Assembly: GCA_903856805.1 (NCBI GenBank)
Contig: CAIOCZ010000165.1
Coordinates: forward strand, 1-64,000
DNA from: an uncultured cyanobacterium
Lineage (GTDB): Bacteria; Cyanobacteriota; Cyanobacteriia; PCC-6307; Cyanobiaceae
Length of the DNA stretch: 64,000 nt
Direction of reading: 5' to 3'
This document shows, piece after piece, positions 1-64,000 of this stretch. How positions within the stretch are numbered: the stretch's first letter is position 1; every line of letters begins with the position of its first letter. Both the position numbers and the translations under genes were made by a program. Below the pieces are notes generated by a model, which was given only the letters and a program-made list of their open reading frames with translations, had not been told where the DNA came from and ran no database searches.

Positions 1-3
1 AGA

Positions 4-780
4 TCAGCCACGCTCGATTCTCTGAATCTGAGCGTCTGAGCTGGTCGGCCTTGAGGCTTGTGGTTCCAGTCGGTTCTGGAAGCGACTCAGGACCAGGCCG
101 ATCAGCACAGCCACGTAGAGCTGCCCCAGGATTGTGATCGTCAGGGTGCCGATGCGGGCCAGGATATAGCCGGAGCTGCAGACCGAATTGCTGATTGTCG
201 TCAGTGCCTCGAAGGAGGCTGTCACCATTGAGGGGAAGGCCCGCAGCTGTTCGGTGATCGGATTGATCCTTGCCGGTAGGTAGTTGGAATTGAAGGCCAG
301 GGGTTGCCAGATCAGCAGGGAGTGAAGCAGAAAGGCGCCGAGATAGCCAATTAGTAGATAACCAGAGGTGGCCCCCATCAGCACCTTGAGATTCACAAAG
401 GGCTCAATCATCAGAGCCCGAACCTGTCGCATCAGAAACAAGCTGATGAAGACAGACCAGATCATCAAATGGGGAATGGACAGATGCTTGGCCAGCTCAG
501 GCGTGCGCGCCAGGGTCGCCAGCCAGATCACCTCGAAGCTGATGGCGCTGACGCCGAGGCCATAAACCCAGTATTTGGTCGAGCGCAGTGGTGAGTAGCG
601 GGTCAGACATACCATCATCACGGAGGCCACGGCGATCGAGTTCGAGGAGGTGAGCAGGGGCCAGTCCACGGCTAGGGGCTGGAGAAGTAGCACCACGGAG
701 ATCACGGCCAGCAGGTAGACATAGCCCCGATGGCGTTTGTGGATGCACTGCAAATGCTCCGGCGTCAACGTTTGAGGCAT
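4..780 (-). CDS. K+-channel-like membrane protein with degenerate selectivity filter
   Basis: A 258-residue membrane protein with about five hydrophobic segments (near residues 20-38, 48-62, 70-91, 103-123 and 132-158), then a pore-helix-like stretch (183-196) and a last helix (212-233). The end (SFEALTTI, then GQLYVAVLIG) matches without gaps the pore and inner helix of cyanobacterial two-pore-helix K+ channels, whose usual reading is TTLGYGD followed by GQLYLAVLI. Here the filter GYGD is replaced by SNSV (197-200), so K+ selectivity is doubtful. It starts at ATG 780 and lies 87 bp downstream of the ClC gene on the same strand, which suggests a shared ion-transport role. It could be a non-selective or inactive channel. 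The family placement is inferred from the pore alignment; the actual ion is unknown. Confidence 0.7.
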   Translation of the reverse strand: MPQTLTPEHLQCIHKRHRGYVYLLAVISVVLLLQPLAVDWPLLTSSNSIAVASVMMVCLTRYSPLRSTKYWVYGLGVSAISFEVIWLATLARTPELAKHLSIPHLMIWSVFISLFLMRQVRALMIEPFVNLKVLMGATSGYLLIGYLGAFLLHSLLIWQPLAFNSNYLPARINPITEQLRAFPSMVTASFEALTTISNSVCSSGYILARIGTLTITILGQLYVAVLIGLVLSRFQNRLEPQASRPTSSDAQIQRIERG

Positions 781-867
781 GGTGTGGAACAGGGCCGCTA
801 TGAGGGAGGCTCAGATTTAGCTCAGGGCGCGGGTACCCGATGGCAGAGGGTGCTGGTCGCACCGAAG

Positions 868-2172
868 TTAGGGATGTGGATGGGTGGTCGTGCCTAGGGC
901 TTCCTCGAGCATCGTCTCCCCCAGAGAGGACGGCGCTAGCTGATCGGCCACGGCAATCGCCGTGAGGGCGCAGAAGCCGATCGGCAGGAGCAGGTCATAG
1001 TTCTTGCTCAGTTCGAAGCTGAGCAGGATCGCCGTTAGGGGCAGGCGGGTGATGGCGGCCAGCATGGCGGCGGCGCCGGCGAACAACAGGCTGGGAGGTG
1101 CCTGGTGCAGCACGGCCTGGACCACCGTTTGCACCAGGCTGGCGAGGGAGGCCCCCACCACCAGGGTCGGTGTGAGCATCCCCCCGGGGGCATCGGCCGC
1201 CACCGCCAGGGCCATTCCCGCCCCCTTCACCACAAGCACCTGCAACGCCTGGCCTGGACTCGTCAGTCCCTCCAGGGCGTCGAAGGCCAGCCTGGAGGGA
1301 TCGTCGAAGTCGGTGGGGAGCAGGGCCCCGCCCAGGCCGACCAGCAGCCCCACCAGCGGCAGCAGCCGCCAGGCGGGCCAGCGCCAACCCGCCAGCCGCC
1401 GGCGCAGGCCCAGGATCAGCCGTTGGTAGGGCACCGCCAGCAGGCCCGCCAGGGCCCCAAGCAACAGCAGGATCGGCAGATCCACCATCCGCAGTTGGGT
1501 GCTCCGCGAGGGGTAGTCGATGATCGGCAGCAGGTTGCGCAGCAGGGGCGGTCCGCCGTCGGGGTGGCTGAGTAAGCGGGTCCAGGCGGTGGCGATGAAC
1601 GTGGCCGCCACCGCGATGGCGTTCACGCGGATCGACCCACGGCCCAACATCTCTTCCAAGATGAACGCCACCCCCCCCAGGGGGGCATAGAACACCGCCG
1701 CCAGCCCGGCGCCGCTGCCGATCGCCAGCGCCAGCCTCTGGTGGCGCTTCCCACCGAGCCGCCGGCTGCTTTCCCCAGCTATGGAGGCGCCGATTTGGAT
1801 GGAGGGTCCCTCGGGACCCACCGGAAAGCCACTGCCGATCGCAACGCCACTGGCCAGCAGCTTCACCAGCGCCACCCGCCAGGTCATGGGCAGGGGCAGG
1901 CCCCGCATCGCCAGTTGCACCTGCACGATGCCGGATCCCGTGGCGGAGGGTTCGCCCCAGTGGATCAGGGCACCGGCCACGGCCCCGCCCAGCAGCCCCA
2001 CGAGGGGCAGGGCCAGCGGGCGCGGCACCAGGGACATCAGGGCCTGGCGCAGGCCGATCAGGCTGGCGGTCTCCTGGCGATACAGCCAGATCCCCAGGGC
2101 CACGGTGCTGCCGATGACATTCAGGAGCAGTACCAGGCGCAGCAAGAGGACCAGTCGGGCGTCGCGTTTCAT
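868..2172 (-). CDS. ClC-family chloride channel / H+-Cl- antiporter
   Basis: A 434-residue integral membrane protein of the ClC family. It carries the three anion-binding signatures: GSGIV at 79-83 (usually GSGIP), GPEGP at 118-123 with gating glutamate E121, and GGMLTP at 330-335. A second acidic pair (EE 173-174, context FILEEM) sits where the internal proton glutamate of exchangers lies, and Y392 (SKNYDLLLP) matches the inner-gate tyrosine, so I read it as an exchanger rather than a pure channel. I chose ATG 2172 because the longer reading to 2253 would run into the ABC gene, whose stop is one base away (2174). No CBS domains follow. It is probably co-transcribed with the ABC ATPase upstream. 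Confidence 0.93.
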   Translation of the reverse strand: MKRDARLVLLLRLVLLLNVIGSTVALGIWLYRQETASLIGLRQALMSLVPRPLALPLVGLLGGAVAGALIHWGEPSATGSGIVQVQLAMRGLPLPMTWRVALVKLLASGVAIGSGFPVGPEGPSIQIGASIAGESSRRLGGKRHQRLALAIGSGAGLAAVFYAPLGGVAFILEEMLGRGSIRVNAIAVAATFIATAWTRLLSHPDGGPPLLRNLLPIIDYPSRSTQLRMVDLPILLLLGALAGLLAVPYQRLILGLRRRLAGWRWPAWRLLPLVGLLVGLGGALLPTDFDDPSRLAFDALEGLTSPGQALQVLVVKGAGMALAVAADAPGGMLTPTLVVGASLASLVQTVVQAVLHQAPPSLLFAGAAAMLAAITRLPLTAILLSFELSKNYDLLLPIGFCALTAIAVADQLAPSSLGETMLEEALGTTTHPHP

Positions 2173-2173
2173 G

Positions 2174-3793
2174 TCAGGCCAGGACCGGCAGGCGCGGACA
2201 GGCCTCCACCAGGGTGCGGGTGATCGGCGCCCGGGGGTAGCGCAGCAGGGCATCGCCCGGGCCCTCCTCCACGATCCGGCCCCCCTCCAGCACGATCACC
2301 CGGTGGCAGAACCCACTGGCCACGCTGAGGTCGTGGGTGACGAACAGCAGACCCAGGCCCAGCTCGTTCTGGAGGCGGCGCAGCAGGGCCAGCACCTCGG
2401 TTTGCACCTCCGCGTCGAGCATGCTGACGCTCTCATCGCAGAGCAGCACCTTCGGGCTCAGGATCAGGGCACGGGCGATCGCAACCCGTTGCTGCTGGCC
2501 TCCGGAGAGCTGGCGGGGTAGGCGGTCCAGGAACCGCTCCGCCGGCTCCAGCCCCACCGATGCCAGCATCCGTCCAACCCGCTCCCGGGCCTCGGCCCGG
2601 CGGGCCAGGCCATGGATCAGCAGCGGATCGGCCACCGCTTCGGCCACGGTCATCTGGGGGTTGAGGCAGGCCAGGGGGTCCTGGAACACCATTTGGATCT
2701 GGCGACGGGCCCGTCGCTGGGCCGCGCCCCGCAGGCTGCGTAAGTCCTGTCCCTGCAGCAGCACCCGGCCGCCCCGCACCGGCGCCAGCCCCATCAGGGC
2801 CCGACAGAGGCTGCTCTTGCCGCAGCCGGAGGCCCCCACCACGCCGATGGTTTCCCCCTCGTTCAACCGCAGGCTGATGCCATCCACGGCCTTCAACCAG
2901 CGGGTCTGCCACGGGGGGGAGGGCAGGGGATGCCAGCTGCGCAGTTCCTCCAGCTCCAGCAGCGCTGCCGTGGTGGGTGGGGCGGGGCTGTGGCCCCCTT
3001 CCCGCTGCCGCGCCGCCGCCACCAACCGCTGGGCCAGGGGGGCGGTGGGGCGGGTGAGGAGCTGGTGGCTGGGGGCCCGTTCCACCAGGCGGCCCTGGTC
3101 GAGCACGGCGATCTCATCACACCAGCGGCCCGCCATCGCCAGGTCGTGACTGATCAACAGCAGGGCGCTGCCCGCCTCGCTGCAGAGATCGCGCAGTTCC
3201 GCCATCACCTGGCCGGTCACCGCCACGTCCAGGCTGGTGGTGGGTTCATCGGCGATCACGAGGGGCGGCTGCAGGGCCATCGCCAGGGCGATCGCCAGCC
3301 GTTGACGCATGCCGCCGCTGAATTCATGGGGGTAGCTGCCGAAGCGCTCGGGGGCAATGCCCACCCGCCGCAGCAGGTCTTCGGCCCGCTGGCGCAGCTG
3401 GGACCGCCGCCAGCCGGGGCGGTGGGCCGCCAGGGTGTCGCGGAGGTGTTCGCCGATGGTGAGCAGGGGGTTGAGCCGGGTCATGGGGTCCTGGAACACC
3501 AGCCCCACCGCCTCGCCGCGCAGCTGGCGCAGGGCGCTGCGCTGGAGTTGGCGCGGGTCACGACCGGCCAGCTCCAGGCTGCCGCTGCAGGTACTGCCGG
3601 GGGGCAGCAGCTGCAGCACCGCCCGCGCCACCGTGCTTTTGCCACAACCGGAGGGCCCCACCAGGGCCAGGCGCTCGCCGGGGTTCAGGCAGAGATCGAG
3701 GCCGTCAAGAGTGGGTCGGTCGCTGCCCGGGTAGCGCACCTGCAGGTCGGCGATCCGCAGGACGGGAGCGGATCGGTTGGGATCGGGAACCAT
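2174..3793 (-). CDS. Fused double ATPase of an oligopeptide/nickel-type ABC transporter
   Basis: A 539-residue cytoplasmic protein with two complete ABC cassettes in one chain, as in DppD-DppF or OppD-OppF fusions. The first cassette has Walker A GPSGCGKST (46-54), signature FSGGMRQR and Walker B ending in DEPTTSLD. The second has GASGCGKSS, LSGGQQQR and LLCDESVSMLD. In the second Walker B the usual DEPTS reads DESVS; the catalytic E is kept. I chose ATG 3793, which begins just before the first strand; the open frame upstream to 4012 is low-complexity and overlaps relA. No permease or binding-protein gene is adjacent, so the partner subunits must be elsewhere. The substrate cannot be told from sequence. 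Confidence 0.93.
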   Translation of the reverse strand: MVPDPNRSAPVLRIADLQVRYPGSDRPTLDGLDLCLNPGERLALVGPSGCGKSTVARAVLQLLPPGSTCSGSLELAGRDPRQLQRSALRQLRGEAVGLVFQDPMTRLNPLLTIGEHLRDTLAAHRPGWRRSQLRQRAEDLLRRVGIAPERFGSYPHEFSGGMRQRLAIALAMALQPPLVIADEPTTSLDVAVTGQVMAELRDLCSEAGSALLLISHDLAMAGRWCDEIAVLDQGRLVERAPSHQLLTRPTAPLAQRLVAAARQREGGHSPAPPTTAALLELEELRSWHPLPSPPWQTRWLKAVDGISLRLNEGETIGVVGASGCGKSSLCRALMGLAPVRGGRVLLQGQDLRSLRGAAQRRARRQIQMVFQDPLACLNPQMTVAEAVADPLLIHGLARRAEARERVGRMLASVGLEPAERFLDRLPRQLSGGQQQRVAIARALILSPKVLLCDESVSMLDAEVQTEVLALLRRLQNELGLGLLFVTHDLSVASGFCHRVIVLEGGRIVEEGPGDALLRYPRAPITRTLVEACPRLPVLA

Positions 3794-3920
3794 GGCTCGG
3801 GGCGCTCCGTCGGTCCAGCTTGATGGGTCAGGTCCCCCACACCCCCCCCTATAGCCCCCCCCTCTCAAAGGCCCCCACGATGACGATCCCTGCATACGAT
3901 GGGGACATCGATGGGGGAGA

Positions 3921-6239
3921 ATGCTCAAAGCCATCCCCGAGCCATCCCTGGCCCAGGCGTCCCCCGCCACGGCTTCCTCCCCCGCCCTAGGCCTACCCCG
4001 GATCTCGAGCATCAGTCCTGCGGACTACGGCGTGGCGCTGCCGGAGTGGTTGAAGCGCTGTCTCGAGCATCGGCCCCCGGGGGGTGAGGGCCAAGTCCCT
4101 GCCGATGCGGAAGCCCTGCTGGCGGCCGCGTTTGACTTCGCCTATCAACTCCACGACGGCCAGGTTCGGGCCAGTGGCGAGCCCTACATCATTCATCCGA
4201 TCGCCGTGGCGGACCTGCTGCGGGATATCGGGGCCAGTGCCGGGGTGATCGCGGCCGGCTTCCTCCATGACGTGGTGGAGGACACCGAGGTGACCTCGGA
4301 GGAGATCGAGAACAATTTCGGACCCGAGGTGCGGGCGCTGGTGGAGGGGGTCACCAAGCTGGGTGGCATTCACTTCACCAATCACACCGAAGCCCAGGCG
4401 GAAAATCTGCGCCGCATGTTTCTGGCCATGGCCAGCGACATTCGGGTGGTTCTGGTGAAGCTGGCTGATCGGCTGCACAACATGCGCACCCTGGCGGCCC
4501 TGAAGCCGGAGAAACAGCAGCGAATTGCTCGCGAAACCAGGGAGATCTATGCCCCCCTGGCCAACCGCCTGGGGATCGGGCGGTTCAAATGGGAACTGGA
4601 GGACCTGGCCTTCAAGGTGTTGGAGCCGGAGTCGTTTCGCGAGATCCAGCAGCAGGTGGCCACCAAGCGCAGTGAGCGGGAAGATCGCTTGGGTGTCACG
4701 GTGCAGCTGCTACGCGACCGGCTGATGGACGTGGGCCTGACCAATTGCGAGGTCAGTGGCCGCCCCAAACACCTCTATGGCATCTGGAGCAAAATGCAAC
4801 GCCAGCAGAAGGCGTTCCACGAGCTTTACGACGTGGCGGCCGTGCGCATTCTCTGCCCGTCGCTGGAAAGCTGTTACCGGGCCCTGGCGGTGGTGCACGA
4901 CACCTTCCGGCCGATTCCGGGACGATTCAAGGATTACATCGGCTTGCCCAAGCCCAATGGCTATCAGTCGTTGCACACGGCGGTGATCGGTCGGCACCGG
5001 CCGATTGAGGTGCAGATCCGTACCACGGACATGCACCAAGTGGCCGAGTACGGCATCGCCGCCCACTGGAAATACAAGGAAGGAGGATCGCCCGCCTCCG
5101 GTGAAACCGAGCGGTTCAATTGGCTGCGGCAGCTGGTGGATTGGCAGCGGGACGATGGCGGCGAAGACAGCAGCGATTACCTGGCGGCGATCAAGGAAGA
5201 CCTGTTCGACGAGGAGGTGTTCGTGTTTACCCCGAAGGGTGATGTGGTGGGGCTGCGCAAGGGGTCAACGGCGGTGGATTTCGCCTATCGCATTCACTCG
5301 GAGATCGGCAATCACTGCCAGGGGGTGCGCATCAATGATCGGCTCTGTCCGCTGGCCACCCTGCTTCAGAACGGGGACTTCGTGCAGGTGATCACGGCCA
5401 AGAATGCCCATCCCAGCCTGGATTGGCTGAATTTCGTTGCCACTCCCACCGCCCGCAATCGCATCCGCCAGTGGTATAAGCGCAGCCACCGGGAGGAGAA
5501 CATCGCCCGTGGCACCGAGATGCTGGAGCGGGAGGTGGGCCGGGACGGCTTCGATGCCCTGCTCAACGGTGAGGCGATCGCGCGGGTGGCGCGTCGCTGC
5601 AACCTGATCGCCACCGATGACCTGCTGGCGGCCCTGGGCTTTGGCGGTGTCACGTTGCAGCAGGTGGTGAATCGGTTGCGGGAAGAGATCCGCCTGGCCA
5701 CCGCCGCCGCCGAACCGGCGCTGACGAACGAGCAGGTGGCGGCCGGAGTCAGTGCCACCCGTCAGGAGGCCTTGGTGCTGCCGCCGTCAGCCAGTCCGAT
5801 TCTGGGGGTGGAAGGATTGGAATATCGCCTGGGGGGCTGCTGCACCCCCCTGCCGGGGGAGGCGATCGTGGGCTCGGTGGCCCTCGGCAACCACGGCATC
5901 ACGATTCACCGGCAGGAGTGCGCCAATCTTGGCCAAGTGCCGGTGGAGCGGCGGCTGCCGGTGCGTTGGAACCCGGCCCCCACCGAGCAGAATCGCCGCT
6001 ATCCGGCCGGGTTGCGCATTGAGGTGCTGGATCGGGTGGGAGTGCTCAAGGACATCCTCACCCGTCTGTCCGACCATCGCATTAACGTCAGTGACGCCCG
6101 GGTGCGCACCAACCCCGGCCGCCCGGCCCGCATCGATCTGCGGGTCGAACTGGGGAGCGCCAGCCAGCTCACCACCACCCTGGATCAGATCCGCTCCATG
6201 GCCGATGTCCTCGACATCTGTCGCACCGGCATTGGCTGA
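3921..6239 (+). CDS. relA/spoT: Bifunctional (p)ppGpp synthetase/hydrolase (RelA/SpoT homologue)
   Basis: A 772-residue long RSH enzyme that makes and degrades the stringent-response alarmone. In order: N-terminal HD hydrolase domain with the metal motif HDVVED (116-121) and the ADRLHNMRT helix, synthetase domain (GRFKDYIGLPKPNGYQSLHT and EVQIRT), TGS domain (VFVFTPKGDVVGL), and a C-terminal ACT domain (LRIEVLDRVGVLKDIL). Both catalytic halves look intact, so it is probably the single SpoT-like enzyme of the cell. Length is a little over the usual 700-750 because of a variable N-terminus of about 35 residues; a later start is possible. It is divergent from the ABC ATPase and ends 4 bp before the next convergent gene. 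Confidence 0.96.
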   Translation: MLKAIPEPSLAQASPATASSPALGLPRISSISPADYGVALPEWLKRCLEHRPPGGEGQVPADAEALLAAAFDFAYQLHDGQVRASGEPYIIHPIAVADLLRDIGASAGVIAAGFLHDVVEDTEVTSEEIENNFGPEVRALVEGVTKLGGIHFTNHTEAQAENLRRMFLAMASDIRVVLVKLADRLHNMRTLAALKPEKQQRIARETREIYAPLANRLGIGRFKWELEDLAFKVLEPESFREIQQQVATKRSEREDRLGVTVQLLRDRLMDVGLTNCEVSGRPKHLYGIWSKMQRQQKAFHELYDVAAVRILCPSLESCYRALAVVHDTFRPIPGRFKDYIGLPKPNGYQSLHTAVIGRHRPIEVQIRTTDMHQVAEYGIAAHWKYKEGGSPASGETERFNWLRQLVDWQRDDGGEDSSDYLAAIKEDLFDEEVFVFTPKGDVVGLRKGSTAVDFAYRIHSEIGNHCQGVRINDRLCPLATLLQNGDFVQVITAKNAHPSLDWLNFVATPTARNRIRQWYKRSHREENIARGTEMLEREVGRDGFDALLNGEAIARVARRCNLIATDDLLAALGFGGVTLQQVVNRLREEIRLATAAAEPALTNEQVAAGVSATRQEALVLPPSASPILGVEGLEYRLGGCCTPLPGEAIVGSVALGNHGITIHRQECANLGQVPVERRLPVRWNPAPTEQNRRYPAGLRIEVLDRVGVLKDILTRLSDHRINVSDARVRTNPGRPARIDLRVELGSASQLTTTLDQIRSMADVLDICRTGIG

Positions 6240-6243
6240 GGGC

Positions 6244-6510
6244 TCAGTAGGGGTCGTCGCCGAAGTCCTCGCCGTAGCCCTCGTAGGGATCGAATTCGCT
6301 CCAGCCGGGACTGGCGTTCTGCAACAGGCCGTACTGGGCGTCCTTGTCGTTGAGAAGGGTGTTTCCCGTGGGGACGGTGTCGCAGGTGATCGAGCCGTCG
6401 GACCCACGCACGCAATTGTCGAACTTAACGTCAGCGCGGCCGGGGGCTAGGGAGAGAACCAGAAGCAAGAGGGCGGAGATCGGCAGGGCGATCAGCCGGG
6501 AACGGGGCAT
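6244..6510 (-). CDS. Small secreted protein with acidic aromatic tail
   Basis: An 88-residue protein starting at ATG 6510. The N-terminus is a clear signal peptide (positively charged MPRSR, hydrophobic core LPISALLLLVLSLA, cleavage near GRA-DV). The mature part has two cysteines (33 and 43), enough for one disulfide, and ends in an unusual tail rich in Asp, Glu, Tyr, Gly and Pro. I do not recognise the family; it resembles the many short conserved secreted proteins of picocyanobacteria. It converges on relA with a 4-bp gap. Function unknown; an acidic exported tail could bind cations or a partner, but that is only a guess. Confidence 0.75.
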   Translation of the reverse strand: MPRSRLIALPISALLLLVLSLAPGRADVKFDNCVRGSDGSITCDTVPTGNTLLNDKDAQYGLLQNASPGWSEFDPYEGYGEDFGDDPY

Positions 6511-6875
6511 CGGGGTGGGCGGTTTTGTTGGGATGATGGCACCTTTTTCAGTTCGGAAACCGGGATTTGCCACGACAGGAGCGCTGTGATTGTGCCTCTC
6601 CGCAAAGGACAGTGGACGCCATCGGGCCAACGAGCCTTTCCCAAGGCAAGCTCGACGTGGGGCGTCGTTCCAACAAGCTTCTGAAATTGCGGCTGCACAA
6701 GACCTTTCTTGATTTGGATGCGAGCGCGCCACGACCCACCAGGTTGATGGGTCCTGGTCTATGGGCCCAGACAGCTTTTGCGGAGCGAGCTCGGCGATCA
6801 AAACTGGAGATGTGGTTTCGTGTCGTGATCGAAGGATTTTCTCGGTCCCATCGCTGGTTTTAGGCCAATTGCCGT
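6511..6875. other. Intergenic stretch without a convincing gene
   Basis: This 365-bp region lies between two minus-strand genes. Short open frames exist on both strands, but none has a signal, domain, ribosome-binding site or composition that sets it apart. A short imperfect hairpin (GACCCA...TGGGTC) occurs near 6733-6753 without a following T-run. It probably holds the promoter of the small secreted protein downstream. Confidence 0.5.
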
Positions 6876-8060
6876 TCAAGGCCGTGGCTGCGGCGCTCGC
6901 GGTGCCGGGTCGGCGAACATCTGGCGCAGGGCGGCCTGTCGTTCCTCCTGCGGTTCGGTTCCGAGGGCCCAAAGGCTTTCCAGGTAAAAGAACACCAGCC
7001 CATGGCCCTGAGCCCGGGCGGCCTGCACCTGGCCCTGGATCAAGGGCAGGGGCACCGGATTGCGCCGTTGGCCCGTGAGGATGCCGATCGCCGTTGCCAC
7101 CTTGCCCTTGATTTGCTGGAATTCAGGCCGGCTAAGTTGGGCTTGAAAGCTGTCCACATCTGGGCGATAGAGCTGCACCACCACCTCGTCGACGCTGCCG
7201 CGTCGCACCCAGGCCAGCCAGTCTTGAAGCTGTAATTTGTAGGCAAAATCGTAGTAGTTGGGTGCAACAGATACCACGACTCCTGGCTTGCTGGCCTTGA
7301 TAGCCCGATGCAGAGTCTCCATGAAGTCGCTGAGGCGATCGGCGCGCCACTTCACCCAGGCCCCATCCTGGGGATCGGCGGGGGCGGTCTTGCCGGTCTG
7401 CTTGCGATAGAGCGCCATGGTGAAGGGGTCGTAGCCGAATTCCCTCGGCAGGCTCATGTGGTCATCAAACTGAATGCCATCCACGTCGTATTGACTAACA
7501 ATCTCCAGCACCAGTTCGGTGATCAGTTGCTGCACCTCGGGCCGGAATGGATTCAACCAGGCCACATCCCCGGCCACCCCCATGGAGGTAAGACGGCCAT
7601 CCCGCTGCCGCGTCAACCAGTCGGGATGCTGGCGGGCCAGATCCGCATCCACCGGCACCATCAGCCCGAATTCAAACCAGGGAATCACCAGGAGGCCGCG
7701 ACCATGGGCTGCCGCCACTAGCTCCGCCAGAATGTCCTGCCCTTGCAAGCCGCGGTAGGTGAACGATTGAAGGCCCCGTTGTTCGCTCACCTGGCTGGGG
7801 TAATAAGCGTGGCCCCCATTCCAGACGACCGGATAGAGGGTGTTGAACTGCAGGTCAGCCAACTGGGCGGTGGTTGTGCGCATCCGTTCCCGATCCCGCA
7901 GGACGCCCATGTCGTTGGCGGTGATCCAAACCCCACGGATTTCCGCTGGTTTGGGCGGAGTCACGGCTGCTCTTGCTCCCTGGTGCAACAGCAGAAGTAC
8001 CGCTAGCAACAGCCCTTGAAGGAAGGCGGTGATTCTGTGCCGATGGACCCTCACGGCCAT
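6876..8060 (-). CDS. Secreted glycoside-hydrolase-like protein (GHL10/DUF187 family)
   Basis: A 394-residue protein with a signal peptide (about residues 9-32, ending GARA-AV) followed by a TIM-barrel of the glycosyl-hydrolase-like 10 family. Typical elements are EIRGVWITAND at the first strand, the NTLYPVVWNGGHAYYPS segment, GLLVIPWFEFG, WLNPFRPEVQQLI, and DVDGIQFDDH with the acidic residues expected at the active site. Such cyanobacterial proteins are exported and thought to act on a polysaccharide of the envelope; the substrate is not shown by the sequence. ATG 8060 gives the signal peptide. It follows the next small gene by 7 bp on the same strand, so they may be co-transcribed. Confidence 0.88.
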   Translation of the reverse strand: MAVRVHRHRITAFLQGLLLAVLLLLHQGARAAVTPPKPAEIRGVWITANDMGVLRDRERMRTTTAQLADLQFNTLYPVVWNGGHAYYPSQVSEQRGLQSFTYRGLQGQDILAELVAAAHGRGLLVIPWFEFGLMVPVDADLARQHPDWLTRQRDGRLTSMGVAGDVAWLNPFRPEVQQLITELVLEIVSQYDVDGIQFDDHMSLPREFGYDPFTMALYRKQTGKTAPADPQDGAWVKWRADRLSDFMETLHRAIKASKPGVVVSVAPNYYDFAYKLQLQDWLAWVRRGSVDEVVVQLYRPDVDSFQAQLSRPEFQQIKGKVATAIGILTGQRRNPVPLPLIQGQVQAARAQGHGLVFFYLESLWALGTEPQEERQAALRQMFADPAPRAPQPRP

Positions 8061-8067
8061 GCGCCGA

Positions 8068-8253
8068 TCAGGCCCGGGGCTTGATCAGTTGCAGGACCTG
8101 GGGGCCCAGGCCGCCGGCGCGACGCTCACAGTCCATGGCTTCCAGAATTAGGCGGGCGGAGTTGGCCAGATCGCCCTGTTCGGCGGCCAGGCGGGCCTGT
8201 TGATCAATCTTGGCGGCTTGAAGCAGCAGATCCTGGCGATGGCTCGGGTCCAT
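8068..8253 (-). CDS. Small conserved-type hypothetical protein
   Basis: A 61-residue protein from ATG 8253, predicted mostly alpha-helical (HRQDLLLQAAKIDQQARLAAEQ and so on), with one cysteine and a basic end. No known domain is visible; the charged helix-turn-helix layout resembles a single TPR-like hairpin. An in-frame GTG at 8322 would add a Pro-rich segment; neither start has a clear Shine-Dalgarno, so the start is uncertain. It sits 7 bp upstream of the glycoside-hydrolase-like gene and may be its operon partner. Confidence 0.6.
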   Translation of the reverse strand: MDPSHRQDLLLQAAKIDQQARLAAEQGDLANSARLILEAMDCERRAGGLGPQVLQLIKPRA

Positions 8254-8622
8254 CAAGGTGGGACGTGCCGGCGGGCGTTGCGCGGGCTGGGAGCGTACGG
8301 GGGTGAGGGTGGGGGCTATCACAGACGTCGTGCGGCGGAGAACAGGGCTTGGATCTGGGATGGGCTGGGAAGGTGACTAAGGCGAGTTGGGATGCCCCTC
8401 ATGGGAATCGCCTGAAGAAGACACGGTTGAGTCGCTTTAAAAGCAAAGAATGACTCTATCAACATAATCACTTTAACAACAGCAGGTTGTTCCTGTCGCC
8501 CTGCCATGGTGCGCCGCTGCATTTGTTGTGATTAAACCCTCACGCCATGATCGGTGTTCCCCACGGTCAAGGGGCGGATGTCATGGGGCTGAACCAAATT
8601 TGATCCCGTTCGTCTCGTCTTT
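8254..8622. other. Intergenic region, partly AT-rich
   Basis: 369 bp between two minus-strand small genes. Positions about 8425-8485 are clearly richer in A and T than the surroundings and are the likeliest place for a promoter of the small gene and glycoside-hydrolase-like gene downstream. Nothing else is recognisable; the 67-codon open frame here has no support. Confidence 0.45.
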
Positions 8623-8856
8623 TCAGGTGCCCGGTTCTTCTCGGTTGCCCCCGAGGGCGGCAATCAGGTCGCGCAACTGGGCTGAACGCTGCAGGTCGCC
8701 GCGGGTGAGGGCCACGGCAAGGGCGAACTCCAGCTTTTCAAGCTGATGCTCCCTTTCGGCAGAGGTCAGGGGTGCCTGGCCCGGAAGATGACAGCGAGGG
8801 GCCGGCGCACGCTGGACGCTGATTGGATGAGAGCCAGAGGGGTTGGGGAAGGCCAT
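8623..8856 (-). CDS. Small protein with UvrB/UvrC-type (UVR) helical hairpin
   Basis: A 77-residue protein from ATG 8856. The first 30 residues are Pro-rich and probably disordered. The C-terminal half (about residues 35-68) has the pattern of the UVR motif: a charged helix with EKLEFALAVAL, a short turn (TRGD), then SAQLRDLIAAL. In other proteins this hairpin binds a protein partner (UvrB-UvrC, ClpC, McsA). Here it stands alone, so an adaptor role is possible but unproved. The motif call is my reading of a short pattern and is not certain. Confidence 0.65.
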   Translation of the reverse strand: MAFPNPSGSHPISVQRAPAPRCHLPGQAPLTSAEREHQLEKLEFALAVALTRGDLQRSAQLRDLIAALGGNREEPGT

Positions 8857-8924
8857 GGATCACTTTCTTCATAGTCTGCCACCCTGCGCCAGGGTCCGAG
8901 GACCGTGCCTTTCAAGAGCTGTGG

Positions 8925-9260
8925 TCAGGCCGCTGCTGCGGTGTCGTTTTCGTCATCGTTGTCCTCTGACCATGCCGCCGATTCCGGGGCCATGGGGGTC
9001 AGTGCGTTGCCTCGTTCCACGACATCTCCCGAGGCCAGGGGATCGCTGTCCAGGAGATCGCGGCAGTCCTGCAGCAATCGGGACACGTGATCGAGGCTGG
9101 CCAGTTCCTCGGGAGCGGTTTTGTCCAGATTGCTCACCTGCAGCTCAAAGGACGCAAGCCGTTGCTCCAGCTTCACCAGGCGATGGGAGAGGGCATGGAT
9201 CGTTTCGGCCAGGTCTTCGGTGCTGCGACTGATCCGGAACGAGACCGACGGGGAGGCCAT
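8925..9260 (-). CDS. Small coiled-coil hypothetical protein
   Basis: A 111-residue acidic protein from ATG 9260. Residues about 10-50 (ETIHALSHRLVKLEQRL and following) show heptad spacing of Leu, Val and Phe that predicts a coiled coil; the C-terminal 25 residues are Asp/Glu/Ala-rich and probably disordered. An upstream ATG at 9311 in frame would add 17 residues but gives a less natural start. No enzyme motif is present. It is divergent from the AbrB-like membrane gene (106 bp between starts). Function unknown; a structural or scaffold protein is the best guess. Confidence 0.65.
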   Translation of the reverse strand: MASPSVSFRISRSTEDLAETIHALSHRLVKLEQRLASFELQVSNLDKTAPEELASLDHVSRLLQDCRDLLDSDPLASGDVVERGNALTPMAPESAAWSEDNDDENDTAAAA

Positions 9261-9366
9261 GGGACGAAGGCGGCTGTCCGGCATGACAACACAGAATCCC
9301 CAGCGGCTCAACCATGGCGCCGCAGATCTTCCAGACTGCCCGAACCCTCGCGCCGTTCAGGAGCGC

Positions 9367-9888
9367 ATGACCCATCCCTGGCACCTGGCCCTCTATGCCG
9401 TGGCCGGAATCGTTGGTGGCCTGCTGGCCATGCGAACCGGCATTCCGGCGGCCCCCCTGGCGGGGGCCCTGCTGGGGGCGGGCCTGGTCAGCATGAGCGG
9501 CCGGCTGGAGCTCGCCCAGTGGCCGCTTGGTACCCGCACCCTGTTGGAACTGGCGATCGGCACCGTGATCGGCACCACGCTCACCTCCGCGTCGTTGACG
9601 GAATTGCGCAGCCTCTGGCGCCCGGCCCTGCTGATCACCCTGACCCTTGTGCTTACGGGGGTGGTGGTGGGCCTCTGGTGCAGCCGCCTGCTTGGCATCG
9701 ATCCCGTGGTGGCCCTCCTGGGGGCGGCGCCGGGGGGCATCAGTGGCATGAGCCTGGTGGGAGCTGAATTCGGGGTGGGGCCGGCCGTGGCCGCCCTGCA
9801 TGCGGTGCGGCTCATCACCGTTCTGTTGGTGTTGCCGTTGGTGGTGCGCCTGGTGGTGCCCGCGGCGGGTCCGCCCCCCGGCAGTTGA
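9367..9888 (+). CDS. AbrB-type membrane protein, single-repeat form
   Basis: A 173-residue hydrophobic protein with five or six membrane segments. It matches one repeat of the Gram-negative 'AbrB duplication' membrane family: the start AGIVGGLLAMRTGIPAAPL, the LGAAPGGISGMSL loop with Gly-rich motif, and a terminal hydrophobic helix. Most members carry two such repeats (about 310-350 residues); this one has one and must dimerise if the fold needs both. It is not the DNA-binding AbrB of Bacillus despite the name. ATG 9367 is the first start that does not run back over the divergent gene. Substrate unknown. Confidence 0.85.
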   Translation: MTHPWHLALYAVAGIVGGLLAMRTGIPAAPLAGALLGAGLVSMSGRLELAQWPLGTRTLLELAIGTVIGTTLTSASLTELRSLWRPALLITLTLVLTGVVVGLWCSRLLGIDPVVALLGAAPGGISGMSLVGAEFGVGPAVAALHAVRLITVLLVLPLVVRLVVPAAGPPPGS

Positions 9889-9973
9889 TCCACTGCGGGC
9901 ACCGCACCCTGGACCGGGGGGCCTGGGATCGATACGGTTGGCCCTGCCCGCCAGCTCACGCTTCATCGTCCCG

Positions 9974-10426
9974 ATGGCCTACTGCCCCCGCTTCCTCCTC
10001 CGCTCCGGTCGTCGGCTGCCACTGTTGGGCTTTGCCGTCGCCAGCCTGATTGGCCCGGGTCCCCTCACCTCCCCAGTCCTGGCGGAAATTGACACCGTCG
10101 GTGGGAAGGGAGCCCAGGTGTACTGCTTCATGCGCAGTAATGGCAACAATCATGAAGTGAGCTGGACGGCCGCCTATGCCCTGATCAAGCGTCAGAGCGC
10201 CAGCATGTTCAAGACTTCGCCCGAACATGCTGCCGTGATGATCACCGAGGCCGTGGTTCAGAACCCTGGCACCTTCCCTGATTGCGGTCGCTACCTCGGT
10301 GACCTCTACACCCGCCGGGTTGAACCGCTCCCCAACGGCACAAGCACCAGCACGACCACCACTCCGGCTCCGGCCGGTGGTAGTGCTGGAACCACCGGCA
10401 TGACCAGGAGTGAGCGTTACAACTGA
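9974..10426 (+). CDS. Secreted hypothetical protein
   Basis: A 150-residue protein from ATG 9974 with a signal peptide (basic RSGRR, hydrophobic LPLLGFAVASLIG, cleavage near VLA-EI). The mature domain (about residues 40-117) has two cysteines and a helical pattern (SWTAAYALIKRQ, HAAVMITEAVV); the end is a Thr/Pro/Gly-rich linker of about 30 residues. I do not recognise a named domain. It overlaps the following lipoprotein gene by 17 bp in another frame, which suggests translational coupling, so the two probably act together in the periplasm. Confidence 0.75.
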   Translation: MAYCPRFLLRSGRRLPLLGFAVASLIGPGPLTSPVLAEIDTVGGKGAQVYCFMRSNGNNHEVSWTAAYALIKRQSASMFKTSPEHAAVMITEAVVQNPGTFPDCGRYLGDLYTRRVEPLPNGTSTSTTTTPAPAGGSAGTTGMTRSERYN

Positions 10427-10775
10427 CCGGACCGTTCGTGGATTCGGGGTTCTCCTTCTGCTGGCGCTGTTGGCGGGCTGCGCAGAAGAGTCCTTGCCGC
10501 AGCGCCCCATGACCCGCGATGACTGCCTGCGGGACGTGAAGCTGGACGGGTTGGCCAAGGCAATCCATCGTTGTAATCGGGTGGTGGCGGCCTTCCCCAG
10601 GGATCCGGAACCGCTCAACGACCGCTTTCTGCTTCACTCCCTGGCGGGGAACAACCCCGCCGCCTGCCGGGATGTGGCCCGGGCGGCCAAGCTGGCGGCG
10701 CGACTGCCCCCCCAGCGGCTGGATGCGATCCTCCGCCAGGATCTGGCCCAACGCCAAGCCAGTTGTCGTGACTGA
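10410..10775 (+). CDS. Small lipoprotein, hypothetical
   Basis: A 121-residue protein starting at GTG 10410. Residues 12-23 form a hydrophobic signal ending in a lipobox (LLAGC), so it should be lipid-anchored after processing at Cys23. The mature part is helical with four more cysteines (near 40, 55, 86 and 119) and a spacing that recalls one TPR-like or Sel1-like hairpin, but no family is clear. The 17-bp overlap with the preceding secreted protein suggests coupling. An AGGAG sits too close to the GTG to be its Shine-Dalgarno, so coupling may be how it is translated. Confidence 0.7.
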   Translation: MSVTTDRTVRGFGVLLLLALLAGCAEESLPQRPMTRDDCLRDVKLDGLAKAIHRCNRVVAAFPRDPEPLNDRFLLHSLAGNNPAACRDVARAAKLAARLPPQRLDAILRQDLAQRQASCRD

Positions 10776-10802
10776 TCAATCGCCTCCGGGGGCCGCTTGG
10801 CC

Positions 10803-12419
10803 TCACCATTGCTCCAGCATCTGACGCACCAGCTCCGGCAGGTTGCGCTGGCGCTCCAGTTGTTCCCGGCTCTGCAGGATCATGGCAATGCGTTCCGCCT
10901 TGCAGCTGATCAGCTCGTCAACCAACTGGTCGGCCACCCCCAGTTGGGGCCAGTGGCTGGTGAGGCTGGCGGCCATGCCAATCCGATGGCAACGATCTTC
11001 GGCCTGCTCAGCGGCGCCCGGCGTCCAGGGGCGCTCGATCAGCACCACGTGGCGGGCGCGATGCAGGGTGAAGCCCAGGCCGCCCGTGCCGAAGGTGGCG
11101 ATCAGGCAGGGCTGCTTGCCCGCCTGGAAGCGATTCACCAGCCGCTGCCGTTGCCCCACCGGTAGTTGACCGGTGAGCAGCGCCGCCTGGCCATTCAGTC
11201 CTTCCCCCAGGCTGCGGGCGGTGGCCACAAAGGCGGTGAACACCACCACGGCTTCCCCTTGGGCCAGCAGGTCCCTGACCAGGACCTGGATGCTGGGGAG
11301 CTTGTGGGCGGAGCTGATCTGGCGCAGGGCCGTGAGCACCGCCAGGGCTTCGGCATCGCGTCGGACTTCACCGCGCCCCGCGCGGCGGCGGTATGCGATC
11401 ACCCGGGCCTCAAGCTGGTGGTCAAAGTCCGCAGCGGCGTCCTGATCCAGCGTGATGGGCACCAGCCGGCGGTGTTTTGGGGGGAGATCCAGGCACTGTT
11501 GCTTGCGGCGATGCAACAACAGTGGGCGCACCAAGCGCTGTAGTTCCTCCAGCTGGCTGGCTCCGGTGGCCTGCCACACCCGCTGACCGCCCCTGTCACG
11601 CCAGTGGCCTTGGCAGTAACGTTCCTCGAAAGCCCGGGGATCGCGGCCGAGGGGATGGCCGATCGCCGCGAGCAAGGGGAACAGTTGCACCGGTCGACCG
11701 TTCTGAATCGGGGTGCCGGTGAGCAGCCAGATCGCCCGAAGTCGCGGATGGCGGGCTAGACGCAGAAACGCCTGGGTGCGGACGGTGTTCAGATTCTGGG
11801 CATAGTGGGCCTCATCGGCGATCAGGACCGTGCCCGCCTCCGGCAGGGCGGACGGCAGCCGGGCCCAACTGTGCAACTCGAGGCGCAGGCCGCAGGTGCT
11901 CCCCTCCTGGCGCCAGTGATGATGCAGGCCCGTTGGGGCCACCACCGCGATGCGGCAGTCCGCCAGGCGCACCAGGCTGCGGGCGGCCACCAGGGCGGTG
12001 AGCGTCTTCCCTAGGCCCATGGCATCGGCGAGCACGGCCCCGCGTCGGGCCAGCAGCCAGCGCACCGCCGCCCGTTGATGGAGCAGTAACCGGCGCCCAT
12101 CACTCAGGGGGGTCTCCAGGTCGGCGGCGGCCACTAACTGGCGATGGGGCGGCAGGGGAGGCAGGGGCTGTTGCAACCACCGCAACCATTGGGTGAGCTC
12201 CGGCGTGATCGGAAAGCGGCCAGCGAGTTGGCGTTCCAGTAGCGCGGCGGCCTCCAACGGAAATTCCCAGCAGTGCCGCTGGCGTAGCCAGCGGCCGGCG
12301 GGGCGGATGGCCCGCAACTGGGCCTGGGTGACGGCATCGAACGGTGACACCACTTCGATCAGGCCCGTGGGACCCAGTCGCAACTGCACCAGGGAGCCGG
12401 CCAAGACGCGAAAATGCAA
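10803..12419 (-). CDS. SNF2-family DEAD/DEAH helicase, compact SMARCAL1-like
   Basis: A 538-residue SF2 DNA translocase. The N-terminal 75 residues contain a W44...W51-E-F-P pattern (AGRWLRQRHCWEFPL) like the HARP segment of SMARCAL1-type annealing helicases. The motor follows: motif I DAMGLGKT (132-139), motif II DEAH (202-205), motif III LTGTP (234-238), and in the C-terminal RecA lobe VVFTAF, GTGGLGFTL and the arginine-finger segment EDRCHRIG. About 540 residues is short for the family; there is no further appendage. The frame opens at TTG 12419 right after a stop; internal TTG/GTG starts are possible. Only 61 bp separate it from a divergent HNH nuclease gene. A role in fork remodelling or repair is an inference. 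Confidence 0.9.
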   Translation of the reverse strand: MHFRVLAGSLVQLRLGPTGLIEVVSPFDAVTQAQLRAIRPAGRWLRQRHCWEFPLEAAALLERQLAGRFPITPELTQWLRWLQQPLPPLPPHRQLVAAADLETPLSDGRRLLLHQRAAVRWLLARRGAVLADAMGLGKTLTALVAARSLVRLADCRIAVVAPTGLHHHWRQEGSTCGLRLELHSWARLPSALPEAGTVLIADEAHYAQNLNTVRTQAFLRLARHPRLRAIWLLTGTPIQNGRPVQLFPLLAAIGHPLGRDPRAFEERYCQGHWRDRGGQRVWQATGASQLEELQRLVRPLLLHRRKQQCLDLPPKHRRLVPITLDQDAAADFDHQLEARVIAYRRRAGRGEVRRDAEALAVLTALRQISSAHKLPSIQVLVRDLLAQGEAVVVFTAFVATARSLGEGLNGQAALLTGQLPVGQRQRLVNRFQAGKQPCLIATFGTGGLGFTLHRARHVVLIERPWTPGAAEQAEDRCHRIGMAASLTSHWPQLGVADQLVDELISCKAERIAMILQSREQLERQRNLPELVRQMLEQW

Positions 12420-12480
12420 TCAAGGACACATTGACATCCCTGGAACCACGATCAAACTGCCGCCAAACCGGGGTGCTCGC

Positions 12481-12912
12481 ATGCAGGCCAGGGATGGGGT
12501 GTTCCTTGAAGACCTCTGCCCAAAGTTGCGAGCTCGACGCTGGCGGCAATCCCTGCACGGAATTACGGATCGCTGCTGTATCTATTGCGGCAATCCTTCC
12601 GAATCCATTGATCATGTTCAACCCCGCAGTCGTGGCGGCTTGAGTGTTACGGAGAACTGTGTACCAGCCTGCCTTGGCTGCAACGGTCGCAAGGGGGATT
12701 GCGATGCCTTTGATTGGTATCGACGCCAGCCCTTCTACGATCCGCGTCGGGCGATGGCCCTAAGGGCTTGGACCGAGGGCGATCTGCGACTGGCCCTGCG
12801 GCTGCTGCAATGGGCGGCTCCTGACTCGGTGGAGTCCGGGCTGCCCCAGCGCGTCCCTCACCAGACCCGGCAGGCGGCCTCGCCGTTGTGGCGCTGGCAG
12901 ATGGCCTCCTGA
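12481..12912 (+). CDS. HNH endonuclease
   Basis: A 143-residue protein from ATG 12481. It has a zinc-stabilised HNH fold: CxxC at 33-36, the catalytic DH pair at 44-45 in SIDHVQPRSRGG, ENC at 58-60, and a second CxxC-N (64-68, CLGCN). This is a full HNH/beta-beta-alpha-metal nuclease signature. The last 60 residues are helical and basic (ALRAWTEGDLRLALRLL) and may hold DNA. It is head-to-head with the SNF2 helicase, and its 3' end overlaps a convergent small gene by 55 bp. No intron or homing context is visible, so it is more likely a host repair or processing nuclease than a selfish one. Confidence 0.9.
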   Translation: MQARDGVFLEDLCPKLRARRWRQSLHGITDRCCIYCGNPSESIDHVQPRSRGGLSVTENCVPACLGCNGRKGDCDAFDWYRRQPFYDPRRAMALRAWTEGDLRLALRLLQWAAPDSVESGLPQRVPHQTRQAASPLWRWQMAS

Positions 12913-13079
12913 TCACGGGGCCGTTCCGGGGCTACCAGCAGGGCCATCATCAGCAGCGCCGCCGCCAGGGCCAGGGGAATGGCTGGCCTGGAATCGCGAG
13001 GGGTCCGATGGAGCTCCCGGCCGACGGGATGGCGTCGGGTGGGAATGGCGCTGGGGAGGGACAGGCTGAGCTGGGCCAC
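12858..13079 (-). CDS. Small single-pass membrane protein, hypothetical
   Basis: A 73-residue open frame from GTG 13079. Residues about 33-50 form one hydrophobic helix (IPLALAAALLMMALLVA); the short tail after it has two cysteines and ends in CRVW. The basic N-terminus suggests cytoplasmic N-in topology. It is antisense to the last 55 bp of the HNH gene. The hydrophobic helix and a clean cysteine tail support it, but no family is known to me and the overlap lowers confidence. Confidence 0.5.
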   Translation of the reverse strand: MAQLSLSLPSAIPTRRHPVGRELHRTPRDSRPAIPLALAAALLMMALLVAPERPRDQEAICQRHNGEAACRVW

Positions 13080-13204
13080 GGTGAACAGGGAGTCGATGTG
13101 GTTGTGGTACAGGTGTACTCATGGCGGCGGCGTCTGTCAACAGGGGTGGGTCATGGGGCAGCATCGCCAGCACTGCACCGGGCCGTTTCGGGCCCATCCC
13201 CCCG

Positions 13205-14089
13205 ATGGATTTGGCTCTTCCTTGCTCCAGTGCCCCCAGCCCCGGGCGCGTGCTGGTGCTCGGTGGGGGGTACACGGGCGGCCGTTTCGCCGCCGCCCTG
13301 CGGCTTCAGGGTGTGTCGGTCTGCCCCACCCACCGCCAACCTCCCGCCACCCCAGACCCTCTGCCCTGGCTGCGGTTGGATCCTGCGGCAGGGGTCTACC
13401 CCACCACCGCCGACCTGGCGGGCACCACCCATGTTCTGGTCACCATCCCCCCGGATGGCGCGGGCCGTGATCCGGTGCTCGACCAGCTCGGCCCCCTGCT
13501 GCGGCAGTTGCCGGTGCAGTGGCTCGGCTATCTCTCCACAACGGGCGTCTACGGCGACAGGGGCGGGGCCTGGGTGGACGAAACCAGCCCCACCGTCGCC
13601 GGCCTTGGGCGCAGTCAGGCCCGGTTGCGCTGTGAAGAGGGCTGGCGGGCGCTGGGCTTGCCGTTGCAGGTGTTCCGGCTGCCGGCGATCTACGGGCCGG
13701 GGCGTACCCCGTTCGACAGTCTTCGCAACGGCACGGCCCGGTTGATCCACAAATCGGGCCAGGTGTTTTCCCGCGTGCACGTGGACGACATCGTGGGGGC
13801 CCTGCTCCATTGCCTGGTGCAGCCGGCGTCGGAACGGCCTCCCACCGTGATCGTGGCGGACACCACCCCCTGCCCCTCCAGCGAAACCCTCGGCTATGCC
13901 GCCCATCTTTTGGGTTGCAAGCTGCCCGATGTGGTCCCCTATGACGCGCTGGGATCCGAACTCAGTCCGATGGCCCGCAGTTTCTGGAGTGAGAATCGAC
14001 GGGCTAGCAGCCGCTTGCTCCGTGAGGAATTGGGCTATCGCCTGCGTTATCCCACCTACCGGGAGGGCTACCGGGCCTGCTTGCCGTAG
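13205..14089 (+). CDS. NAD(P)-dependent epimerase/dehydratase-like SDR (YeeZ type)
   Basis: A 294-residue atypical extended short-chain dehydrogenase. The Rossmann motif is GGGYTGG near the start (RVLVLGGGYTGG), followed by YLSTTGVYGDRGG, where the Tyr of the catalytic region lies, and a RLPAIYGPGR segment shared with nucleoside-sugar epimerases. The YxxxK pair is not clear, as usual in the YeeZ/SDR_a5 branch, so the reaction is not known. ATG 13205 places the Rossmann strand close to the start; ATG 13121 in frame would add 28 residues. Its 3' end overlaps a convergent 55-residue gene by 22 bp. Confidence 0.85.
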   Translation: MDLALPCSSAPSPGRVLVLGGGYTGGRFAAALRLQGVSVCPTHRQPPATPDPLPWLRLDPAAGVYPTTADLAGTTHVLVTIPPDGAGRDPVLDQLGPLLRQLPVQWLGYLSTTGVYGDRGGAWVDETSPTVAGLGRSQARLRCEEGWRALGLPLQVFRLPAIYGPGRTPFDSLRNGTARLIHKSGQVFSRVHVDDIVGALLHCLVQPASERPPTVIVADTTPCPSSETLGYAAHLLGCKLPDVVPYDALGSELSPMARSFWSENRRASSRLLREELGYRLRYPTYREGYRACLP

Positions 14090-14235
14090 TCAAAGGAATG
14101 GGATCCAGGGGGGTCGTTCAGAAAGGGCAGCCCCGCATCATTGAAAAGTTTCGGCCATTTCACCTCGATCCAGCCCCGGTGCACCCCGGTAACCAGGCCG
14201 AACCCCATGGATCCAATCAATAACCAGCGAATCAT
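14068..14235 (-). CDS. Small membrane protein, hypothetical
   Basis: A 55-residue protein with one N-terminal hydrophobic helix (WLLIGSMGFGLVTGV) and a short polar domain with two Trp residues and PFLNDPP. The start is well supported: on the minus strand AGGAG lies six bases upstream of ATG 14235. That start codon shares the tetramer CATG with the proposed pdxA start on the other strand. Too short to show a domain; it looks like one of the conserved small membrane proteins of cyanobacteria. Confidence 0.72.
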   Translation of the reverse strand: MIRWLLIGSMGFGLVTGVHRGWIEVKWPKLFNDAGLPFLNDPPGSHSFDYGKQAR

Positions 14236-15274
14236 GGTCAACTCCTGCGACAGCCCTGACCCATGCAAGCCCAGCCGACCCCGGATTGTCATCGCCCTCG
14301 GCGATCCCGCCGGCATCGGCGCTGAGGTCACCCTCAGGGCCCTGGCCGATCCCCGGACCCTGGCGGCTGGCATCGATCCCGCCGACGTGGTGCTGGTGGG
14401 GTGTCGCCGCTGGCTGGAGCAGAGCTATCGCCAGCTGCGGCAGCATGGGGGCGATCCCCTGGTCGACCCGGCCGATCTGACCGTCGTGGATTGCCCCCTG
14501 GCGGGGCCGATCGAGCCCGGGGTGAGCGGCAGCGCCGCTGGGGCGGCCAGCTTCGCCTGGCTGGGGGAGGCTGTGGCCTTGGTCCAGGAGCAGCCGGGCC
14601 AGGTGTTGGTCACGGCGCCGATCGCCAAGGCCAGTTGGCATGCGGCCGGCCACCGCTACCCCGGCCAGACTGAGCGCCTGGCGGAGCTGGCTGGCATCGC
14701 CAGGGCCTCGATGCTGTTCACGGCCGTTGCGCCAGGGGGTCACTGGCGCCTCAACACCCTGCTGGCCACCACCCACATCCCCCTGGCGGAGGTGCCGCGC
14801 CAGCTCACGCCAGAGTTGATCGAGCAGCAGCTGGACCGGTTGCTGGGCTTCTGCCAGCGCTTCCAGTCCCGGCCCCGGTTGGTGGTGGCTGGCCTGAACC
14901 CCCATGCCGGCGAGGCCGGCACCCTGGGCCGGGAGGAGCAGGACTGGTTGGTCCCCTGCCTCAAGGAGTGGCGAGCCCGCCATCCGGAGGTGCGGCTCGA
15001 GGGGCCCCTCCCCCCGGACACCTGCTGGCTGGAGGCGGGGGAGGCCTGGCGTGGGGCGGGGACGGGGGCTGATGGCTACCTGGCCCTCTATCACGATCAG
15101 GGTCTGATCCCGGTGAAGTTGCTGGCCTTCGATGCGGCGGTGAACACCAGCCTGGGTCTGCCGTTCCTACGCACCTCCCCGGATCACGGCACCGCCTTCG
15201 CGATCGCCGGCCAGGGGGTGGCCAGGCCGGACAGCATGATCGCCGCCTTGATCACGGCCTGGCAGTTGGGTTGA
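14234..15274 (+). CDS. pdxA: 4-hydroxythreonine-4-phosphate dehydrogenase
   Basis: A 346-residue enzyme of the deoxyxylulose-5-phosphate route to pyridoxal phosphate; it oxidises 4-phospho-hydroxy-threonine with NAD and decarboxylates the product. Family signatures are IALGDPAGIGAEVT at the start, VTAPIAKASWHAAGH with the metal-binding His, GQTERLAEL, GLNPHAGEAG, and ALYHDQGLIPVK with LRTSPDHGTAF near the end. Length is normal for PdxA. ATG 14234 is the last ATG before the conserved domain; it lacks a clear Shine-Dalgarno, and ATG 14207 or a non-ATG start downstream are alternatives. The start overlaps that of the divergent small gene. Confidence 0.95.
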   Translation: MVNSCDSPDPCKPSRPRIVIALGDPAGIGAEVTLRALADPRTLAAGIDPADVVLVGCRRWLEQSYRQLRQHGGDPLVDPADLTVVDCPLAGPIEPGVSGSAAGAASFAWLGEAVALVQEQPGQVLVTAPIAKASWHAAGHRYPGQTERLAELAGIARASMLFTAVAPGGHWRLNTLLATTHIPLAEVPRQLTPELIEQQLDRLLGFCQRFQSRPRLVVAGLNPHAGEAGTLGREEQDWLVPCLKEWRARHPEVRLEGPLPPDTCWLEAGEAWRGAGTGADGYLALYHDQGLIPVKLLAFDAAVNTSLGLPFLRTSPDHGTAFAIAGQGVARPDSMIAALITAWQLG

Positions 15275-15281
15275 GCCTGCC

Positions 15282-15764
15282 TCAGGCCGGTTTGATCCGC
15301 ATCAGCACTTGTCCGAATTCCACCGGGGTGCCGTTCTCCACCAGGATCTCCACCACCTCACCACTGAGCTCGGTTTCCAGCTCGTTCATCAACTTCATGG
15401 CCTCCAGGATGCAGACGGCCTGGCCTGCGCTGATCCGGCTGCCGATCTCCACGAAGGGGGGATCTTCGGGGGACGGAGCCCGATAGAAGGTGCCCACCAT
15501 CGGGGCGGTGATGTCCTGGAGATCCCCACGGGCTCCAAGGGCCGCTGGGGGCGGGGCCGAGGGGGCTGCCGTTGGGATGACGGCGGCGGCTGGGGCCGCA
15601 GCGGCCGCTGGTGCGGCGGTTTGGAGCACCGTGAGCGGCGCGACGCCAGGCAGATTGCGGCGCACTTCCAGTCGGAAGTCCTCCCCTTCCAGCTTCAGTT
15701 CCTGGATGTCGCTGTCGCCGAGCAGGGCCAGCAACTGGTGCAATTGGGTGTGGTCGAGCTGCAT
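15282..15764 (-). CDS. accB: Biotin carboxyl carrier protein of acetyl-CoA carboxylase
   Basis: A 160-residue protein of fatty-acid synthesis. The N-terminal region (1-45) is followed by a flexible Ala/Pro linker (about 50-78) and the C-terminal biotinyl domain, with the biotin-attachment motif EAMKLM (Lys124) and the thumb segment (VGTFYRAPSPEDPP). It starts at ATG 15764, six bases after the efp stop; efp-accB is a known bacterial gene pair, so co-transcription is likely. Normal length, intact. Confidence 0.97.
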   Translation of the reverse strand: MQLDHTQLHQLLALLGDSDIQELKLEGEDFRLEVRRNLPGVAPLTVLQTAAPAAAAAPAAAVIPTAAPSAPPPAALGARGDLQDITAPMVGTFYRAPSPEDPPFVEIGSRISAGQAVCILEAMKLMNELETELSGEVVEILVENGTPVEFGQVLMRIKPA

Positions 15765-15770
15765 GGCGAA

Positions 15771-16331
15771 TCAGTTCTCCCGACCGAGGTAGCTATCCGT
15801 ACGGGTGTCAATCTTGATCTTTTCACCGATCGAGAGGAACAGCGGCACCATGATCTGGGCACCGGTTTCCACGATCGCGGGTTTGGTGCCACCGGTGGCG
15901 GTGTCGCCCTTCACGCCGGGGTCGGTCTGGGTGATTTCCAGCACCACGGAATTGGGGAGTTCCACCTCCAGGGGTTTGGCGTTCCAGTAGATGACGCTCA
16001 CTTCCATGCCTTCCTTGAGATATTTGCGACCGTCGCCGATCTGTTTGGCGGTGAGTCGGGTTTCCTCGTAGCTGGCCATGTCCATGAAGACGTAATCGTC
16101 GCCTTCCATGTAAGTGTGTTGGAGGGTGGCCTTCTCCAGCAGGGCCTGGGGCATGGTTTCCCCAGCCCGGAAGGTTTTTTCCACCACGTTGCCGCTCTGG
16201 ACGGCCTTGAGCTTGGTGCGCACAAAGGCTGATCCCTTCCCCGGCTTGACATGCAGGAACTCGACAACGCGCCAGACCTGGCCATCCAGTTCGATCGTGG
16301 TGCCGGTGCGGAAGTCGTTGCTGGAGATCAT
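15771..16331 (-). CDS. efp: Translation elongation factor P
   Basis: A 186-residue protein with the three beta-barrel EF-P layout. It relieves ribosome stalling at polyproline. The tip of domain I reads KPGKGSAF, with Lys32 at the position that is modified in other bacteria; no EpmA/B gene is in view. Domain III carries the family signature with [15 protein letters not shown]-like residues. ATG 16331 gives the normal start ([10 protein letters not shown]); the frame is open further to 16433 but without support. It is upstream of accB and divergent from a cyclophilin gene over about 100 bp. Confidence 0.97.
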
Positions 16332-16431
16332 TCCTGCGGGTCGGATCGGGGGATTGTACGTCCGGCTACCGAGCCGTCCCCGTCCCCCGGCCCATTTGTT
16401 ATGGCAAAGTCCAGGCAGCCCCTGGGATGAC

Positions 16432-17580
16432 ATGCACCGCAGCCCGGCTCCACAGTCCGTTGACGATGGCCGCCCAAGTCAGTCCCGCCCTTGGCTCCCC
16501 GCGTGGTCGGGGCCAGGGCGCCTGGCCTGCGGGCTGGTGCTGATGGTGGTACTCCTGCTCGCCCCGATCGGGGCCCGGGCCCAGGCGGCCCTGCCCCGCG
16601 GCAATGCGGTGACCGATCCGGCGGCCCTGCTGCGCAACGCCCTGCCCATCGACGCAGGCGATCTGCAGGAGCTGCAGCATCGCCTGGAGGCCACCAGTGA
16701 TGACCTCAGGGCCAAGCGCTGGACCGGTCTCACCGCCAGCACACGCCGCTGCCAGTCCCTGCTCACCAGTAAGCGGGCGGCGATCCTGGGCCGTTTCCCC
16801 GAGAGCGACCAGGCCAGGGTCGCTGCGCAGCTCGACGACGTGGATCAGCAGTTGCAGGCGATGGCCGCAGCGGCGGAGCAGCAGCAGCGGGATCCGTTCG
16901 TGGCTGCCCGTCGTGACGCCCTCGCGGCCATCGGCGACGCGGAGGCGCTGCTGGTGGGGCCCTACCCCTTCCAGATTCCCAGCGAATTTGCCGCCCTGCC
17001 ACGCCTCCTTGGCCGCGCCACCGTGCTCCTCAGCACCACCAAGGGGGATCTGACGGTGGTGGTGGATGGCTACAACGCCCCGCTCACCGCCGGGGCCTTC
17101 GTGGATCTGGTCCAACGCCACTTCTACGACGCCCTGCCGTTCAACCGCGCCGAAGACTTCTACGTGCTCCAGACCGGCGATCCCAAGGGTCCTGCCGAGG
17201 GCTTCCTCGATCCAGCCACCAAGGCAGGGCGAACGGTGCCTCTGGAGATCCGGGTGCCGGGCCAGGAGCAGCCTTACTACAACCAAACCTTCGAAGACCT
17301 GGGCCTGTTCAAGGCCGAGCCCGTGCTGCCTTTCAACGCCAAGGGCACCCTGGGCTGGGCCCACTCCGATGAGGCTCTCGACGACGGATCCTCCCAGTTC
17401 TTCCTGTTCCTTTCCGAACCGGAACTCACCCCCGCCGGCCTCAATCTGATCGATGGCCGCTATGCCGCCTTCGGCTATGTGGTGGAGGGATTTGATGTGC
17501 TCAATGACCTCACAGCGGAGGACGGCATCGTCAGCGCCCGGGTGCTGGATGGGGCCGACAACCTGCAGGCCCACGCCTGA
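16432..17580 (+). CDS. Exported cyclophilin-type peptidyl-prolyl isomerase (CYP38-like)
   Basis: A 382-residue protein from ATG 16432. A long signal peptide (hydrophobic [17 protein letters not shown], cleavage near ARA-QA) sends it across a membrane. Residues about 50-190 form a helical bundle, and about 200-380 a divergent cyclophilin barrel ([29 protein letters not shown]). This two-part layout is that of plant CYP38 and its cyanobacterial relatives, which help assemble photosystem II in the thylakoid lumen; many of these lack strong isomerase activity. The gene ends 7 bp before thiL and is probably in one unit with it. Confidence 0.88.
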
Positions 17581-17587
17581 GCCCACG

Positions 17588-18622
17588 ATGGAGCCCGGCG
17601 CCACCCTGGCGCAGCTGGGGGAATGGGAGCTGATCCGCCGCCTGGGGGCCTTCGCCCCCCCCGGCCAGTTCCACGATGATGCGGCCCTGCTGCCGGCCGC
17701 GGACGGCAGCCGCCTGGTGGTGAATTCTGACGTGCTGGTGGAGGGGATCCACTTCAGTGACGCCACCACCGCGCCGGGGGATGTGGGTTGGCGCGCCGCC
17801 GCCGCCAACCTTTCCGATCTGGCGGCGATGGGCTGCACGGAGGTGCTGGGGCTCACGGTGGGGCTTGTCGCGCCGGCCGACACCACCTGGAGCTGGGTGG
17901 AGGGGGTCTATGGCGGCCTCAAAGAAGCGCTGGACGCCTATGGCGGGGAGCTGCTGGGGGGCGACTGCAGCGGCGGGGCCCAGCGGCTGCTGGCGATCAC
18001 GGCGATCGGACGGCTGGCGGGCGACACGGGGGCGATCCGCCGCGGCGACGGTCGTCCGGGCGACTGGCTGGTGGGCACTGGCCCCCACGGCCTGAGCCGG
18101 CTGGGGCTGGCCCTGCTGCAGGGCGACGACCCCGCGGCTGGTGCGGCGCTCGATCCAGCTTTGGTGCAACGGGCCCTTGCCGCCCATCGGCGCCCCCGGC
18201 CCCGCTTTGATGCGGTGCGGGCGCTTAGGGCCAGCCAGCCGGTGGGAGCCCCCTGGAGGGTGGGGGGGTGCGACAGCAGCGATGGCCTGGCGGCGGCGGC
18301 GGCGGCGATCGCGGCCAGCAGCGGTTGCGGGGCCCAGCTGGATCGCCGTGCCCTGCCCCTGGATCCCGCCATGGCCCCCCTGCCTCTGGCGGAGGCCTGG
18401 TGCCTGGGGGGCGGTGAGGACTTCGAGCTGGTGCTGGCCCTGGAGCCGGCCTGGGCCCAGGCCCTCGTGGCGGCTCAGCCAGGCTCCTCGGTGATCGGTG
18501 CGCTGGTGGTGGGCCCGGCGGGGGCCCTGGGGTGGGCCAGCGGGGAGGCCTGGCCTGGGGCGGATGGGGAAATCGGTGAGGTCAGGGGCTACAGCCACTT
18601 CGCTTGGGTGGTCAGAGGATGA
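17588..18622 (+). CDS. thiL: Thiamine-monophosphate kinase
   Basis: A 344-residue ATP-dependent kinase for the last step of thiamine diphosphate synthesis. AIRS-like fold with the metal- and phosphate-binding motifs FHDDAALL, NSDVLVEGIHF, NLSDLAAMG, LLGGDCSG and CDSSDGL, and GGGEDFELVLAL near the end. Start at ATG 17588, 7 bp after the cyclophilin stop. No TPP riboswitch is visible before it. Its end faces the pyruvate-kinase-like gene with a 25-bp gap. Length normal. Confidence 0.95.
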   Translation: MEPGATLAQLGEWELIRRLGAFAPPGQFHDDAALLPAADGSRLVVNSDVLVEGIHFSDATTAPGDVGWRAAAANLSDLAAMGCTEVLGLTVGLVAPADTTWSWVEGVYGGLKEALDAYGGELLGGDCSGGAQRLLAITAIGRLAGDTGAIRRGDGRPGDWLVGTGPHGLSRLGLALLQGDDPAAGAALDPALVQRALAAHRRPRPRFDAVRALRASQPVGAPWRVGGCDSSDGLAAAAAAIAASSGCGAQLDRRALPLDPAMAPLPLAEAWCLGGGEDFELVLALEPAWAQALVAAQPGSSVIGALVVGPAGALGWASGEAWPGADGEIGEVRGYSHFAWVVRG

Positions 18623-18647
18623 AGGGGTGGCAGGGAAACTCCTTGGG

Positions 18648-20516
18648 TCATCGTTCGGCACTCCGTGCCAACTGCAGCTCCCGAAGTGTGGAGCGTTTTT
18701 TGGCCTGGTGGGCTTGCATGCGTCGCAGGATGTCGTCGAGAACTGCTACGGCACTGAGCACATGCGGCCCCTTGTTGAGCATGACACATTCGGCCCGATC
18801 CGCCATCGCGGCGTCCGTGATTTCGGCGCGGGAAGGCATCCCTTTCTTGGCAAGTGTTTCGAGAACTTGCGTCGCCCAGATCACGGGCACATGGGCGGCT
18901 TCGCAGATCCAGAGGATCTCCTCCTGAACCTCCGCCATGCGTTCAAAGCCACACTCGACGGCGAGGTCGCCGCGGGCAATCATCACCCCACAACACCGAG
19001 ATCGCATGGCGGTGAGAAGCATGTCAGGTAGGTTTTCAAAGCCCCTCCGAGTCTCAATCTTCAAGACAACGGCGGGTTGACGGCCTCCCAGACGCTCGAG
19101 GTTGCGCTGGAGCAATTCAAGGTCGTCCGCACAGTTGGCGAAGGAGAGTTCGATGACGTCGGCGTGCTGGGCCACGAAGGACAGGTCTTCCAGATCCTTG
19201 GCGGTGAGGGCTGGTAAATGGATGTTGCTATCGGGTAGATTAATTCCTTTGTTGGCTCGCAGTTTTTCGCCAACTAAGCGTGTCTGTGTGATTCGAATCA
19301 GGGCACGTTCGCCCTCCACCTTCTCCACCACTCCGCCAATCTTGCCCTCGTCAAACCAGATCGACTCTCCCGATCTCATGGCATCGAACACCTCTGGAAT
19401 GGAGCAGCCAATGAGGGCTGGGCTGAGGATCTGCCCAGCACTGTCGCGGCTGGCAGGGCGACCCGGAGCAAGGCTCCGCGTCAGGATGAGTTGGTCGCCC
19501 CGATGAAGAAGAATGGCATTTTCGGTGGCAGGAAGTTCCCTAACCATTCCCTCGCTTTGATTTCGCTCGTGCTTATGGCGAAGAATTGTTCCGGGGATAA
19601 CGTAGGCCGTCTGGGTTGCTTCCACCCAGCAACCGCCATGGGTTACATCGACGACAAGAAGGATCCGCTTGGAACCCCGAGCATCGGTGAACCTCACCCG
19701 TTCTCCCGGCTGGAGGCGCGCCAGCCAAGCCGCCGGGAGGGGCAGGCAGGCCTCCGCCGGTGTCGGGGAACGATGGGGGGCCGCTTGAGGAGTCAACCAG
19801 ACCCGCGCGGCAGCGATGAGGTGGCCGAAGCGATCGCGGCGGGGGCGAATTTTGATGACCGGCGGGCCCGTCTCAAGGGGCCCGGTGCGCAGCTTGGGTC
19901 CGGCCAGATCCATGACCAAGCGGCACGGGCGCCCCAGCGCTTGCTCGGCCCGTCTCAGCTGATCCACCATTCTCGTCCAGGTCCTTACATCGTCATGGGC
20001 GCAGTTGATCCGCATGCAATCCATGCCAGCTTGCATCAGGTCGCGAACGAGAGTGGAATCGTCCGCCGCCTCGCTTGGCATGGTGACCATGATTCGAACA
20101 CTGCGTCCGGGCGTCGCGGGGCCTAACAGCGTCTCGGTATGGTCCCCCAGTAACCGCTCTCCGGTCCCGAAAGTCATGACGGTGCTCTCCGTCGTGGTCG
20201 CTGAAAGGGGACAGCCTGTGAGTTGGTGAAGGATGTCCAGGACTGCATCGACCGTGGCCAGGACGTGGGACTCAGCTCGCCCGAGGGAGGAAAGCCCGAG
20301 CTTGGCTAAACGCCATTGCAGGGGTCGGAGATCGCGACGCCGGAGGACGAGGTAATGGACGAGATTGCGAGCGCTTTCTCGGTAGTTGGGGTGCACCTGG
20401 CTGAGACATGCCATGGCTTGTTCCGCATCGTCGACCATGTGGGCGCGAATGGCCATGAGTTCATGCTGAATGTCCCTGAGATCGTGATGTTCTGACTCGG
20501 AATTTTTAGCGTTCAT
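18648..20516 (-). CDS. Pyruvate-kinase-like protein with duplicated B-like domain, no C domain
   Basis: A 622-residue divergent relative of pyruvate kinase. Residues 1-125 are a helical extension. The barrel begins at VRIMVTM (140-145) with the PK strand RINCAHDD (169-176, usually RxNxSHG) and DLAGPKLRTG (203-212). It is then interrupted: two segments that resemble the lid (B) domain follow, at about 271-312 (GERVRFTD...TQT) and 383-421 (GESIWFDEGKI...TQT), separated by a linker. The barrel resumes with KGINLPD, Lys486-Ile-Glu488, ARGDL (514-518) and ATQVLE (548-553), so Mg and phosphate residues are kept, though MLSGET reads MLNKGP. The allosteric C domain is missing. Lacking tests, pyruvate kinase activity is uncertain. 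Confidence 0.8.
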   Translation of the reverse strand: MNAKNSESEHHDLRDIQHELMAIRAHMVDDAEQAMACLSQVHPNYRESARNLVHYLVLRRRDLRPLQWRLAKLGLSSLGRAESHVLATVDAVLDILHQLTGCPLSATTTESTVMTFGTGERLLGDHTETLLGPATPGRSVRIMVTMPSEAADDSTLVRDLMQAGMDCMRINCAHDDVRTWTRMVDQLRRAEQALGRPCRLVMDLAGPKLRTGPLETGPPVIKIRPRRDRFGHLIAAARVWLTPQAAPHRSPTPAEACLPLPAAWLARLQPGERVRFTDARGSKRILLVVDVTHGGCWVEATQTAYVIPGTILRHKHERNQSEGMVRELPATENAILLHRGDQLILTRSLAPGRPASRDSAGQILSPALIGCSIPEVFDAMRSGESIWFDEGKIGGVVEKVEGERALIRITQTRLVGEKLRANKGINLPDSNIHLPALTAKDLEDLSFVAQHADVIELSFANCADDLELLQRNLERLGGRQPAVVLKIETRRGFENLPDMLLTAMRSRCCGVMIARGDLAVECGFERMAEVQEEILWICEAAHVPVIWATQVLETLAKKGMPSRAEITDAAMADRAECVMLNKGPHVLSAVAVLDDILRRMQAHQAKKRSTLRELQLARSAER

Positions 20517-21125
20517 GTCGATGGAAACACAGTGTCTTGGGCCCAGCTGCGGTCGTAGGAATCTGCGGATTGTGTTGGGTCGCGCGGGTTGAAGTGACCT
20601 GGCTCAGGAACGCTGCTTGGGTCTTCATCAGAGCAGGCAGCTGTTTCTGCCATGGTGGTGGCTTGTGGCAGACAGGGCCCCAGAACCGCTCGCAATCGGG
20701 GCAATGGACGGCTGTGATGGCGCAGATCGGGGTCGGCGAAGCCCGCGCCGCGTTCAGGTTTGAGTCAGAAAGGTTGTTGCCCTTTCAATTCCACGGATCG
20801 GGATTTGAGATGGCGAAGCCGCTGGTCGGATATTTGAATCATGACGAGGCCGAAGATCGGCAATGGCAATGATGCTATGGATTCCTCCGCATGGATTATC
20901 AAATCAGTCGCTAATCAGTGCATTGCTATAGGGGGGCTTGATGTCGTTGGTTGCTCAGAAGAGGTCTTGAACCCCTTTGTTGCTTTGAGGACGATTTAAT
21001 GCTGTTGCGCCTGTCGAGCAGTCCTGCCGTTGATCGAGGTGCCTCCCAACCCAGAACCCGTCTCTGACGTTTTGGGTTGAGGGGCATGAGGGCCATTGCC
21101 AGTGTTAACGCAAATCGGCGGGTGG
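20517..21125. other. Long intergenic region
   Basis: 609 bp with no convincing gene. A minus-strand frame from ATG 20653 codes for 46 residues and ends in an ATGA overlap with the pyruvate-kinase-like start, which could be a leader peptide, but it lacks a ribosome-binding site. A plus-strand frame at 20537-20872 has no support. Near 21050-21080 an inverted pair AACCCA...TGGGTT might form a weak hairpin downstream of the AroE-like gene. Positions 20860-20930 are relatively AT-rich. Confidence 0.5.
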
Positions 21126-21974
21126 TTACTCCCCCAGGGCGTCCGCCACCGCCCGCTGGAACACCTCTTCCTCCGGAACGATGCCGGTCCAGAGGGTGAA
21201 CAACTGGATCGCCAGTTGCACCAGCATCTCGACGCCATCGACCACGCCGCAGCCATGCTCCTTGGCCATCTGCAGAAACGGCGTGAGGCGCGGATTGGTG
21301 ATCACATCCACCGCCAGGCAGCCGGGATCGACGCTGCTCCAGTCGATCGGTACGGCTTCGAGCTCCGGGGCGCAGCCCAGGTGGGTGGCATTCATCAGCA
21401 CCGAGGTGCCGGCGGGCACCTGTACCGGTGAATTCCATGCCTGCCAATGGGCAGGCACGCCACTTACGGCCGTGATCCGTTCAGCTACCTCCCGGCCCTG
21501 GTCCTCGCGGCGGGTCACCAGGGTGAGCTGGGCCGCCCCGGCCCAGGCGATTTCCACCGCCATCGCCCGACCGGCACCACCAGCTCCGAGCATCACCACA
21601 TGCTGGTCCTTGAGGCGGCGCTGTTTCTCAATTGCCTTGACCACCCCCTTGCCATCGTTGTTATGGCCGATCAGACGCCCGTTTTCGATGGTGAGGTAGT
21701 TCGCCGCACCGATCGCCTTCACATCGTCATCGATGTCATCGAGCAGGGGAATCACCTCCACCTTGTAGGGCACCGTGATGCCCACGCCGCGATACCCCAG
21801 GGGTGCCAGGCCCGCCACCGCCAGCCGCAACAACGCAACGGACGGCACATCGCTTTTCCAGAACTGCCAGTTGAGTCCGTAATGGGCGTACACCGCATCA
21901 AACATCCGATCAATCGGGTTTTCCGCCACCGGATGCCCAAGCATCCCGGTCATCTGTTTCTGAGGAGGAATCAT
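21126..21974 (-). CDS. AroE-type shikimate/quinate dehydrogenase-like protein, atypical
   Basis: A 282-residue protein with both AroE domains: a substrate domain with VPYK (Lys71), GAANYL (Asn92) and NNDGKG (Asp107), and a Rossmann domain with GAGGAGRA (130-137) and LVTRR. The usual N-terminal GxPxxHSxSP motif that holds the shikimate carboxylate reads GHPVAENPIDRMF here, so both serines are absent (Asn and Ile by alignment). Such 'AENP' forms occur in a separate AroE-like branch; the substrate is probably not plain shikimate. ATG 21974 overlaps the stop of the glycosyltransferase (ATGA), so the pair is translationally coupled. Another aroE is presumably elsewhere. Confidence 0.82.
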   Translation of the reverse strand: MIPPQKQMTGMLGHPVAENPIDRMFDAVYAHYGLNWQFWKSDVPSVALLRLAVAGLAPLGYRGVGITVPYKVEVIPLLDDIDDDVKAIGAANYLTIENGRLIGHNNDGKGVVKAIEKQRRLKDQHVVMLGAGGAGRAMAVEIAWAGAAQLTLVTRREDQGREVAERITAVSGVPAHWQAWNSPVQVPAGTSVLMNATHLGCAPELEAVPIDWSSVDPGCLAVDVITNPRLTPFLQMAKEHGCGVVDGVEMLVQLAIQLFTLWTGIVPEEEVFQRAVADALGE

Positions 21975-22738
21975 GGAATGGGGAGGGATTGCAGGCGCCG
22001 TTGGGCCTCGGCGACCACCGCCGGCTGGTGGGCCGCGGCAAAGCGACGGAAGATTCCCCGCGACACCGTGCCACCCCAGCGGTGCAGCAGATGCACCGAG
22101 CGGCCGCGGGCGTCGCGCGGTGAGGTGTTGTAGCTGGAGGGCAAGGATTTCACGTTCACGCCACTCCTATGGATCGCGCGTGCCAGCGCTAATTGATCAT
22201 GGCGTTCAAAATGGCACCACTGCTGATGCCAATGGGCGAAAAGGTTGTGAGCTTCCTCGCTCGAGCGCCACAGAATCAGGCCGCTGTTGAAGTGGGTGGC
22301 ATCACCACCCAGGGTGGCGAGCGTCATGACTTTCTCCTCGGCGTCCACGTGGTCGCATTGGCTCACGAGGGGCAAGCGATCGGGCACCAAACCGATCGGG
22401 AATTGATCCAGGGCCTGCCAAAGCTGTCCCAGGGGTTGCATGGTCAGCATGTCCGCATCCACGTAAAGACTGACGCGGTAAGGGCTGAGGCTGGCGAGCT
22501 GGGTTTTGATCCAACGGGACGCGAAGGCCTCAGAGCCTGGAGATAGCTCTGGAGCGATCTGGCGGACTGCGATGCCCGTTCCTTCGAGGTCCAACGCCTC
22601 AAGACCAGCGATGTTGGACAACAACGTGATCGGAAGTGTGGGCTCATGCCTCCGAAGTGCCAAAGACGAAATGAGGGCAGCTTCCAGATAATTGAAGCTG
22701 CCTGTGGCGCAGAAGACCGCGCCGCGATTGGCATCCAT
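21971..22738 (-). CDS. Glycosyltransferase with DxD motif (GT8-like)
   Basis: A 255-residue GT-A-like enzyme from ATG 22738. The DxD nucleotide-sugar motif is DAD at 94-96 in SLYVDADML, preceded by a conserved Lys (KTQLASLSPY), and further elements are THFNSGLILW and WHQQW, typical for GT8-like retaining transferases. A His near the end (HLLHRWGG) fits the metal-binding His of such enzymes. No signal or membrane helix, so it acts in the cytoplasm. The coupled downstream AroE-like enzyme might make or modify its acceptor. Sugar and acceptor are unknown. Confidence 0.8.
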   Translation of the reverse strand: MDANRGAVFCATGSFNYLEAALISSLALRRHEPTLPITLLSNIAGLEALDLEGTGIAVRQIAPELSPGSEAFASRWIKTQLASLSPYRVSLYVDADMLTMQPLGQLWQALDQFPIGLVPDRLPLVSQCDHVDAEEKVMTLATLGGDATHFNSGLILWRSSEEAHNLFAHWHQQWCHFERHDQLALARAIHRSGVNVKSLPSSYNTSPRDARGRSVHLLHRWGGTVSRGIFRRFAAAHQPAVVAEAQRRLQSLPIP

Positions 22739-22926
22739 TGTGGTGTTGTGAATTCTCTCCGGCTGTCGAGCGGATCCTTTGCTATTAGGCGAAACGCCCA
22801 GCTGTTGGCCTTCCCATTCTTCCATCCCTCTGGGCGCTTCGGGGGCAGCAGGTGTCGGGCGATGCCCAGGATGCGAGCGAGGGAGGCCGCTAGGGCGAGA
22901 CATGGGTAGGCGGCCTGAAACAAAAA

Positions 22927-22952
22927 AACGGCCGTCCGGTAGGACGGCCGTT
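22927..22952 (-). terminator. Rho-independent terminator of gap2
   Basis: A perfect 11-bp stem (AACGGCCGTCC paired with GGACGGCCGTT) with a 4-base loop. Read on the minus strand it is followed by a run of T (the A-run at 22922-22928), so it ends transcription coming from gap2, 63 bp after its stop, before the glycosyltransferase promoter region. Confidence 0.92.
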
Positions 22953-23015
22953 GACGGTGCCGTTGTCGCCAGGGCCAGGGTTGAGGCCCTCGGCTGGCTC
23001 AGAACGGGATTGAGA

Positions 23016-24038
23016 TCATTGCCAGTTGGTTGCCACCACTTCGGCCAGGTCAACGACCCGCTGGCTGTAGCCCCACTCGTTGTCGTACCAGGCGATCACT
23101 TTCACCATGTTGTCCCCCATCACCAGGGTGAGGTCGGAATCGACGATGGTGGATTCGTTGGTGCCGGCATGGTCGCTGGACACCAGGGGCAGATCGGAGT
23201 ACTTGATGATTCCTTTCATCGCACCCTCGGAGGCGGTCTTGAGGACGGCATTCACCTCGTCACGGTCGGTGCCACGGCCCACTTCCAACACCATGTCCAC
23301 CACGGAGACATTGGGGGTGGGAACGCGCATGGCGATGCCATTCAATTTGCCCTTGACGGGGGGGTACACCAGGGCCACGGCTTGGGCGGCGCCGGTGCTG
23401 GTGGGCACGATGTTCACGGCAGCGGCTCGGGCGCGACGCAGGTCGCGGTGGCTGGCGTCGAGGATGCGCTGGTCGCCGGTATAGCTGTGGGTGGTGGTCA
23501 TCGTGCCCTTGACGATCCCGAAGGTCTGGTCAAGCACCTTGATGATCGGTGCCATGCAGTTGGTGGTGCAGCTGGCGTTGCTGAGGATGTCGAAATCGCT
23601 GTGGCGGTATTGATCGGCGTTGACTCCCACCACGAAGGTGCCCACGCCAGCGCCCTTGCCGGGAGCCGTGAGGATCACTTTCTTAGCCCCGGCTTGGAGG
23701 TGCTTGCTGGCGCCCACGTCATCGTTGAAAACTCCGGTGGATTCGATCACCAGATCCACACCCCACTCCTTCCAGGGAAGGTTGAGGGGATTGCGGTCGG
23801 AGAAGCATTTGATATCACGACCGTTGACGACGATGGTGTCGTCCGTATAGCTCACTTCCGCATCCCTAATGCGGCCCAGCATGGAGTCGTACTGGAGCAG
23901 GTGGGAGTTGGTTCTCGGATCGGAGGTGTCGTTCAGGCCCACCACCTCAATGCCGGTGTTGGCTCCGCGGCTGAGCCAGCAGCGCATGAAGTTGCGACCA
24001 ATTCGGCCAAATCCATTGATCGCAACGCGCAAAGTCAT
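23016..24038 (-). CDS. gap2: Glyceraldehyde-3-phosphate dehydrogenase, Gap2 type
   Basis: A 340-residue enzyme of the Calvin cycle that reduces 1,3-bisphosphoglycerate. The Rossmann start is INGFGRIGR, the active-site motif SNASCTTNC holds the nucleophilic Cys, and [17 protein letters not shown] and [13 protein letters not shown] are typical for Gap2 of cyanobacteria and plastids; the loop with NDTSD in place of an acidic residue after strand 2 permits NADPH. Start at ATG 24038, followed by a strong terminator at 22927-22952. It is divergent from murC over about 226 bp. Confidence 0.97.
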
Positions 24039-24264
24039 GGCAACCGGCGGCTAAAGCCGCTTGGGAGAGGGGTTTTCGGCTGTCGATCATACAAAATCAA
24101 GGTTCGCCTGCTAGCCCAGCCCTCGACCCCCGCCCGGCCCAGTCCCGACGGACCGCCTCCGAACCCGCCGGCGTGGTGGCAAGGACCATGCGAAGCAACT
24201 CGTAAAAGACAGGGGGGGCAGTCCCGGTTTAATTTCGGTGCATTGTGAGGTGCTCAAGGTGTTG

Positions 24265-25734
24265 ATGCTCGATCGCCACCAACCCCTTCATTTCATCGGA
24301 GTGGGTGGCATCGGCATGTCGGCCCTGGCGGGGATCCTGGCTGAACGGGGTTTCCGGGTGAGCGGCTCGGATCGGCGTGACACTCCTGTGTTGCAGCGCC
24401 TGCGCAGCAAGGGGGTGCAAGTGTTTCTCGAGCAGGTGGCCGCCACCATCGCCACCGTCTGCGATGGCTCCGGAACGGACGCGGCGTCGCCATCGTCCGT
24501 GCCTGGGGCTCCGTTGCCGGTGGTGGTGATCAGCTCAGCGGTGCCGGACACCAACCCGGAACTCGTCGAAGCCCGACGCCGCGGCCTCCAGGTGGTGCAC
24601 CGCTCCGATGTGCTGGCGGCCCTGATCAACGCCCAGCCGTCGATCGCGGTGGCCGGCAGCCACGGCAAGACCACCACCAGCACCCTGATCGCCACCCTGC
24701 TGGCAGCGGTCGATCACGACCCCACGGCCGTGATCGGGGGCATCGTGCCGGCCTTCGGCAGCAATGGCCGCCATGGGGAGGGTCGATTACTGGTGGCCGA
24801 GGCCGATGAATCCGATGGTTCGTTGGTGAAATTTGCACCCCATCTCGGGGTGCTCACGAACGTCGAACTCGACCACACCGATCACTACCCCAACCTGGAG
24901 GCGCTGATCGACACCCTTCAGCGCTTTGCCAGCGCCTCCACCCGTCTGCTGGCCAATTGGGACGATCCCGTGCTGCGGGAGCACTTTCAGCCCCACTGCT
25001 GGTGGTCGATTGAAACCTCCACCGGAGTTGATTTTGCGGCCCTGGCCCAGGAGGAGCACGGCGAGGGCACCGTGGCTGATTTCTATGAAAATGGCGAGCT
25101 GATGGGCCGTTTTGCGTTGCCCTTGCCCGGTCGTCACAACCTCAGTAACGCCACCGCGGCCATGGCCGCCTGCCGGCTGGAGGGGGTGCCCTTCACGGCC
25201 CTGCAGGAGGCCGTGGCGGCCCTGCGACCTCCCGGACGGCGCTTTGATTGCCGCGGGCTTTGGCAGGGGAGAATTGTTGTCGACGACTATGCCCATCACC
25301 CCAGCGAAGTGGCCGCCACCCTGCGCACGGCCCGGTTGATGGTTCAGAGCGGCCGGAGTCCGCTGCCGGTTCCGCCTCAGCGGCTGGTGGCCGTGTTCCA
25401 GCCCCATCGCTATAGCCGCACGGCCCAGTTCCTAAAGGGCTTTGCGGAGGCTCTCAGCGAGGCCGACATGGCGCTGGTGGCTCCCCTTTACAGCGCTGGG
25501 GAAGCGCCGATCGAGGGCATCTCCAGCCGCGCCCTCGCCGAGGCGGTGCGGGCCCTGCGGCCGGAGCTCACCGTGGAGGTGGCCGACGACCTGGACGCCC
25601 TGGCCCGGCTTGTGCAGCTCCACACCGAGGAGGGTGACCTGGTGCTGGCCATGGGGGCGGGGGATGTGAACGGCCTCTGGGAGCGCCTCGCCGGCTTGGG
25701 TCATCGGGATCCAGCTCCGGCATTGGTGGCCTGA
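24265..25734 (+). CDS. murC: UDP-N-acetylmuramate--L-alanine ligase
   Basis: A 489-residue Mur ligase that adds L-Ala to UDP-MurNAc in cytoplasmic peptidoglycan synthesis. Signatures are [11 protein letters not shown] at the UDP-binding start, the ATP loop [30 protein letters not shown] and DDYAHHPSE. The central region has a short Ala/Ser/Pro-rich insert near residues 77-92. I took ATG 24265; GTG starts at 24238 or 24244 are possible. murB follows with a TGAATG junction and no gap. Confidence 0.96.
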
Positions 25735-26652
25735 ATGGCAGTGGCCAGCCTTCCCCCCCCGGGGCTGCGGCAGCAGGTGCGTCTGGACGACTACACCACC
25801 TGGAAGGTGGGGGGTCCGGCCCAGTGGTTTGCCGAACCCGGTTCCCAGGACGAGCTGATCGGCCTGGCCGCCTGGGCCGCTGGCCAGGCCCTGCCCTATC
25901 GCTGCATCGGTGCCGGCTCCAACCTGCTGATTGCCGACTCTGGGCTGGAGGGGCTCACCCTCTGCAACCGTCGCCTGCAGGGAAGTCGCCTGGATCCGAC
26001 CAGCGGCCTGGTGGAGGCCGAGGCCGGCGAACCGATCCCCACCCTGGCCCGCAAGGCGGCCAGGGCCGGTCTGCACGGCCTGGAATGGTCCGTAGGGATT
26101 CCAGGCACCGTGGGGGGGGCGGTGGTGATGAACGCCGGTGCCCAGGGGGGCTGTACCGCCGAATGGCTGGATTCCGTGTGGGTGCTGGATCCGGCCCAAC
26201 CGGAGGCCCCCTTCCAGCTCACTGCTGCCGACCTTGATTTCCGCTATCGCCACAGTCGCCTGCAGCTGGAACCGCTGCTGGTTCTCTCGGCCCGATTCCG
26301 CCTCAGCCCCGGCCATGACCCGGCGGCCATCACCGCCCGCACCAGCAGCAACCTCCACAGCCGCACCAGCACCCAGCCCTATCAGCAGCCCAGTTGCGGC
26401 AGCGTGTTTCGCAACCCTGAGCCCCAGAAGGCCGGTCGGCTGATCGAGGATCTGGGCCTTAAGGGCCTGCGGGTGGGGGGCGCTGAGGTGTCGTCACTCC
26501 ACGCCAATTTCATCGTGAACACCGGCAGAGCCACGGCCGCCGAGATCGATGCCCTGATCCGCCAGGTGCAGGCACGGGTGCGGGAGGATCGGGGCATTGA
26601 GCTCCACCCGGAGGTGATGCGGCTTGGATTTGGGTCCACGGCGGGGCCTTAG
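25735..26652 (+). CDS. murB: UDP-N-acetylenolpyruvoylglucosamine reductase
   Basis: A 305-residue FAD enzyme that reduces UDP-GlcNAc-enolpyruvate to UDP-MurNAc. Signatures are [48 protein letters not shown] and [11 protein letters not shown], with the catalytic Ser in CGSVF and Glu near the end ([12 protein letters not shown]). Its ATG directly abuts the murC stop, so the two steps that bracket UDP-MurNAc formation and use are co-translated. Confidence 0.96.
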
Positions 26653-26678
26653 CCTGCGGCCACATCCAGATCATCGTC

Positions 26679-27020
26679 ATGGCGGGCTTCGGACTTCCTA
26701 ATTTCGGCCAGCTCACCGACGCCTTCCGCAAGGCACAGCAGATTCAGCAGGACGCCCAGAAACTCCAGCAGGAGCTTGATGGGATGGAACTGGAAGGCAA
26801 GAGTGCCAACGGCCTGGCCAGTGTCTGGTTGTCCGGTAACCAGCAGCCCCTGCGGGTGCGCCTCGATCCCGAGCTGCTCAACGGGGGCGCCGAAGCCGCC
26901 GAGGCCACGGTGTTTGAAGCCCTCCAGGAGGCCTATGCCCTCTCCACCAGCACCATGCGTGCCCGGATGGAGGAGCTCACCGGCGGTCTGGATCTGAACC
27001 TGCCGGGCCTGGGGGGCTGA
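26679..27020 (+). CDS. YbaB/EbfC-type nucleoid-associated protein
   Basis: A 113-residue protein with the helix-sheet-helix fold of the YbaB/EbfC family, which forms tweezer-like DNA-binding dimers. The first helix ([22 protein letters not shown]) and the strand [21 protein letters not shown] are typical; the second helix contains [21 protein letters not shown]. It lies 26 bp after murB and shares its last 44 bp with the convergent rsgA gene. Role in nucleoid or recombination is by family only. Confidence 0.93.
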
Positions 27021-28053
27021 GGTCCTCCTCCTCGGCCAACCGCTGACGATCCAGCCGCCGGGACCCTCGCCGCCACTGGGATTCCAGGCGGGGCTCCAGC
27101 CGGGCTCCCCGTTGCTTCAGGCCAGCGCCCTCGGGCCGGCAGCGGTTGGCCAGCAGCCGAGCCTGGGCCTCCACCTCCTCCAGGCACTGTCCGTAAAACT
27201 CGAATCGGTCCCAGTTGCTGCCGAAGATGCAACCGGGATCGTCCTGGTGGCGGCAGTTGCGGAAGCGGCAGCTGTCCCCCCCTGCCAGCCGAGAGCGGAG
27301 TTCGGGGAAGAGGGGGGCCAGGGCCAGGGGATCGCTGGGGAGGGCGGGTCGGTTGAAGCCCGGCGAATCGGCCACTAGTGCGCCCGGGGCCAGGGGGAAC
27401 AGCTCCACGTGACGGGTGGTGTGGCGCCCCCGTTGCAGACGGCCGGAGACCTCCCCCACCCGCAGCTGCAGGGCTGGCAGCAGGGCGTTGAGCAGGCTGC
27501 TCTTGCCGACGCCGCTTGGCCCGCATAGGACGGAAATGCCCGGTTGGCTCAGAACCTGCCGCAACCGTTCCAGCCCCCCACCGCTCTGACAGGACAGCGC
27601 AATCGGCGGATAGCCCCAGCCGGTGGTCCGCTGGCACCAGGCAGCCAACCGGGGGGCCTCCACCAGGTCGGCCTTGGCCAGCACCAACTGCACGGCCTGG
27701 CCGGTGGCTTCGGCCGTGAGCAGAAAGCGGGTGAGCTGCAGTGGATCGAGATGGGGCTCCTCGAGGGCCGTCACCACCACCACCCGACTCACGTTGGCCA
27801 CGGCCGGACGCTCCAACAGGGTGGTGCGCGGTTCGAGACGGGCCACGGCACCTCGTCCGGCGACCCAGTCGATGCCGTCCACACCCACCCGATCGCCTAC
27901 GCAGATCTGCTGGCCGCTCTTGCTTAGGCGGGTACGACGGATGCAAAGGAGGTGATCCTGGCCTCCGGGACCTGGGTGGTCCAGCACCACCTGGCAAAAA
28001 TTGGCCTGCAGGGCCACCACCAGACCGGTGGCGCTTAGGCCGGTAGCGCTCAC
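26977..28053 (-). CDS. rsgA: Small ribosomal subunit biogenesis GTPase RsgA
   Basis: A 358-residue circularly permuted GTPase that checks late 30S assembly. After an OB domain come G4 (LAKADLV, 125-131), then the P-loop GPSGVGKSS (178-186), then DSPGF (G3): the G4-G1-G3 order is the family hallmark. The zinc site [14 protein letters not shown] lies near the end. The C-terminal 50 residues are basic and extended, and the last 44 bp overlap ybaB. Start GTG 28053 overlaps the tusA stop by 4 bases (GTGA), so it is coupled to tusA. Confidence 0.94.
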
Positions 28054-28313
28054 GGGCCGCGCCTGATGAGCAACCGCACGCCACCGCTCGGGAGGATCTC
28101 TACCACCACCCCGTGGCCTTCATTCCGCAGGCCCTCCGCCACCATCTGTTCCGGTTCCCCAGCATCGAGATCCACCTGCAGCAGTCCCCCGGGCGGCAGC
28201 TTCTCCAGGGCCAATCGGCTGCGGATGAAGTTCACCGGACAGGGGGTCCCCCGCAGGTTGAGTTGGGCCAGGGGGGTGGCGTCGGGCTCCGATGCAGGGG
28301 AATGGGCTGCCAC
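28050..28313 (-). CDS. TusA/SirA-family sulfur-carrier-like protein
   Basis: An 87-residue protein of the TusA fold. The conserved Cys25 sits in LRGTPCPVNF, the place of the sulfur-carrying CPxP motif, though the second Pro is Asn here (CPVN). The rest (LEKLPPGGLLQVDLD and the Gly-rich end) fits the two-layer sandwich. Start GTG 28313, two bases past the dnaJ stop. The cluster grpE-dnaJ-tusA-rsgA is tightly packed, linking it to protein and ribosome assembly by position; its partner is unknown. Confidence 0.9.
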   Translation of the reverse strand: MAAHSPASEPDATPLAQLNLRGTPCPVNFIRSRLALEKLPPGGLLQVDLDAGEPEQMVAEGLRNEGHGVVVEILPSGGVRLLIRRGP

Positions 28314-28315
28314 GG

Positions 28316-29443
28316 TCAGCCGAACAGCCCGCCGAACAGGCCGCTCTTGTGGGGGGGGCGTTGATCCTTGCGGCTGTGGTGACCAGCCAGCTTCTCCAGC
28401 AGCTCCCGTTCATCGCTGCTGAGCTTGGTGGGGAGCTGCACCTTCACGGTGAATTGGTGATTGCCGCGGGCAACGGGATTGCCCAGTCGCGGCACCCCTT
28501 TGCCGGCGAGGGTGATCACCGCACCTGGTTGGGTACCGGCGGGAATGGGTAGGGATTCGTTGCCATCCACCGTTTCCACCTCGATGGTGTCGCCGAGGAT
28601 CGCCTGCAGGTAGTTGAGGGTGATTTCGGAGTGGATGGTGGTGCCATCCCGGCGCAGGCCCGACTGGGATTGGACGCTGAGGAAGACATACAGATCGCCC
28701 GCTGGACCGCCCCGCTGGCCGGCGTTGCCCTCATTGGACACCCGCAGCCGGGTGCCGGTGTCCACCCCTGCGGGAATGTTGATGCGCAATTTCTTGCGCA
28801 CCTGGTTGAGTCCCTGGCCGCTACAGCTGTTGCAGGGGTCGGCGATCACCTGACCGCTGCCTTCGCAGGTGGGGCAGGGGGCCACCTGGGTGAAACTGCC
28901 GAAGGGGGTGCGGGTGGCGCGCCGCACCTGGCCGGCGCCATTGCAGGTGCCACAGCTGGTGGGGCCGCTGCCGGCCTTAGCTCCGGAGCCGCTGCAGGTG
29001 GTGCAGGTTTCCTGATGGCGGATCTGCACTTCCTTTTCCACACCGAACACCGCTTCGCTGAAGCTGATGCCCAGATCGAGGCGCAGGTCGTCCCCCTGGC
29101 GGGGGCCGCGGCGGCGTTGGCCGCCACCACCGCCACCACCGCCGGCCCCACCAAAGCCGCTGAAGAAGGTCTCGAACAGGTCGGCAAAGCCCCCCATGTC
29201 CCCCATGTCGGGCATGCCCCCAGCCCCGCCGACGCCGGCTTCACCGAACTGGTCGTAGCGGGCACGGGTCTGGGGATCGCTGAGCACCTCATAGGCACGA
29301 CCGATGTCCTTGAAACGGTCTTCAGCGCCTGGATCCTTGTTGACGTCAGGGTGGAATTGACGCGCCAGGCGCCGATAGGCCCGCTTGAGGCTGTCGGCGT
29401 CCGCATCGCGGCCAACCCCGAGCAGGTCGTAGTAGTCGGCCAT
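28316..29443 (-). CDS. dnaJ: Chaperone DnaJ (Hsp40), full length
   Basis: A 375-residue type I J-protein. J-domain with HPD in QFHPDVNKD, a Gly-rich linker (about 75-112), four zinc-finger repeats of CxxCxGxG type ([32 protein letters not shown]), and the C-terminal substrate domains. It stimulates DnaK ATPase. ATG 29443 overlaps the grpE stop by one base (TAATG), so grpE-dnaJ are coupled. All key residues are intact. Confidence 0.97.
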
Positions 29444-30135
29444 TAGCCCGCCTGCTCCGGCTCAGGGGCGCTGGCGCTGCCTGCCTCCGGGCCTGGTCCC
29501 ATGGACACCTTGACCAGGGCGTGGCGCAGCACCCGCTCGTTGAGGCGATAGCCGCGCTGCAGCTCTTCGATCACCAGGTCTTCGGCATGGTCGTGGCTGG
29601 GTTCGCGCAACACCGCCTCATGCAGATTGGGATCAAAGGGTTCCCCCTCCACCCGCATCGGTGAAACGCCCAGTTGCTTGAACACATCCACTAATTGTTT
29701 GTAGAGATTCTGGTAACTGCGATGGAGGGTCTGGGCTTCCTCGCTCTGGGGATTGAGCTGCTGGCGGGCACGATCGAAGTTGTCCACCACGGGCAGGATT
29801 TCGCTCAGGGTGGTGCAGGTGATCTGCAGGCGCAAATCGTCTTGGTCGCGACTCTGGCGCTTGCGGAAATTGTCAAAGTCGGCGGCGATACGCACGTACT
29901 GACCCCGGAGGGTCTCATGTTCAGCTTGGAGGGCCGCCAGTTTCGTTTCGAGCTGCTGGACGCGGTTGTCCCCGCTCGGTTCGCCGGTGGGCTCGTTGGC
30001 TGGGCCGGCGTCGGTGGCCTCGGTGGCGGTCGGGGCCTCAGCGCCGGCCTCCGACTCCGAGGGCAAGTCCGGCGCCGCTGTCGGCTCGAGGAAGTCGAAC
30101 CCGGAGGGAGGGGCCGGGGTGGTGTCGCCGCTCAT
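29443..30135 (-). CDS. grpE: Nucleotide exchange factor GrpE
   Basis: A 230-residue co-chaperone that releases ADP from DnaK. The N-terminal 60 residues are acidic and disordered, then a long coiled coil ([20 protein letters not shown]), the four-helix region ([14 protein letters not shown]) and the beta-wing ([32 protein letters not shown]). ATG 30135 is my choice; ATGs at 30144 and 30165 in frame are nearly as good. No CIRCE element is seen in the 262-bp divergent space before pilB. Confidence 0.95.
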
Positions 30136-30397
30136 GCTGACCATCGCGGAATTTTGGATGGACATATGTTGAAGGTCCGGGCGGCACCCCCACAAGCGGC
30201 GGAAGCCCGCACCTTGAGTCCCGGCCTCCCCATAGCCCCTTTTCTCAACCTGGGTTCGCTTGGCGTCCACCGCGCCAGCCGTTCGGCGGAGCTGCACAAC
30301 TGCAGCGGATCCGGCAGGATGGCTTCCAATGCACCCCGAAATTCTGGGGTGGCCGAGTGCGCCGTGATCGCCCTGTGTCCCTAGCCCCGGCCCGTCG

Positions 30398-31846
30398 ATG
30401 ACTTTCTCGTCCACGTCCGTGGAGCAGCCCAGCCAAGCGCGGCCTTCCCTCTTTCAAGATCTGGATCTGAACCAGGCCAGCGGGGTTCAGGCGGACACCG
30501 AGCAGCCGGTGGAGGATCTGGAAATCAGCCGGGAAACGTCCCTGTCCCCCGTGATGAGCCTGGTGGATCGGGTGCTCATCGAAGCGCTCACCACCGGGGC
30601 CAGCGACATCCATGTGGAACCGCAGGACGACGGCATGTTGATCCGTTTCCGTCAGGACGGCGTGCTCCGGCTGGTGGAGACCCTGCCCAAAACCCTGGTG
30701 CCGGCGGTCACGTCCCGGCTGAAGATCATGGCCGACCTGGATATCGCCGAACGGCGATTGCCCCAGGACGGCCGCATCCGGCGGTCCTTCCGTGGCCGCA
30801 CCATGGACTTTCGGATCAGCACCCTGCCCACCCGCCATGGGGAAAAAGTGGTGCTGCGGCTGCTGGACAGTGGCGCCACCCAGTTGGGCCTCGACACCCT
30901 GATCACCGATCCGGTTGTGCGGGAGGTGCTGCGGGACCTGGGCAGCAAGCCCTTTGGCATGATTTTGGTCACGGGGCCCACGGGATCGGGCAAGTCGACC
31001 ACCCTCTATGCCTTGCTGTCGGAACGCAATGACCCCGGGATCAACATCGCCACGGTGGAAGATCCCATTGAATATTCGCTCAGAGGCATCACCCAGACCC
31101 AGGTGAACAGGGAGAAGGGCTATGACTTCAGTACGGCCCTTCGGGCGTTCATGCGCCAGGATCCGGATGTGCTTCTGGTGGGCGAAACCCGCGACCTGGA
31201 AACGGCGCGTACGGCCATCGAAGCGGCCCTCACCGGCCATCTGGTGCTGACCACCCTGCATTGCAACGATGCCGCCAGTGCCTTCGCCCGCCTGGATGAG
31301 ATGGGCGTGGAGCCGTTTCTGGTGAGTGCATCGTTGTTGGGGGTGGTGTCCCAGCGGCTGGTTCGTCACCTCTGCGCGGATTGTCGGGTGGCCTACCGGC
31401 CGGATCAAGAGGAGCTGGCGCGGTTTGGCCTGGCCGCCAGCGATGAGCATCACATCACTTTTTTCCGGGCCACCACCACCCACGCCGGGGCCGAGGGGTG
31501 CTGCCCCCGCTGCCAGGGACGGGGCTATTCCGGCCGACTGGGTGTCTATGAAATTCTGCGGACCACCGAAACCCTGTCCTCGGCTGTGGCCAAACGGGCC
31601 AGCACCGACCAGCTCCGTCGCCTGGCCCTGGAAACGGGCATGAAGACCCTGCTGGGCTACGGCCTGGATCTAGTGCGTCAAGGGCTCACCACCCTGGAGG
31701 AGGTGGAGCGGATGCTGCTTACCGACACGGGCCTGGAATCGGAGCGTCGGGCCCGGGCCCTGAGCACGCTCACCTGCAAGGGCTGTGGTGCGGGATTGCA
31801 AGATGAGTGGCTGGATTGCCCCTACTGTCTGCGGGTGAGGCAATGA
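30398..31846 (+). CDS. pilB: Type IV pilus extension ATPase (PilB/GspE type), short form
   Basis: A 482-residue AAA-like hexameric ATPase. It has the PAS-like N2 region ([19 protein letters not shown]), Walker [11 protein letters not shown], the Asp box VEDPIEY, Walker [12 protein letters not shown] and the His box [10 protein letters not shown] zinc site is made by LCADC and CCPRCQGRG. It lacks the N-terminal domain of about 150-180 residues of full-length PilB, and it carries an additional CxxC-x10-CxxC ribbon at the very end (CKGC...CPYC). Start ATG 30398; the stop overlaps pilT (ATGA). Confidence 0.93.
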
Positions 31847-32931
31847 GCCCGATGGATTTTCACATCGAAGACCTCATGGTCGAGCTGGTGAAGGGGGGGG
31901 GCAGCGATCTGCACCTGGCTGCCGGTCAGCCCCCCTTTGGCCGCTTCAACGGCAAATTGCGGCCGATTGTGCAGGACTTGATTCTGAACGAGGATCAGTG
32001 TAATCGCCTGATCTTTGATTTGCTCAATAATTCTCAGCGTAAACAGCTTGAGCAGAATTGGGACCTGGACTGCTCCTATGGTCTCAAGGGCGTGGCCCGG
32101 TTCCGGGTCAATGTGTATCGCCAGCGGGGCACCTATGCGGCCTGTCTCCGGGCGCTGGGCAATTCGATCCCTCCCTTGAGTCAGTTGGGCATGCCGCCGG
32201 TGGTGGAGGAGATCAGCCGGAAACCCAAGGGCTTGGTCCTGGTTACGGGTCCCACCGGGTCTGGCAAGACCACCACCTTGGCCTCACTGCTGGACCATAT
32301 TAATAATACCCGTTCAGAGCATATTCTTACCATTGAGGATCCCATTGAGTTCACCTATAAGAATGCTCGCTCCCTGATTCATCAACGGGAGGTGAATGAA
32401 GACACCCGTAGCTTCTCGAATGCGCTCCGCGCCGCCCTGCGCGAGGATCCTGATGTGATCTTGGTGGGTGAGATGCGCGATCTGGAGACGATCCAGTTGG
32501 CGATCACTGCCGCTGAAACCGGCCACCTGGTGTTTGGAACGCTGCACACCAGTTCCGCTGCCCAGACCGTGGATCGGATGGTGGATGTGTTCCCCGGCAG
32601 CCAGCAGACTCAGATTCGGGTTCAGCTGAGCACCAGTCTGTTGGCGGTGTTTTCGCAGACGCTCTGCCAGCGGGCCCAACCCACCGCGGGGCAATTTGGT
32701 CGGGTGATGGCCCAGGAAATCATGGTCAACACGCCGGCCATCGCCAACTTGATCCGTGAAGGGAAGACGGCCCAGCTCTATTCCCAGCTCCAGACCGGTG
32801 CCCAGATGGGCATGCAGACCCTGGAACGGGCCCTGACCAATCTGGTGCGTGAAGGAACGGTCAGCCGTGCCGAGGCGTTGCTCAAAACGACCAAGCCGGA
32901 AGAGCTGGAACGGCTGCTGCAGCAACTTTGA
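31843..32931 (+). CDS. pilT: Type IV pilus retraction ATPase
   Basis: A 362-residue hexameric ATPase that powers pilus retraction and twitching. Signatures are GSDLHLAAGQPP at the start, Walker A GPTGSGKTTT, the Asp box IEDPIEF, LREDPDVILVGE and the AAETGHLVFGTLHTSSA His box. The start ATG 31843 overlaps the pilB stop in ATGA. The DNA here and in pilC is less GC-rich than around it in places. Confidence 0.96.
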   Translation: MSPMDFHIEDLMVELVKGGGSDLHLAAGQPPFGRFNGKLRPIVQDLILNEDQCNRLIFDLLNNSQRKQLEQNWDLDCSYGLKGVARFRVNVYRQRGTYAACLRALGNSIPPLSQLGMPPVVEEISRKPKGLVLVTGPTGSGKTTTLASLLDHINNTRSEHILTIEDPIEFTYKNARSLIHQREVNEDTRSFSNALRAALREDPDVILVGEMRDLETIQLAITAAETGHLVFGTLHTSSAAQTVDRMVDVFPGSQQTQIRVQLSTSLLAVFSQTLCQRAQPTAGQFGRVMAQEIMVNTPAIANLIREGKTAQLYSQLQTGAQMGMQTLERALTNLVREGTVSRAEALLKTTKPEELERLLQQL

Positions 32932-32957
32932 ACGATGGCCCGGATCTGACCTGAACG

Positions 32958-34196
32958 ATGCCCACCTTTCTCGTTACCCACGTCACAAAATCCGGTCGGA
33001 AACGTGAGTTCACGTTGATGGCCGATAACCCTTCGACAGCCCGTCGCGATTTGCGCCGGCGCGGCATCCTGCCCACCACCTTGGTGCGTAAAGAATCTGG
33101 CCCTGTCAGCCAGAAGCCCCCGTGGTACGCGATGGATCTATCCACGCTGCTGGAAGGCGGGATCACGGTGCGGGATAAGGCCCTGTTTGCCAGCAAGCTT
33201 TCGGCCTTGGTGGATGCGGGGGTGCCGATTTTGCGAAGTTTGGATCTGATGAAAAATCAGCAGCGCTCCCCCGCGTTCAAGCGCGCCCTGACGGCCATGG
33301 CCCAGGATGTCAATCAGGGTGGAAGCCTGGGCAATGCGATGCGCCGTTGGCCCAAGATCTTTGACAATCTTTGTATCGCCATGGTGGAAGCGGGCGAGGC
33401 GGGCGGTGTTCTGGATGAAACGCTTAAGCGCCTGGCCACGCTGCTGGAAGAAACCAGCAAGCTTCAGAATCAGATCAAGGGAGCCATGGGCTATCCCATC
33501 ACTGTTCTGGTGGTGGCGATCTCGGTGTTTCTGGCGATGACAATCTTCCTGATTCCCACCTTTTCAGGCATCTTTGAGCAGCTCGGCGCCGATCTGCCAC
33601 TGTTCACTCAAATGATGGTGGATTTCAGTGGTTTTCTCCGCTCCTGGAAGGCGTTGGTCTTGGTTGGCCTGCTGGTGCTTGTGGGGATGTGGTTCATGGC
33701 CTTTTATCGTACGGCGAATGGCCGGCGCCAAGTGGATGGTTTGTTGTTAAAAACGCCTTTATTCGGCGATCTTCAAACCAAGTCTGCCACCGCCCAGTTC
33801 TGCCGCACGATGAGTTCCCTCTCCCGTGCTGGTGTGCCCATCCTTCAGGCCTTGGAGATCGTTCGCGATACCACCAGCAACACGATCTTTGGGGATGCCT
33901 TGGCAAGTTCCAGGGTGGAAGTGAGCGAGGGCATCCCTTTGAGTATTGCCTTGAGCATGAAAAAAGTGTTTCCTGAGATGGCCATCAGTATGTTAGCGAT
34001 CGGTGAGGAAACGGGTGAAATGGATGCCATGCTGTCCAAGGTTGCCGACTTCTATGAGGATGAAGTCTCTACGACGGTCAAGGCAATGACGGCCATGTTG
34101 GAGCCGGCCATGATTGTGCTTGTCGGTGCGATTGTTGCTTCGGTGTTGGTGGCGATGTATCTGCCGATGTTCTCCGTGTTTGAGCACATTCACTGA
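32958..34196 (+). CDS. pilC: Type IV pilus inner-membrane platform protein
   Basis: A 412-residue polytopic membrane protein with the two repeated GspF domains (KALFASKLSALVDAGVPILRSL and TAQFCRTMSSLSRAGVPILQALE) and three membrane helices (about 175-200, 225-250 and near the end, MIVLVGAIVASVLVAMYLP). It couples PilB/PilT motion to the pilus fibre. It begins 26 bp after pilT, in the same operon; no pilin gene is in the window. Confidence 0.95.
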   Translation: MPTFLVTHVTKSGRKREFTLMADNPSTARRDLRRRGILPTTLVRKESGPVSQKPPWYAMDLSTLLEGGITVRDKALFASKLSALVDAGVPILRSLDLMKNQQRSPAFKRALTAMAQDVNQGGSLGNAMRRWPKIFDNLCIAMVEAGEAGGVLDETLKRLATLLEETSKLQNQIKGAMGYPITVLVVAISVFLAMTIFLIPTFSGIFEQLGADLPLFTQMMVDFSGFLRSWKALVLVGLLVLVGMWFMAFYRTANGRRQVDGLLLKTPLFGDLQTKSATAQFCRTMSSLSRAGVPILQALEIVRDTTSNTIFGDALASSRVEVSEGIPLSIALSMKKVFPEMAISMLAIGEETGEMDAMLSKVADFYEDEVSTTVKAMTAMLEPAMIVLVGAIVASVLVAMYLPMFSVFEHIH

Positions 34197-34212
34197 GGCC
34201 CATTCAAGGTGT

Positions 34213-35466
34213 TCAGGAGGCGGCCAGGGCTTGGCCGGCCACCCAGCCCGAGCTCCAGCAATGCTGGAAATTGAAGCCTCCAGTGACCCCATCCACATCG
34301 AGGAGTTCCCCCACCAGGTAGAGGCCTGGGCAGCAGCGGCTTTCCATCGTGGCTAGATTCATCTCCCCCAGGGGAATGCCTCCGGCGGTTACGAACTCCT
34401 CCCCGAACGGTCCTCGGCCGGCGATCGTGTAGCGGCTGGATCGCAGGGCTGTGATCAGGGCCAGCTCGCTGCGTCGGGGCAGATCGGCCCAGCGCCGGGC
34501 GGGATCCAGTCCCTGCTCTTCCAGGAGGGCCAGCCAGAGGCGTCGGCTGAGGGCCGGCCAGGGGCGGCTGGAGCCCAGCTGGCGGCGCCCCTGCTCCCGT
34601 CGGGCCGACTGGAAGCAATCCTCCAGCTCGGCCTGGCTCCAGCCGCCCGTCCAGTCCACCAGCAGGTCACCGCAGTACTGCTGCTCCTGGAGCATGCGGG
34701 CGGCGAAGGCGGTGAGGCGCAGGGTGGCCGGTCCGCTCAGTCCCCGGTGAGTGATCAGGACGGGGCCGCGTTGGAGCTGCCGTTGGTGGCGTGGGCCACG
34801 GCGGCCTTGGGGCGGCAACAGCTCCAGCTGCACCGGATCCATCACCACCCCGGCTAGGGCCGCCAGCGGTTGGCCGGCGAGGGAGAGGCTGAACAGGGAG
34901 GGCACTGGCGGGACCAGTCCGTGGCCCAGGCTTGCCGCCAGCCTCCGCCCGCTGGGATGGCTGCCGGTGGCCAGCACCAGTCGGTCGCAGCTCAAGGTGC
35001 GACCGGAGCGCAGTCGCAGCCGGAACCTCGACTCCACAGCCTCAGCTGCCTGCAGGGCCTCTGACGTCACGACCTCCACCCCAGCGGCCTGGGCGGCCCG
35101 ACGCAGGGTGGCGATCACGGCGCTGGAGCGGTTGGCGCGGGGGAACATCCGACCGTCCGACTCCTCCACCAGCTCCAGGCCATGGGCATCGAACCAGGCC
35201 ACCGCATCGCCACTGGCGAAGCGGGAGAAGGGTCCGCGGAGCGCTGCACCCCCCCGCGGGTAATGGCCCACAAGGGCGCGGGGATCCCAACAGGCATGGG
35301 TGACGTTGCAACGGCCGCCCCCGCTGATCCGCACCTTGTTCAGAGGCTCGGCGGTGGCCTCCAGCACCCACACATCGGTGGCACCCGCTTCTGCCGCCGT
35401 GATCGCCGCCATGAAGCCAGCTGCCCCCCCCCCCGCGACCAACACGGACACACGGCTCGGCAGCAT
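34213..35466 (-). CDS. BaiN/RdsA (HI0933)-family flavoprotein
   Basis: A 417-residue FAD-dependent oxidoreductase. The dinucleotide motif is VLVAGGGAAGFMAA at the start, the family hallmark KVRISGGGRCNVT follows, and the C-terminus has the FAD-closing motif LVGELLDVDGVTGGFNFQHCWSSG (given here in parts: GELLDVDG and GGFNFQ). Members are mostly uncharacterised reductases. ATG 35466 lies only 6 bp from the divergent dusA start. Substrate unknown. Confidence 0.92.
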   Translation of the reverse strand: MLPSRVSVLVAGGGAAGFMAAITAAEAGATDVWVLEATAEPLNKVRISGGGRCNVTHACWDPRALVGHYPRGGAALRGPFSRFASGDAVAWFDAHGLELVEESDGRMFPRANRSSAVIATLRRAAQAAGVEVVTSEALQAAEAVESRFRLRLRSGRTLSCDRLVLATGSHPSGRRLAASLGHGLVPPVPSLFSLSLAGQPLAALAGVVMDPVQLELLPPQGRRGPRHQRQLQRGPVLITHRGLSGPATLRLTAFAARMLQEQQYCGDLLVDWTGGWSQAELEDCFQSARREQGRRQLGSSRPWPALSRRLWLALLEEQGLDPARRWADLPRRSELALITALRSSRYTIAGRGPFGEEFVTAGGIPLGEMNLATMESRCCPGLYLVGELLDVDGVTGGFNFQHCWSSGWVAGQALAAS

Positions 35467-35472
35467 GGGGCG

Positions 35473-36495
35473 ATGGAGCAGACCTACCCCTTCAGTGTGG
35501 CGCCGATGCTGGACTACACCGATCGGCACTTTCGGTTGCTGATGCGGCAGGTCAGTGGGCGCTGTCTGCTCTACACCGAAATGGTGGTGGCCCGCGCCCT
35601 GCGCCACATCCTTGACGACACCACGGCAGACCGGGCGGGTGAGCGGCAGCGCCGGCTGGAACGGTTGTTGGGATTCGATCCGGAGGAACGGCCGTTGGCG
35701 TTGCAGTTGGGGGGGGATGATCCGGCGCTGCTGGCCGCCGCCACCCGTCTGGCGGCCGATTGGGGCTACGACGAGGTGAACCTCAACGTGGGATGTCCCA
35801 GCGAAAAGGTTCGCCTAGGTCGCTTTGGGGCTTGCCTGATGGCCGACCCCCAGCAGGTGGCGGCCTGCGTGGCAGCAATGGCGGCGGCCTCCCCTCTGCC
35901 GGTGACCGTGAAACATCGGATTGGCATCGACCATCGTGATTCGTTCGCCGAGCTGGTGGACTTCGTGGACACGGTGGCCGCCGCCGGTGCGCGTCGGTTC
36001 GCCGTCCATGCCCGCAAGGCTTGGTTGGAGGGCCTCGATCCGAAGCAGAACCGCACCGTGCCCCCGTTGCGTTGGGACATCGTGCAACGCCTCAAGCAGG
36101 AGCGTCCCCGGCTGACGATCGAGCTCAACGGTGGCTTGGAGACACTTGAGATTTGTCAGGCCCAGCTGCACCACCTGGACGGGGTGATGGTGGGGCGGGC
36201 CGCCTATGGGCATCCGTTGCGCTGGAACGGCGTGGACGCCACGCTGTTCATGGACACCAACAGGCCAGCGGCGCGGTCCTCAACGGTGGTGCGGGGATTG
36301 ATCCCCCATGCCGAACGGTGGTGTCGCTCAGGGGGCAGGGTCTGGGCGATCGCCCGGCACCTGGTGCATGTGGTGGAAGGGGTGAGTGGGGCCCGTGCCT
36401 GGCGAGGGGCCTTGACCCGGGACGCCGGGGTCCGCGGGGCAGGACCGGAGGTGCTGGACGCCGCCGCTCGCCAGTTGGAGGAGCGGGGCTACTGA
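35473..36495 (+). CDS. dusA: tRNA-dihydrouridine synthase A
   Basis: A 340-residue FMN enzyme that reduces uridine in the D-loop of tRNA. Signatures are VAPMLDYTDRHFR at the FMN-binding start, NLNVGCPSEKV with the catalytic Cys108, GRFGACLM, TVKHRIGID, HARKAWLEGL and ELNGGL. The C-terminal helical domain that grips tRNA is complete. The extra helices and lengths fit DusA rather than DusB. Divergent from the flavoprotein gene with a 6-bp gap, so the promoters must lie inside the neighbouring reading frames. Confidence 0.95.
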   Translation: MEQTYPFSVAPMLDYTDRHFRLLMRQVSGRCLLYTEMVVARALRHILDDTTADRAGERQRRLERLLGFDPEERPLALQLGGDDPALLAAATRLAADWGYDEVNLNVGCPSEKVRLGRFGACLMADPQQVAACVAAMAAASPLPVTVKHRIGIDHRDSFAELVDFVDTVAAAGARRFAVHARKAWLEGLDPKQNRTVPPLRWDIVQRLKQERPRLTIELNGGLETLEICQAQLHHLDGVMVGRAAYGHPLRWNGVDATLFMDTNRPAARSSTVVRGLIPHAERWCRSGGRVWAIARHLVHVVEGVSGARAWRGALTRDAGVRGAGPEVLDAAARQLEERGY

Positions 36496-36542
36496 ACTCC
36501 GGGGTCGGGACGTGCCCCCTCACCCTGGCCCTTCGACGCTCC

Positions 36543-37106
36543 TCAGGTCTCGGCGCCGCCGTAGTCCCCGCTGAAATCCGAGCCGCCGCTGCGCCGGCGC
36601 CGGGCACGGCCGGCCTGGAACGCATCGCCACCGCCTGCGTCCCCAGATGATCCCTCGTAGCTGCGATCTTCCCAGCCGCGGGATCCGGAGCCCCGTTCGC
36701 CTCCGCCGTAGCCACCGCCGTAGCCACCACCTTCGCCACCACGGGAGTAACCGCCCCCACCGCCGCCGCCATAGCCACCGCCTTCGCCACCACGGGAGTA
36801 ACCGCCGCCGCCGCCATAGCCACCGCGGCGGGGGGCACCCCCGCCACCACCCCCACCACCCCCGGCACGGGGTTCGGCTTTGTTGATGCGCAGGGGACGG
36901 CCCATGAGCTCAGCGCCCTGGAGGCCATCAATGGCCCGGTTTTCCGCCTCGGGATCGGTCATTTCCACAAAGGCGAAGCCCCGCTTGCGGCCGGTGTCCC
37001 GCTCAAGAGGGAGGGAACAATTCGCTACGTCGCCGTAGGGGGCGAAGAGCTCCATGACGTCTTCCTGCTCAGCGCGGAAGGGGAGATTGCCAACAAAAAT
37101 GCTCAC
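36543..37106 (-). CDS. Glycine-rich single-RRM RNA-binding protein
   Basis: A 187-residue protein from GTG 37106. The RRM fills residues 1-78 with RNP2 (IFVGNL, 3-8) and RNP1 (KRGFAFVEM), followed by a Gly/Tyr/Arg-rich tail that contains a near-perfect 17-residue repeat unit (see repeat entry) and a basic end with RARRRR. This is the Rbp family of cyanobacteria, often cold- or light-induced, which bind RNA in the cytoplasm. An ATG is absent at the start; GTG fits the conserved beginning SIFVGNLPF. Confidence 0.93.
   Translation of the reverse strand: MSIFVGNLPFRAEQEDVMELFAPYGDVANCSLPLERDTGRKRGFAFVEMTDPEAENRAIDGLQGAELMGRPLRINKAEPRAGGGGGGGGGAPRRGGYGGGGGYSRGGEGGGYGGGGGGGYSRGGEGGGYGGGYGGGERGSGSRGWEDRSYEGSSGDAGGGDAFQAGRARRRRSGGSDFSGDYGGAET
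36721..36806 (-). repeat. Direct repeat with 51-bp period in RBP gene
   Basis: Two copies of a 35-bp unit (36721-36755 and 36772-36806) differ at one base and are 51 bp apart. In protein they give two copies of a 17-residue Gly-rich unit with YSRGGEGGGY. The repeat can expand or shrink by recombination. Confidence 0.9.
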
Positions 37107-37167
37107 TGAACCGAAGGGAGGGATCCAACCCGGGAGACCCGAGGGGCGCGAGGGCGCCAACAACCAG

Positions 37168-37191
37168 CCAAGGTTAGACCCGCATCCTTGG
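37168..37191 (-). terminator. Possible weak terminator after argH
   Basis: Inverted repeat CCAAGG-N12-CCTTGG directly after the argH stop; on the minus strand it is followed by a TTG/GTT-rich stretch but no true T-run. The stem is short, so it may be only a partial terminator or a structure in the RRM gene leader. Confidence 0.3.
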
Positions 37192-37192
37192 A

Positions 37193-38647
37193 TTAGTCGG
37201 GGATGTCAGCAGATGATTCAGAAGCGATTCGCAGCCGCCGTTGGACGCGTTCCAGCTGCTGCGCCACCTGGGCGAAGCCCGTGCCCCCTTCGCTGCGTCG
37301 CGCCGCCACCACTTGGCGCGGGGTGATGGCGGCGTAAATGTCGGCCTCGAAGGCTGGATGCAACTGTTGCCAACGCTCCAGGGGGAGATCCCGCAGCAGC
37401 ATGCCGTCGGCCAGGCAGCCTTTCACCAGTCCGCCCACGAGCTGATAGGCCTCACGGAACGGCACCCCCCGGGCCACGAGGTAGTCGGCCACATCGGTGG
37501 CATTGGAAAAATCGTTCGCCACGGCCTGTTCCAATCGCTCCGGCCGGAACTCCAGCCCCTCCTCTAGCAGGATCGCCATCGCCTCAAGGCTGTCGAGGCA
37601 GGTACGCACGCCATCGAACAGGGCTTCCTTGTCTTCCTGAAAGTCTTTGTTGTAAGCAAGGGGTAGTCCCTTGATCATCGTCAGCAACCCCATGAGGTGG
37701 CCAAACACCCGGCCGCTTTTGCCCCGCACCAGCTCGGGCACATCGGGGTTCTTTTTCTGGGGCATCAGGCTGCTTCCCGTGGCGCAGCGATCGGTGAGGC
37801 TGACGAAGGCAAACTCCTCGCTGGCCCAGAGAATTACCTCCTCCGAGAGGCGGCTGAGGTGAACCATCACCAGGCTGGCCGCCGCCATGAATTCCACGGT
37901 GAAGTCCCTGTCGCTGACCGCATCCAGGCTGTTGGCGTAGATCGCTTCGAAGCCCAGTTCGGCCGCCGTCTGGCGTCGGTCGATGGGCACCGGGGTCCCC
38001 GCCAGGGCCGCGGCGCCCAGGGGACAGATGTTGACGCGGTGGCGTAGGTCGGCCAGCCGGGAGCGGTCCCGCTCGGCCATTTCGATGTAGGCCAGCAGGT
38101 GGTGGGCCAGGCAGAGCGGCTGGGCCCGCTGCAGATGGGTGTAGCCGGGGCAGAGGGTGTCGGCATGGCGCTCGGCCTGGGCCAGCAAGGCCCGTTCGAA
38201 ACGGAGCAGGGCGGCATCGATCTGGTCGAGGTGCCGCCGCAGCCAGAGCCGCAGGTCCGTGCCCACCTGGTCATTGCGGGAGCGGCCGGTGTGCAGTTTT
38301 TTGCCGAGCGGCCCCAGCAGGTCAATCAGGCGCCGCTCGACGGCGAAGTGCACATCCTCGGCCTCCAGGCCCGGATTGAAGTCACCGGCGGCGGCCTCGG
38401 CGCGGATCCGCTCGAGGCCCGCGATCAGCTGGTCCGCCTCGCCCGGGGCGAGCACACCGCACTGTCCCAGCATGCGGGCGTGGGCGATTGAGCCGTCGAG
38501 ATCCTCCTGCAGCAGCTCCAGATCGAAGCCGATCGAGGCGTTGAAGCGTTCGATCGCCGGATGCAGACCCTGCTCGAAACGATCGCTCCAGCCGGAGGCG
38601 GAGCCCCCGCTCACGCCCGGCTTCGGGGGGGTCCGATCAGCTGCCAT
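37193..38647 (-). CDS. argH: Argininosuccinate lyase
   Basis: A 484-residue enzyme of arginine synthesis that splits argininosuccinate. Signatures are [31 protein letters not shown], and the flexible loop with the catalytic Ser in [12 protein letters not shown]. Length a little above the usual 460 because of the N-terminus. ATG 38647 is the first Met; a TTG at 38683 is possible. It is followed on the same strand by the RRM gene 86 bp away. Confidence 0.97.
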
Positions 38648-38708
38648 GCGGAGGGTTGCGCGACCCTCCAGCTTGGCAGGCAAGCCGGCAGGCGGTGCTG
38701 ACCGGGCC

Positions 38709-40148
38709 TCAGCGCATGGGCAGGGGGGGCAGCATCACCTCGTCGCGCACTTTTAACACCACCATTGAGGCGTCATCGTCCAGGTGCCGATCGGCGCCCA
38801 CAAAACGGTCCAGGCGATCGAACAGCTGATCCAGGATGCCCTGGGCTCCGCTTCCGGAGCGGCAGGCGCCCTGGAACACCCGCATCAACCGCTCTTCGTC
38901 GAAGCGCTCACCGCTGAAGCCGGCAGCCTCCGAGACGCCGTCGGTGTAATAGAGCAGTCCATCGCCGGGATCCAGCACCACCTCGCCACGGCCGTAATGC
39001 GCTTCGCTCTGCAGGCCGATCAGCAGCCCGGGGGCGTCCAGCCGTTCCACCCGCCCGTGCTGGCGACGCCAGATCAGGGGCGGATTGTGGGCGGCATTGG
39101 CAAAGCGCAACAGTCGGGTGACTGGGTCGTAGTCGGAATAAAAGAGGGTCACGAAACGGTGGGAATGGGCCAGGTCCTCCTGGGCCAACTGGTTGAGGTC
39201 GTGGAGGATCTGGTCGGGCGGCAGACCACTGAGCACTTCGGCGCGCAGCATGCCGCGCAGCAAGGTCATCAACAGCCCGGCTGGGACCCCCTTCCCCATC
39301 ACATCGCCCATCACAAGGGCCCAGCGCCCGTGTTCCCGCTCCCGCCCCAGGGCCTGGGGACGGGTGGGGATGAAGTCGTAGTAGTCCCCCCCCACCTGGT
39401 ACGCGGGCCGGCAGCGCGCCGCCAGCTCCACCCCTTCGATCACCGGGCAGTGATCCGGAAGCAGCTGGGCTTGGATTTCGGCCCCAATGCTGAGTTGGCG
39501 GTCCAGCCGTTCATGGCGACGCATGTCCTGTTGCAGCAGCTCGTTCTCCAGGGCGACCCCGGTGAGATCGGCCACCAGCTGCAGGTGGCGACGGTGCACT
39601 TCGCTCCAGCCGTAGCCCCGGCGGGCACTGAACACATACAAGCGGCCCCTGGGGCCGCCGCGGGCCACCACCGACGTCCTGAACACCTCGGCCCCCCCAA
39701 GCAGGCGCAGAATCAGCGGATCCAACAGGGCCGCCACCGCGTCGTCGCCGGACTGGGCCTGGAGCTGGCTGTCGCTCAGGCTGGCCACCTGGCGCAACAC
39801 CTCCGCACAGCGTTCCGCAGGGGACGCCTGCAGTTGCTCCCTCCAGAGGCGACCATCGGGGTGAAACACCACCAGCAGAGCACCCTCGGCCTCCATCAGC
39901 CGCGCGGCCACCACCGGCACCAGCTCAAGAAAACGGCTCAGGTTGGTGAAACTGCGCAGGGCAAAGGCCAGGGAGGCCAGCAGTTCCTGGTTGCGCCGCT
40001 GTTCGTGGTTGAGGCTGTCCAGCAGCTGCCGCACGGAGGCCCCCGCCGAAAGCAGCTCGCCTGAGTGGGGCAGAGGGGATGCGGCGGCACCGTTCAGCGG
40101 TGGGGCGGTAGCCGGGCCCGGGGTGCGGTGGGGCGGCAGGCTGCCCAA
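38709..40148 (-). CDS. SpoIIE/RsbU-type PP2C serine phosphatase with GAF-like sensor
   Basis: About 479 residues. The N-terminal half looks like a helical segment followed by a GAF-type sensor fold ([19 protein letters not shown] ... [17 protein letters not shown]); the C-terminal half is a PP2C/SpoIIE domain with [32 protein letters not shown] and DDASMVVLK, the metal-binding Asp/Gly set. Such proteins dephosphorylate anti-sigma-factor antagonists. The start is uncertain: no ATG exists upstream; TTG 40148 is the best candidate before the 104-bp divergent space. No partner STAS protein or anti-sigma kinase is adjacent. Confidence 0.88.
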
Positions 40149-40252
40149 GGAGCGGCCGCAAGGGACTCGAAAGGTAGCAGTGTTTCCTCGCTTTGTTGAC
40201 TTGGCTCGCTGTGGTGTCCTGCCTACCCTGAGGCGGCGGCAGCTTGGCTTCC

Positions 40253-40657
40253 ATGGCGTTCTCTCCCGCAGCGGCCGAGGTGGTGCTGGTGGCCCTGGCC
40301 CATGGGACGTCCATGCTGTTGGAAGCACTTTCGGTGCTCACGGTGCTCGGTGGCCTGCTGGCGATCAGCCGCGATGCCCTGCCCCGGCTGGGGCGGAGCA
40401 TGCCTCTGCGGCCCTCCAACCGGGCTCGCCTCACCTTCGGCAGTTGGCTGGCCCTGGCGCTGGAGTTCCAGCTCGGCGCCGACATCGTGGCGACCACGGT
40501 GAGCCCCTCCCCGTCCCACCTGATCCAACTGGGGGTGGTGGCCCTGATCCGAACCTTCCTCAATCTGTTTCTGAGCCGGGAAATCGAGGTGGAACGGCGC
40601 CAGGAGGAGGACCAGGCGCTGGTGCGGGAACGGGCCTACCGGAGGGACGAGCCATGA
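40253..40657 (+). CDS. DUF1622 membrane protein
   Basis: A 134-residue membrane protein with three hydrophobic helices (about 10-38, 65-85 and 92-110) and a charged C-terminal tail. The core ALEFQLGADIVATTVSPS and VALIRTFLNLFLSREIE match the DUF1622 family. Its function is unknown. Its stop overlaps the start of the sulfatase-activating enzyme (ATGA), so the two are co-translated and may be linked, for example as part of a redox or transport step for the activating enzyme; that link is a guess. Confidence 0.88.
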   Translation: MAFSPAAAEVVLVALAHGTSMLLEALSVLTVLGGLLAISRDALPRLGRSMPLRPSNRARLTFGSWLALALEFQLGADIVATTVSPSPSHLIQLGVVALIRTFLNLFLSREIEVERRQEEDQALVRERAYRRDEP

Positions 40658-41694
40658 CGATGGCCATGGGGGCCCCCCGCCCGCCGGGGCGTCCCCCCGC
40701 CCGCGACATGGTGTGGATTCCGCCCGGGGGCTTCCAGATGGGCTCCGATCACCACTACCCCGAGGAGGCTCCGGCCCACCGGGTGCTGGTGGAGGGGTTC
40801 TGGATCGACCGCACCGCGGTGACCAATGCCCAGTTCCTGAAGTTCGTGAAGGCCACGGGCCATGTCACCCAGGCTGAACGGCCCGCCGATCCCAGCGCTT
40901 ACCCCGACGCCCGTCCCGATCTCCTGCAGCCGGCCTCGATCGTGTTCGTGCCCCCCCCGCGGCCCATCGGGCGCGGCGATCCTTACCAGTGGTGGCACTA
41001 CGTGGCCGGGGCGGACTGGCGCCATCCTGAGGGGCCTGGCAGTTCGATCAAGGGGCGGGAGCATCATCCGGTGGTGCACCTGGCCCACGCCGATGCCCAG
41101 GCCTACGCCAACTGGATTGGCAAGAGCCTGCCCAGTGAGGCGGAGTGGGAACGGGCGGCCAAGGGGGGCCTGGAGGGGGTGGAGTTCGCCTGGGGCGCTG
41201 AGCTCCACCCCGGCGGCCGCCAGCTCGCCAACACCTGGCAGGGTGAGTTCCCCCATCACAACACCCGTGCCGACGGCTGGGAGCGCACCGCACCGGTGGG
41301 CTGTTATCCCGCCAATGGTTATGGCTTGCTCGACATGATCGGCAACGTGTGGGAATGGACCGATGACTGGTACCAGGACCACCGGACCAGGCTGGCGGCG
41401 GTGGCTCAGGCGGCCCCCTTCAGTTCCTCGGACGGGGCTGGCTCGACGAGCGGCGAGGCGCAGGGCTGTTGTGGCGCCCTACAAAACCCCCGTGGTGCCG
41501 CTGATGCCGCCGCCAGCATCGATCTCACCTCGCAGCACGGCAGCATTCCCCGCAAGGTGGTGAAGGGGGGATCCTTCCTCTGCGCCCCCAGCTACTGCCG
41601 CCGCTACCGGCCGGCGGCGCGGATGGCCCAGGGGATCGACACGTCCACCTGCCACCTGGGTTTCCGCTGCATCGTGCGGCCGCTGGTGGGCTGA
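40654..41694 (+). CDS. Formylglycine-generating enzyme (SUMF1/FGE family)
   Basis: A 346-residue enzyme that turns the active-site Cys of type I sulfatases into formylglycine. Signatures are MVWIPPGGFQMGSD, IDRTAVTNAQF, LPSEAEWERAA, DMIGNVWEWTDDWY, and the copper-binding cysteine pair C310/C315 in GGSFLCAPSYCRRYR, spaced as in characterised FGEs. There is no signal peptide, so it acts in the cytoplasm on the unfolded sulfatase. Its likely client, with the needed CxPxR motif, is encoded at 42955. It follows the DUF1622 gene with an ATGA overlap. Confidence 0.92.
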   Translation: MTMAMGAPRPPGRPPARDMVWIPPGGFQMGSDHHYPEEAPAHRVLVEGFWIDRTAVTNAQFLKFVKATGHVTQAERPADPSAYPDARPDLLQPASIVFVPPPRPIGRGDPYQWWHYVAGADWRHPEGPGSSIKGREHHPVVHLAHADAQAYANWIGKSLPSEAEWERAAKGGLEGVEFAWGAELHPGGRQLANTWQGEFPHHNTRADGWERTAPVGCYPANGYGLLDMIGNVWEWTDDWYQDHRTRLAAVAQAAPFSSSDGAGSTSGEAQGCCGALQNPRGAADAAASIDLTSQHGSIPRKVVKGGSFLCAPSYCRRYRPAARMAQGIDTSTCHLGFRCIVRPLVG

Positions 41695-41698
41695 ACGA

Positions 41699-42766
41699 CT
41701 ACGTCGTGCCCCCATATCCGAGGCGTTCCAGCTGGGAGGTCTCCTTGGACCGCCGCATCAAGCGGGATGGGCTTTCGCCATAGTGGGCTAGAAAATCCCG
41801 ACTGAACGAGGACTGGGAGAGGTAGCCGCAGGCATGGGCGATCTCCCGGAGCCGTGGGCTGGAGCCGGGGTGCTCCAGCAGGGCTTTCGCCTTGGCCAGG
41901 CGTTGTTTGCGGAGCCATTGCATCGGCCCGCAACCGAAGCGCTGTTTGAAGGCATATTGCAGCGAGCGGCGGCTGTAACTGCTGCGCTGCTCCATGTCGG
42001 AAAGGCTGATCGGCTCGTGGAGATGACCCAATAGCCATTCCAGCAGATTTTGGTGAGGGAAGGGTTCGGAAGAAACTGGCGCTCCTTGGCTTGCCTCAAG
42101 AAGATCGGGCACCAAAAGCATCACGATCAACCGACGGATCAGGTCGTCGAGGCGGAGCATGGGGTTGATGCTCGCCCCCAGGGTCAGGCACTGCTCCGTA
42201 TAGGCCAAGGTTTCCATCAGGAGGTTGTGCAGCCGATCACGGCGGGGATCGGCTCGCCGGCTCAGAATGGTGGGCCGCTCTAGGGCGCTACGCAGGGAAA
42301 GGGCATCAAAGCCGGGGCCACCGATGGCATGGGCCACCGGCACCAGGGTTTCGGGGGGGAAGCTGATAATCACCCCCGAACAGATGCTGCAGTGGACTTG
42401 GATGCGGGAGCGGGCCGCTGGAATGAACAAGCAGGAGGAGCGGAAGGCATAGGTTCGCTCCTCAATCGTGAAGGCATTGATGCCCGCCACATAGGGCAGC
42501 ACCAGCTGGGCCTCGGACTTCTGTTCCACGTCGCCATGAATGGCGGAGCCCAAAGTGGCCAGCAGGGTGAGATCCCCGAGGCGAAGAATGCCGGATTGGT
42601 TGCTGAAGGGCTGGTCGCGTTCAGGATGATCCCAGCGGTTGACCTGGAAGGGAAGGAAGTTTCGGACCACCCCCCCGAAATCAAAGGGGTTGGTTGAGGC
42701 GAGGGAAGCGCCCGGGAGCTTGATTAACGGGGGGAGAGCCGTGCTTTCACCAAGCCCGGGGAGCAT
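41699..42766 (-). CDS. AraC-family transcriptional regulator
   Basis: A 355-residue regulator. The N-terminal 220 residues are a sensing domain of the AraC-binding-like type; the C-terminal 100 residues are the double helix-turn-helix (SLSDMEQRSSYSRRSLQYAFKQRFG and LREIAHACGYLSQSSFSRDF). It lies between the FGE gene (convergent, 4-bp gap) and the divergent sulfatase gene, so it most likely controls the sulfatase and perhaps itself. The inducer could be a sulfated compound, but nothing in the sequence shows it. Confidence 0.93.
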   Translation of the reverse strand: MLPGLGESTALPPLIKLPGASLASTNPFDFGGVVRNFLPFQVNRWDHPERDQPFSNQSGILRLGDLTLLATLGSAIHGDVEQKSEAQLVLPYVAGINAFTIEERTYAFRSSCLFIPAARSRIQVHCSICSGVIISFPPETLVPVAHAIGGPGFDALSLRSALERPTILSRRADPRRDRLHNLLMETLAYTEQCLTLGASINPMLRLDDLIRRLIVMLLVPDLLEASQGAPVSSEPFPHQNLLEWLLGHLHEPISLSDMEQRSSYSRRSLQYAFKQRFGCGPMQWLRKQRLAKAKALLEHPGSSPRLREIAHACGYLSQSSFSRDFLAHYGESPSRLMRRSKETSQLERLGYGGTT

Positions 42767-42782
42767 CGAATTTTGCTCGTGT

Positions 42783-42813
42783 GATTGTAAGGAATCCTAG
42801 TGATGGGATTGTA
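42783..42813. promoter_or_regulatory. Candidate AraC-type operator (direct repeat)
   Basis: The heptamer GATTGTA occurs at 42783-42789 and 42807-42813 in the same direction with a 24-bp period, about two helical turns, as often seen for AraC-family half-sites. An AATCC-N8-GGATT inverted pair (42793-42810) overlaps it. It lies just upstream of the regulator start and in the shared divergent region of 188 bp with the sulfatase gene. Its function is inferred. Confidence 0.3.
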
Positions 42814-42954
42814 CTTTGCCAAGCTGGTACCTAATTCGCGCAATGTTGGGCCAAAAACGCAGGGCGGAGTGGGCTGGGGGCCTGGGTTGTTCACAGGTCA
42901 TGGGCGCAGGTCCAACTGCTGGCTACGGTTTGACATGAGCCCCTCCCCGCTCCG

Positions 42955-45309
42955 ATGCCGCTGAACGAGTACAAGTCCGGTGCCGCCTTCCCCGGCGTGA
43001 TCGGCCGCACTGCCGACGTCTCCACTCCCGCCTGGCCGCAGCCGAACCGGGCCAAGGAGGGGGCCCCAAACGTGTTGTTTCTTGTGCTCGACGACACGGG
43101 TTTCGGCCAGCTCGGTTGCTACGGCAGTCCGATCGCGACCCCCCACCTGGATGCCCTGGCGGCCGACGGCCTGCGTTTCAACAACATGCACACCACGGCG
43201 CTGTGTTCGCCGTCGCGTTCCTGCATGCTCAACGGCCGCAACCACCACTCCAACGGCCTGGCCTGCATCACCGAGGGGTCGATGGGGTTCCCCGGCTCCA
43301 ACGGCATCATCCCGTTCGAGAACGGTTTCCTCTCGGAGATCCTGCTGCTGCATGGCTACAACACTTACGCCATCGGCAAGTGGCACCTCACCCCCGCTGA
43401 GCAAACCTCGGCGGCCGGTCCCTATGACCGCTGGCCCCTCGGGCGGGGTTTTGAGCGGTTCTACGGCTTCCTAGGTGGCGATACCCACCAGTACTACCCG
43501 GAGCTGGTGCAGGACAACAGCCAGGTGGAACCGCCGGCCACCCCCGAGGAGGGCTACCACCTCACCCCGGATCTGGTAGGCAAGGCCAAGGCGATGATCG
43601 CCGATTCGAAGCAGGTAGCGCCCAATAAGCCTTTCTTCATGTATTTCTGCACCGGCGCCATGCATGCGCCCCACCATGTGCCCAAGGAATGGGCCGACAA
43701 GTACAAGGGCAAGTTTGATGGCGGCTGGGATGCCTATCGCGAGCACACCTTCGCGCGCCAGAAGGAGCTGGGCATCATCCCGGCTGACACGGTGCTGTCC
43801 CGCCACGATCCGGACGTGCCCGATTGGAACGGCCTCTCCGCCGACGAGAAGCGTCTCTATGCCCGGATGATGGAGGTGTTCGCCGGTTTCCTGGAGCACA
43901 CCGACCATTACATCGGCGAGCTGATTAACTTCCTCAAGGAGATTGGCGAATACGAGAACACCATGATCATGGTGATTTCCGACAACGGCGCCAGCTCAGA
44001 GGGTGGCCCCACTGGATCGGTGAACGAAGGCAAGTTCTTCAACAACGTGCCGGAGAATCTGGAGCAGAATCTGGCTGCCATTGATGACATCGGTGGCCCG
44101 AAGTACTTCAACCACTACCCCTGGGGCTGGACCCACGCCGGCAACACGCCGTTCCGGCGCTGGAAGCGCGAAACCTACCGAGGCGGCACCAGCGATCCCT
44201 TCATCCTGAGCTGGCCTCAGGGCATCGTCGCCCGTGGCGAGGTGCGCTCCCAGTACTGCCATGCGATCGACATGGTGCCCACGGTGCTCGAGGCCCTTGG
44301 CATCGAGGCGCCCACCGCCATCAAGGGAGTGACCCAAAGCCCGATCGAGGGCTTCTCCCTAGCCTCCAGCTTCGCCAATCCCGCTGCGCCCAGCCTCCAT
44401 CTCACCCAGTATTTCGAGATGTTTGGCCACCGCTCCCTTTATCACGATGGTTGGCGGGCCGTTTGCCCTTGGCCCGGCACCTCGTTTGTGGAATCAGGTC
44501 GCCGCTTCGGCGATCCGATCAGCTACGACCAGCTGATTCAACTCGATGCCCACGGCTGGGAGCTCTACAACCTCACGGACGACTTCGCCGAAACCAATAA
44601 CCTGGCCGAGGCGGAACGGGAGCGCCTGATCGCCATGATTGGTATGTGGTACGTGGAGGCCGGCAAGTACAACGTGCTGCCGATCGATAGCCGTGGCACC
44701 CAGCGCTTTGCCGTGGAGCGGCCCCAGATCGCGGCCGATCGGGAGCGCTATATTTATTACCCTGGTACCCAGATGGTGCCCGCCAATGCGGCCCCTCGGG
44801 TGTTGAACCGGCCCCATTCGATTTCGGTGGAGCTGGAGGTGCCTGAGGGGGGCGCCGAGGGGGTGTTGTTCAGCATGGGCGGCAACGACGGCGGCTTTGC
44901 CTTCTATGTGCAGAACGGCCTACTCACCTACGGCTACAACTACGTCGCAGAGCGGTTCTTCCACGTGCGCTCCAGCGGCCCGATCCCGGCAGGCCATCAC
45001 ATTGTGAGCGCCGAATTCACCCCCACCGGCGCCCCCGATATTGCCAACGGCAAGGGCACGCCGGCCAAGGTGGTGCTGTTTGTGGATGGTCAGCCTGTGG
45101 GCGAAGGGGACCTGCCGGTCACCATTCCCCTGAGCCTGGGACTGGCGGCCGGTGTGGCGGTGGGAGCCGATCCGGGTTCGCCGGCCCTGCCCGATTACAA
45201 GCCGCCGTTTGCCTACGCCGGTCGGATCAAACGGGCGCTGGTGGATGTGTCCGGCACTCCGGTGGATGACCTGAAGGAGCAGATGCGCCAGATCCTGGCG
45301 CGGCAGTAG
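42955..45309 (+). CDS. Type I sulfatase (arylsulfatase)
   Basis: A 784-residue alkaline-phosphatase-fold hydrolase of sulfate esters. NVLFLVLDDTGFGQLGCYG holds the metal-binding Asp46/Asp47; the activation motif is C84-S-P-S-R88 in TALCSPSRSCMLNG, so Cys84 must be made formylglycine; AIGKWHL gives the catalytic Lys and ISDNGAS the second metal Asp/Asn. The last 180 residues form a beta-rich domain (VLFSMGGNDGGFAFYVQNG). No signal peptide is visible at ATG 42955, so it seems cytoplasmic. It belongs with the FGE and the AraC regulator. The natural sulfate ester is unknown. Confidence 0.95.
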   Translation: MPLNEYKSGAAFPGVIGRTADVSTPAWPQPNRAKEGAPNVLFLVLDDTGFGQLGCYGSPIATPHLDALAADGLRFNNMHTTALCSPSRSCMLNGRNHHSNGLACITEGSMGFPGSNGIIPFENGFLSEILLLHGYNTYAIGKWHLTPAEQTSAAGPYDRWPLGRGFERFYGFLGGDTHQYYPELVQDNSQVEPPATPEEGYHLTPDLVGKAKAMIADSKQVAPNKPFFMYFCTGAMHAPHHVPKEWADKYKGKFDGGWDAYREHTFARQKELGIIPADTVLSRHDPDVPDWNGLSADEKRLYARMMEVFAGFLEHTDHYIGELINFLKEIGEYENTMIMVISDNGASSEGGPTGSVNEGKFFNNVPENLEQNLAAIDDIGGPKYFNHYPWGWTHAGNTPFRRWKRETYRGGTSDPFILSWPQGIVARGEVRSQYCHAIDMVPTVLEALGIEAPTAIKGVTQSPIEGFSLASSFANPAAPSLHLTQYFEMFGHRSLYHDGWRAVCPWPGTSFVESGRRFGDPISYDQLIQLDAHGWELYNLTDDFAETNNLAEAERERLIAMIGMWYVEAGKYNVLPIDSRGTQRFAVERPQIAADRERYIYYPGTQMVPANAAPRVLNRPHSISVELEVPEGGAEGVLFSMGGNDGGFAFYVQNGLLTYGYNYVAERFFHVRSSGPIPAGHHIVSAEFTPTGAPDIANGKGTPAKVVLFVDGQPVGEGDLPVTIPLSLGLAAGVAVGADPGSPALPDYKPPFAYAGRIKRALVDVSGTPVDDLKEQMRQILARQ

Positions 45310-45330
45310 GGCCCCGCCAGCGCCAGGAGG

Positions 45331-45963
45331 ATGCAGCCCATGGTTCAGGGTTTGTCCACCACCCCGACAACGCCAACCCCGACCCGCCGGCCGCGGCCCC
45401 CCCAGGGGGGACCGGTGCGGTTGTCCAGCGTGCTGGGGACCGGATTGGGGGTGGCGGGGGCCTATCTGGTGGCGCGACACCTGCCGGCGTTACCCTCCAC
45501 CTTCCTCACCGCCCTGCTCTTGGCGGGGGGATCCGTGCTCAGTGGTCGGGCCCTGGAGGCCTGGGCCTGGTGGGGGGTGCTGGGGGCGGGCTGCGGCTCC
45601 CTGCTGGGCAGCGCCATGGTGGTGGCGCAGAAGCTGCAGACCACGCAGCCCCACGAGGGCCTGGGGCTGCGATTGGCACTCTTGGCCTGCCTGATGGTGG
45701 CGGGCGCGATCGGTGGCGGCAGCCTGAGCCGCGATGCGGAGCGCGCCGATCGGCGGCGCCCCAAGGACACCCTGCGCTCCGCCAGTGGCCTCACCACCGG
45801 TATCTTCGCGATCCTGGTGACCGTGGCCTTCGTCCATTCCGGACTGGATGAGGCCCGCACCGTGTCCAGCCGGTTGAGCACCTCGCTCACAATCCTGGTG
45901 TTGTCCCTTTCAGGGCCGGGTTGGCTGGTGCACCTGCTCGGAACCGGCCGGTGGCGGCGCTAA
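45331..45963 (+). CDS. Multi-pass membrane protein, hypothetical
   Basis: A 210-residue protein with a Thr/Pro/Arg-rich cytoplasmic N-terminus (about 30 residues) and five or six hydrophobic segments (near 32-48, 56-72, 77-98, 112-130, 152-168 and 182-200), with a charged loop RDAERADRRRPKDT. No family is recognised. It begins 21 bp after the sulfatase stop in the same direction, so it is probably co-transcribed. A transporter or accessory role for the sulfatase module is possible, without direct evidence. ATG 45331 or 45340 could be the start. Confidence 0.72.
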   Translation: MQPMVQGLSTTPTTPTPTRRPRPPQGGPVRLSSVLGTGLGVAGAYLVARHLPALPSTFLTALLLAGGSVLSGRALEAWAWWGVLGAGCGSLLGSAMVVAQKLQTTQPHEGLGLRLALLACLMVAGAIGGGSLSRDAERADRRRPKDTLRSASGLTTGIFAILVTVAFVHSGLDEARTVSSRLSTSLTILVLSLSGPGWLVHLLGTGRWRR

Positions 45964-45990
45964 GCAGGTGCACCAGGGAGGGTGGCAGGC

Positions 45991-47532
45991 TCAGGCGAGC
46001 AGCGGCTGACCCTGGCCGCCGTGGGCCTTGTCCTTGAACGGATCGGCGTGGTGGGGCAGCATCAGGGCCTCCTTGAAACTCATCTCACCGCGGCCGGCGA
46101 TCAGGTCGCGGAAGGCCATGCGGGCGGCGGCGCCATCCACGACCCCCGCCGTGCTGCTCCCCCCGGAGGCCACGGCACCACCATTCACCAGGGCGTCCTG
46201 GCCAAACAGGGCGCCGACCACTGCCCCTGGACCAGCTGACGGCGCCAGGGCATCTCCACCGCCGGTGCTGGTGTCCAGCACGGTGATGGTCTTGCTGCTG
46301 GCGAGCCACTGGCTGTGGCTGGGATCGCCGAACACTTTGATCTGCAAGTTCTCGCTGCCCTCCGGGCGTTGATCGGCGGCCAGCTCAAAGCGCAGGGTGG
46401 CCCAGCCATCGCGGCCCACTGTGCGGCTTCCCATAAGCGACCCACGGCTCAGATCCTGCTGATTCACGTGCGCTCCCTCAACTTCGTAGTAAAGGCTGGT
46501 GCCCTTGGCGAGGTTGGTCTTGATCTGGACCAGCAGGGGGCTGCCCTCGCTCACCCAGCGGCTGGAGGTCTGAACCCGGACGTCCGCGGGCGCGCCAGCT
46601 TCGGGTATGGGGAGTCTTGTGCCAGGGGAGTCGAGGGAGGCTGCGGCCACGATCGGCGCGGCCACGGCGATGGGCGCAGCCCCAATCGGCACAGCCGCAA
46701 TCGGAGCGGGCACTGGATTGGCTATCACCGTGGGGATCTCTTCCGAGGTCGGAGCCACCAGGGTGTCGATGACCGTCACCTGAAGGGGTGAGGACTGATC
46801 ACTGGGCAGCTCCGGTAAGGGCGCAATCTCCGCAGCATTGGTGATGCTGGAGATCGCACTGAACACATAGGAGCCGAGGGCAAGATCCGGCGAGGTGTAC
46901 TGGAACTGGCCGGGTTGGAGTTCTTCGGCTTGGCCCACCTCCGTCCCGTCGCGCAGCACGGTCACCGTGGTACCGGGATCGGCCAAGAGGCTCAGGGTGG
47001 GGGAGGCGTCGTCCGTGGGGCCTTCGGCCAAACCGCCTGCGGCGGTGAGAAACCCTTCAATGGACGGCGGCGCCGGTGCTGCCACCCCCAGATCCGCATA
47101 GGTGACCGACTCGAGGTTTTCTTGGTTGATGGCCTGACCCGCTGGAATGCGGGCGATCGGCATCACCTTGAAGATCAGATCCGAATTGGCTGGAATGCCA
47201 GAGCGGGCGGTGCTGCCATAGGCCAAGGCGGCGGGGATCCGGATCTCGGCGATTTCTCCCAGGGTGAGCTTGGGAAAAGCCTGGTCCCAGCCTTGAATCA
47301 CCTGGCCGGCGCCCAGGGTGAACTCAAAAGATTGCCGGCCAGTGACGGGGGTGAAGGTGGTGAAGTCGTAGTTGCCGTCGAAGCGGCTGCCGTTCGAGGC
47401 CAGGGTGCCTTCGTAGTAGGCCAGGACCCGATCGCCAGCCTGGAGGGCGGGACCGGAGGAGGGCCGCAGGACAATGGTTTCGAGTGAGATGAGAGCCACG
47501 CTTAATGGAGCCAAAGGGACCGTTAAGGTCAT
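45991..47532 (-). CDS. FKBP-type isomerase fused to Ig-like and Calx-beta-like surface modules
   Basis: A 513-residue protein. Residues about 25-126 form an FKBP domain with GDRVLAYYEGTL, VIQGWDQAF, LAYGST and NSDLIFKV. A proline/alanine-rich stretch with an Ig-like module (about 150-260) follows, then a beta module of about 330-425 (WVSEGSPLLVQIKT ... DGWATLRFELA ... SENLQIKVF) of the type repeated in large cyanobacterial surface and haemolysin-type proteins. There is no classical signal peptide; the last 90 residues are Gly/Ala-rich. It may be exported by a type I system, but that is inference. ATG 47532 gives the start. Confidence 0.85.
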   Translation of the reverse strand: MTLTVPLAPLSVALISLETIVLRPSSGPALQAGDRVLAYYEGTLASNGSRFDGNYDFTTFTPVTGRQSFEFTLGAGQVIQGWDQAFPKLTLGEIAEIRIPAALAYGSTARSGIPANSDLIFKVMPIARIPAGQAINQENLESVTYADLGVAAPAPPSIEGFLTAAGGLAEGPTDDASPTLSLLADPGTTVTVLRDGTEVGQAEELQPGQFQYTSPDLALGSYVFSAISSITNAAEIAPLPELPSDQSSPLQVTVIDTLVAPTSEEIPTVIANPVPAPIAAVPIGAAPIAVAAPIVAAASLDSPGTRLPIPEAGAPADVRVQTSSRWVSEGSPLLVQIKTNLAKGTSLYYEVEGAHVNQQDLSRGSLMGSRTVGRDGWATLRFELAADQRPEGSENLQIKVFGDPSHSQWLASSKTITVLDTSTGGGDALAPSAGPGAVVGALFGQDALVNGGAVASGGSSTAGVVDGAAARMAFRDLIAGRGEMSFKEALMLPHHADPFKDKAHGGQGQPLLA

Positions 47533-47586
47533 CGTGCCAGATGATCCCTGGTCTTGGTGGTGGGGATGGCCTGATTGGCCCCCGAC

Positions 47587-49107
47587 CTAGGACGCCAGCA
47601 GCGCTTCCACAAATTCAAAACTGTTGAAGGGCCGCAGATCGCGGATGCCTTCCCCGGCCCCCACAAATCGGATCGGCAGGCCGGCCTCGGAGGCCACGGC
47701 CAGGGCCACCCCGCCGCGGGCGCTGCCATCCAGCTTGGTCAGCACCACGCCGGTGAGGCCGGCGGCCTTGGCAAAGGCCATGGCCTGGCGCAGGCCGTTC
47801 TGCCCCTGGCTGGCATCCAGCACCAACAGGGATTGGACCGCCGCCTCCGGGGCCAGCCGATCGATGATCCGCCGCACCTTGCTCAGTTCCTCCATCAGGT
47901 TGTGTTTGGTCTGCAGTCGGCCGGCGGTGTCCACCAACACCAGTTCCGTGCCCTTGGCCTGGGCGGCACCGATGGCGTCAAACACAACGGCGGCCGGGTC
48001 CGCATTGGCTGTGGGGTTGGCGACTACCGGCACACCGCTGCGCTCCCCCCAGACGCTCACCTGTTGGACGGCGGCGGCTCGGAAGGTGTCCGCCGCGGCG
48101 ATCAGGCAGCTATAGCCGCTGCGCACCGCCAGATTGGCCAGTTTGCCCAGGGTGGTGGTCTTGCCCACGCCGTTCACCCCCACCAGCAGCCACACGTTCA
48201 GCCGCTGGCGTTCGGGGGCCAGCAGGGGCTGCCCACTGGCTTCGATCGGCGCCTCCAACAGGTCCCGCAGTTGCTGTTTCAAAAACCGCAGGCCCTCAGC
48301 GGGTTCCACCACCTCCTCATTGAGACGCTGCCGCAGGGCGGCCAACACCTGGTCGGTGGCCTGGACGCCCACATCGGCCCGCAGCAGGGTGGTTTCCAGG
48401 TCGTCCAGAATCTCCGGCGTAAGCGGATCGTCCCCGAGCCGCTCCAGCAGCTGGGTGACGAAGCCCTTGCGGGTCTTCTCGAGCCCCCGGCGGAGGCGTC
48501 CGAGCCAGTCGATTTCCTCCAGGGACACCTGATCGAGCTGGCGCCCCTGGGCCGCCAGCACCTCCGCCGACCAAGTGAACGTGGCATCAAAGGCCCCCAG
48601 GCGGGCTTCGGCCTCGTCGTTGTCTTCCCTGGCCTGGCGGGGGGGCGGAGCCAGGGGGGCGACTGCCGCTTCTGGGGTGGGGGCCGGTTGGCTGGCCGCT
48701 GCCGCTGACGCCAGGTCTTGCAAGCGCTGTTGCCGCTGGGCAACGGCCTGTTCCAGCAGCGTTAGCGGGGGGGGCTCGCCGCCCGCGGCGGCAGGCACCT
48801 CCGGAACGGGCGGTGGCGGTGCCGGGGCGGGGCTCCCGGCCCGGGCGTTCTCCTGTTGGGCTTTGAGGCGGGCATAGGCCTCCCGGGCCCAGGCCAGGGA
48901 GGCCTCATCCACCCCAGCGCTGGCCGTGGCGGCGGCGGGGCTTGCGGCGGGGGGGCTGGCGGCGCCTTCGGGCTCCGGGCTCTCGTCGGGCTCCGGGCTG
49001 GCGTCCGTGGAGGCCCCGGGTGGCAGCGGGGGCTCCCCCACCGGCTCGGGCTCAGGGGCTGGCGACGGATCGGACGTCGCGCCGCGTTTGAACCAATCGA
49101 ACACCAT
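47587..49107 (-). CDS. ftsY: Signal recognition particle receptor FtsY
   Basis: A 506-residue SRP GTPase that docks ribosome-SRP complexes at the membrane. The N-terminal 190 residues are acidic, Pro/Ala-rich and low-complexity (the A domain), then the N domain helices (RLRRGLEKTRKGFVTQLLE) and the G domain: P-loop GVNGVGKTTT, DTFRAAA, DTAGRLQTK, LTKLDGSARGG. GTPase residues are intact. It is 21 bp downstream of nusB on the same strand. Confidence 0.96.
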   Translation of the reverse strand: MVFDWFKRGATSDPSPAPEPEPVGEPPLPPGASTDASPEPDESPEPEGAASPPAASPAAATASAGVDEASLAWAREAYARLKAQQENARAGSPAPAPPPPVPEVPAAAGGEPPPLTLLEQAVAQRQQRLQDLASAAAASQPAPTPEAAVAPLAPPPRQAREDNDEAEARLGAFDATFTWSAEVLAAQGRQLDQVSLEEIDWLGRLRRGLEKTRKGFVTQLLERLGDDPLTPEILDDLETTLLRADVGVQATDQVLAALRQRLNEEVVEPAEGLRFLKQQLRDLLEAPIEASGQPLLAPERQRLNVWLLVGVNGVGKTTTLGKLANLAVRSGYSCLIAAADTFRAAAVQQVSVWGERSGVPVVANPTANADPAAVVFDAIGAAQAKGTELVLVDTAGRLQTKHNLMEELSKVRRIIDRLAPEAAVQSLLVLDASQGQNGLRQAMAFAKAAGLTGVVLTKLDGSARGGVALAVASEAGLPIRFVGAGEGIRDLRPFNSFEFVEALLAS

Positions 49108-49128
49108 CGTGATCTGCCCTCCGCTGCG

Positions 49129-49755
49129 TTAGGTCCGTGCGGTGGTGAAGCGCCGCAGGACACCGTTGATCATGCGCCGGCCCTGCTCGTCGCTATAGCG
49201 ATTGGCCAGCTCCACCGCTTCGTTGCAGGTCACCGCCGCAGGGGTGCCGAAGGACTCCAGGTCGACCACGGCCAGGCGCAGGATGTCGCGGTCGATGCGC
49301 GGCAGGCGGCCGAGGCGCCAGCCCTCCATCACCCCATCCAGGCGACGGTCGATCGACTCCCTGTCCTCCAGGACGGCCCTAGCCCGATCGAGCGCGCCCC
49401 GGCGGACGGCCTCGGTGTCGGCCAGCAGCAACAGGCGGGGCAGCTCCAGGCTGGCCGACAGGCGGTTGAGGGCCTGCTCGGCCAGGCCCAGTCCGGACTG
49501 CAGGTGCTGGCGTACCCGGGGCAACTGCAGTTCGCCCCCCTCCTGCAGTTCACTGTCGAGTAGTTGCTGCTGGGCCTGTTCCAAGGCCTCGGCGGAGAGG
49601 TCCAGGGCCTCCCGCACATGCTGGCTGAGGCTGGCCAGGGCCTGGTGCAGCAAGCCGTCCAGGGAGCTGGCGGCAACGGGGTCGGAGCCGCCGCGATCGC
49701 TGGTTTGCCCCAGGATCAGCAGGGCCAGTTCACGGGAAAGGGTGCGACTCTGCAT
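49129..49755 (-). CDS. nusB: Transcription antitermination factor NusB
   Basis: A 208-residue all-helical protein. The usual NusB parts are the start SRTLSRELALLILGQ and the end RLPRIDRDILRLAVVDLESFGTPAAVTCNEAVELANRYSDEQ (quoted in part: RIDRDILRLAV and NEAVELA). Between them lies an insertion of about 70 residues, as in other cyanobacterial NusB. It acts in rRNA transcription antitermination. ATG 49755 shares one base with the stop of the DUF502 gene upstream (TGATG). Confidence 0.93.
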   Translation of the reverse strand: MQSRTLSRELALLILGQTSDRGGSDPVAASSLDGLLHQALASLSQHVREALDLSAEALEQAQQQLLDSELQEGGELQLPRVRQHLQSGLGLAEQALNRLSASLELPRLLLLADTEAVRRGALDRARAVLEDRESIDRRLDGVMEGWRLGRLPRIDRDILRLAVVDLESFGTPAAVTCNEAVELANRYSDEQGRRMINGVLRRFTTART

Positions 49756-50513
49756 CAGGAGAGCTGGGGGGCCCGCAGCTGGGCGAGCAGGCTTGAGAAG
49801 CTGCGGCTGGTCTGGGAAGCCCGCTCGTCGTCGGGGCTGACGATGCCGGCGGAAATGATGGTGCGGAACGCATCCTCCACGCTGAGATCCAGATCGCGGA
49901 CGGCCCGTTCCGGCACCACCGCATACCACCCGGTGGTGGGGTTGGGGGCGGTGGGAATGAACACGCTCAGCATCGTGTCTGAAAAACCCGCCTGGATTGA
50001 GGCACCGATCACTCCAGTGACGAAGCCCACCGCAAACAGACCCTCTCGGGGGTATTCCACCAACACCACCCGCCGGAAGCGACTGGAATTGTCGCGCAGG
50101 AAGGTTTCCAGGAGTTGTTTAAGGGTCTTGTAGACCGACCCCGCCAAGGGAATGCGGAGCAAGGTGCCCTCACCGAACTCCAGCAGCCAGCGCCCAACAA
50201 TATTGCGTGCCATCAGGCCGATCAGCAGGATGCCCAGCAAGGGCACCATGAGGCCCACTCCCACATTGATCAGCTCCTGGAGAAGCGGATTCAGGGTGTT
50301 GAAGGGGTTGAACTGTTTCGGGATCGAGGTGAGCAGCGCCAGAACGAAGCGGCTCAGGGTGGTGGCCAGCCAGATGGTGGTGGCCAGCGGAATCACCACC
50401 AGAAGGCCGGCGATCAGATCGTTCTTGAGATCCTGCTGGAGGCGGTCACCCAGCGGCTGCTGATCAGGTCGGGGGCTGGAGGGAACCAAGGGCCAGGGTC
50501 CTGGTGCGAACAC
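49755..50513 (-). CDS. DUF502 membrane protein
   Basis: A protein of about 252 residues with two membrane helices (LIAGLLVVIPLATTIWLATTL-like and VGLMVPLLGILLIGLMA) and a cytoplasmic beta domain with GSVYKTLKQL, VVLVEYPREGLFAVGFVTG and IPTAPNPTTGW, the marks of the DUF502 family. Function is unknown in bacteria; plant relatives (COV type) affect membrane traffic. The start is GTG 50513 or TTG 50516; neither has a good Shine-Dalgarno. It is coupled to nusB (TGATG) and so part of a DUF502-nusB-ftsY run. Confidence 0.92.
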   Translation of the reverse strand: MFAPGPWPLVPSSPRPDQQPLGDRLQQDLKNDLIAGLLVVIPLATTIWLATTLSRFVLALLTSIPKQFNPFNTLNPLLQELINVGVGLMVPLLGILLIGLMARNIVGRWLLEFGEGTLLRIPLAGSVYKTLKQLLETFLRDNSSRFRRVVLVEYPREGLFAVGFVTGVIGASIQAGFSDTMLSVFIPTAPNPTTGWYAVVPERAVRDLDLSVEDAFRTIISAGIVSPDDERASQTSRSFSSLLAQLRAPQLS

Positions 50514-50540
50514 CAACGCTAACCATCCATGGGCAAGCGT

Positions 50541-51188
50541 TTAGAGAACGCTGCCCAGGCAGAGGATCGTGAAGGCGATGATCAGGACGATCGCGCCGCC
50601 AGTTCCGCCAAAGCGGCGCTGGTTCAAGCTGACCTGGGCGGTCTGCACCGACTGCTTGTACTGCTGTTCCAGTTGCTCCAGCTGGCGGTCCACAAAGGCC
50701 CTGGCCGCCTGGGTTTTCTGGGCGACGGAGGCACTGGCGGGCACCTGGCCCGAGGCCTCGGCCTGCTTGATCAGTTGCTGCAGCAGCGCCGGATCCTTGC
50801 TCTGCTGACGGGCCATTTCCAATTGACCCTTCTTGGAGGCCATCTGTTGGTCGGTCTGCTGTTGCATCAGGTTGTCTCCCCCGAAGGCCACCGGAAGAGA
50901 GGCGGTGAGCACCACCGCGAGCAGGCCGCTGATGACGCAAACGGCCCAGAGCACCGGCGTGCGGTTCTCGGAATCATCCTCCAGGCGCGAGGAGAGGTAC
51001 ATCAACACCAGACCCACCAGCGCCATGGGCGATTGATTGACCAGTCGCTCCACCACAAGTTGTCGGAAGGCCTCCTCGCCCCAGTCGTTCAGCACCAGCA
51101 CCCCGGCTAGTTGCAGGCCCAGCAGCACAACCAGGGTGATGCCCATCCAGCGAAGCAGGGGACTGAATCGGGCAGCGGAGGAAACCAC
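50541..51188 (-). CDS. HpsJ-like membrane protein
   Basis: A 215-residue protein from GTG 51188. It has membrane helices near 13-33, 52-67, 80-102 and the last 20 residues, and between them a long coiled-coil rich in Gln (about 105-190: MQQQTDQQMASKKGQLEMA and so on). This helices-coiled-coil-helix layout is that of the HpsJ-like proteins linked with polysaccharide secretion and pili in filamentous cyanobacteria; the assignment is by layout and is tentative. It stands 27 bp upstream of the DUF502 gene and divergent from queG. Confidence 0.68.
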   Translation of the reverse strand: MVSSAARFSPLLRWMGITLVVLLGLQLAGVLVLNDWGEEAFRQLVVERLVNQSPMALVGLVLMYLSSRLEDDSENRTPVLWAVCVISGLLAVVLTASLPVAFGGDNLMQQQTDQQMASKKGQLEMARQQSKDPALLQQLIKQAEASGQVPASASVAQKTQAARAFVDRQLEQLEQQYKQSVQTAQVSLNQRRFGGTGGAIVLIIAFTILCLGSVL

Positions 51189-51228
51189 GAAGATTGGATA
51201 GAACTGGGGGGGACTTTACTGACCGTCC

Positions 51229-52182
51229 GTGACACCATCCGCCGCTGCCTTGGCGGGCGAGCTCCGTCGGCAGGCCCAGCACCTCGGATTTGATCCGGTG
51301 GGCCTGGCCTCCGCCAGCCCCTCGGAGAGGTTGCGGCTGCGGAGCGCCAGCCTCGAGCGCTGGCTGGCGGCAGGCCATCAGGCCTCGATGGCCTGGATGG
51401 CGGATCCGCGGCGCCGCGCCATTGATGCCCTGCTGCCGGGGGTGCGCACCGTGGTGGCCGTGGGTCTCAGTTATCACGTCAACGCAAGCCCTACCCCAAG
51501 CAGCCTGAAAGTGGCCCGCTACGGCTGGGGGCGGGACTACCACCGGGTTCTGGATGGCCGGCTGCGGCAGCTGGGGCGCTGGTTGGAAGCCCGTGCCCCG
51601 GGCTGCCGGTGGCGGGCCTGTGTGGATTCTGCGCCCTTGATGGAGAAGGCCTGGGCGGAGCAGGCCGGCCTGGGGTGGATCGGCAAGAACGGCAACCTGA
51701 TCCATCGGCGGCGGGGCTCCTGGTTGCTGCTGGGGCACCTGCTCACCACCCTGGAGCTGCCTCCCGATCCGCCGGCCGAACCCCTCTGTGGTGCCTGCAG
51801 TCGTTGCCTCGACGCCTGCCCCACCGCCGCTATCACGGAGCCTTTTGTGGTGGACGCCCGCCGTTGCATCGCCTTCCACACGATCGAAAACCGCGATCCC
51901 CAGCTGCCTGAGGCGATCGCGACGTACCTGCAGGGCTGGGTAGCCGGCTGTGACATCTGTCAGCAGGTGTGCCCTTGGAATGCCCAGACCCTGGAGGCCA
52001 GCACGGATCCGGATCTCCAGCCCCGTCCCTGGGTGTTGGATCTGCAACCGGACGAGGCCCTGGGCTGGAGCGACGCGGATTGGGACGAACGGCTGAGGGC
52101 GTCGGCCTTGCGGCGGATCAAACCCTGGATGTGGCGCCGTAACTTGCGCGCCGCCATGGGACAGGCTCGCATTGATCCCTAG
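51229..52182 (+). CDS. queG: Epoxyqueuosine reductase
   Basis: A 317-residue cobalamin- and iron-sulfur enzyme that makes the last step of queuosine in tRNA. Signatures are VDSAPLMEKAWAEQAGLGWIGKN with the catalytic Asp, two ferredoxin-type clusters (CGACSRCLDACPTAAI and CDICQQVCPWN), and RRCIAFHTIE. The family's C-terminal HEAT repeats are absent, as in many cyanobacterial forms. Start GTG 51229. The stop is 25 bp before the next gene's likely start. Confidence 0.95.
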   Translation: MTPSAAALAGELRRQAQHLGFDPVGLASASPSERLRLRSASLERWLAAGHQASMAWMADPRRRAIDALLPGVRTVVAVGLSYHVNASPTPSSLKVARYGWGRDYHRVLDGRLRQLGRWLEARAPGCRWRACVDSAPLMEKAWAEQAGLGWIGKNGNLIHRRRGSWLLLGHLLTTLELPPDPPAEPLCGACSRCLDACPTAAITEPFVVDARRCIAFHTIENRDPQLPEAIATYLQGWVAGCDICQQVCPWNAQTLEASTDPDLQPRPWVLDLQPDEALGWSDADWDERLRASALRRIKPWMWRRNLRAAMGQARIDP

Positions 52183-52207
52183 GCTAGGGAGAATCCGTGG
52201 GACATCT

Positions 52208-53125
52208 GTGGGCCGGTGCCGGTGGCAATCGCTGTTCTCCTTCGTGCTGGCCCTGCCACTCGCAGGTTCCCTGGGGGCAGCTCTGTTGATCGGTGAGGCC
52301 CGGCCCGCCCGTGCCCTGGTTCCCTACGTCTACCTGCCCAAAAACGAAGAGCTCGAGGGGGCCGGGATGGGCATTGCCCAGGCGGCGGCCCGCCTGTTGC
52401 GTCTCGGCCAGGCGGAGGATGCGGCCCGGCTGGCGGAACTGACCGTGCGCCTGCTGCCGAGCGATCCCCGCGGCTGGGTGCTGCTGGCGGAAGCCCAATT
52501 GCGCAGCAACCGGATCCCCGAGGCCATCGAGGCCCTGAACCGGGCCAAGAAACTCGATCCGAACAATGCGGGCATCTGGTTCGCCGAGGGTTCCCTGGCC
52601 CTCCGCAACGGCAAGCCCGCCCAAGCCCTGGGCCTGTTGCGTCGGGGATTGCAGCTGGATGGCAAGAACGCCGGCGCCTATTTCGATCTCGGCAACGCCC
52701 AACTCCTCACCAACGAGCCAGTGGCCGCCCTCGCCTCGTTTGAACGGGCGGCGGCCCTGCGACGGGACTTCTGGGAGGCGGTGAACAACCAGGGACTGGT
52801 GCTGTTTGAAAGCGGTCAGGTGCCAGAGGCGATCACCCGTTGGCGCAAGGTGCTCAAGCTCAAGCCCGGGGCGGCGGAAACCGGCCTGGCCTTGGCTGCG
52901 GCGCTGCAGAAGCAGGGCCCTTCCCAGCTCGCCGAAGCCCTCAAGTTGGCGGAGGCCTCCCTGGCCAGCGAACCCAATTACGTGCAGGAGAGCTATCAAA
53001 AAGAACAGCTCTGGGGGGTCCGGCTGCGGGGGGCGACCAAAGAGCTGCTGGCGCGCCCCGCGCTGAAGGCGGCGGTGGAACGGGCCATGGCCAATGCTGG
53101 CCCCGGCAGTGAAGCCCAGGAGTGA
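52208..53125 (+). CDS. Exported TPR-repeat protein
   Basis: A protein of about 305 residues. An N-terminal signal or anchor (LFSFVLALPLAGSLGAALLIG, then ARA-LV) is followed by about five TPR hairpins (GWVLLAEAQLRSNRIPEAIEALNRA, GIWFAEGSLALRNGKPAQAL, GAYFDLGNAQLLTNEPVAAL, AVNNQGLVLFESGQVPEAI). TPRs bind partner proteins; in cyanobacteria such lumenal or membrane-anchored TPR proteins often help photosystem assembly, which is only a possibility here. The start is GTG 52208 or TTG 52172, the latter overlapping queG by 11 bases. Confidence 0.85.
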   Translation: MGRCRWQSLFSFVLALPLAGSLGAALLIGEARPARALVPYVYLPKNEELEGAGMGIAQAAARLLRLGQAEDAARLAELTVRLLPSDPRGWVLLAEAQLRSNRIPEAIEALNRAKKLDPNNAGIWFAEGSLALRNGKPAQALGLLRRGLQLDGKNAGAYFDLGNAQLLTNEPVAALASFERAAALRRDFWEAVNNQGLVLFESGQVPEAITRWRKVLKLKPGAAETGLALAAALQKQGPSQLAEALKLAEASLASEPNYVQESYQKEQLWGVRLRGATKELLARPALKAAVERAMANAGPGSEAQE

Positions 53126-53180
53126 TCTTTCGCCACGCTCTGTAGGCTGAGCGCCCCCCGCCGTACGAGCGCAGATCCGG

Positions 53181-55658
53181 ATGGCCGACGAGCGCGTCCA
53201 ACCGATCGCCCTGCATCAGGAGATGCAGCGCTCCTACCTCGAGTACGCCATGAGCGTGATCGTGGGTCGGGCCCTGCCGGACGTGCGCGATGGCCTCAAG
53301 CCCGTCCAGCGGCGGATCCTGTTCGCGATGCACGAGCTGGGGCTCACGCCGGATCGCCCCTACCGCAAGTGCGCCCGGGTGGTGGGCGATGTGCTCGGCA
53401 AGTACCACCCCCACGGCGACCAGGCGGTGTATGACGCCCTGGTGCGCCTTGTCCAGACCTTCGCCAGCCGCCACCCCTTGCTGGATGGCCATGGCAATTT
53501 CGGGTCGGTCGATGACGACCCGCCGGCGGCGATGCGGTACACCGAAACCCGCCTGGCCCCGATCGCCAACGAGGGTCTGCTGGATGAGATCGGCAATGAC
53601 ACGGTTGATTTTGCCTCCAATTTCGATGGCTCCCAACAGGAGCCCACGGTGCTGCCGGCCCAGCTGCCCTTCCTGCTCCTGAATGGCTGCTCCGGCATCG
53701 CCGTGGGCATGGCCACCAGCATTCCGCCCCACAATCTGGCGGAGGTGGTGGACGCCTTGATCGCCCTGATCCGCAAGCCGGACCTCAGCGACGAGGCCTT
53801 GCTGGAGCTGGTGCCAGGGCCGGACTTTCCCACCGGCGGCGAAGTGTTGGTGGGCAGTGGCCTCCGCGACACCTACCTCACCGGCCGTGGCAGCATTCCA
53901 ATGCGCGGTGTGGCCCATATCGAGGAGGTGCAGCCGGGCAAGGGGCGCCATCGTCGTGGTGCCGTGGTGATCACCGAGCTGCCCTATCAACTGAGCAAGG
54001 CGGGCTGGATCGAGAAGCTGGCCGAGCAGGTGAACGACGGCAAGATCGGCGGTATCGCCGACATTCGAGATGAGAGTGATCGCGATGGCATGCGGGTGGT
54101 GGTGGAGGTTCGCCGGGATGCCAATGCCGAAACCGTGCTGGCCGAACTGCAGCGCCGCACAGCCTTGCAGAGCAACTTCGGGGCCATCCTCCTGGCCCTG
54201 GTGAACGGTCAGCCGGTCCAGCTCACCCTGCGGCGCATGCTGGAAGAGTTCCTGAACTATCGGGAACTGACCCTGATCCGCCGCACCAGCCATGCCCTGC
54301 GTCGCTGCGAAGACCGGCTCGAGGTGGTGGAGGGACTGATCCGTGCCCTGGATGACCTCCGCCAAGTGATCGACATGATCACCGCTGCTCCGGATGCGGG
54401 CACCGCCAAGGCCAGCCTGCAGGTGCATCTCGACCTCACCGATCGCCAGGCCGATGCGGTCCTGGCGATGCCCCTGCGGCGACTCACGGGCCTGGAGCAG
54501 AAGAGCCTGCGCAAGGAAGCCGAGGATCTGGGCCAGGAACAGACCCGTTTGCGCCACCTGCTGGACGACCGCACCACCCTGCTGGCCGCCATGGTGACGG
54601 AATTCAAGGCCCTGAAGAAGCGCTATTCCACCCCCCGCCGCACCCGCCTCGTGGAAGGGGGGGATGCCCTGGTGGCCCAGCGGGCCGCGGCGGTGCGCCC
54701 CAACACCGAACTCCAGCGTCAGCAGGCCCTGGATGCCCTGGCCGGCGACAGTCGTCTGTTGATCCAGGCCGATGGCCAGGTGCGGATCGTCACGCCCCAG
54801 ATGCTCGGCCGGCTCCATCTTGAGGAGGCCTCCGACCTGGGCGAGCAACCGCCACCGGCCCGGATCATCCTGCCCACCTCCACCCAGCCCGCCCTGTTGG
54901 CCTTCACCGCCGGCGGCCGGGTGGCCCTGCTGCGGTGGGAATTCGCCGGGCAGGGGCCCGGTCCCCTGGAGAAGTTTCTGCCGGACAGCCTCACCGGTGA
55001 GCGGGTGATTCAGGTGATGCCCCTGCCCCAGGGCCCTCACCACACTTTGGGGCTGCTCAGCACCGATGGGCGCTTCAAGCGCCTGCCGATCGAGGACTTC
55101 CTGGAGCTGTCCGGCCGGGCTGCCACGGTGCTGAAACTCAAGGATGGTGTGGAGCTGCAGCGGGTGGTGCTCTGCCAGGAGGAGCGCCAGCTGGTGGTGG
55201 CCAGCAGCACGGGACGCATGCTCCGGCTGGAGGTGAATGAGGCCAATCTGCCGGTGATGGGTCGGGCGGCCCAGGGCCCGATGTTGCTGCGGCTGTTGCC
55301 CGGCGAGACGGTGGTGGGGGCGGCCTGTGTCGACGACAGCGGCAGTGTGGTGCTGGCCAGCCGGCGGGGGCAACTGAAGCGCCTTGGTCTGGCGGGCCTG
55401 CGCCGTTGTCAGCGGGGGGCCATCGGGCAGATCGGCCTGCGCTTTCTGGACCGGAACGATGCCCTCGTGGATCTGCAGGGCGATGGGGCCCCCTTGCTGG
55501 CCGTGCGCTTGGAGGGTGGAGAGGGCCGCAGCCTGCGGCGGCGGCTGGACACCCTGCCCATCGAAGATCCCAGTGGGGCTGGGCTGGCGTTGGAGTTGAA
55601 CCCCGGGGATGCCCTGCGCGAACTGGTCCCCTTACTGGGCAGCGGCGCCGGCGATTGA
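53181..55658 (+). CDS. Type II DNA topoisomerase subunit A (GyrA/ParC paralogue)
   Basis: An 825-residue DNA cleavage subunit. The catalytic Tyr120 is in [11 protein letters not shown], the winged-helix region in [21 protein letters not shown], and the quinolone region reads [15 protein letters not shown] with Gln where E. coli GyrA has Ser83. The C-terminal six-bladed beta-pinwheel is present ([48 protein letters not shown]). The GyrA box QRRGGKG expected near residue 560 is missing, so this may act more like topoisomerase IV. It overlaps the next gene by one base (TGATG). Confidence 0.93.
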
Positions 55659-56443
55659 TGCCAGGCCTGAGCCCCTCGTTTGCTTTCTGGTCTGGGCGAA
55701 GCGTCCTGCGCCGCCCTGGTCGTCGGTGTGGACGGCTGCTGGCCCTGGTCGCCGCCTTTGTGCTCCCCTTGGTGGTCCCCCTGGCGCAGGCCAGCGGGGC
55801 GACACCGATTCCCCTGGCGGATCCCCCGGGCCAGGAGCTGTTGCAACACAGTGGCGCCCGCGCCGACTACGGCCCGTTGGCCCAGGAGATGGTGACCCAG
55901 GCCAACCTGGCCTACTGCGGGGTGGCCAGCGCGGTGGTGGCCCTCAACAGCCTCAAGGTGCCGGCGCCGGCGGCGGAAGGCTACGGGCCCTATCACTTCT
56001 GGACCCAGACCAACCTGTTCGCCCCGGAGGCCGGGCCGCGGTCGTTGGATCCGGCGGTGGTGGCACGGCAGGGGATGACGCTGGCGGAGTTGGCGGGTCT
56101 GCTGGTCAGCCGAGGCCTCACGGTGCGGCGCTATCACGGCGACCAGTTGACTTTGGAACAATTCCGGACCCTGGCCCGCCGCAGCCTGGCCGATCCCCGC
56201 GACCGGCTGCTGGTGAATTACGACCGACGGGCCCTGGGCCAGGCCGGCGGCGGCCACATTTCCCCCCTCGCCGCCTATGACGCCCGCAGCGACCAGCTGC
56301 TGATTCTGGATGTGGCCCGCTATCGCTACCCGGCGGTGTGGGTGTCCTCCGAGGCGCTCTGGCGGGGGATGCGCCAGCTGGACCGCAGCTCCGGCCGCAG
56401 CCGTGGCCTGGTGATCGTGGCCGTGCCGGGGCTGGAGCGATGA
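55658..56443 (+). CDS. Exported phytochelatin-synthase-like papain-fold peptidase
   Basis: A 261-residue bacterial form of phytochelatin synthase. After a signal peptide (LLALVAAFVLPLVVPLAQA, cleavage near ASG) comes the catalytic domain with Cys87 (AYCGVAS), His200 (GGGHISPL) and Asp218 (LILDVARY). The spacing, 113 and 18 residues, equals that of the characterised Nostoc enzyme (Cys70, His183, Asp201). Such short bacterial forms mainly hydrolyse glutathione to gamma-Glu-Cys. The gene overlaps the topoisomerase stop and, by ATGA, the glycosyltransferase start, so all three are co-translated. Export to the periplasm is odd for glutathione, so the true substrate may differ. Confidence 0.9.
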   Translation: MPGLSPSFAFWSGRSVLRRPGRRCGRLLALVAAFVLPLVVPLAQASGATPIPLADPPGQELLQHSGARADYGPLAQEMVTQANLAYCGVASAVVALNSLKVPAPAAEGYGPYHFWTQTNLFAPEAGPRSLDPAVVARQGMTLAELAGLLVSRGLTVRRYHGDQLTLEQFRTLARRSLADPRDRLLVNYDRRALGQAGGGHISPLAAYDARSDQLLILDVARYRYPAVWVSSEALWRGMRQLDRSSGRSRGLVIVAVPGLER

Positions 56444-57513
56444 GCCGGGTGCTGGTGGTCAGTACGCCGATGGGGGTGCTGGGCAGCGGTGGCGGTGGCG
56501 GCGTTGAGCTCACGGCCACGGCGATTGTGGCTGGCCTGTTGGGGCGCGGCCACGGGGTCACGGTGCTGGCCGGGGAGGGCTCGGGGCTGCCCGCCAGCTG
56601 CGCCGGCGCCCGGCTGGAAACCCAGCCCGGGGTGGACCAGCCCAGCTGGCAGCACCTCGATGCGGCGGCACCGATCACCATCCCCCTCAATGCCCGGTTG
56701 CCCAGGTTCTGGCAGTGGGCCCTAGCCCAGCAGGATCAGTTCGATGTGATCCTCAACCTCGGCTACGACTGGCTGCCGTTCTGGCTCACGCCCCATTTCG
56801 CCACGCCGCTCTGCCACTTGGTGAGCATGGGTTCGGTGGCAACGGTGATGGATGGGGCCATCGCAGCGGTGGGCCAGCTCCACCCGGAGCGTCTGGCCTT
56901 CCATACCCGCAGCCAGGCCGCCGAGTTCCCCTTGGCTGGAGCGCCGATCGTGCTGGGCAATGGTCTCGATCTCAGCCGCTACCACTTTCGTCCGGAGGCC
57001 GAGGCGGTGCTGGGTTGGGCCGGACGGATCGCTCCGGAAAAGGGCCTGGAGGATGGGGCTCAGGTGGCGGCGCGGCTGGGATGGCCGCTGCGGGTGTGGG
57101 GCCTGCGTCAGGACGAGGCCTACGCGGCGGCCGTGGCGGCGGCGGTGCCGGCGGGGGTAATCGATTGGCGCGGCTTCCTGCCCACCGAGGACCTGCAACG
57201 GGAGCTGGGGGCCTGCCAGGTGTTCCTCAACACGCCGAAATGGAACGAGGCCTTTGGCAACGTGGTGGTGGAAGCGATGGCCTGTGGCGTGCCGGTGGCC
57301 ACCTATGCCCGCGGCGGGCCTGGGGAACTGGTGATTGAAGCGACCAATGGCGCCCTGGCGGAGCCGGATAACCTCGACGCCCTCACGGCCGCCGTCGGTC
57401 GGGCTGCCGGCGTGGAGCGGGCGGGCTGCCGGCGCTGGGTGGAAATGCACCATGGCCAGGCGGCCTTCGCGGAACGGTTGGAGGCCTGGCTGTTGCAAGT
57501 GCTCACGGCCTGA
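56440..57513 (+). CDS. GT4-family glycosyltransferase
   Basis: A 357-residue GT-B enzyme. The N-terminal domain begins with RVLVVSTPMGVLGSGGGGGVELT, with the Gly-rich phosphate loop, and the C-terminal domain has GWAGRIAPEKGLEDG, and the donor-binding motif NEAFGNVVVEAMACGVPV with the EX7E glutamates, then ARGGPGELV. It works in the cytoplasm on a lipid or protein acceptor with a nucleotide sugar. The ATG overlaps the stop of the phytochelatin-synthase-like gene. Its end faces a methyltransferase gene with a 6-bp gap. Confidence 0.9.
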   Translation: MSRVLVVSTPMGVLGSGGGGGVELTATAIVAGLLGRGHGVTVLAGEGSGLPASCAGARLETQPGVDQPSWQHLDAAAPITIPLNARLPRFWQWALAQQDQFDVILNLGYDWLPFWLTPHFATPLCHLVSMGSVATVMDGAIAAVGQLHPERLAFHTRSQAAEFPLAGAPIVLGNGLDLSRYHFRPEAEAVLGWAGRIAPEKGLEDGAQVAARLGWPLRVWGLRQDEAYAAAVAAAVPAGVIDWRGFLPTEDLQRELGACQVFLNTPKWNEAFGNVVVEAMACGVPVATYARGGPGELVIEATNGALAEPDNLDALTAAVGRAAGVERAGCRRWVEMHHGQAAFAERLEAWLLQVLTA

Positions 57514-57519
57514 ATGGGG

Positions 57520-58299
57520 TCAGAGGGATGGGGGGAGCGGCAGATAGGCGCGAGTGGTGATCAAATAGGGGTGAAAAACCTCTAGGAAATGGGTTTGAAG
57601 GGTGCGGAAGAACCTCTCTACCAACGCAGGATCATCGAAGTGAAAAGGATATTCACCCTTGAATCCTTTGAAGAAGTACCAGTTCAGCAGGGTGATTCCA
57701 TCGGGTTGGAGCCGATCGGCAAAGTTGAGCAGTTGGCTGGCGGGATCGGGGAGATGTTCGAGGACATCCAGGCAGATGATCGTGTCGAATCGGGCCGGTA
57801 GGGCTCTCTCCCCAAGGTCACGGCAGCAGCGGAGCTTGTCGGCGAGGCCGAGCTGGTCCGCTCTCCAGCCCACGAAGGCGCAATTGTGGGGGTTGAGATC
57901 GATGCACCACACCCGCTCCACCGCTGGCAGGGCCGCAGCGGCGAGGGCATGGCTGCCGATGCCCCCGCCGAAATCGAGCACCTGGCCCCTGGCGAAGCGC
58001 TGCTGGAGGCGGAGGGTGTCAGCAATGTAGTTGCAGCTGCTGAGGTGCCAGGCGGCCAGCTCCAGCAGGTGGGCGCTCCCCACGGTGTTTTCGTAGAAGC
58101 TGGTGGCCTGGTCGGCGTGGAACTCGCCGGGGTGGAGGGCCGCCAGATCCGTGGTGCTGCGAGGTAGGAGCCGCTCCAGCTCGGCCAGGCTGAGCTGGAG
58201 AAAGGTCGCCAGCTGGGGGCGCAATCCGAAGCCGTCCGCCAGAAACTCCTCCACCGTCAGGGCGGTGGGGGGGGCCACGGTGACATCGGAGGCCGTCAA
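57520..58299 (-). CDS. Class I SAM-dependent methyltransferase
   Basis: A 259-residue protein with a Rossmann-type methyltransferase domain: motif I VLDFGGGIGSHALA, a following acidic strand end (WCIDLNP), motif IV-like CLDVLEHLPDP and post-motif DRLQPDGITLLNW. An N-terminal helical region of about 95 residues precedes it (AELERLLPRS ... FYENTVGSAHLLELAAWHLSSC). The substrate is unknown; closeness to a GT4 gene suggests a sugar or lipid. The frame opens at TTG 58299; GTG 58278 is an alternative start. Confidence 0.85.
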   Translation of the reverse strand: MTASDVTVAPPTALTVEEFLADGFGLRPQLATFLQLSLAELERLLPRSTTDLAALHPGEFHADQATSFYENTVGSAHLLELAAWHLSSCNYIADTLRLQQRFARGQVLDFGGGIGSHALAAAALPAVERVWCIDLNPHNCAFVGWRADQLGLADKLRCCRDLGERALPARFDTIICLDVLEHLPDPASQLLNFADRLQPDGITLLNWYFFKGFKGEYPFHFDDPALVERFFRTLQTHFLEVFHPYLITTRAYLPLPPSL

Positions 58300-58355
58300 G
58301 GCGCAAACGCGTAGCCAATGACGTTAGTTCGACCGTTGGATCCGCCTCCGCCGGC

Positions 58356-58928
58356 TCAGCGGGTGGTCATGGCGATCGAGAGCAAACGGGCCTCGGGGCG
58401 GTCGGTGGGGATCCCTTTGTTGGGGCCTGGAACCATGCTTCCGGGGGGGAGGCGAAAGCGGAGCTGGGGTGGTTGCCGCGTGAAGGTGATGAACTCGCGC
58501 CCTTCCAGCTCGCTGCGTACGATTGATCGGACGGGGGCGTACACCTGCTCCAACTGGCGAATCGGCAGGCCCACGCGAATGCCCTCGGCCGTGGCGGGCT
58601 TGGGGCTGAAGGTTTCGATCCCCACGATCACCGCCGACCAGTGGATCGGAGCGGTCCGATCCCGTTCGTTGGCGTAGAGCTGCAGCAGGGTGTCCGGCCC
58701 GAGGGTCACGGCCACCAAGGCGATCCCCTCGCCATCGCTGCTGCGCTGGAAGCGTGCCCCAGGCCAGGCGTGGCGCGCCTGCTGCAGGGTCTGGCCGAGG
58801 CGGATCGGACCGATGCCCCGGCCCTGGATCAGCAGGGCCGGTGACGGCTGCGCTAAGGCTGGCCGCCCAGCGATGAGCGCCGCAATCAGCAGAAGCCGTT
58901 GGGGGGGGAAGCTTCTGGGTGACGCCAT
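58356..58928 (-). CDS. Secreted hypothetical protein
   Basis: A 190-residue protein from ATG 58928 with a signal peptide (RLLLIAALIAGRPALA-QP). The mature part is beta-rich: a repeated pattern of 'G-I-G-P-I-R-L-G-Q-T-L-x-x-A' and 'G-I-R-V-G-L-P-I-R-Q-L' suggests two copies of a short strand-helix unit of about 80 residues each, as seen in small exported proteins. No cysteines, no enzyme motif. It is 57 bp upstream of the methyltransferase on the same strand. Confidence 0.72.
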   Translation of the reverse strand: MASPRSFPPQRLLLIAALIAGRPALAQPSPALLIQGRGIGPIRLGQTLQQARHAWPGARFQRSSDGEGIALVAVTLGPDTLLQLYANERDRTAPIHWSAVIVGIETFSPKPATAEGIRVGLPIRQLEQVYAPVRSIVRSELEGREFITFTRQPPQLRFRLPPGSMVPGPNKGIPTDRPEARLLSIAMTTR

Positions 58929-59177
58929 TGATTGACCTGGATGATTAGTTTCGCTTGGCTCGTGATCCGATTGCTCGTTTCAAGGCGATGGCGATCTTGC
59001 GGGACAGCGTATCGCTCAACGATGGATCTGCAGTGAGGGACCTCAAGTGAATGCCAAGGGGAACTTGATTAACGAAGCCTCCCTCCTAGGGCTGTGATCC
59101 ATCGCACAGTACCTTGGGATCTTGATCATGGCTTGCCCAGGGTAGTGCTGTCATTCTGAAGTGATGGTTGTGATTCA

Positions 59178-59846
59178 TTGGGTCGCAATTCTGTCTTGTC
59201 TGTCATTTCCATTGCCATTGTCATGGCCCTGATTTCCATTGTTGAGTTGCTGCGTGCTCCCCGGCTTTCTAAGGAACTTATTGATCGCAGTCCACCGCTG
59301 AAGCCCTACTCCAGGAGCTTCATTCAAGGTTACTTTCTCGGCGTTGCCAATGTGTCGTCTCGGATCGCCTTTTTTTCTTTGGTGCTTTCCCCCACCGCGA
59401 ATGACAGTCGGAAAGAGAATGTGCTGCCCCTCTTCAATACGGGATCCGGTGCGGTTCCCTTGGCCACAATCCAGGGGGTCGATGGTCGTTTGCGCTTTGA
59501 TTTTTCCCTCGATGCTCGGGAAACAGGGTTGCTGATTCTGATTCCCAATTTGCTCAGTATCGCCTTGCCTGACCCCTATGAATTACGTGGCTACACGGAG
59601 CTCTTCCTGAAGCCCGACACCACTGGGGAGGAACCACAAAGGGTGGAGGTGTTGACCGCCGCTGAGCATCGCTCCACTTACTTTGATATTAATTTGACGG
59701 CCGTTGGAGAGCTGGTCTCCTCCATTCCCCTGGCCCATGGCAACGCGCTGCACAGCGTGGAGATTCTTCGCCACTGGATAGGTGCCATCGCTACGCCTCG
59801 CCCCCGGCCCGCTTGCCCGTCAACGCCAGTCCGTTCGCCGAGCTGA
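59178..59846 (+). CDS. Membrane-anchored hypothetical protein
   Basis: A frame of 222 codons from TTG 59178; ATG 59223 inside the hydrophobic helix is the first ATG. Residues about 5-23 (VLSVISIAIVMALISIVELL) are a signal anchor. The rest is predicted beta/helix with FFSLVLSPT and LLILIPNLLSIALPDPYEL, ending in a basic Pro/Arg-rich tail. The DNA is visibly less GC-rich than the neighbours, with codons such as TTT and ATT more common. I do not recognise it. It stands alone, with 249 bp upstream and 36 bp before thiO. Confidence 0.6.
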   Translation: MGRNSVLSVISIAIVMALISIVELLRAPRLSKELIDRSPPLKPYSRSFIQGYFLGVANVSSRIAFFSLVLSPTANDSRKENVLPLFNTGSGAVPLATIQGVDGRLRFDFSLDARETGLLILIPNLLSIALPDPYELRGYTELFLKPDTTGEEPQRVEVLTAAEHRSTYFDINLTAVGELVSSIPLAHGNALHSVEILRHWIGAIATPRPRPACPSTPVRSPS

Positions 59847-59882
59847 AACACTGAGGGCACTCAGCCAGGGCCTTCCGGATCC

Positions 59883-61067
59883 ATGGATGCTGATGCCAGC
59901 CCAATGGTGTTGATCCTGGGGGGGGGGCTGATCGGCCTGGCCCTGGCCCATGCCCTGGCCCGTCGGGGGCGTCCGGTGCGGGTGCTCAGCCGGCGCCGCA
60001 GCGAGGCGGCTGGTTTTGTGGCCGCCGGCATGTTGGCGCCCCATGCCGAGGGGCTGGACGGTGCCCTGCTCAGCCTGGGCCAGGCCTCCCTGGCCCGCAC
60101 TCCCGGTTGGGTGGCCCAGATCGAGGCGGATAGCGGTCTGGCCTGTGGCCTGCGCCGCTGCGGGATTGTGGTGCCCTTCGCCACGGCCGAGGCACGGGAC
60201 GCCTACCCAACGGCCGCCTGGGGGGAGACGCTGGATCGGGCCGGGCTGGAGCGGCAGGTGGACGGCATCGGCCCGGCCTGGCGGGCGGGCCTGCTCTTCC
60301 CCCAGGACGGCCAGATCGATAACCGCCGCCAGCTGATGCGCGCCCTGGAACGGGCCTGTGTGCAGCGGGGGGTGGCCTTCGAGGAGGGGTGCGAAGTGCA
60401 GGGGTTGTTGCGGGAGGGGACGGCCCCGGAGGCCCCGCTTCGCGGCGTGCGCCTGCGTCGCGCCGACGGCGACAGCCAGGACCTGGCCTGCAGGGAGGCG
60501 GTGCTGGCCTGTGGTGCCTGGAGTGCCCAGCTGCTGCCGGAGCTGCCGATCGCGCCGGTGAAGGGGCAGATGCTGTCGCTGCAGGGGCCGCGGCAGGCGT
60601 TGCAACGGGTGGTGTTCGGCCCTGGCACCTACCTGGTGCCCCGGGAGGATGGCCTGCTGGTGGTGGGCGCCACCAGCGAGCCGGAGGCGGGCTTTGGCGA
60701 GGGACTCACCCCCGCGGGGCAGCGCCAGCTCCAGGCCGGGCTGGCCGCCCTGCTGCCGGCGGCCGCCACCTGGCCCCCGATGGAGCGCTGGTGGGGCTTC
60801 CGCCCCTGCACGCCCGATGGGGGGCCGCTGCTCGGGGCGGGTCCGGTGCCTGGGCTTTGGCTGGCCACGGGCCATCACCGCAATGGCGTCCTGCTGGCGG
60901 CGATCACCGCCGAACTGCTGGCGGCCCGGATCGGGTCAGGCGGTGATGGTGATGGTCACGGGGGCCATGGGGCCGTCGATGGGGCGTTCGGGGAGGCGGA
61001 GCGCTTGCTAGGGGCCTTCCATTGGAGTCGGTTCGGAGCGCATGCCAGTGGGCCAAGGAACGGCTAA
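59883..61067 (+). CDS. thiO: Glycine oxidase ThiO-like FAD enzyme
   Basis: A 394-residue D-amino-acid-oxidase-fold flavoenzyme. The FAD motif is VLILGGGLIGLALAHAL, the AAGMLAPHAEG segment is typical for ThiO, and the C-terminus has PCTPDGGPLLG and ATGHHRNGVLLA. In the thiamine route ThiO makes iminoglycine from glycine for the thiazole. The last 50 residues (SGGDGDGHGGHGAVDG and after) are a His/Gly-rich extension beyond the usual end; they may be disordered or bind metal. thiL lies 41 kb away, so it is not an operon. Confidence 0.88.
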   Translation: MDADASPMVLILGGGLIGLALAHALARRGRPVRVLSRRRSEAAGFVAAGMLAPHAEGLDGALLSLGQASLARTPGWVAQIEADSGLACGLRRCGIVVPFATAEARDAYPTAAWGETLDRAGLERQVDGIGPAWRAGLLFPQDGQIDNRRQLMRALERACVQRGVAFEEGCEVQGLLREGTAPEAPLRGVRLRRADGDSQDLACREAVLACGAWSAQLLPELPIAPVKGQMLSLQGPRQALQRVVFGPGTYLVPREDGLLVVGATSEPEAGFGEGLTPAGQRQLQAGLAALLPAAATWPPMERWWGFRPCTPDGGPLLGAGPVPGLWLATGHHRNGVLLAAITAELLAARIGSGGDGDGHGGHGAVDGAFGEAERLLGAFHWSRFGAHASGPRNG

Positions 61068-61202
61068 TCCTGGGACCGCTTGGATAGGGGTGCTCAGCCT
61101 CGATGGCCGCCGCTAGGGGGCCGAGGCCCTTGCCGCCGCTGGACCCCGATCGGTCCTGACGGCGGCAACCCCTGCGCGGGGGACGATTCCGCTACTCCGC
61201 CA

Positions 61203-61661
61203 TCAACCCTCGGTGCGCCACCCCTGATCGGCGGGGCTCCAGTCGCTCAGTTCCGAGGGCTGGAACCAGAGGCCGATCTCAAATTCGGCGGTTTCGGGGG
61301 CGTCGGAACCGTGGATCACATTGCGGCCGATGTTCACGGCGAGGTCACCGCGGATGGTGCCGGGCTCGGCCTCCAGGGGCTTGGTGGCGCCGATCAGTTT
61401 GCGGGCACTGGCGATCACGCCTTCCCCTTCCCACACCATCGCCACCACCGGGCCGCTGGTGATGAACTCCACCAGGCCGGCGAAGAAGGGGCGCTCGCGA
61501 TGGACGCCGTAATGGTTTTCGGCCAGCTCGCGGCTGGGGGTGAGCTGCTTGAGCCCCACCAGCTTGAAGCCCTTGCGCTCGAAGCGCCCGAGGATTTCTC
61601 CCACCAGGCCGCGCTGCACCCCGTCGGGTTTGATGGCGATGAAGGAGCGTTCGGTGGCCAT
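61203..61661 (-). CDS. ndk: Nucleoside-diphosphate kinase
   Basis: A 152-residue enzyme that moves the gamma-phosphate between nucleotides. Signatures are [18 protein letters not shown] at the start, [10 protein letters not shown], and [16 protein letters not shown] with the phosphorylated His. Length normal. ATG 61661 fits. It is divergent from speA with 131 bp between starts. Confidence 0.97.
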
Positions 61662-61792
61662 GGCGGGGGGTTGGGCGGATCGGCGCCATCGTCCGTGGCG
61701 GCGTGGCCGCTTGGCAAGTGAGGCCGCCCGACCACACCGGCCGCAGCGGTGGCTGGGGCCCCCTCGGCTTCCCTGACTAGATTCGTTAGGCA

Positions 61793-63817
61793 ATGGATCC
61801 GCCGCTCCCCTGGGGCCCGATGGTGCTCGCCGAATCCCCCCTCCCGACGGACCCCCAATCCAGCGCTGTCTCCGACGGTTCCTGGACCGCCGCCGATGGC
61901 GCGGCTCTCTATGGACTGGATCGTTGGGGAGATCCCTATTTTTCCGTCAATGGCCGCGGCCACGTGATGGTGCAGCCCCGGGGTGAGCGGGGGGGGGCCC
62001 TCGATCTGGTGGAGCTGGTGCAGGAGCTGCAGGGGCGGGATCTCTCCCTGCCGCTCCTGATCCGCTTCGACGACATCCTGGAAGATCGGCTGGAGCGGCT
62101 CCATGCCGCGTTCGAGCGGGCGATCGCCCAATACAGCTATAGCGGCCGGTACCAGGGAGTGTTCCCGGTGAAGTGCAACCAGCAGCGCCATGTGGTGGAG
62201 CAGCTGGTGGAAACCGGCCGCCGCTGGCACTTTGGCCTGGAGGCGGGCAGCAAGGCGGAGCTGTTGATCGCCCTGTCCCTGATCGACGATCCGGAGGCCT
62301 TGCTGATCTGCAATGGCTACAAGGACCGCCGCTACATCGAGACGGCGATCCTGGCCCGTCGCCTGGGGCGGCAGCCGGTGGTGGTGATCGAGCAGGCCGA
62401 AGAGGTGGAGCGGATCATCGCCGCCAGCCAGGAGCTCGGCGCCGCGCCATTCATCGGCATCCGGGCCAAGCTTTCGGCCCGCAGTACCGGCCGCTGGGGC
62501 AGTTCCGTGGGAGAACGGGCCAAGTTCGGCCTCTCGATCCCGGATGTGCTGGCCACGGTGGAGGCCCTGCGCCAGGCGGGCCTGCTGGCCGATCTCCGCC
62601 TGCTGCACTTCCACATCGGCAGCCAAATCAATGACATCGCCGTGCTGAAGGATGCCCTCCAGGAGGCGGGGCAGGTGTATGTGGAGCTCACGCGCCTGGG
62701 GGCGCCGATGGGCTATCTCGATGTGGGCGGGGGGCTTGGCATCGACTACGACGGCAGCCGTACCGCCACCGCCGCCTCCACCAACTATTCCCTGCAGAAC
62801 TACGCCAACGACGTGGTGGCCACGGTGCGGGAATGCTGCGAACCCCACGGCATCACCCCGCCCACGCTGGTGAGTGAAAGCGGCCGGGCGATCGCCAGCC
62901 ACTTCAGCGTGCTGGTGTTCGACGTGCTTGGGGCAGGGGCCCTGCCCGGGGCGGTGCCGGAGCCGGGCGCCGAGGAGCCGCTGATTCTGCGCAATCTGCG
63001 CGACACCTACCGGAGCATCACCCCCCCCCCGACGCCTGATCAGGAGGGGGCGGAGGCGCGGGGCTTGGAGCGGCTTCAGGAAGCCTGGAACGACGCGCTC
63101 AAATTCAAGGATGATGCCCTTGCGGCTTTCCGTCTGGGCTACCTCAGCCTGCCGGATCGCGCCACCGCGGAACAGATCACCTGGGCCTGCTGCCAGGCAA
63201 TCGCCGAGCGGTTGGCGGTGCTGCCGGTGGCAACTCCCGTCCCGGAGGAGTTGCGGGCCCTGCCGGCGGCCCTGGCCGGCACCTACTACGCCAATTTATC
63301 GGTGTTTCGCTCCGCTCCCGATACCTGGGCGATTGATCAGTTGTTTCCGGTGCTGCCGATCCATCGCTTGAACGAGCGCCCCCAGCGGCTGGGCTCCTTC
63401 GCCGATCTCACCTGCGACTCCGACGGCAAGATCGCCCGCTTCATCGATCGCGGCCAGGTCAAACCGCTGTTGGAACTCCACGCTCTGCGTCCAGCGGAGC
63501 CCTATTGGATCGGCCTGTTCCTGGGCGGTGCTTATCAGGAGGTAATGGGCAACTTGCATAACTTATTCGGCACCACCAATGCCGTGCACATCCGCCTGGC
63601 CGATGGCGGCGGCTATCTGGTGGACCACGTGGTGCGGGGCGACACCAACGCCGAGGTGCTGGAGGCGATGGAACACAACCCCGACCAGCTGTTGGAGCGC
63701 CTGCGCCTGGCCAGTGAGGCCGCCATCACTCGGGGCAGCCTCAAGATCCATGAGGCGCGCCGGTTGATGGCGCACCTGCGCACCAGCCTCGGCCAGACCA
63801 CCTATCTCCAGGGCTGA
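61793..63817 (+). CDS. speA: Biosynthetic arginine decarboxylase
   Basis: A 674-residue PLP enzyme that turns arginine into agmatine for polyamines. The PLP Lys127 is in [18 protein letters not shown] and [13 protein letters not shown] bind the cofactor phosphate and the substrate, and CDSDGKI (with the catalytic Cys) comes near the end. The TIM-barrel and C-terminal sheet domains are both complete, and the size is that of the SpeA family rather than short ornithine decarboxylases. Start at ATG 61793. Confidence 0.96.
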
Positions 63818-63819
63818 CC

Positions 63820-64000
63820 TCAACGGGCACAGAACCGGGCCAGCAGGCTGAGGCGATCGCTGGGGGGCGTGAGTTCGTTGGGATCAAAGGGCGGTGGGGT
63901 CGGGGCCGCCATGGCCCGCATCATGATCGGTGGGCGCATCTCGCCCCCGTCGAGTTGCACCTCCAGGGGGCGGAGCTGCCGCAGGCCAATGGCGGCGGCC
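63820..64000 (-). CDS. C-terminal end of an unidentified protein (partial)
   Basis: Open minus-strand frame from the window edge to the TGA at 63820-63822, about 59 residues, 2 bp after the convergent speA stop. The visible part reads as a small domain (GLRQLRPLEVQLDGG), several Met and Pro residues (MRAMAAPTPPPFDPNEL), and an end with DRLSLLARFCAR. Too little is present to name the family. The 5' part lies beyond the window. Confidence 0.6.
   Translation of the reverse strand, partial: AAAIGLRQLRPLEVQLDGGEMRPPIMMRAMAAPTPPPFDPNELTPPSDRLSLLARFCAR

Follow-up and report, generated by a model that had tools for sequence, protein, structure and literature searches.

A pyruvate kinase family protein with tandem B domains and no C domain in an uncultured cyanobacterium

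We analysed a 64,000-nucleotide stretch of DNA (the window) from an uncultured cyanobacterium of the family Cyanobiaceae (contig CAIOCZ010000165.1, positions 1 to 64,000). One gene in the window encodes a pyruvate-kinase-like protein in which the B domain, or lid, seems to be present twice. Is the lid truly doubled, and is the protein that carries it a working pyruvate kinase, a kinase of some other substrate or a non-catalytic regulator? An earlier note, made from the sequence alone, placed the gene at 18648-20516; these coordinates are correct and the gene lies on the minus strand. Its features are:

18648..20516, minus strand: pyruvate kinase, family NF011314/PRK14725, 622 amino acids (stop included in the coordinates)
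20118..20516, minus strand: helical front domain, residues 1-133 (from AF2 secondary structure and conservation)
19866..20105, minus strand: first part of the barrel, residues 138-217, with R169, N171, H174, D203, K208 and R210 (from Pfam, alignment and AF2 fold comparison)
19521..19865, minus strand: B1, the extra lid domain, residues 218-332, with conserved P225, G231, D278, R280, R284 and Y305 (from hhalign, shuffles and the AF2 fold of the domain alone)
19227..19520, minus strand: B2, the usual lid domain, residues 333-430, with D389, E390, G391 and KGIN at 423-426 (from alignment with the canonical enzyme L001 and hhalign)
18693..19226, minus strand: second part of the barrel, residues 431-608, with K486, E488, R515, D517, T549, R563 and MLNKG at 579-583, followed by no C domain (from Pfam and AF2)

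Profile searches clearly place the protein, by its sequence, in NF011314/PRK14725 ('pyruvate kinase'), an already annotated family. The match scores 832.8 bits against a curated cutoff of 642, and aligns residues 3-619 with positions 5-612 of the 614 in the profile. The general pyruvate kinase model TIGR01064 matches in two stretches at 216.7 bits, under its cutoff of 306.4. A Pfam scan detects PF00224 at 167.9 bits (gathering score 30), split into two pieces (profile 2-86 and 107-315) with about 150 residues in between; the best piece covers residues 368-581. The same scan of the 622-amino-acid protein finds no PK_C domain, and only 14 residues follow the end of the barrel (about residue 608). 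The suggested lack of an allosteric C domain is thus borne out.

The full-length AF2 model (79 rows) has a pLDDT of 92.0 and a pTM of 0.88. When it was compared with the PDB by VIA-align, every one among the 50 matches listed was a pyruvate kinase. Residues 136-608 superpose on these enzymes, and the best among the matches listed is PKM2 (6v74_C, Z 35.2, rmsd 1.7 over 313 residues). The B domain is placed between barrel strand 3 and helix 3, as in the pyruvate kinase superfamily. A helical front of 125 residues had been proposed and is present in the model (helices 3-33, 43-59, 64-72, 85-100 and 116-131). It is conserved at 90% or more in 21 of 123 positions (15-137). Searched by sequence against the PDB, the front domain and B1 yield no convincing relatives.

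Alignment with relatives and with the canonical enzyme of the same genome (L001) identifies residues 333-430 as the usual B domain and residues 218-332 as the surplus one. The family profiles of the two segments align to each other with a score of 32.8 (hhalign E 1.3e-5, probability 80.6). For comparison, B1 scores 8-11 against four other parts of the protein, and B2 scores 9-13 against three of them. None of 200 column shuffles reached the B1-B2 score (mean 11.6, maximum 23.0), and a reversed profile gave 10.5. The earlier note had read GERVRFTDARG (from 271) and GESIWFDEGKI (from 383) as copies of one module; these modules are real and stand in the register it proposed. The shared 'TQT' that it took as a mark of the module is peculiar to this sequence and unconserved, the family consensus of the second being ITxAR.

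With all rows included, the B1 profile matches B2 best (score 32.2), then the B domain of family members that have a single lid (single-B members; 29.5) and last canonical B domains (19.1); the maxima of 60 shuffles for each comparison are 18.3, 18.2 and 16.2, respectively. This order of scores suggests that B1 is a copy of the lid of the subfamily itself. B2 matches canonical B domains at E 1.7e-21 (hhalign).

B1 folded alone (79 rows) gives a confident AF2 model (pLDDT 90.3, pTM 0.83). In agreement with the proposed duplication, this model aligns to pyruvate kinases at their B domain (E. coli 79-165) in all 50 VIA-align matches listed from the PDB; the best Z among them is 9.8, with an rmsd of 2.5 over 82 residues. 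A Foldseek search with the same model returned weak E-values (0.048 and up) with eIF2-gamma barrels mixed in, and the B1 sequence profile found no pyruvate kinase in the PDB. The DDG lid motif of B2 (DEG/DDG) is DAR in B1, where D278 and R280 are conserved. Across the family, 6 of 119 positions of B1 are at least 90% conserved, vs 15 of 98 in B2.

The architecture is therefore confirmed as a helical front, one pyruvate kinase barrel, tandem B domains and no C domain. In the open-access literature that we searched, we found no description of a doubled lid in pyruvate kinase. The tandem lid thus appears undescribed in that literature, within an annotated family that is itself known but barely studied.

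We examined catalytic residues in 84 two-B rows (the window protein and 83 from named records, chosen by similarity to it). K486, E488, R515, D517, T549, Q550, R563 and the NKG of MLNKG are identical in 84/84 rows. R169 and N171 are kept in 83 (one gap) and K208 in 82 (two have R). In the window protein, the catalytic site is intact at each of the 12 positions checked, consistent with the earlier observation that the barrel signatures and the Mg/phosphate residues are present. We take the roles of these residues from rabbit muscle pyruvate kinase: K486 as the acid/base lysine, E488 and D517 as metal ligands, T549, and the arginines as phosphate-binding.

The earlier note had also considered that the protein is a non-catalytic regulator, a pseudo-enzyme whose doubled lid senses a ligand. 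The intact site and the invariance of the catalytic set in the sampled family argue against this reading for the window protein. The genus offers some material for it. Among 37 genomes of the genus (the window's included; several assemblies are incomplete), 16 have an intact two-B gene, six have a damaged or split copy (G006, G008, G013, G014, G018 and G034) and 15 have none. In-frame deletions, different in each copy, affect the final part of the barrel in four of the damaged copies (L021 in G018, L022 in G006, L023 in G013 and L025 in G008), and the last three of these lack the catalytic lysine as well. The reading frame remains open in all four. Such copies, which lack catalytic residues and barrel strands, could be pseudo-enzymes or genes whose decay is in progress; from their sequences, they look like decaying genes. 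Damaged-active pairs (32) have a median Ka/Ks of 0.449, and active-active pairs (28) one of 0.302. Values below 1 in pairs with damaged copies can be read in favour of a retained non-catalytic role, yet the higher ratio is as in relaxed decay. We thus regard a pseudo-enzyme as very unlikely in the window. Damage to the gene in 6 of the 22 carriers in the genus means that it can be dispensed with.

A second suggestion was that the enzyme phosphorylates a different substrate, another enol-phosphate or phosphorylated compound, by the same chemistry with altered specificity. Two replaced motifs would reflect such a change: the canonical NxSHG is changed at positions 76 and 78 (NCAHDD), and MLSGET is replaced by MLNKGP. 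Both replacements are indeed present; they are fixed across the sampled family and mark the whole subfamily, not this protein. Fixation of the motifs favours altered specificity, as does the presence of a normal pyruvate kinase in carriers. A full-length canonical enzyme is also encoded in 31 of 32 genomes examined (the window genome among them), the exception being the draft genome behind L034. The ordinary pyk about which the earlier note had asked was found in the window genome, with a PF00224 match of 412.9 bits over the whole profile.

A characterized enzyme, Corynebacterium glutamicum Pyk2 (NCgl2809), bears on the substrate. We searched 14 control genomes with the NF011314 profile at a threshold of E <= 1e-60; it matched in two, Deinobacterium chartae and C. 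glutamicum, and was absent in the other 12. For canonical pyruvate kinases of the relatives sampled, E-values against this profile are mostly about 1e-43 to 1e-55. Pyk2 is reported to be a 67.6 kDa protein with a 120-residue extra N-terminal sequence and barrel-like segments at 128-213 and 346-606 (PMC5112673). By these reported positions its barrel spans 479 residues from start to end; in the window protein the span is about 470, and single-B members have some 110 fewer. We infer from this span and from its size that Pyk2 carries both lids. The genome match and the reported dimensions make Pyk2 an apparent member of the NF011314 family. Pyk2 is reported to be active on PEP and to stand in for the normal enzyme, Pyk1, in vivo (PMC5112673). 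A single-B member also adjoins lactate dehydrogenase and phosphoglycerate mutase on two Nostoc plasmids, which likewise argues against another substrate. The retained catalytic residues, the passed NCBI equivalog cutoff and the use of PEP by Pyk2 leave the suggestion unsupported, and we judge a different substrate to be improbable.

Overall, the two-B architecture proposed in the earlier note holds and its functional suggestions do not, so that its interpretation is supported in part. To judge from its residues and from Pyk2, the window protein most probably works as a pyruvate kinase whose catalysis is ordinary and whose lid is unusual. Very probably it is an accessory enzyme, gained by horizontal transfer, that belongs to the PRK14725/NF011314 subfamily and uses ordinary PEP-to-ADP chemistry with B2 as the working lid. 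Analogy with C. glutamicum Pyk2 would make it a back-up or stress enzyme.

In the proposed mechanism, phosphate would be moved from PEP to ADP by ordinary pyruvate kinase chemistry. The acid/base K486, the metal ligands E488 and D517, T549 and the arginines that bind phosphate all lie in the barrel; the working lid would be B2. B1 interrupts the chain on its way from barrel strand 3 to the lid, so that the first tether of the lid passes via a second small beta barrel. Our guess is that B1 might tune lid movement or regulation.

The family is scattered. In our sample of the cyanobacterial phylum, 35 of 292 genomes contain a member at E <= 1e-60; the photosystem II proteins encoded in the window genome mark its source as a cyanobacterium. 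The two-B form occurs in the window's genus and in one further genome of that sample (G310). In the remaining genomes the match lacks the insert, and every locus retrieved from them is single-B. In Actinomycetota (the phylum of the source of L103), 6 of 296 genomes contain a member, five of them two-B and one single-B. B1 is thus found in distant phyla. A glycolytic enzyme has in this way spread among distant bacteria, often on plasmids, alongside a resident copy.

We built trees from the barrel and B2 only (81 rows and 60 rows), leaving out damaged copies from the genus and fragments. The subfamily separates from canonical enzymes in both trees. The single-B state requires at least three changes, a count unaffected by the mislabelling as canonical of L019 (81-row tree) and L056 (60-row tree) in our motif test, which does affect the 'two' and 'canon' counts. 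A single origin of that state was recovered in 0/200 bootstrap trees (60-row tree), and one single-B clade was rejected by the AU test (p 0.004). In these trees, whose root inside the subfamily is left free, the simplest history would start from an ancestor with two B domains and involve loss of B1 more than once.

The window copy falls outside its own genus. In the 60-row tree its nearest relatives are a gammaproteobacterial MAG (84% identity over tree columns) and Planctomycetes (support 98/88), and the other copies of the genus form a separate clade without it (support 100/99). Holding the window and genus copies together was rejected moderately (AU p 0.033), for a group named after the tree was seen. 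The GC3 of the window pyruvate kinase is 0.677, vs 0.784-0.873 in five nearby genes measured. The gene sits between thiL and an AroE-like gene, and four near relatives match the window on both flanks with no pyruvate kinase in between.

Near relatives differ in the length of the stretch from thiL to the AroE-like gene (about 18601-21127 in the window), which runs from about 1.4 to 4.8 kb. In L200-L203, five ORFs within or beside it were scanned and have no Pfam match. The AroE-like gene itself (21126-21974, minus strand) scores 19.5 bits for Shikimate_DH, under the Pfam cut-off of 24.3, and is present in 29 of 41 genomes of the genus; its product may be a divergent AroE relative.

The position in the tree, the low GC3 and the variable spot that holds no pyruvate kinase in relatives indicate that the window copy was probably acquired by horizontal transfer. 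Contamination or misassembly, by which a gammaproteobacterial or planctomycete gene would have come to lie on a cyanobacterial contig, predicts the same nearest relatives and the same contrast in GC3. It fits poorly with the place of the gene within a 64-kb stretch, flanked by thiL and the AroE-like gene, which lie close to each other in near relatives too, and with a stated assembly contamination of 0.1%. We consider it highly improbable.

Gene neighbourhood was tried as a guide to function and rejected, there being no conserved neighbour. Across 98 regions, no neighbour family recurred in more than five loci; our simple gene caller missed the pyruvate kinase gene in 12 of these, which were dropped from the count. 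A Pfam comparison of 114 adjacent genes with 114 random distant genes (of 370 from the same loci) found no family in more than three members of either set. Acetate kinase and glycogen phosphorylase each occur twice among adjacent genes, too few to count. Neighbours vary and include pstSCAB in Hymenobacter, acetyl-CoA hydrolase and phbB in Marinobacter, and cbb3-type oxidase and ion transporters in Sphingobium and Novosphingobium. No lactate dehydrogenase, as in an ldhA-pyk2-like pair, was found among the scanned genes beside pyruvate kinase in actinobacterial G387, G427 and G445. The window genome has no gene of the Ldh_1_N family, and coupling to lactate formation by that family is therefore inapplicable there.

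Two local arrangements are observations in their own right. On Nostoc plasmids (L117:7827-11359 and L199:5803-9231), a single-B pyruvate kinase is followed by L-lactate dehydrogenase and phosphoglycerate mutase, a trio that may form a portable lower-glycolysis and lactate cassette. In two genomes of the window's genus (L146:9932-13707 and L148:1829-5694), the pyruvate kinase overlaps an upstream TrkA_N/TrkA_C gene by 1 bp, as called by the simple gene caller; the product of the latter is a possible ion-transport partner.

What, then, does the second lid do? By domain, Ka/Ks in active genus copies is 0.22 in the front, 0.40 and 0.18 in the two barrel parts, 0.52 in B1 and 0.28 in B2. Constraint is thus weakest in B1. 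This speaks against a part in catalysis; B1 may instead be regulatory or structural, or do nothing of its own. Repeated loss elsewhere implies that the extra lid is not essential. B1 could be a passive, tolerated insertion without its own function, the two-lid form being a neutral relic. The relaxed constraint (Ka/Ks and conserved positions alike) and the three or more changes that the single-B state requires fit such a relic. B1 is nevertheless still present in distant phyla, keeps P225, G231, D278, R280, R284 and Y305 across the family and has a Ka/Ks below 1. We regard passivity as possible, if somewhat doubtful. The idea that B1 is a lid copy turned regulatory module, with effector control shifted from the C domain to the duplicated lid, is more speculative and on balance unlikely. 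If true, regulation by B1 would account for FBP activation in an enzyme that has no C domain, as reported for C. glutamicum Pyk2 (PMC5112673), and the repeatedly arisen single-B members would be natural unregulated controls. The doubled lid makes the puzzle of Pyk2 activation testable by domain deletions and by the natural single-lid relatives.

Among known systems, NF011314/PRK14725 has the same architecture as the window protein, and the insertion is already part of the family profile. The window protein has all the features that mark the subfamily as seen here (no definition taken from the literature): the helical front, MLNKG instead of MLSGE and the missing C domain. Canonical bacterial PykF/PykA have the barrel, a B domain and the catalytic residues in common with it. 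They differ in having their own C domain, one B domain and no helical front, and lie apart on a long branch in the trees. Single-B members (in many cyanobacteria and on plasmids of Nostoc, Paracoccus, Skermanella, Sphingobium and Novosphingobium) resemble the window protein in their helical front, NCAHD-type motif, MLNKG and lack of a C domain. They lack B1, with 0 residues in the insert region in all 36 such rows with a full front.

C. glutamicum Pyk2 is the characterized counterpart. By report, it resembles the window protein in its roughly 120 extra N-terminal residues and in lacking a C-terminal effector domain, yet it is activated by FBP (PMC5112673). It is described as a hexamer (431 kDa by gel filtration) that needs Mn2+ plus a monovalent cation; its S0.5 for PEP falls from 4.58 mM to 2.17 mM with FBP, ATP inhibits, and its mRNA is 14.24-fold up under oxygen deprivation (PMC5112673). 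A second B domain is unmentioned in the available part of that report. The monovalent-ion signature of the window protein is mixed (L113, A114, K117 and T120 in rabbit numbering). K+-dependent enzymes carry T/K/E/T and K+-independent ones L/Q/K/(L,I,V), and enzymes with K117 are mostly K+-independent (PMC12428139), although Pyk2 is K+-dependent by report (PMC5112673). Pyk2 differs from the window protein in belonging to another phylum and in its ldhA-pyk2 operon (PMC5112673), while the window genome is without an Ldh_1_N family gene.

What the first reader, a model, noticed from the sequence alone, without database searches (positions are those of the whole stretch)
40253..45963. Self-contained sulfatase module: DUF1622, FGE, AraC regulator, sulfatase, membrane protein
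The sulfatase has the C84-S-P-S-R activation motif, and the enzyme that makes formylglycine lies beside it with both copper cysteines. An AraC regulator sits between them. The DUF1622 membrane protein is coupled to the FGE gene by ATGA, which gives this unknown family a possible role in sulfatase maturation. The sulfatase has no signal peptide, so it must act on an imported substrate; the membrane protein after it could be the importer.
Basis: partly seen in the sequence, partly recalled or inferred. Interest (0 to 1): 0.6.

Follow-up and report, generated by a model that had tools for sequence, protein, structure and literature searches.

The report
Split sulfatase-and-uptake operon of lake picocyanobacteria
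A lake cyanobacterium carries half of a conserved gene set that probably imports sulfate esters and strips off their sulfate; the unknown membrane protein DUF1622 belongs, by its genomic neighbours, with a bile-acid-type transporter and a second unknown membrane protein rather than with the enzyme that activates the sulfatase.

Summary
The same order recurs in three other lake picocyanobacteria. The DUF1622/FGE link is real in Cyanobiaceae (69 of 91 DUF1622 genomes have this FGE, 5 of 209 others; same strand throughout). But DUF1622's tightest partners are an SBF (bile-acid-symporter-type) transporter, within 1 kb in 69 of 72 same-contig cases, and DUF202. The usual operon is AraC | sulfatase-FGE-DUF1622-DUF202-SBF(-SulP). 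In this genome it is split: sulfatase-SBF-DUF202 lie on contig C91. Outside the family DUF1622 mostly lacks FGE, and SBF-DUF1622-DUF202 stay beside a 68% sulfatase orthologue in genomes where I found no two-cysteine FGE. DUF1622 has no cysteine, so a copper or redox role on FGE is unlikely. Best reading: a sulfate-ester uptake and desulfation system in which DUF1622 is on the membrane side. E. coli yidFGHIJKL has the same logic. New variant of a known kind; substrate and transport are not shown.

The parts
40253..40657 (+). DUF1622 membrane protein, 134 aa; conserved R..FG.WL.LALEFQL.ADI..T...P.....L..LG..A.IRT.LN.FL..E
   Evidence: PF07784 E 3.8e-22; only DUF1622 of the genome; conservation; three-helix model pLDDT 83
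40654..41694 (+). formylglycine-generating enzyme (aerobic FGE), 346 aa, copper cysteines C310/C315
   Evidence: PF03781 E 4e-79; PDB 6muj E 5e-69; C....CxRYR motif; the only full-length FGE with both cysteines found in this genome
41699..42766 (-). AraC-family regulator, 355 aa, divergent from the sulfatase
   Evidence: HTH_18 E 2e-21; homologues divergent from the sulfatase in related loci
42834..42861 (+). possible regulator site: degenerate plus exact copy of AAAAACGCA, period 19, in the AraC/sulfatase intergenic region
   Evidence: two exact copies, period 19, at the same place in L040, L041 and L043; the window keeps one exact copy (42853-42861)
42955..45309 (+). type I (formylglycine) sulfatase, 784 aa, C84-SPSR, no signal peptide, extra C-terminal region of about 200 aa
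   Evidence: PF00884 E 9e-65; closest solved 7all and 4cxk/1hdh arylsulfatases; orthologues 93-95% in L040/L041/L043, 83% in L204, 68% in L221/L222
45331..45963 (+). TM210: 210-aa six-helix membrane protein without a named family
   Evidence: no Pfam/NCBIfam match; homologues beside SBF/DUF1622 in related loci, 45-69%; model pLDDT 69

Best explanation
The locus is one half of a sulfate-ester uptake and desulfation system of lake picocyanobacteria. Inferred order of events: an organic sulfate ester enters through a membrane module (SBF transporter with DUF1622, DUF202 and often TM210); FGE oxidises C84 of the cytosolic sulfatase to formylglycine; the sulfatase releases sulfate inside the cell; the AraC protein controls the sulfatase promoter. 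In most relatives these genes form one operon, AraC | sulfatase-FGE-DUF1622-DUF202-SBF(-SulP). In the window's lineage it is split in two: DUF1622-FGE | AraC | sulfatase-TM210 here, and a second sulfatase with SBF and DUF202 on contig C91. DUF1622 is thus a membrane-side partner of SBF and DUF202 and not an FGE cofactor. Shown: gene content, motifs, conserved order, co-occurrence, distances, lack of signal peptide. Inferred: transport direction and substrate, the role of DUF1622 within the membrane set, the inducer.
For: Cyanobiaceae, 300 genomes: DUF1622 with SBF 79/12/15/194 (p 2e-43); on one contig in 72 genomes, within 1 kb in 69; DUF1622 with FGE-I 69/22/5/204 (p 7e-42), within 1 kb in 33 of 63, same strand in all 63. 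By genus 13 of 14 DUF1622 genera have SBF, 2 of 45 others. Tight operon order in many loci, gaps mostly 18-90 nt. SBF profile matches solved Na+/bile-acid transporters. Sulfatases within 1.5 kb of DUF1622/SBF/DUF202 lack a signal-like stretch in 43 of 45 cases, others in 24 of 36 (p 8e-4). Orthologues of the window sulfatase lie beside SBF-DUF1622-DUF202 in another family (L221, L222) and in a cluster with FGE, SBF and SulP in a third (L204). Own genome: DUF202-SBF-sulfatase on C91. DUF1622 tree: the window lies in a 5-row clade inside the operon-linked clade. E. coli K-12 has DUF202 x2, sulfatase, Na+ symporter, AraC and an anSME-like fragment in one locus.
Against: No transport or sulfatase activity is shown. 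One genome (G262) has DUF1622 beside FGE and no SBF at E 1e-40, so SBF is not always needed. DUF1622 also lives alone in many genomes (most other cyanobacteria, alphaproteobacteria), so it has another or a wider role. Streamlined small genomes lacking everything inflate the co-occurrence p-values, and related genomes are not independent; physical proximity suffers less. The signal-peptide test is a hydrophobicity rule, not SignalP.
Confidence: 0.6

Rival explanations
1. DUF1622 helps FGE mature the sulfatase, for example by delivering copper or setting redox state.
For: Strong co-occurrence and same-strand adjacency with FGE in Cyanobiaceae; ATGA overlap in the window.
Against: No cysteine in the window protein and no conserved Cys, His or Met; closer to SBF than to FGE; mostly without FGE elsewhere; kept with SBF, DUF202 and a sulfatase orthologue in G424 and G371, where no FGE with the cysteine pair was found.
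Confidence: 0.1
2. DUF1622 and DUF202 are generic small membrane proteins that travel with the sulfatase operon without a specific role in it, for instance in envelope or ion homeostasis (MscS and SulP are also often near).
For: Many DUF1622 genes stand alone; MscS and SulP recur in the operon; no fold or profile match gives a function.
Against: Gaps of a few tens of nucleotides and the same partners in several cyanobacterial families and in alphaproteobacteria L116/L117; G310 and G313 carry one operon-linked and one solitary copy in two deep clades; DUF202 is also beside the E. coli sulfatase YidJ.
Confidence: 0.2
3. TM210 (45331-45963) is the importer of the substrate, so the module is complete in itself.
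For: It follows the sulfatase in the window and in L040, L041, L043; G262 has no SBF.
Against: In other loci TM210 stands beside SBF and does not replace it; SBF has known transporter relatives, none was found for TM210.
Confidence: 0.07

Closest known systems
E. coli K-12 yidFGHIJKL locus
   Same: Signal-less type I sulfatase (YidJ), Na+ symporter (YidK), two DUF202 proteins (YidG, YidH), a further small membrane protein (YidI), AraC regulator (YidL), and a maturase-like gene (YidF matches anaerobic sulfatase-maturing enzyme).
   Different: SSF instead of SBF symporter, anSME-like fragment instead of FGE, no DUF1622 or TM210 match in YidI. I found no functional study of it in the held papers.
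Pseudomonas aeruginosa arylsulfatase AtsA (PAS)
   Same: Same sulfatase superfamily and the closest well-studied solved relative (4cxk, 1hdh; organism from memory). From memory, not tested here: cytosolic, sulfate-starvation induced, with ester-import genes beside it.
   Different: 784 versus 536 aa with an extra C-terminal region; no ABC importer genes found in the cluster here.
Freshwater picocyanobacterial sulfatase gene sets (PMC9361551)
   Same: That study reports arylsulfatases in freshwater and not in marine strains.
   Different: It does not mention formylglycine, and I saw no treatment of the operon, SBF, DUF202 or DUF1622.
VTC complex subunits carrying DUF202
   Same: DUF202 is annotated in Vtc1-3 of a diatom (PMC7283521); the operon's DUF202 profile has weak hits to solved VTC1 (E 0.37-0.9).
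   Different: No polyphosphate polymerase domain; the relation is not significant by this search.

Membership tests
Aerobic formylglycine-generating enzyme | FGE fold with the two copper cysteines (C....CxRYR) | tested here: met
   PF03781 E 4e-79; C310/C315 aligned with solved FGEs
Aerobic formylglycine-generating enzyme | Converts the sulfatase Cys to formylglycine | not testable with these tools
   needs biochemistry
Type I sulfatase | C-x-P-x-R activation motif and sulfatase domain | tested here: met
   C84-SPSR, PF00884 E 9e-65
Type I sulfatase | Metal and catalytic residues (DD near the N-terminus, KWH, H, DNG, K) | tested here: met
   aligned with 4cxk (read from the alignment, not checked against a residue list)
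Type I sulfatase, cytosolic | No export signal | tested here: met
   no hydrophobic N-terminal stretch in the window protein or its orthologues; rule of thumb, not SignalP
DUF1622 (PF07784) | Pfam profile above gathering score | tested here: met
   78.5 bits, cut-off 24
SBF-sulfatase operon described here | SBF and DUF202 next to DUF1622 | tested here: not met
   in this genome SBF and DUF202 are on contig C91; the window holds a split-off half
AraC family regulator | HTH_18 DNA-binding domain | tested here: met
   E 2e-21

The most novel reading that the evidence does not exclude
DUF1622, DUF202 and often TM210 form with SBF a new kind of multi-part membrane system for organic sulfate esters (or for the sulfate released), in which DUF202, a domain also found in VTC subunits, and DUF1622 build an anion path.
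Probability: 0.2. Interest if true: 0.65.

Novelty: new variant of a known kind. Interest (0 to 1): 0.45.

Why it matters
DUF1622 and DUF202 have no assigned role in bacteria that I could find (one incidental paper for DUF1622). Their steady place beside a bile-acid-type transporter and signal-less sulfatases gives both a testable function and suggests how lake picocyanobacteria could use organic sulfur. It also warns against reading the window alone: the FGE neighbour would suggest a maturation factor, the wider comparison points to transport.

Tried and rejected
Structure comparison of DUF1622: three-helix model, no PDB match at E 0.001 or better; profile search of the PDB: none. TM210 model too weak to search. 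Profile comparison of DUF1622, TM210, DUF202 and YidI with each other: no relation. Rfam and tRNA scans of the window: nothing. Promoter and terminator scans: at chance level. Direct repeats in the window's intergenic region alone: one weak 10-nt pair; the conserved element came only from the four-genome alignment. FGE/DUF1622 association in alphaproteobacteria: not found (1 of 12 versus 16 of 276, p 0.5).

Full report
Observation. The five genes are real and placed as stated. DUF1622 (40253-40657) overlaps FGE (40654-41694) by ATGA. FGE carries C310 and C315 in the FGE-specific C....CxRYR motif and matches solved FGEs at E 5e-69. The AraC gene lies on the minus strand with about 190 nt to the sulfatase start. 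The sulfatase has C84-SPSR and no hydrophobic N-terminus (its orthologues likewise). The last gene, here TM210, has no named family.

Conservation of this exact set. Of 80 FGE loci from a scan of 84,980 species genomes, L040, L041 and L043 carry DUF1622-FGE-AraC-sulfatase-TM210 in the same order; L039 carries DUF1622-FGE. Their titles are those of cyanobacterial MAGs, several from lakes. argH and PP2C flank the set in all four, and ftsY and nusB in L041 and L043. The sulfatase is far more alike (93-95%) than its neighbours (68-88%). Translational coupling is not general.

The wider operon. In most other picocyanobacterial FGE loci the order is AraC on one strand, then sulfatase-FGE-DUF1622-DUF202-SBF on the other, sometimes with SulP or MscS, with gaps of a few tens of nucleotides; another common order is TM210-DUF1622-DUF202-SBF-sulfatase-FGE (families named). 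The sulfatase there is a 526-aa CTAGR type, about 22% identical to the window's. The window's genome has one DUF1622, and its SBF and DUF202 lie with a CTAGR sulfatase on contig C91. In the DUF1622 tree the window falls in a five-row clade (100/92) within the operon-linked clade. So the window locus looks like a split-off, rearranged part of that operon; this direction of change is inferred.

Unbiased counts. In 300 Cyanobiaceae genomes DUF1622 was found in 91, close FGE in 74, SBF in 94. DUF1622 with FGE: 69 both, 22 and 5 alone, 204 neither (p 7e-42); with SBF: 79, 12, 15, 194 (p 2e-43). On shared contigs DUF1622 is within 1 kb of SBF in 69 of 72 and of FGE in 33 of 63 genomes. Distances are between domain matches, not gene ends. 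By genus the association stays (13 of 14 versus 2 of 45, p 3e-10). Small streamlined genomes that lack everything inflate these p-values; proximity is the sounder evidence.

Outside the family. Among about 220 other cyanobacterial genomes of the phylum draw, 47 have DUF1622 and 19 FGE, 13 both (p 4e-6), so 34 of 47 lack this FGE. Of the fetched DUF1622 places outside the family, about ten have SBF, DUF202, sulfatase or FGE within a few kb (L195, L198, L199, L202-L204, L217, L218, L221, L222); the rest stand alone. In alphaproteobacteria 11 of 12 DUF1622 genomes lack FGE (the chosen centre genome left out), yet L116 and L117 show SBF-DUF1622-FGE in a row. L221 and L222 hold SBF-DUF1622-DUF202 beside a 68% orthologue of the window sulfatase; in those genomes (G424, G371) none of the examined PF03781 proteins has the FGE cysteine pair (all four in G424; five of six in G371). 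G424 keeps a decayed FGE fragment, and an anaerobic maturase was not searched for.

What DUF1622 can be. It is predicted as three long helices. Invariant or nearly invariant residues include R59, W65, E71, Q73, D77, R100, N104 but no Cys, His or Met; the window protein has no cysteine. That argues against copper or redox chemistry. Nothing solved resembles it. Its partner SBF matches solved Na+/bile-acid transporters at E-values from 1e-16 to 1e-9.

Where the sulfatase works. Sulfatases within 1.5 kb of DUF1622, SBF or DUF202 lack a signal-like stretch in 43 of 45 cases, others in 24 of 36 (p 8e-4). Several loci have both kinds: a signal-less one on the DUF1622/DUF202 side and a signal-bearing one elsewhere, often beside FGE (L182, L183, L187, L202, L203). 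This fits import of the ester for the signal-less type.

A parallel. I recalled the E. coli yid locus and then checked it: yidG and yidH are DUF202, yidJ a signal-less Cys-type sulfatase, yidK an SSF symporter, yidL AraC type, and yidF matches the anaerobic sulfatase-maturing enzyme (E 5e-4). YidI matches neither DUF1622 nor TM210. The shared logic supports the transport reading, though I found no functional study of that locus either.

Regulation. The AraC/sulfatase intergenic region of L040, L041 and L043 holds two copies of AAAAACGCA with a period of 19; the window keeps one exact copy at 42853-42861. A regulator site is plausible but untested.

Known and new. Freshwater picocyanobacterial arylsulfatases are reported (PMC9361551). 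DUF1622 appears in one held paper, incidentally. I found no account of the operon, but most subscription journals are not in the library.

Noticed in passing
window 42834-42861; L040 10141, L041 5519, L043 10177: AAAAACGCA repeated with period 19 between the AraC and sulfatase genes, conserved in three relatives and half-kept in the window.
   Followed up: partly
L042, L044, L045, L047, L059, L063, L066 (AraC/sulfatase intergenic regions): A different conserved element, TGCACTTTTYGAGYGG, in or near the divergent regions of the usual operon; it may overlap the start of the AraC gene.
   Followed up: no
window 45991-47532: FKBP-type prolyl isomerase fused to a long tail with a weak Big_13 match, next to TM210; absent from the syntenic L041 and L043 at E 1e-20.
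   Followed up: no
L081, L086, L077: Loci with two DUF1622 copies, L081 and L086 also with two FGE matches, as if the operon had been duplicated in tandem.
   Followed up: no
L065 9054-9269, L204 8007-8279: Truncated DUF1622 genes inside otherwise complete sulfatase clusters, hinting that DUF1622 can be lost.
   Followed up: no
G000 contig C108 (L211): Second, distant FGE-like gene fragment at a contig end in the same genome (44% identity).
   Followed up: no
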